Origin: Methanobacteriota archaeon
GTDB lineage: Archaea; Thermoplasmatota; Poseidoniia; Poseidoniales; Thalassarchaeaceae
Assembly: GCA_002712575.1 (NCBI GenBank)
Contig: PATZ01000029.1
Location: 9,395-19,977 of the forward strand
Direction: 5' to 3'
DNA: 10,583 nucleotides
Part shown: one piece after another, positions 1-10,583 of the stretch
Position numbering within the stretch: position 1 is the stretch's first letter
Layout: every line of letters begins with the position of its first letter
The notes under the pieces: model-generated
What the model was told of the DNA's origin: nothing
Databases searched by the model: none
Seen by the model: only the letters and a program-made list of their open reading frames with translations
Translations under genes and position numbers: made by a program

Positions 1-2696
1 TTCAAACATTCGAAATGACTAACGCACTTAGGGCACGTTGTCAACATAATATCTGCTCCAGTGGCTTTTACTTCATCAAATCGTTGTAATCTCAAACCTC
101 TGCTGTTTTCATTACATGACATCATACTTGATACTCCACAACACAATCCATCTTCTTTATTATGCTCCATTTCAACAAGACTGACTCCTTCTACGGATTG
201 TACTAAGTCTCTAGGCTCATCATAGATATTCATCTGTCTACCTATTCTACATGGATCATGATATGTTACTGTAACATCTTCTTCGGTTTGTAATTCCATG
301 TCAAAACCCTTCTCGGTCAGATATTCAGTAGTGTGCATGACCTTCATATCATCTAGTTCATAGTCTAAAGCAAATGTTCTGAAACATTCTGCACATGAAG
401 TTACTAAAGTGTCTATTCCACTTTCGCCAATTTTCTTTTGGTTGTACTGTTTTAATTTTTCAAAAACTTCTGTCAATCCCTGCCACTTCTGGTCATGACC
501 ACAACATTTCAGAAAATCTCTTCCCAAGTATGTCACTTCTTGACCTAGTTCTTCAAATAGAGTAAAAGCAGCAGTTGTAGTTTCCCCAAGATTCATTGTT
601 CCTTCATTAACATGGCTAAAAATCATTTCCTGATCTATGTAATCTACACAACCAGGATAATATCCAACATTTGAATCAATCGGATAATCTTCTGTCGAGA
701 TAAATGCTTCCTCTTCGTCTGCTTCAGCAGCTAATACTGCTTGTAAAACGGTATGTGGTATTTCAGCAGCTGGAGGTCCTCCTACTATCAAATTCCTTCT
801 AATGTCGACATATGAATCATAATCAACTAATTGAGGGCAAGCATTAGTACATGCACTACATGTCAAACATGAATACAGTGGAACTCCATCGTCTTCATTA
901 TTCCATGTATTGTAGATTATATTCAATTTATCTCCTGCGTTAAACAACCTTACAGGACATGCATCATCACATAAGTCACAACCATAACACTTATTCATTT
1001 CCCATTCATATCCTCTTGCCATGCTGCGCATTAACATAAAGACCATTGCTCCCACTCCTAGGCAGGGAATAAATAGTGAATAAATCAATTTAGCATCCAG
1101 ACTTTTAGGATTTTTATGATAAGTAGGATTTTTAACCGCCATCTCTTCTATTTCTTGAATAGTTAGAGTGCTGTCTTCTCTAATTAATGCTGTACCATCT
1201 TCAGCCAATATCAACGGTTGATATGCTATTGCATTATAGTCTGTAATCATAGAAATAGTTTCATTGATCCCTGATGATGTTGTACTGTAATGCAAAATAT
1301 ACGATTCTCCAGAATCTAAATAAATTGTTTCAGTAGTACAAGAATTACCTTCCATATTCCATATGTTCTCTCCTAAGGAGTTTTCTAAACTCATACTTTG
1401 ACTATGCGTCCCAACGCCGTAAGTAGATGTTCTAAAGTTACATCCTATGTCTGTTGGAATTCTATCTACTCCCAAGTCTTCTATAGTGAATGTTTTAGAT
1501 TCTGAAACTGTTCGCTCGAGATTATTAGTATCGCCATTATATGTGAATTCGGACACAGCAGTATTCCTATTTGTTTCAGGATCAGCATGCCCATTAACTC
1601 CTGCAAAATCAATTATTTTATATTTAGTTGGTTGATAAATTCCCCAATTGACCCAATTAGAAGCCGTAATTACACACCAATCTTCATAATCTTCTACTTC
1701 AATTGCCTCCCATACAGATAGCCCAGCGGTTTCAGAATAAGGCAAACAATCATCTTCCCATGCTTCCCATACATTTCCTTTTCCATAATGAACTAAGGTG
1801 TCTTCCGGCTGTTCTTTCATCTCATCTAATTGAGATATACTATCCATTGCACCAAGCCCACCATAATTCCAAAAACCTCCTTCATAAATAGGCCATGTCG
1901 CGGTAGAAATAAGAACCGTTATTATCAAAGTCCCAATTGTAATTTGTTTACCTATCTTTGGATTGACACGGGCTCCCATAGTATTTAGCAAAAATTTTCT
2001 TATTACAAAATAAAGTACTACAAATAAGAAAATTGCCGTTAAAATCCAAGGTATTGCATTAAAAATTGTTGCCGTCCATGGAGCCTGTCGGCCACAGAGA
2101 AAGTTTTGATGTGAATCTATAAAGCAATAGTTAGTCAAATCTTTTGCATACAATTCTAAAAATATATTAATTGAGAAAACAGATATAAACCATACATGCG
2201 CCAAATATGCGGCACCAGCACTTGCAAACCATGGATCTTCAACTCCTCTCTTTTCTCTTTTTCCAATAATGAAAGGAGGTAATGCCAGAATTGCCACTGG
2301 AATACCTGTTATGGCAGCACCCCACCATGCAGCATTCCAGTAAATGAATGGTTGACCGAAGAAATCCCCAATAGGTCCTGCGGGTATTGTATATTGAGGC
2401 AAATATTCTCCCCATCTTAGATATCCATAAGAAAATAAAACATACCAATCAGGAAACACGAATCCGGCTTGTGCAAAAGGATCTGCAGCACTGTGTAATG
2501 GAGGAGGTACGATCCATGAGTAAAAACATATTACCATAATCATACTTGCAAAGATTATTGTATCTCTCAATACTTCTGTTGGCCAAAAAGAATGACCAAC
2601 AAAAACCCTTCTCCTTTCTTGTTCTGCTTCAACAAGTGCATCCCTTTCACTGATATAAGTATCAGCAATCCTTCCAAACCTATCTAATAATCCCAT
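1..2696 (-). CDS. PetD-like cytochrome b C-terminal half fused to HdrD/GlpC-like Fe-S (CCG) module, partial
   Basis: One uninterrupted frame of 898 codons that runs off the left edge, so the C-terminus is missing. The start at 2696 is fixed by TAAGGAG eight bases upstream, lying on the cytochrome b stop codon. Residues 40-232 resemble cytochrome b6f subunit IV: helix at 47-63, quinol-site motif PDWY at 82-85 (PEWY in most families), then helices near 122-144, 158-182 and 211-232. A further helix (251-267) leads to an extracytoplasmic domain of about 270 residues with Cys317, 341, 419 and 453 and no CxxCH. A last helix (537-556) followed by Arg residues returns the chain to the cytoplasm. There follow two ferredoxin motifs (C570/573/576/580 and C610/613/616/620) and two CCG domains (C683, CC731-732, C768/C771; C816, CC852-853, C888/C891), as in HdrD, GlpC and related thiol or flavoenzyme partners. 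Domain assignments are strong; the substrate of the CCG module is unknown. Confidence 0.9.
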   Translation of the reverse strand, partial: MGLLDRFGRIADTYISERDALVEAEQERRRVFVGHSFWPTEVLRDTIIFASMIMVICFYSWIVPPPLHSAADPFAQAGFVFPDWYVLFSYGYLRWGEYLPQYTIPAGPIGDFFGQPFIYWNAAWWGAAITGIPVAILALPPFIIGKREKRGVEDPWFASAGAAYLAHVWFISVFSINIFLELYAKDLTNYCFIDSHQNFLCGRQAPWTATIFNAIPWILTAIFLFVVLYFVIRKFLLNTMGARVNPKIGKQITIGTLIITVLISTATWPIYEGGFWNYGGLGAMDSISQLDEMKEQPEDTLVHYGKGNVWEAWEDDCLPYSETAGLSVWEAIEVEDYEDWCVITASNWVNWGIYQPTKYKIIDFAGVNGHADPETNRNTAVSEFTYNGDTNNLERTVSESKTFTIEDLGVDRIPTDIGCNFRTSTYGVGTHSQSMSLENSLGENIWNMEGNSCTTETIYLDSGESYILHYSTTSSGINETISMITDYNAIAYQPLILAEDGTALIREDSTLTIQEIEEMAVKNPTYHKNPKSLDAKLIYSLFIPCLGVGAMVFMLMRSMARGYEWEMNKCYGCDLCDDACPVRLFNAGDKLNIIYNTWNNEDDGVPLYSCLTCSACTNACPQLVDYDSYVDIRRNLIVGGPPAAEIPHTVLQAVLAAEADEEEAFISTEDYPIDSNVGYYPGCVDYIDQEMIFSHVNEGTMNLGETTTAAFTLFEELGQEVTYLGRDFLKCCGHDQKWQGLTEVFEKLKQYNQKKIGESGIDTLVTSCAECFRTFALDYELDDMKVMHTTEYLTEKGFDMELQTEEDVTVTYHDPCRIGRQMNIYDEPRDLVQSVEGVSLVEMEHNKEDGLCCGVSSMMSCNENSRGLRLQRFDEVKATGADIMLTTCPKCVSHFECL

Positions 2697-2708
2697 TACA
2701 AAATCTCC

Positions 2709-3575
2709 TTAATGTGGTTCAGCAATCCCTTGTACCCAAACGATAAATAGATGAATAAGAATTAATGTTGTAACCAATACAGGCAAAATGAAAACGTGTA
2801 AAAAGTACATTCTTGTGACAGTTTGGCCTGACAATGTAGTTCCTGCAAACAATGCATTAGCCATCCAATCTCCGATTAAAGGTGTCGCAGTTGCCATATT
2901 GATTCCAATCGTCGCAGCACCAAACGCCAAACTATCCCATGGTAGCAAGTATCCTGAGTATCCAAAGAAGATCACGAAAAACATCAAGGCTACTCCAATT
3001 AACCAATTTAATTCTCTTGGATTACGATATGCTCCTGTAAAGTATACTCTACACATGTGTAAGAATACTGCTGCAACCATAAAATGTGTAGTCCAATGAT
3101 GTATTGAACGAATAATATATCCAAACGGTAAAGTGGTCATAATAAATTCCATACTACTATATGCAGGAGTTGGATCACCCTCTCCTCCAGGGACATAATA
3201 TAATCCGAGAATACTTCCTGTTATCACTAATATTATGAAAGCTAAGAATGAGATTCCTCCTAAACAATATAATGGATACCAATACCATATTATTCTTAAT
3301 TTGTATTTTTCAGCATGAGTGAGTGGCATCTGCCTATGGACGCTGTGGAATGCATCCCTACTCATTCCCCAATAGTCCTGTATTCTAAATCTAGTATCTA
3401 ACCATGAAAATGCCCATAAGAATATTTTTTCTGAAAATCCCATTTCACTGGCATTAGATTCTACAGCTCTTAGAATATCTTTTCTAGGCATATCATCTCT
3501 TTCCTTTCGCAATGTAAATGCAACTATAACAACAACTAATGCTATAAATAGCCACAAAAACCAAAATTGAATCAT
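2709..3575 (-). CDS. Cytochrome b, b6-type N-terminal half
   Basis: Carries the four-helix heme-binding core of a bc/b6f complex and ends after helix D, so the cytochrome b is split as in b6f. An added N-terminal helix (about 2-22) precedes the core. Heme ligand pairs are H159/H260 and H173/H275. Fourteen residues separate the two helix-D histidines, the b6f spacing, against thirteen in bc1. C104 in YCLGGIS matches the cysteine of plant b6 (YCLGGIT) that covalently binds heme ci. The LPWD and PRELNW segments are also b6-like. The protein should take electrons from quinol, sending one to the Rieske cluster and one across the membrane through the two b hemes. The start at 3575 has GAGG upstream, and that site overlaps the Rieske stop codon. 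The second half of the cytochrome lies 12 bases downstream in the PetD-CCG fusion. Confidence 0.95.
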   Translation of the reverse strand: MIQFWFLWLFIALVVVIVAFTLRKERDDMPRKDILRAVESNASEMGFSEKIFLWAFSWLDTRFRIQDYWGMSRDAFHSVHRQMPLTHAEKYKLRIIWYWYPLYCLGGISFLAFIILVITGSILGLYYVPGGEGDPTPAYSSMEFIMTTLPFGYIIRSIHHWTTHFMVAAVFLHMCRVYFTGAYRNPRELNWLIGVALMFFVIFFGYSGYLLPWDSLAFGAATIGINMATATPLIGDWMANALFAGTTLSGQTVTRMYFLHVFILPVLVTTLILIHLFIVWVQGIAEPH

Positions 3576-3584
3576 CCTAATACC

Positions 3585-4436
3585 TCATCCACAATATGCA
3601 TACCAATCTTTGAAATCAGGCAATGCTTCTACTACATCACCATTGACTGTAAAAGGTATTAGAGGCATTCCATTTGGAGCAGGGCCTCCGGTTTTTCTGA
3701 TTCCAATAAACTCAAATGGAACACCTTTACCCATGCTATTTTTTTCAATAGCAGTGGGATCGAATCTGCTAGAATGACATATGCAAAAAAGCTTATCTCC
3801 GCCTTCATCAGTTCCACCTGCTGCCCATGTATCTCCGGTGTAATTATTAGTAACTAACTGCCATCCTGGTATACAGCATAAGTGAGGGCATCTTGAGAAA
3901 ATAATTACCATATTGTCATGAATGGATAATGAACTGTATGTATCATCGTCTTCCACTTCTCTTCCAGAACCGATGTATTTTCCTCCAAGATCATACCCAT
4001 CTAAGTATTGAAATCTAGGTTTATCAGACTGGGGAGGTAAATCTTTATTTTCTTCATGAGGAACATAAACAACGTTAACCGGAAGTCCTGACCATACTCC
4101 TTGAGCACCTATCATACCTGTATTTGTGGCAGCTGCTGCTGTTTGAAAAGAACTATAATTCATCGGTTCTAAGTGCTTATCTCCGTACCATGAAGTATCT
4201 TCTGCTCCCGAAGGAACCCAAAATCTTACGGCAGTATCTCCTCCATCAGATTCTGGTTGCCCCATCAATAATGCGGCAAACCCTACACTACCTAAACTAG
4301 CCATAGTGATTAGTCCTGCTGCCGTATTAAATGATAACCTCATAAATTCTCTTCTATCTATCATTTTGATAGATTCATCCTCTACATCAGATTGCGAAGG
4401 AATAGGACGTAATTTAAACTTTCTAGCCATCGTCAT
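3585..4436 (-). CDS. Rieske [2Fe-2S] iron-sulfur protein of a bc/b6f-like complex
   Basis: Electron acceptor from quinol on the outer face of the membrane. Residues 27-34 (DRREFMRL) are a twin-arginine motif followed by one hydrophobic helix (about 37-59), as in Tat-exported Rieske proteins that stay anchored by their signal. The cluster boxes are CPHLCC (C183 and H185 ligands, C188 for the disulfide) and CICHSSRFD (C218 and H221 ligands, C220 for the disulfide). An extra cysteine, C187, replaces the glycine of the usual CTHLGC. The boxes are separated by a long Gly/Asp/Thr-rich loop. The first ATG overlaps the upstream stop as ATGA, but GAGG sits only two bases before it and eight bases before the second ATG (4430), so MARKF is the likelier N-terminus. 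The gene is followed after 9 bases by cytochrome b. Confidence 0.95.
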   Translation of the reverse strand: MTMARKFKLRPIPSQSDVEDESIKMIDRREFMRLSFNTAAGLITMASLGSVGFAALLMGQPESDGGDTAVRFWVPSGAEDTSWYGDKHLEPMNYSSFQTAAAATNTGMIGAQGVWSGLPVNVVYVPHEENKDLPPQSDKPRFQYLDGYDLGGKYIGSGREVEDDDTYSSLSIHDNMVIIFSRCPHLCCIPGWQLVTNNYTGDTWAAGGTDEGGDKLFCICHSSRFDPTAIEKNSMGKGVPFEFIGIRKTGGPAPNGMPLIPFTVNGDVVEALPDFKDWYAYCG

Positions 4437-4882
4437 GCCTCATATTTTTTCCATGCTTCAGTATCATTCTTAGTTATATATTTGTTTCTTCTGTGCTTTA
4501 CAACAACAACATCCGGCATTACATATTTTAAATACACAATTCCCATTATTATTAAAGTAAGTAATGTCATTCCTAAATTAAATGCAAGAATTTGTTGATC
4601 CCAGCGATTGTAAAGTCCATATGATAAGGAACCTGACCAAAATAATGTCCAAAGTATCCCCCATAATCCTACCAGAATTATCAACCACGAATCTCCTGAT
4701 GGCGAGATACTTGCTCTCACAATAGTGCCAGGTTTTGGCATATTAAATACACCATGATCGACCGCCTTTGTATAATTCTCTTCCGATAAATCCACACCTT
4801 CCAAGGCATCTCTAGCCTCTTCAACTGTTATTTTTCCGCTACTGACGTCTCGCAATAGTTTCATTACAACATCGTCTTTCAT
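4433..4882 (-). CDS. Small two-helix membrane protein of the bc-like operon, function unknown
   Basis: A 149-residue protein I cannot assign to a named family. Residues 1-45 are acidic and soluble. A short helical stretch at 8-30 (LRDVSSGKITVEEARDAL) resembles the C-terminal SHOCT or short-oligomerisation helices that begin with G-x-I-T/S-x-E-E-A, but here it lies at the N-terminus. Two membrane helices follow at about 66-90 and 98-122, then a basic tail (KHRRNK), so both ends are probably cytoplasmic. It overlaps its neighbours by four bases on both sides (ATGA), and GAGGTGATC lies upstream of its start. Strict coupling between the CTCH protein and the Rieske gene suggests a structural or assembly subunit of the complex. 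That role is inferred from position only. Confidence 0.8.
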   Translation of the reverse strand: MKDDVVMKLLRDVSSGKITVEEARDALEGVDLSEENYTKAVDHGVFNMPKPGTIVRASISPSGDSWLIILVGLWGILWTLFWSGSLSYGLYNRWDQQILAFNLGMTLLTLIIMGIVYLKYVMPDVVVVKHRRNKYITKNDTEAWKKYEA

Positions 4883-5697
4883 AATTGATCACCTCTTCGG
4901 AGGTGTTTAATTCTTAGTCTTAATAGATTACTACGGCCTTCATAATGCCTTGAAAAACCGTATCTCAAGAAAAATCCGCAAAATACAATCACTAAAATTA
5001 CTGCGCCAAAACCGAGAAGACCTAGCCAATGCGCTCTTAATTTAGCTCCCATGTGGTGTAGATCAACTTCCTCATTTATTGGTGCAGGGGGATTTATATC
5101 TCCATTCCCAGAAAAAATTGTTCTTGTTTTCCCATTATCCTCACCTTCTTCTAGAGTGACACTTAATCTATTCCATCTATCTAAAGCTGAAGGTATTTGG
5201 TCGCCATTGACCGAATTTCCAACAAGCCAGATTGTAACTGGTTCTTCTTCGCTAGCTTCTGGAGAAGTCCAAATAAGATTCCAAGCCCTATCTTCGGTTT
5301 CTGACCCAGATGAAGTGTGAGTCAGGGTACTTTCATCACCTTCCCAATTTTGAACTAAGTTTTCATATCCTTCTGCTGCCGATAGAGTACCACTACTGAC
5401 TCTAATAGAAAAACCTCCTGTTTGCCCTCCACTTAATATGTCTGGGCCACCAATTAATTGGATTTTCATCTCATAATTTGTATTTGTTGAATAATGATAA
5501 GGCACTCCATCTAAAACTATGGTTACCGAATTATCGGGCTCGGAAGCATGACAAGTACATCCCGCAATTGTAACATCTCCTTCATTATTGACATCTCCTC
5601 CAACGCCAGAATGTAATGCTTGACTAGTGCCAGCAATAAACATCAAAATTAGGCTCAAAACCATGAGTCTCTTAGAGAACAAATCCAACCCTTGCAT
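4879..5697 (-). CDS. Secreted, membrane-anchored protein with CTCH motif, first gene of the bc-like operon
   Basis: A 272-residue type I membrane protein. It has a signal peptide (basic KR at 9-10, hydrophobic core 11-24, likely cleavage near SQA 25-27), an extracytoplasmic beta-rich domain, one helix at about 222-243, and a very basic cytoplasmic tail (RLRIKHLRRG). The order of elements resembles the choice-of-anchor V/Reeler-like group: a CxxCH-like site soon after the signal, a Gly-rich GGFSIRV strand, an HTS segment, a W-x-x-x-WTSPEA segment and a GNSVNGD turn. The site here reads CTCH (47-50), one residue shorter than a c-type heme motif, so heme binding is uncertain. No cytochrome c1 or f gene is present, and this protein occupies that place in the operon. 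The start at 5697 has AGAGG upstream. Confidence 0.8.
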   Translation of the reverse strand: MQGLDLFSKRLMVLSLILMFIAGTSQALHSGVGGDVNNEGDVTIAGCTCHASEPDNSVTIVLDGVPYHYSTNTNYEMKIQLIGGPDILSGGQTGGFSIRVSSGTLSAAEGYENLVQNWEGDESTLTHTSSGSETEDRAWNLIWTSPEASEEEPVTIWLVGNSVNGDQIPSALDRWNRLSVTLEEGEDNGKTRTIFSGNGDINPPAPINEEVDLHHMGAKLRAHWLGLLGFGAVILVIVFCGFFLRYGFSRHYEGRSNLLRLRIKHLRRGDQL

Positions 5698-5834
5698 GCT
5701 TTGGCCTCTATAGTAATTACCTCCACATTAAAGGAGGCTATTAAGGTTCCAGTATTGCGCTTTCACACCGCTTAATATTTTATCAATTGTATATATCTCA
5801 GAAACCTAAAATGTTATACCTGCAAGGGAGGGTT
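5698..5834. promoter_or_regulatory. Divergent promoter region between the bc-like operon and the TPR gene
   Basis: Non-coding and AT-rich. On the plus strand, TATATAT at 5790-5796 would place transcription near 5818, just upstream of the GGGAGG preceding the ATG at 5835. On the minus strand, AAATATTAAG (5771-5780) is a possible TATA element, giving a leader of roughly 50 bases before 5697. Within that leader an inverted repeat, CCTCC (5720-5724) and GGAGG (5733-5737), could form a small hairpin with an 8-base loop. Both boxes are assigned by eye; transcription starts have not been seen. Confidence 0.45.
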
Positions 5835-6140
5835 ATGGCTGGCCCTTCTTGGCGGAATATATACGAACTAAATGATGGACAAATTAGAGATTTAGGGCTG
5901 GCCGAAGATCACATGGAATTAATGGAAATTTCTGAAGCAGAATCAATATTATTGAAGCTAATTGACGATAGTCCTGATTGTATTCCTGTCTTGAATGTAA
6001 TGGGTCATATGCAGGGCCGATATTTATCTGACTTTGAGAGTGCCATAAATTATTATGATAAAGTTTTGAAATTAGAACCCGATAATGCTTGGGCAAGAGA
6101 TGAGAGACGTCGTTATCAAAGATATCTCAATTATGATTAG
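5835..6140 (+). CDS. Small TPR-like protein
   Basis: A 101-residue soluble protein. The C-terminal part (about 62-95) reads as a tetratricopeptide repeat: AINYYDKVLKLEPDNAWARDE, with the Ala, Tyr, Leu and Pro positions of the TPR consensus. An earlier helical pair (about 30-60) may be a degenerate first repeat, with EAESILLKLIDDSPDCIPVLNVMGH in the same register. TPRs mediate protein binding, and no partner can be named. I chose the ATG at 5835, preceded by GGGAGG and correctly spaced from a TATA box. A longer TTG reading from 5787 would put the TATA box inside the gene. It lies 33 bases before the FtsZ-family gene, but that gene seems to have its own promoter. Confidence 0.75.
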   Translation: MAGPSWRNIYELNDGQIRDLGLAEDHMELMEISEAESILLKLIDDSPDCIPVLNVMGHMQGRYLSDFESAINYYDKVLKLEPDNAWARDERRRYQRYLNYD

Positions 6141-6152
6141 TATACTATAAAT
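6141..6152 (+). promoter_or_regulatory. TATA box of the FtsZ-family gene
   Basis: TATACTATAAAT lies directly after the TPR gene stop codon. Its core is centred 25 bases before the GTG at 6174, the spacing expected if transcription starts at the first base of the start codon. This supports the GTG as a leaderless start; there is only a weak ribosome binding site. Confidence 0.55.
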
Positions 6153-6173
6153 CTCTATCCTCTATCGGAATGT

Positions 6174-7082
6174 GTGGACCGAAGTACCATATTGATATTA
6201 GGTGCTGGAGGGATAGGTTGTAAGTGGGCTACAAAAGCACATTATAGATGTCCCGAAGGTTCTGCCGATTTACTTCTAATTGATGTCGATAAAGAATCAT
6301 TTTCAGATGCACACGCTGCACATTGTCTCCAGCTATCTTTGGGCGATGAAGACAAAGGTTCTGCTACTCTAAGGAGGATGGCCAAACATCGTTTAAACGA
6401 TGGAATTGGTGATTTTCAGTCATTATTTAATGATTCAGAATTGGTTATAATATTGTCAGGATTAGGGGGAGGGACCGGTTCTGGAATTTCTGCTGAACTA
6501 GCCACCATTGCTAAAAATTCAGATAGCGTAGTTATTACTATTGTTGGTTTACCCTTTGCTGAACAACCCTTTCGCTCTACTATTGCTAAGGATGTTCTAC
6601 CCGAAATAGATAACGCTTCAGATGTATGCATAAAACTTAGTATGGAAAGACTTGCATGGCAGGCAAGAGACCGTAAATCAGACTGGGAATCAGGATCAGA
6701 GTGGATAGAAGAATTAGTAGAAGGTTTAGTGACTACATTGTCCAAGGTAGGAAAAATAAATCTTGATTTGATGGATCTAAAGTCAATAGTCGGTAAGCCA
6801 GGAAATGCTACCTTGGTCGTTGGCACTGGCCTAACTGATGAGCCAGAAAAAGTTGTAAGAGTTGCACAACAATCTCCTCTTTATGATATAGATGTCGAAG
6901 GGGCAAAAGGCTGCTTAATACAAGTTGAAGGTGGACCAGATATGACATTATCACATTTAAATTTAGTTTCCGATGGCTTCTTATCAGTTTTAGATCCTGA
7001 TTGTCAAGTTATTTTGGGTGCTCGTTCTAGCGACGAAATGATCGGTAAACTTCGATTAGTTGCAGTCCTTAGCGGACTTTAA
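6174..7082 (+). CDS. FtsZ-family GTPase, compact and divergent
   Basis: A cytoplasmic GTPase of the tubulin/FtsZ superfamily, 302 residues. Residues 6-17 (ILILGAGGIGCK) form the N-terminal nucleotide-binding loop, equivalent to GGGGCN in FtsZ. GLGGGTGSG at 96-104 is the tubulin signature loop. NLDLMD at 196-201 is the T7 loop that supplies the catalytic aspartates, and both Asp residues are kept. The C-terminal domain matches FtsZ in the GAKGCLIQVEGGPDMTL segment and the DPDCQVILGA strand. It ends right at the folded core, with no disordered tail or C-terminal FtsA/SepF-binding peptide. The sequence is more divergent than a typical archaeal FtsZ1 or FtsZ2, so a paralogue with a regulatory or shape role is possible. 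The start is GTG at 6174. The stop abuts that of the convergent membrane protein gene. Confidence 0.88.
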   Translation: MDRSTILILGAGGIGCKWATKAHYRCPEGSADLLLIDVDKESFSDAHAAHCLQLSLGDEDKGSATLRRMAKHRLNDGIGDFQSLFNDSELVIILSGLGGGTGSGISAELATIAKNSDSVVITIVGLPFAEQPFRSTIAKDVLPEIDNASDVCIKLSMERLAWQARDRKSDWESGSEWIEELVEGLVTTLSKVGKINLDLMDLKSIVGKPGNATLVVGTGLTDEPEKVVRVAQQSPLYDIDVEGAKGCLIQVEGGPDMTLSHLNLVSDGFLSVLDPDCQVILGARSSDEMIGKLRLVAVLSGL

Positions 7083-8198
7083 TCACTCTTCTTCTTCTTG
7101 ATTGATTTTCTTTATTGAAAATGGTAAAATCAACAAGATAACTAATGCAGTTATGATATGTCCTATTGCAGTTGTCTGTAATAGACTACTTTCGGTTAAT
7201 TGTTCAGAAAGTATAGTAAGTGAACTTATGCTACCTGCATACATGTATCCAAATGAAATGCCCCAAAATATGGCAGATCCACCTCCAAAGATATCAATGC
7301 CCTTTTTCTTACCTCTATTTATCATTGAGGTTACAGCGAAAAATATTGTTATAATCATTAGCAAACCTTCTTCAACAAGCATTAATCCATCAACAGAATC
7401 TACTAACCAGGTATTTCTTCTCCATGCGCTTAATATGTGCCAACTAGAAGCAAAAATTAACACACTCATAAATAAGTCTCCTAAATGTCCTTTTTCGCCT
7501 AAATTTTTTCTTACACCGGAAGTGTAATTATCCATAAAATAACTTATTATGGCAATTATTAAAAAGAATAAAAACCATAAAATATGGACTTTTATATTTG
7601 ATTCTGCTACGTTTTCTGCACCATAACCAAACCACCAAACAAGAGGAATAAATATCATTATTAGACCGAGAGTTCTGAAGAGAATATTATGTTTTGAAAT
7701 CTTACTTTGTTTTAATGAATCTCTCTTTTCTATAAACATCAGACTACCAAACACAAGGGACACACCTTGCCCTATTGAAAGCAATATGAATAGTGAACTC
7801 ATAAAAAAGTTAATATTTTTTATTTCAAACAAACTATTTATAATTATTAACTGCAAGATCGTAATTATAACTACTGGGACTAAAGATATAGATGCTTTAA
7901 TAAAGTATTTTTTGGTAAATATACCCTCTCCATCGTCATTTACATTGAATATCATTTCTCCAAATCTTGATGAGATAATTATCGCTATAATGACATATGA
8001 GATTGATAATGAAAGAAAAATCGAGCTTCCATTCATTCCGAGATATCCGAGTTCATACTTCATTAACGTGTATATTATTGAAGTATTCAATAATAATATA
8101 ATTAAATGCGATAAAGTCGATGGGTTCAAAATAGTCATGAAAAAACTATTCTCGCTCCTCCCCCCTATTTGTTCCATAATCTGCCGAAGAACCATCAT
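7083..8198 (-). CDS. Polytopic membrane protein, about ten helices, function unknown
   Basis: Up to 371 residues, strongly hydrophobic, with about ten predicted membrane helices separated by short loops and a short acidic end (QEEEE). Charged loops include a stretch with NVNDDGEG between helices 2 and 3, and basic runs such as KKYFIK and NRGKKKG. I see no transporter, protease or enzyme signature and do not recognise a family. The start is uncertain: ATG codons lie at 8198, 8195 and 8177, and a GGGGGGAGGAG run downstream of them is too far from the next ATG (8138) to be convincing. Codon use is very AT-rich, even against its neighbours. Its stop is flush with that of the FtsZ-family gene, and it is divergent from the RNase P protein gene. 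Confidence 0.75.
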   Translation of the reverse strand: MMVLRQIMEQIGGRSENSFFMTILNPSTLSHLIILLLNTSIIYTLMKYELGYLGMNGSSIFLSLSISYVIIAIIISSRFGEMIFNVNDDGEGIFTKKYFIKASISLVPVVIITILQLIIINSLFEIKNINFFMSSLFILLSIGQGVSLVFGSLMFIEKRDSLKQSKISKHNILFRTLGLIMIFIPLVWWFGYGAENVAESNIKVHILWFLFFLIIAIISYFMDNYTSGVRKNLGEKGHLGDLFMSVLIFASSWHILSAWRRNTWLVDSVDGLMLVEEGLLMIITIFFAVTSMINRGKKKGIDIFGGGSAIFWGISFGYMYAGSISSLTILSEQLTESSLLQTTAIGHIITALVILLILPFSIKKINQEEEE

Positions 8199-8227
8199 TG
8201 GTTAAGTTAAACCCCCTGTCGGAACGC
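8199..8227. promoter_or_regulatory. Short divergent promoter region
   Basis: Only 29 bases separate the outermost ATG of the membrane protein from the ATG of the Pop5-like gene. It contains the nearly symmetric GGTTAAGTTAAACC (8200-8213), which lies about 20-25 bases before 8228 on one strand and before 8177 on the other. A shared TATA-like element is possible, and this position favours 8177 as the true membrane protein start. Confidence 0.3.
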
Positions 8228-8515
8228 ATGGGACGAGTTTCTAAAGTCGCAAGAGGCAAGCACCGATGGATTGGAGTTAGAGGGGATAAAAGATATGAAT
8301 CAAGAGGAGAATTGATGGACATTATTTCCGATATTCTTGAACAATGTGAGTGGAGATTATATGATGTCAGATTTATCGATCAAATGTGCTTTTTCATTAT
8401 TAAAACACAACTACAAGATTATGAAAAATCACTCAATCTTATCAATTCACATAATTCATTTGAAACATTAACTAGTTCAGGTAAAATCAATCGAATTAGA
8501 GAAAGAATATTTTAG
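8228..8515 (+). CDS. rnp2: Probable RNase P protein component 2 (Pop5/Rpp14 family)
   Basis: A small basic protein of 95 residues. The pattern fits archaeal Pop5: an N-terminal basic segment leading into a first strand (KHRWIGVRG), a conserved SRGEL-type helix start (here ESRGELMDIISDILE), a central strand with LYDVRFI, a strand CFFIIKT followed by a helix that in Pop5 reads VRAALALI (here YEKSLNLINSH), and a C-terminal TSSGKINRIRERIF equivalent to the G-x-SGTI-x-x-A motif. Pop5 pairs with Rpp30 and helps the RNase P RNA cut tRNA precursors. Identification is by pattern only, since this family is poorly conserved. The ATG at 8228 is preferred over an upstream TTG (8198) that would overlap the divergent gene. 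Its stop overlaps the convergent ligase gene by three bases. Confidence 0.6.
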   Translation: MGRVSKVARGKHRWIGVRGDKRYESRGELMDIISDILEQCEWRLYDVRFIDQMCFFIIKTQLQDYEKSLNLINSHNSFETLTSSGKINRIRERIF

Positions 8516-9864
8516 TGCATAAAAAATTTCCAATCTATTTTTTCCAAATCGGTAATATTAATTGTTTCACGATTGCCCAAAATATCTAATCCTCCACCTT
8601 CTGAAATCCCAATTATTCTAAAGTTATTTTTTTTGTATTTTATTGTAACTCCTCTTGAAAATATTTGTGAAAGTGCCTTCCATGATAGACTTTCCATTTC
8701 TTGAGAGCTTATGTCAGGTAATAGATAATGTTCTTCAAGATTTGAAGAAAGAGCAACATCTACCATCTTATAGATTTCGATATTTTCCATTTCACCTAAT
8801 GTCTCATCCCATCCAGAAGATGTGAATAATTCCTCATTAGTTCTTTTTGTTCTGTTGATGCCTACGCCTACTCTCAAAGACTCATCTTCACTATCTGATT
8901 CAATCAATATTCCTCCCATTTTTCTGAAGTCATTACTCAATAGGTCGTTTGGCCATTTTAGTCCAATTTTTAATAGACTAGCAACTGAAGCACCAACAGT
9001 AATCTGTAATATGCCAGGCGAGATTTCTTCGAGAATAGTTTTTGGTATTTTCCATGTTGCCACCATATCACCATCAATGGATTGCCAATCGGTATTTCTT
9101 CTTCCCCTGCCCTTAGTCTGATTTTTTGCCATTATTCTGTTCCAATATTTATTGTCAACTTTCTTCAATTCATCCATAGTGCTCTCACACTCATCAATAA
9201 CTATTGGCATACTATTTCCTCCTGGTTTCCAAAATGCGTGAACTTCTAGTTTTTCATCGCCTATTATTTCTTCAGTAATTTTTCTTCCAGACCATCCTTT
9301 TTCTTTCCATAACTCAGGTGTGCTATTACTTTCGGGAAACGTTCTAAAAAGTAACATTACTAAACACTCATCAGAAATTTCACACATCTCCAAAGTATCA
9401 CTTAATTTTTTATTCCATCCTCCATTTTCCAGATCTAAATAAGCTGCATCTTCAATATATTCTAGTTTATTTGCTTCTTCAACTATCGGATTTAAATATG
9501 GTAAATTCCAAATAATGATGTCAATTTCATCTGAAATATTTATATTTTCACCAATTCCACCTTCTTCTATTGATATTGAATTTTCTAGATTATACTTCTT
9601 TACATTTCCTCGAGCACTAGAAACAGCATATGGATTTACATCATAAGCTAAGACCTTCCATCCCAATGTTGCTAATAGCATTGACAAAGCTCCTGACCCG
9701 CACCCTATTTCTAGAGCTAAACCTTGATGTTTTTTCATTTTTAATATTGCATTTGCCATCAGATAAGTATCTTCTCTTGGAGGGTATACTGTCTTATGGG
9801 TTTCTAAATTCCAATCACAAATATTTTTTATCTGAAATTTATTCTGTTTAAATGGAAAATCCAT
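8512..9864 (-). CDS. Fusion of HemK2/Mtq2-like methyltransferase and biotin-protein ligase
   Basis: Two enzymes in one 450-residue chain. Residues 20-215 are a class I methyltransferase: VYPPREDTYLM (26-36), SAM-binding LEIGCGSG (51-58), acidic YDVNP (74-78) and NLPY (120-123). NLPY stands where glutamine N5-methyltransferases have NPPY. Together with the YPPREDT start this points to the HemK2/Mtq2 group that methylates the GGQ glutamine of release factor aRF1. Residues 217-450 are a biotin-protein ligase: DECESTMDEL (substrate-entry strand), QTKGRGRRN (249-257, biotinyl-AMP loop), KWPND (303-307), and RKMGGILIE (314-322) containing the catalytic lysine K315. There is no N-terminal DNA-binding domain, so this is a ligase only, acting on biotin carrier domains of carboxylases. 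AAGGAC lies upstream of the ATG at 9864. The fusion shows no internal stop or frame break. Confidence 0.9.
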   Translation of the reverse strand: MDFPFKQNKFQIKNICDWNLETHKTVYPPREDTYLMANAILKMKKHQGLALEIGCGSGALSMLLATLGWKVLAYDVNPYAVSSARGNVKKYNLENSISIEEGGIGENINISDEIDIIIWNLPYLNPIVEEANKLEYIEDAAYLDLENGGWNKKLSDTLEMCEISDECLVMLLFRTFPESNSTPELWKEKGWSGRKITEEIIGDEKLEVHAFWKPGGNSMPIVIDECESTMDELKKVDNKYWNRIMAKNQTKGRGRRNTDWQSIDGDMVATWKIPKTILEEISPGILQITVGASVASLLKIGLKWPNDLLSNDFRKMGGILIESDSEDESLRVGVGINRTKRTNEELFTSSGWDETLGEMENIEIYKMVDVALSSNLEEHYLLPDISSQEMESLSWKALSQIFSRGVTIKYKKNNFRIIGISEGGGLDILGNRETINITDLEKIDWKFFMH

Positions 9865-10026
9865 GAGTATCTGTCCTTTTTTTTCAAAAACATTTATCCC
9901 TTAAGCGCTATATCAAGAATTGACAACAGATTACCCTCTGGAGTTCCGACTCTTGCTCTTAGCGGTGCTTGTTTAGTTACTTTCTTAAACCCCTCCTAGG
10001 ACGGGTAATAGCCCAGCATATGCTAT
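9865..10026. other. Non-coding region upstream of tRNA-Lys
   Basis: No reading frame longer than about 20 codons looks real here. The left end carries the promoter of the methyltransferase-ligase gene. TTTCTTAAAC near 9981-9990 could be the TATA element of the tRNA, which would leave a leader of 10-20 bases to be trimmed by RNase P. Just before the tRNA, AGCATATGCT (10016-10025) is a perfect 10-base palindrome. It is extended by GCCC on its left and by ATGGGC, which runs into the tRNA 5' end, on its right. Confidence 0.5.
9891..9898 (-). promoter_or_regulatory. TATA-like box of the methyltransferase-ligase gene
   Basis: GATAAATG on the minus strand is centred about 30 bases upstream of the ATG at 9864. 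This would give a transcript with little or no leader. An AAGGAC at 9873-9878 would then lie at or before the transcript start, so the mode of initiation is unclear. Confidence 0.35.
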
Positions 10027-10100
10027 GGGCCTGTAGCTTAGTCAGGTAGAGCGACGGGCTTTTAACCCGTCGGCCGCGGGTTCGAATCCCGTCAGGCCCG
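10027..10100 (+). tRNA. tRNA-Lys (anticodon UUU)
   Basis: Folds as a complete cloverleaf. The acceptor stem GGGCCTG pairs with CAGGCCC, followed by discriminator G. The D arm is GCTT/GAGC with an AGTCAGGTA loop. The anticodon stem ACGGG/CCCGT carries the loop CTTTTAA, giving anticodon UUU. A 5-base variable loop is followed by the T arm GCGGG-TTCGAAT-CCCGT. CCA is not encoded: CCT follows the discriminator. No intron is present. It lies 49 bases before rpoH. Confidence 0.96.
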
Positions 10101-10120
10101 CCTGAATAAGCTCCAAGCCC

Positions 10121-10129
10121 ATATTTATC
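10121..10129 (+). promoter_or_regulatory. TATA box of rpoH
   Basis: ATATTTATC is centred 25 bases before the ATG at 10150, as expected for a leaderless archaeal transcript. This suggests that rpoH, and probably the polymerase genes after it, are transcribed separately from the tRNA. Confidence 0.5.
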
Positions 10130-10149
10130 TGGACAAGGGGATCACATAT

Positions 10150-10583
10150 ATGGCAGTAAAAAGTTCAACAAAAAAACGGCTAATAGAACTAGGAGTTCCT
10201 GAAGACAGGGCACACAAATTAGCCGATGATGCTAATATGGACGCTATTAAAAGAATGACTGTAGAACAAGTTGCTAAAAAAGTAGATCTTGAGATGGGTA
10301 GTGCAGATTTGGAACTCATCATGGGAGTCATTAGGGAACAAATGGCATCTAGAAAGAGGAGTAGAAGCGGTAGAATTACCATTTCTAGAAATGCTTTATT
10401 GGACGAAGACATCCCTCAAGGAGAAGATCGATTTAATGTATTGAACCATATTTTAGTTCCTCATCATGAATTAGTACCAATTGAAGATGAAGAAAAGGTA
10501 TTATCACCATGGAATTTGATGGAAAAGGATTTTGAAGGAAATAATAGACTTGCAAAAGAACTTTTACCAAAGATATTGATTAC
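10150..10583 (+). CDS. rpoH: DNA-directed RNA polymerase subunit H with N-terminal extension, partial
   Basis: The window holds the first 144 codons; the rest lies beyond the right edge. Residues 94-144 match the start of archaeal RpoH, the equivalent of the C-terminal assembly domain of eukaryotic Rpb5: FNVLNHILVPHHELVP, then an acidic helix, then LAKELLPKILI leading into the expected TDP. RpoH sits at the jaw of RNA polymerase near incoming DNA. Archaeal RpoH is normally only about 80 residues and begins close to the VLxHxLVPxH motif. Here about 90 extra residues precede it: a helical domain (about 5-65, including RLIELGVPEDRAHKLADDANM) that could be a helix-hairpin-helix or similar fold, and a basic linker (ASRKRSRSGR, 66-75). 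The ATG at 10150 agrees with the TATA box. In related archaea rpoB and rpoA follow. Confidence 0.85.
   Translation, partial: MAVKSSTKKRLIELGVPEDRAHKLADDANMDAIKRMTVEQVAKKVDLEMGSADLELIMGVIREQMASRKRSRSGRITISRNALLDEDIPQGEDRFNVLNHILVPHHELVPIEDEEKVLSPWNLMEKDFEGNNRLAKELLPKILI

Follow-up and report, generated by a model that had tools for sequence, protein, structure and literature searches.

A Subunit IV with Fused Iron-Sulfur and CCG Domains

Judging from sequence, subunit IV of the Rieske/cytochrome b complex (complex III) throughout an archaeal order carries two [4Fe-4S] sites and then a CCG pair, straight after its last helix. We propose, with somewhat more confidence than doubt, that this complex III contains an integral electron port on its cytoplasmic side, through which ferredoxin would reduce quinone at the Qn site. 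It is very probable that the module lies on the cytoplasmic face and is wired to the quinone site; that electrons flow inwards from a ferredoxin-type donor is an evenly balanced question.

In the window (the whole stretch of 10,583 nucleotides that was analyzed; all features given below are on its minus strand), the fused gene is a single open frame of 898 amino acids (positions 3..2696) that extends past the window edge. On the parent contig (L008:9307-12090; stop at L008:9307) the full-length protein has 927 amino acids, and the window lacks its last 29 residues and the stop. The preliminary description had joined subunit IV (PDWY), two [4Fe-4S] sites and two CCG domains in one chain, and this 927-residue frame, located beside genes for cytochrome b6-like and Rieske proteins, bears it out.

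The chain begins with a cytochrome b C-terminal/subunit IV core (residues 1-185; 2142..2696) containing TM helices E, F, and G, with PDWY at residue 82, as assigned from hydropathy and profile matches. The N-terminal half has no Pfam match at 0.01; a 14-row profile of it matches the cytochrome b C-terminal domains of solved structures (2qjp, 1.3e-12) and b6f subunit 4 (2e74, 2e-9). As a correction to the preliminary description, the chain in Poseidoniales has, separating helix G from helix H, an insertion (residues 186-536; 1089..2141) of two additional TM segments and a fast-evolving outer-side domain of about 260 residues, which among the rows examined is confined to the Poseidoniales forms; residues 271-536 are 27-63% identical across 20 relatives. 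The last TM segment, the equivalent of helix H (residues 537-555; 1032..1088), runs into a conserved junction, YEWEMNKC, whose pattern (YExx[LM]NxC) is identical in 9 of the 9 cluster-bearing rows printed, from six lineages.

Two [4Fe-4S] motifs follow (residues 564-622; 831..1007), CYGCDLCDDACP from residue 570 and CLTCSACTNACP from residue 610; two-cluster ferredoxin models match residues 566-622 (Fer4_9, 2e-7; Fer4_8, 5e-7). The CCG family PF02754 matches twice (4.7e-23), with its best stretch at residues 810-895 and its second place at residues 704-775. CCG domain 1 (384..650) contains Cys 683, 731, 732, 768, and 771 (PGC, KCCGHD, CAEC), the five Hdr-type ligand positions, and CCG domain 2 (24..251) contains Cys 816, 852, 853, 888, and 891 (HDPC, CCGVSSMM, CPKC). 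Two extra cysteines, Cys 861 (CCGxSSMMxC; 114..116) and Cys 897 (CPKCxxHxxC; 6..8), are each found in all 42 motif-selected rows of this family; the Cys 861 position is missing in the EtfD-type proteins of the same genome.

The neighboring genes encode the remainder of a complex III. The cytochrome b6-like subunit (2709..3575; PF00033, 8e-42) has two bis-His heme sites, with His pairs (13 and 14 residues between) that are kept in the alignment, and a cysteine in the motif WYPLYCLGG. The Rieske protein (3585..4436) is recognized by its two cluster boxes (CPHLCC ... CICHSSRFD), both present; Pfam gives no match to it and TIGR01416 scores 29.6 bits, below the cut-off of 97.4. Next are a small, operon-conserved membrane subunit (4433..4882; weak match to DUF7318, below cut-off) and a choice-of-anchor V protein with a GCxCH motif (4879..5697; NF041895, above cut-off), a candidate electron carrier outside the membrane. 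No flavin or NAD families were detected in the fusion or in the window operon proteins scanned.

Distribution and Conservation

Of 99 family genomes, 94 match the N-terminal part of the fused protein, and in 84 of these the frame is at least 900 residues long (G071, in which the N-terminal part is broken, is included). A search of the order, by inference Ca. Poseidoniales, gave a match in 58 of 60 genomes, one of which, G099, consists of a single contig; these counts exclude chance or misassembly. In two genomes (G009/L022 and G094/L140) the frame is interrupted within the fast-evolving linker, at differing places, while the cluster part is conserved; we interpret these as errors of assembly or as breaks of recent origin. 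The arrangement that the preliminary description had set against a true fusion, two separate genes, is not found consistently in relatives: Marine Group III and L112 retain the two [4Fe-4S] sites in the subunit IV chain and split off only the CCG pair, as a separate adjoining gene. Other Thermoplasmatota have single-chain forms or the clusters alone; L108 has clusters but neither CCG domains nor a ferredoxin neighbor.

A sample of the halobacterial phylum gave matches in 26 of 196 genomes. The 22 strong matches are frames of 261-331 residues, and in the three that were read (L115, L126, and L127) clusters are absent; of the 10 weak second copies, 8 were fetched, and each is a cytochrome b of full length that lacks the cluster motif. 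None of the halobacterial relatives examined is fused, and a fusion in the sampled phylum was rejected. The label 'Chloroflexi bacterium EAC10' (L107) was likewise not accepted as evidence of a bacterial fusion, since the operon found there is of the Marine Group III type. The viral contigs searched had no match. The scan of genome contigs relied on two strict peptide patterns, which cannot establish absence from bacteria or other archaea.

Comparison of the window with L070, a relative from the f2 family, gives identities of 77% for the cluster module, 78% for cytochrome b6, 62% for subunit IV, 50% for Rieske, and 27% for the linker; the cluster part is therefore the best-conserved portion of the chain. 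This conservation, together with the retention of most cluster ligands in every row examined, makes it very unlikely that this is an ordinary complex III in which the cluster domain has a structural role or is a vestige, although in unfused relatives a tail (YExKLNxxYYKxR and similar) occupies the cluster position and these relatives evidently function without clusters.

Topology and Electron Path

A hydropathy scan of the window protein gives six TM segments, with PDWY following the first. With the N-terminus inside, six segments place the clusters inside, so that their cytoplasmic location, as previously suggested, is likely. Six segments were likewise counted in 17 of 21 Poseidoniales rows (five in L070, L077, and L078, seven in L075) and four in 6 of 7 simpler fused rows (L061-L066, L068), compared with four in only 5 of 9 unfused rows, by a simple scan that miscounts some rows.

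The WYPLYCLGG cysteine sits at what we take to be the place of b6 Cys35, which binds heme c_n. A cysteine of this type (WYPxYCLGG) is present in 25 of 25 Poseidoniales rows read, and it accompanies the clusters (31 of 44 cluster-bearing rows versus 1 of 12 truly unfused rows), an association that reflects few events, two changes each on a tree where cluster gain and loss are indistinguishable. The Marine Group III type has a serine at this place in 13 rows.

In the mechanism that we favor, electrons from ferredoxin would pass from the CCG clusters to the two cubane clusters and on to heme c_n/heme b_N, and quinone would be reduced at the inner (Qn) site; re-oxidation of the resulting quinol at the Qo site would send electrons via Rieske towards O2. 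The net result would be a ferredoxin:quinone reductase coupled to a proton-pumping Q cycle, which can be likened to cyclic flow through b6f. In b6f, electron entry on the inner side is assumed, but we know of no fused cluster module there. The two complexes share a split cytochrome b6 and subunit IV and a cysteine at the c_n place, and differ in that subunit IV here has an additional helix H. The same four cluster sites lead to heme b and menaquinone in EtfD, and the authors of that work propose that cytosolic electrons reach quinone by this chain (PMC13083937). The earlier suggestion that electrons may have an additional way in or out beside the inner quinone site is supported.

An Hdr-like Set of Cluster Ligands

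The best solved relative of the cluster module is EtfD (9ojn, 7.6e-22; 6.2e-37 by profile). EtfD/EMO likewise has two cubane and two CCG-bound clusters on the way from a donor in the cytoplasm to quinone in the membrane (PMC13083937); however, the membrane part of EtfD is a five-helix, NarI-like heme b domain, whereas that of the window protein is of the cytochrome b C-terminal type. EtfD also lacks one Hdr cysteine (the second CC position of CCG1) and has a His cap, neither of which applies to the window protein (PMC13083937): KCCGHD is found at CCG1, and CAEC where EtfD has the His-capped CPHC.

It is conceivable that the port is an EtfD-like module fed by ETF or another soluble dehydrogenase, as its similarity to EtfD and the single ETF pair in the genome could suggest. 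Yet the genome already encodes two separate EtfD-type proteins (L002/L003; signatures GCSG and CPHC), one of whose genes adjoins what by eye is an apparent acyl-CoA dehydrogenase, and beside the operon in L008, the only locus inspected for this, no flavoprotein gene was recognized by eye, leaving such a port quite improbable. Of the donors listed in the preliminary description (thiol/disulfide, lactate, glycerol-phosphate, or ETF chemistry), ETF is accordingly the least needed, two EtfD-type proteins serving one ETF pair.

With two cubane sites and, in the Poseidoniales rows, two five-Cys CCG domains, the module is like HdrDE/HdrBC, and its profile matches HdrB (3.1e-8) and HdrC (6.6e-6). Unlike HdrDE, it has no HdrE-type cytochrome, the membrane part being of the subunit IV type, and none of the Hdr NCBIfam models is above its cut-off, all being far below. 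Ligands of the Hdr kind without the EtfD His cap, along with the two extra cysteines, would suit thiol/disulfide chemistry over mere wiring. The CCG pair could then be a true Hdr-like active site that exchanges electrons between a cytoplasmic disulfide/dithiol and the quinone pool; its substrate might be supplied by a thiol cofactor or by the two extra cysteines of the family itself. In favor of this, 22 of 42 rows (20 from Poseidoniales, plus L053 and L065) have cysteine at all five CCG1 positions, but the intact site is not universal: the second CCG1 cysteine is missing in 15 of 42 rows, and five further rows (L068, L095, L100, L103, and L112) have CAEG. Moreover, to our knowledge these archaea have no CoM/CoB system, and the customary neighbor of the operon is a ferredoxin. 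We regard both this reading and either substrate as unlikely.

A Ferredoxin Neighbor and the Direction of Electron Flow

Among the 44 rows with CCG domains, 36 have a ferredoxin gene in the stretch that was fetched (20 of 23 fused, 16 of 21 separate); seven of the eight misses stop at a contig or locus end, and L070 is the sole real one. None of the 27 rows without a visible CCG has such a gene, four of these (L013, L024, L118, and L141) ending at a contig end. The near-complete genome G099 is without the ferredoxin neighbor. The neighboring ferredoxin has no second match in the genome, and among NCBIfam models RnfB fits it best (46.9 bits, below the cut-off of 68.7). We suggest that the donor would be a cytoplasmic ferredoxin-type partner, most likely this RnfB-like 8Fe ferredoxin encoded next door, which would be fed by 2-oxoacid:ferredoxin oxidoreductases; POR matches were found in 6 of 6 genomes searched. 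PF01512, the NADH module of complex I, was absent from the four Poseidoniia genomes searched; Marine Group II (MGII) is nevertheless credited with a canonical complex I (PMC6336850), which would weaken the argument from the missing PF01512. If complex I accepts ferredoxin, ferredoxin entry at complex III is wasted energy.

Flow might instead be outward. Quinol oxidized at Qo would then be split: one electron would go to Rieske and O2, and the second would travel via b_P, b_N, c_n, and the clusters to reduce ferredoxin or a different carrier of low potential. A ferredoxin is the usual neighbor, and an outward-type route has been proposed for NAD(P)H formation in anammox bacteria, with a similar anatomy of b6-like cytochrome b, subunit IV, and cytoplasmic cluster chain (PMC12954380). 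Anammox Rieske proteins, however, are above +300 mV (PMC12954380). In our set, phenylalanine replaces the tyrosine beside the Rieske cluster in 16 of the 23 Poseidoniales rows, as well as in every printed row of the Marine Group III type, and L065 has neither the serine nor the tyrosine; loss of this tyrosine lowers the Rieske potential, and hence the driving force. A ferredoxin source, POR, is also already present, and outward flow is in our view improbable. Equally doubtful is a quinol-driven bifurcating reductase, in which the low-potential electron would exit via c_n and the fused clusters at an open Hdr-type site with two family-specific cysteines; the product, no less doubtful, would be ferredoxin in its reduced form or a dithiol in the cytoplasm, made at the expense of the electron going to O2. 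Were this true, complex III would make low-potential reductant besides a proton gradient.

Relation to Described Complexes

The idea of such a port is partly in print, and the earlier statement that no well-described case was known of a CCG module built into the Rieske/cytochrome b complex does not hold in that wording, given that comparable complexes are reported (PMC9038741, PMC12954380). In Ca. Angelarchaeales, also Thermoplasmatota, hdrD-like and rnfB-like genes beside complex III (cytochrome b/Rieske), a combination shared with the present complex, led to a proposal of ferredoxin entry in 2022; there, unlike in the window, the genes are described as proximal to the complex and not as fused to subunit IV, and neither 'Poseidoniales' nor 'Marine Group' occurs in the main text of that report (PMC9038741). 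A probe for AmoC, used as a marker for Angelarchaeales, matched none of 10 genomes, but also none of 14 controls. The anammox complexes (Kuste4569-4574 and Kustd1480-1485) are Rieske/cytochrome b complexes whose NAD(P) module lies in the cytoplasm, and share with the window a b6-like cytochrome b, a separate subunit IV, and a multi-Fe-S cytoplasmic module connected via heme b_N/c_N; they are bacterial, their module ends in FAD/NAD(P) rather than CCG, and, unlike the window complex, they have multiheme cytochromes c on the positive side (PMC12954380). We came across no published account of the fusion or of how widely it occurs, nor of the c_n cysteine or the Hdr-like ligands.

If the proposal is right, the operon would be an example from nature of electrons entering at the inner quinone site through a covalent connection, and the debated roles of heme c_n and cyclic b6f flow would become testable in a new system; it would also illustrate how dehydrogenase modules can merge with complex III into one machine. 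Marine Group II archaea are abundant worldwide. They have been described as having an MGII-specific complex III in place of a canonical bc1 complex, and RnfB without the rest of Rnf (PMC6336850). An RnfB-like neighbor of a complex III with a fused port would jointly explain the specific complex and the orphan RnfB, the RnfB-like protein of the operon probably being the same RnfB as that reported for MGII.

A complex III subunit fused to an iron-sulfur module

The open frame at 3-2696 (minus strand) of the window encodes residues 1-898 of a 927-amino-acid protein, the N-terminal half of which corresponds to the C-terminal half of cytochrome b, of the subunit IV type, with PDWY at residue 82. 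A 14-row profile of this half matches solved structures of cytochrome b (1.3e-12) and of b6f subunit 4 (2e-9). The C-terminal half carries a pair of [4Fe-4S] motifs and a pair of CCG domains; no NCBIfam model matches the fusion at or above its cut-off. Upstream, the operon encodes a cytochrome b6-like subunit and a Rieske protein that has its cluster boxes but scores below the cut-off of the curated model, along with a small membrane subunit and a protein with a GCxCH motif. Downstream, beyond the window on its parent contig (L008), an 8Fe RnfB-like ferredoxin is encoded at L008:8633-9022, as is a membrane protein of 94 aa. In our reading, the [4Fe-4S]/CCG module most likely serves complex III as an electron port at the cytoplasmic face.

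The GCxCH protein is annotated as a choice-of-anchor V protein (window 4879-5697, minus strand); GCxCH recurs in the printed rows of the Marine Group II and III types; in L060 and L108 the motif is CxxCH. It is perhaps an unusual c-heme site replacing cytochrome f/c1.

The literature searched, in which most subscription papers fell outside coverage, yielded no recognisable description of the fusion, and the main text of PMC6461757 contains none of the terms "Rieske," "heterodisulfide," or "ferredoxin." Related arrangements have been described: according to the text available of each source, hdrD-like and rnfB-like genes adjoin complex III in Ca. Angelarchaeales, where ferredoxin entry was proposed (PMC9038741), and anammox complexes carry a cytoplasmic cluster module (PMC12954380).

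Distribution and architectures

The window almost surely belongs to Ca. Poseidoniales (Marine Group II). With residues 1-270 as query, matches were found in 94 of 99 genomes of the family, 58 of 60 of the order, and 97 of 292 of the phylum; a phylum search with a profile matched 174 of 389, weak matches included. By our own count, 84 of the 94 matching family genomes have an open frame of at least 900 aa, including one (G071) in which the N-terminal part is broken. Among the remaining 10, three genes run past the contig end (L013, L024, L141), and in two (L022, L140) the frame is interrupted within the linker.

Relatives display five architectures. Subunit IV may be unfused, with a tail such as YExKLNxxYYKxR (YxYDLNxRYYRLR in Halobacteria); followed by two [4Fe-4S] motifs alone, no CCG being seen downstream (L108); followed by both motifs, the adjacent gene then encoding the CCG pair (Marine Group III type, L112); joined to motifs and CCG pair in a single chain that lacks the Poseidoniales insertion (L065/L090, L066/L091, which is cut, and L053/L109); or, in the Poseidoniales, part of a single chain in which helices G and H are separated by two extra transmembrane segments and by an outer domain of about 260 aa. 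All nine cluster-bearing rows printed, which represent six lineages, have the junction YExx[LM]NxC at the same position, where it aligns with the tail seen in unfused relatives. On a 47-row tree built without the cluster and c_n columns, the cluster trait requires two changes, either one origin and a loss or two gains. Marine Groups II and III, L053, L108, and L112 form a clade (support 96/87); L065 and L066 sit outside it, their placement unsure amid several long branches.

The cytochrome b6 proteins of L065 (788-3613) and L053 (8086-9975) have long N-terminal domains that, by eye, look Ig-like and extracytoplasmic. On a contig titled Chloroflexi bacterium EAC10 (L107, NZTZ01000011.1), the complex III operon is of Marine Group III type; the contig is probably mis-binned.

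A simple 19-residue scan counted six transmembrane segments in 17 of 21 Poseidoniales rows (five in three, seven in one), four in the simpler fused L061-L066, three in L068, and seven in L053, three of which precede its subunit IV part; the nine unfused rows have four (five rows), three (two), or five (two). PDWY must face outside, at the Qo side, a constraint that places the clusters, and with them the end of helix H, inside. The loop following segment F (GKREKRG) and the stretch ahead of the clusters (RSMARG) are positively charged.

The cluster site

The nearest solved protein is mycobacterial EtfD (9ojn). As described in the available text of PMC13083937, Thr replaces one Hdr cysteine at its first CCG site, and its second cluster has a His cap and is termed non-catalytic; the authors propose a cluster-to-cluster electron path to menaquinone and state that the electron entry point is not known. 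Relative to EtfD as described there, the window protein lacks both the Thr change and the His cap, and has KCCGHD and CAEC.

Among 42 distinct rows picked by motif (which missed L080, among others), the second CCG1 cysteine is kept in 27 and replaced by Ser in 15, which belong to the Marine Group III type; CAEG occurs in five (L068, L095, L100, L103, L112), one row being unreadable there. The Marine Group III type genes (for example, L061:5484-6371 and L068:6423-8024) have lost one CCG1 cysteine in two ways, as KCSG with CAEC or as KCCG with CAEG. All five CCG1 positions are retained in 22 of the 42 rows, and two additional cysteines (CCGxSSMMxC, CPKCxxHxxC) in all 42; the latter were not found in the window genome's own two EtfD-type proteins. 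Disulfide chemistry at the CCG module is in our view the less probable reading, and an electron port the preferred one.

Those two EtfD-type membrane-FeS-CCG proteins are L002 and L003 (G000:C8 and C19), one of which adjoins a gene that, by eye, is an apparent acyl-CoA dehydrogenase.

Probable ferredoxin partner and proposed direction of electron flow

Of 44 rows with CCG, 36 include a ferredoxin gene within the fetched stretch; of 27 rows in which no CCG was seen, four of them cut and many short-flanked, none does. Seven of the eight misses (L022, L063, L065, L066, L092, L104, L116) break off where the contig or locus ends, and L070 is a real miss; L113, excluded as a duplicate of L069, has a ferredoxin-like stretch inside a 1182-aa frame several kilobases away. 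The window genome yielded no second match to the ferredoxin. The available text of PMC6336850 lists cytochrome b, Rieske, and RnfB without other Rnf subunits for Marine Group II; we infer that this RnfB is the ferredoxin neighbour of the fusion.

A 2-oxoacid:ferredoxin oxidoreductase (POR) is present in all six genomes searched, and the window genome has one ETF pair. The NADH module of complex I (PF01512) was not found in the four Poseidoniia genomes searched, but was in both outgroup genomes; this contrasts with the canonical complex I credited to Marine Group II in the available text of PMC6336850.

We favour inward flow, from ferredoxin to quinone, because ferredoxin is made, because the NADH module was not found, because the Rieske protein often lacks the tyrosine that raises its potential, and because the same direction has been proposed for EtfD. 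Outward bifurcation through complex III would use the route in the opposite sense and seems to us less likely.

The putative heme c_n cysteine

The cysteine of WYPLYCLGG occupies the position of Cys35 of cytochrome b6. Of 71 rows read for it, 10 were unreadable; 31 have both cysteine and clusters, 13 have clusters without it (all Marine Group III type), 12 have neither (including L118, a truncated gene of the Marine Group III type), and five have the cysteine without clusters. Four of these five (L013, L022, L024, L140) are Poseidoniales genes with a contig-end cut or frame break, so that L060 is the only one of 12 truly unfused rows with the cysteine. Cysteine and clusters each change twice on the tree, and an independent-pairs test found two pairs, giving no power; the association amounts to one or two events rather than many.

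Other genes

Rpb5 (RNA polymerase subunit H; window 10150-10581, plus strand) and subunit A'' (named by eye; L009:6945-8513, plus strand) have N-terminal extensions of about 80 aa that resemble each other (37% identity across 81 aa). A HemK/PrmA-like methyltransferase and a biotin-protein ligase domain occupy a single frame (window 8512-9864, minus strand), and a short FtsZ-family protein of 302 aa (window 6174-7082, plus strand) matches both FtsZ/tubulin Pfam domains.
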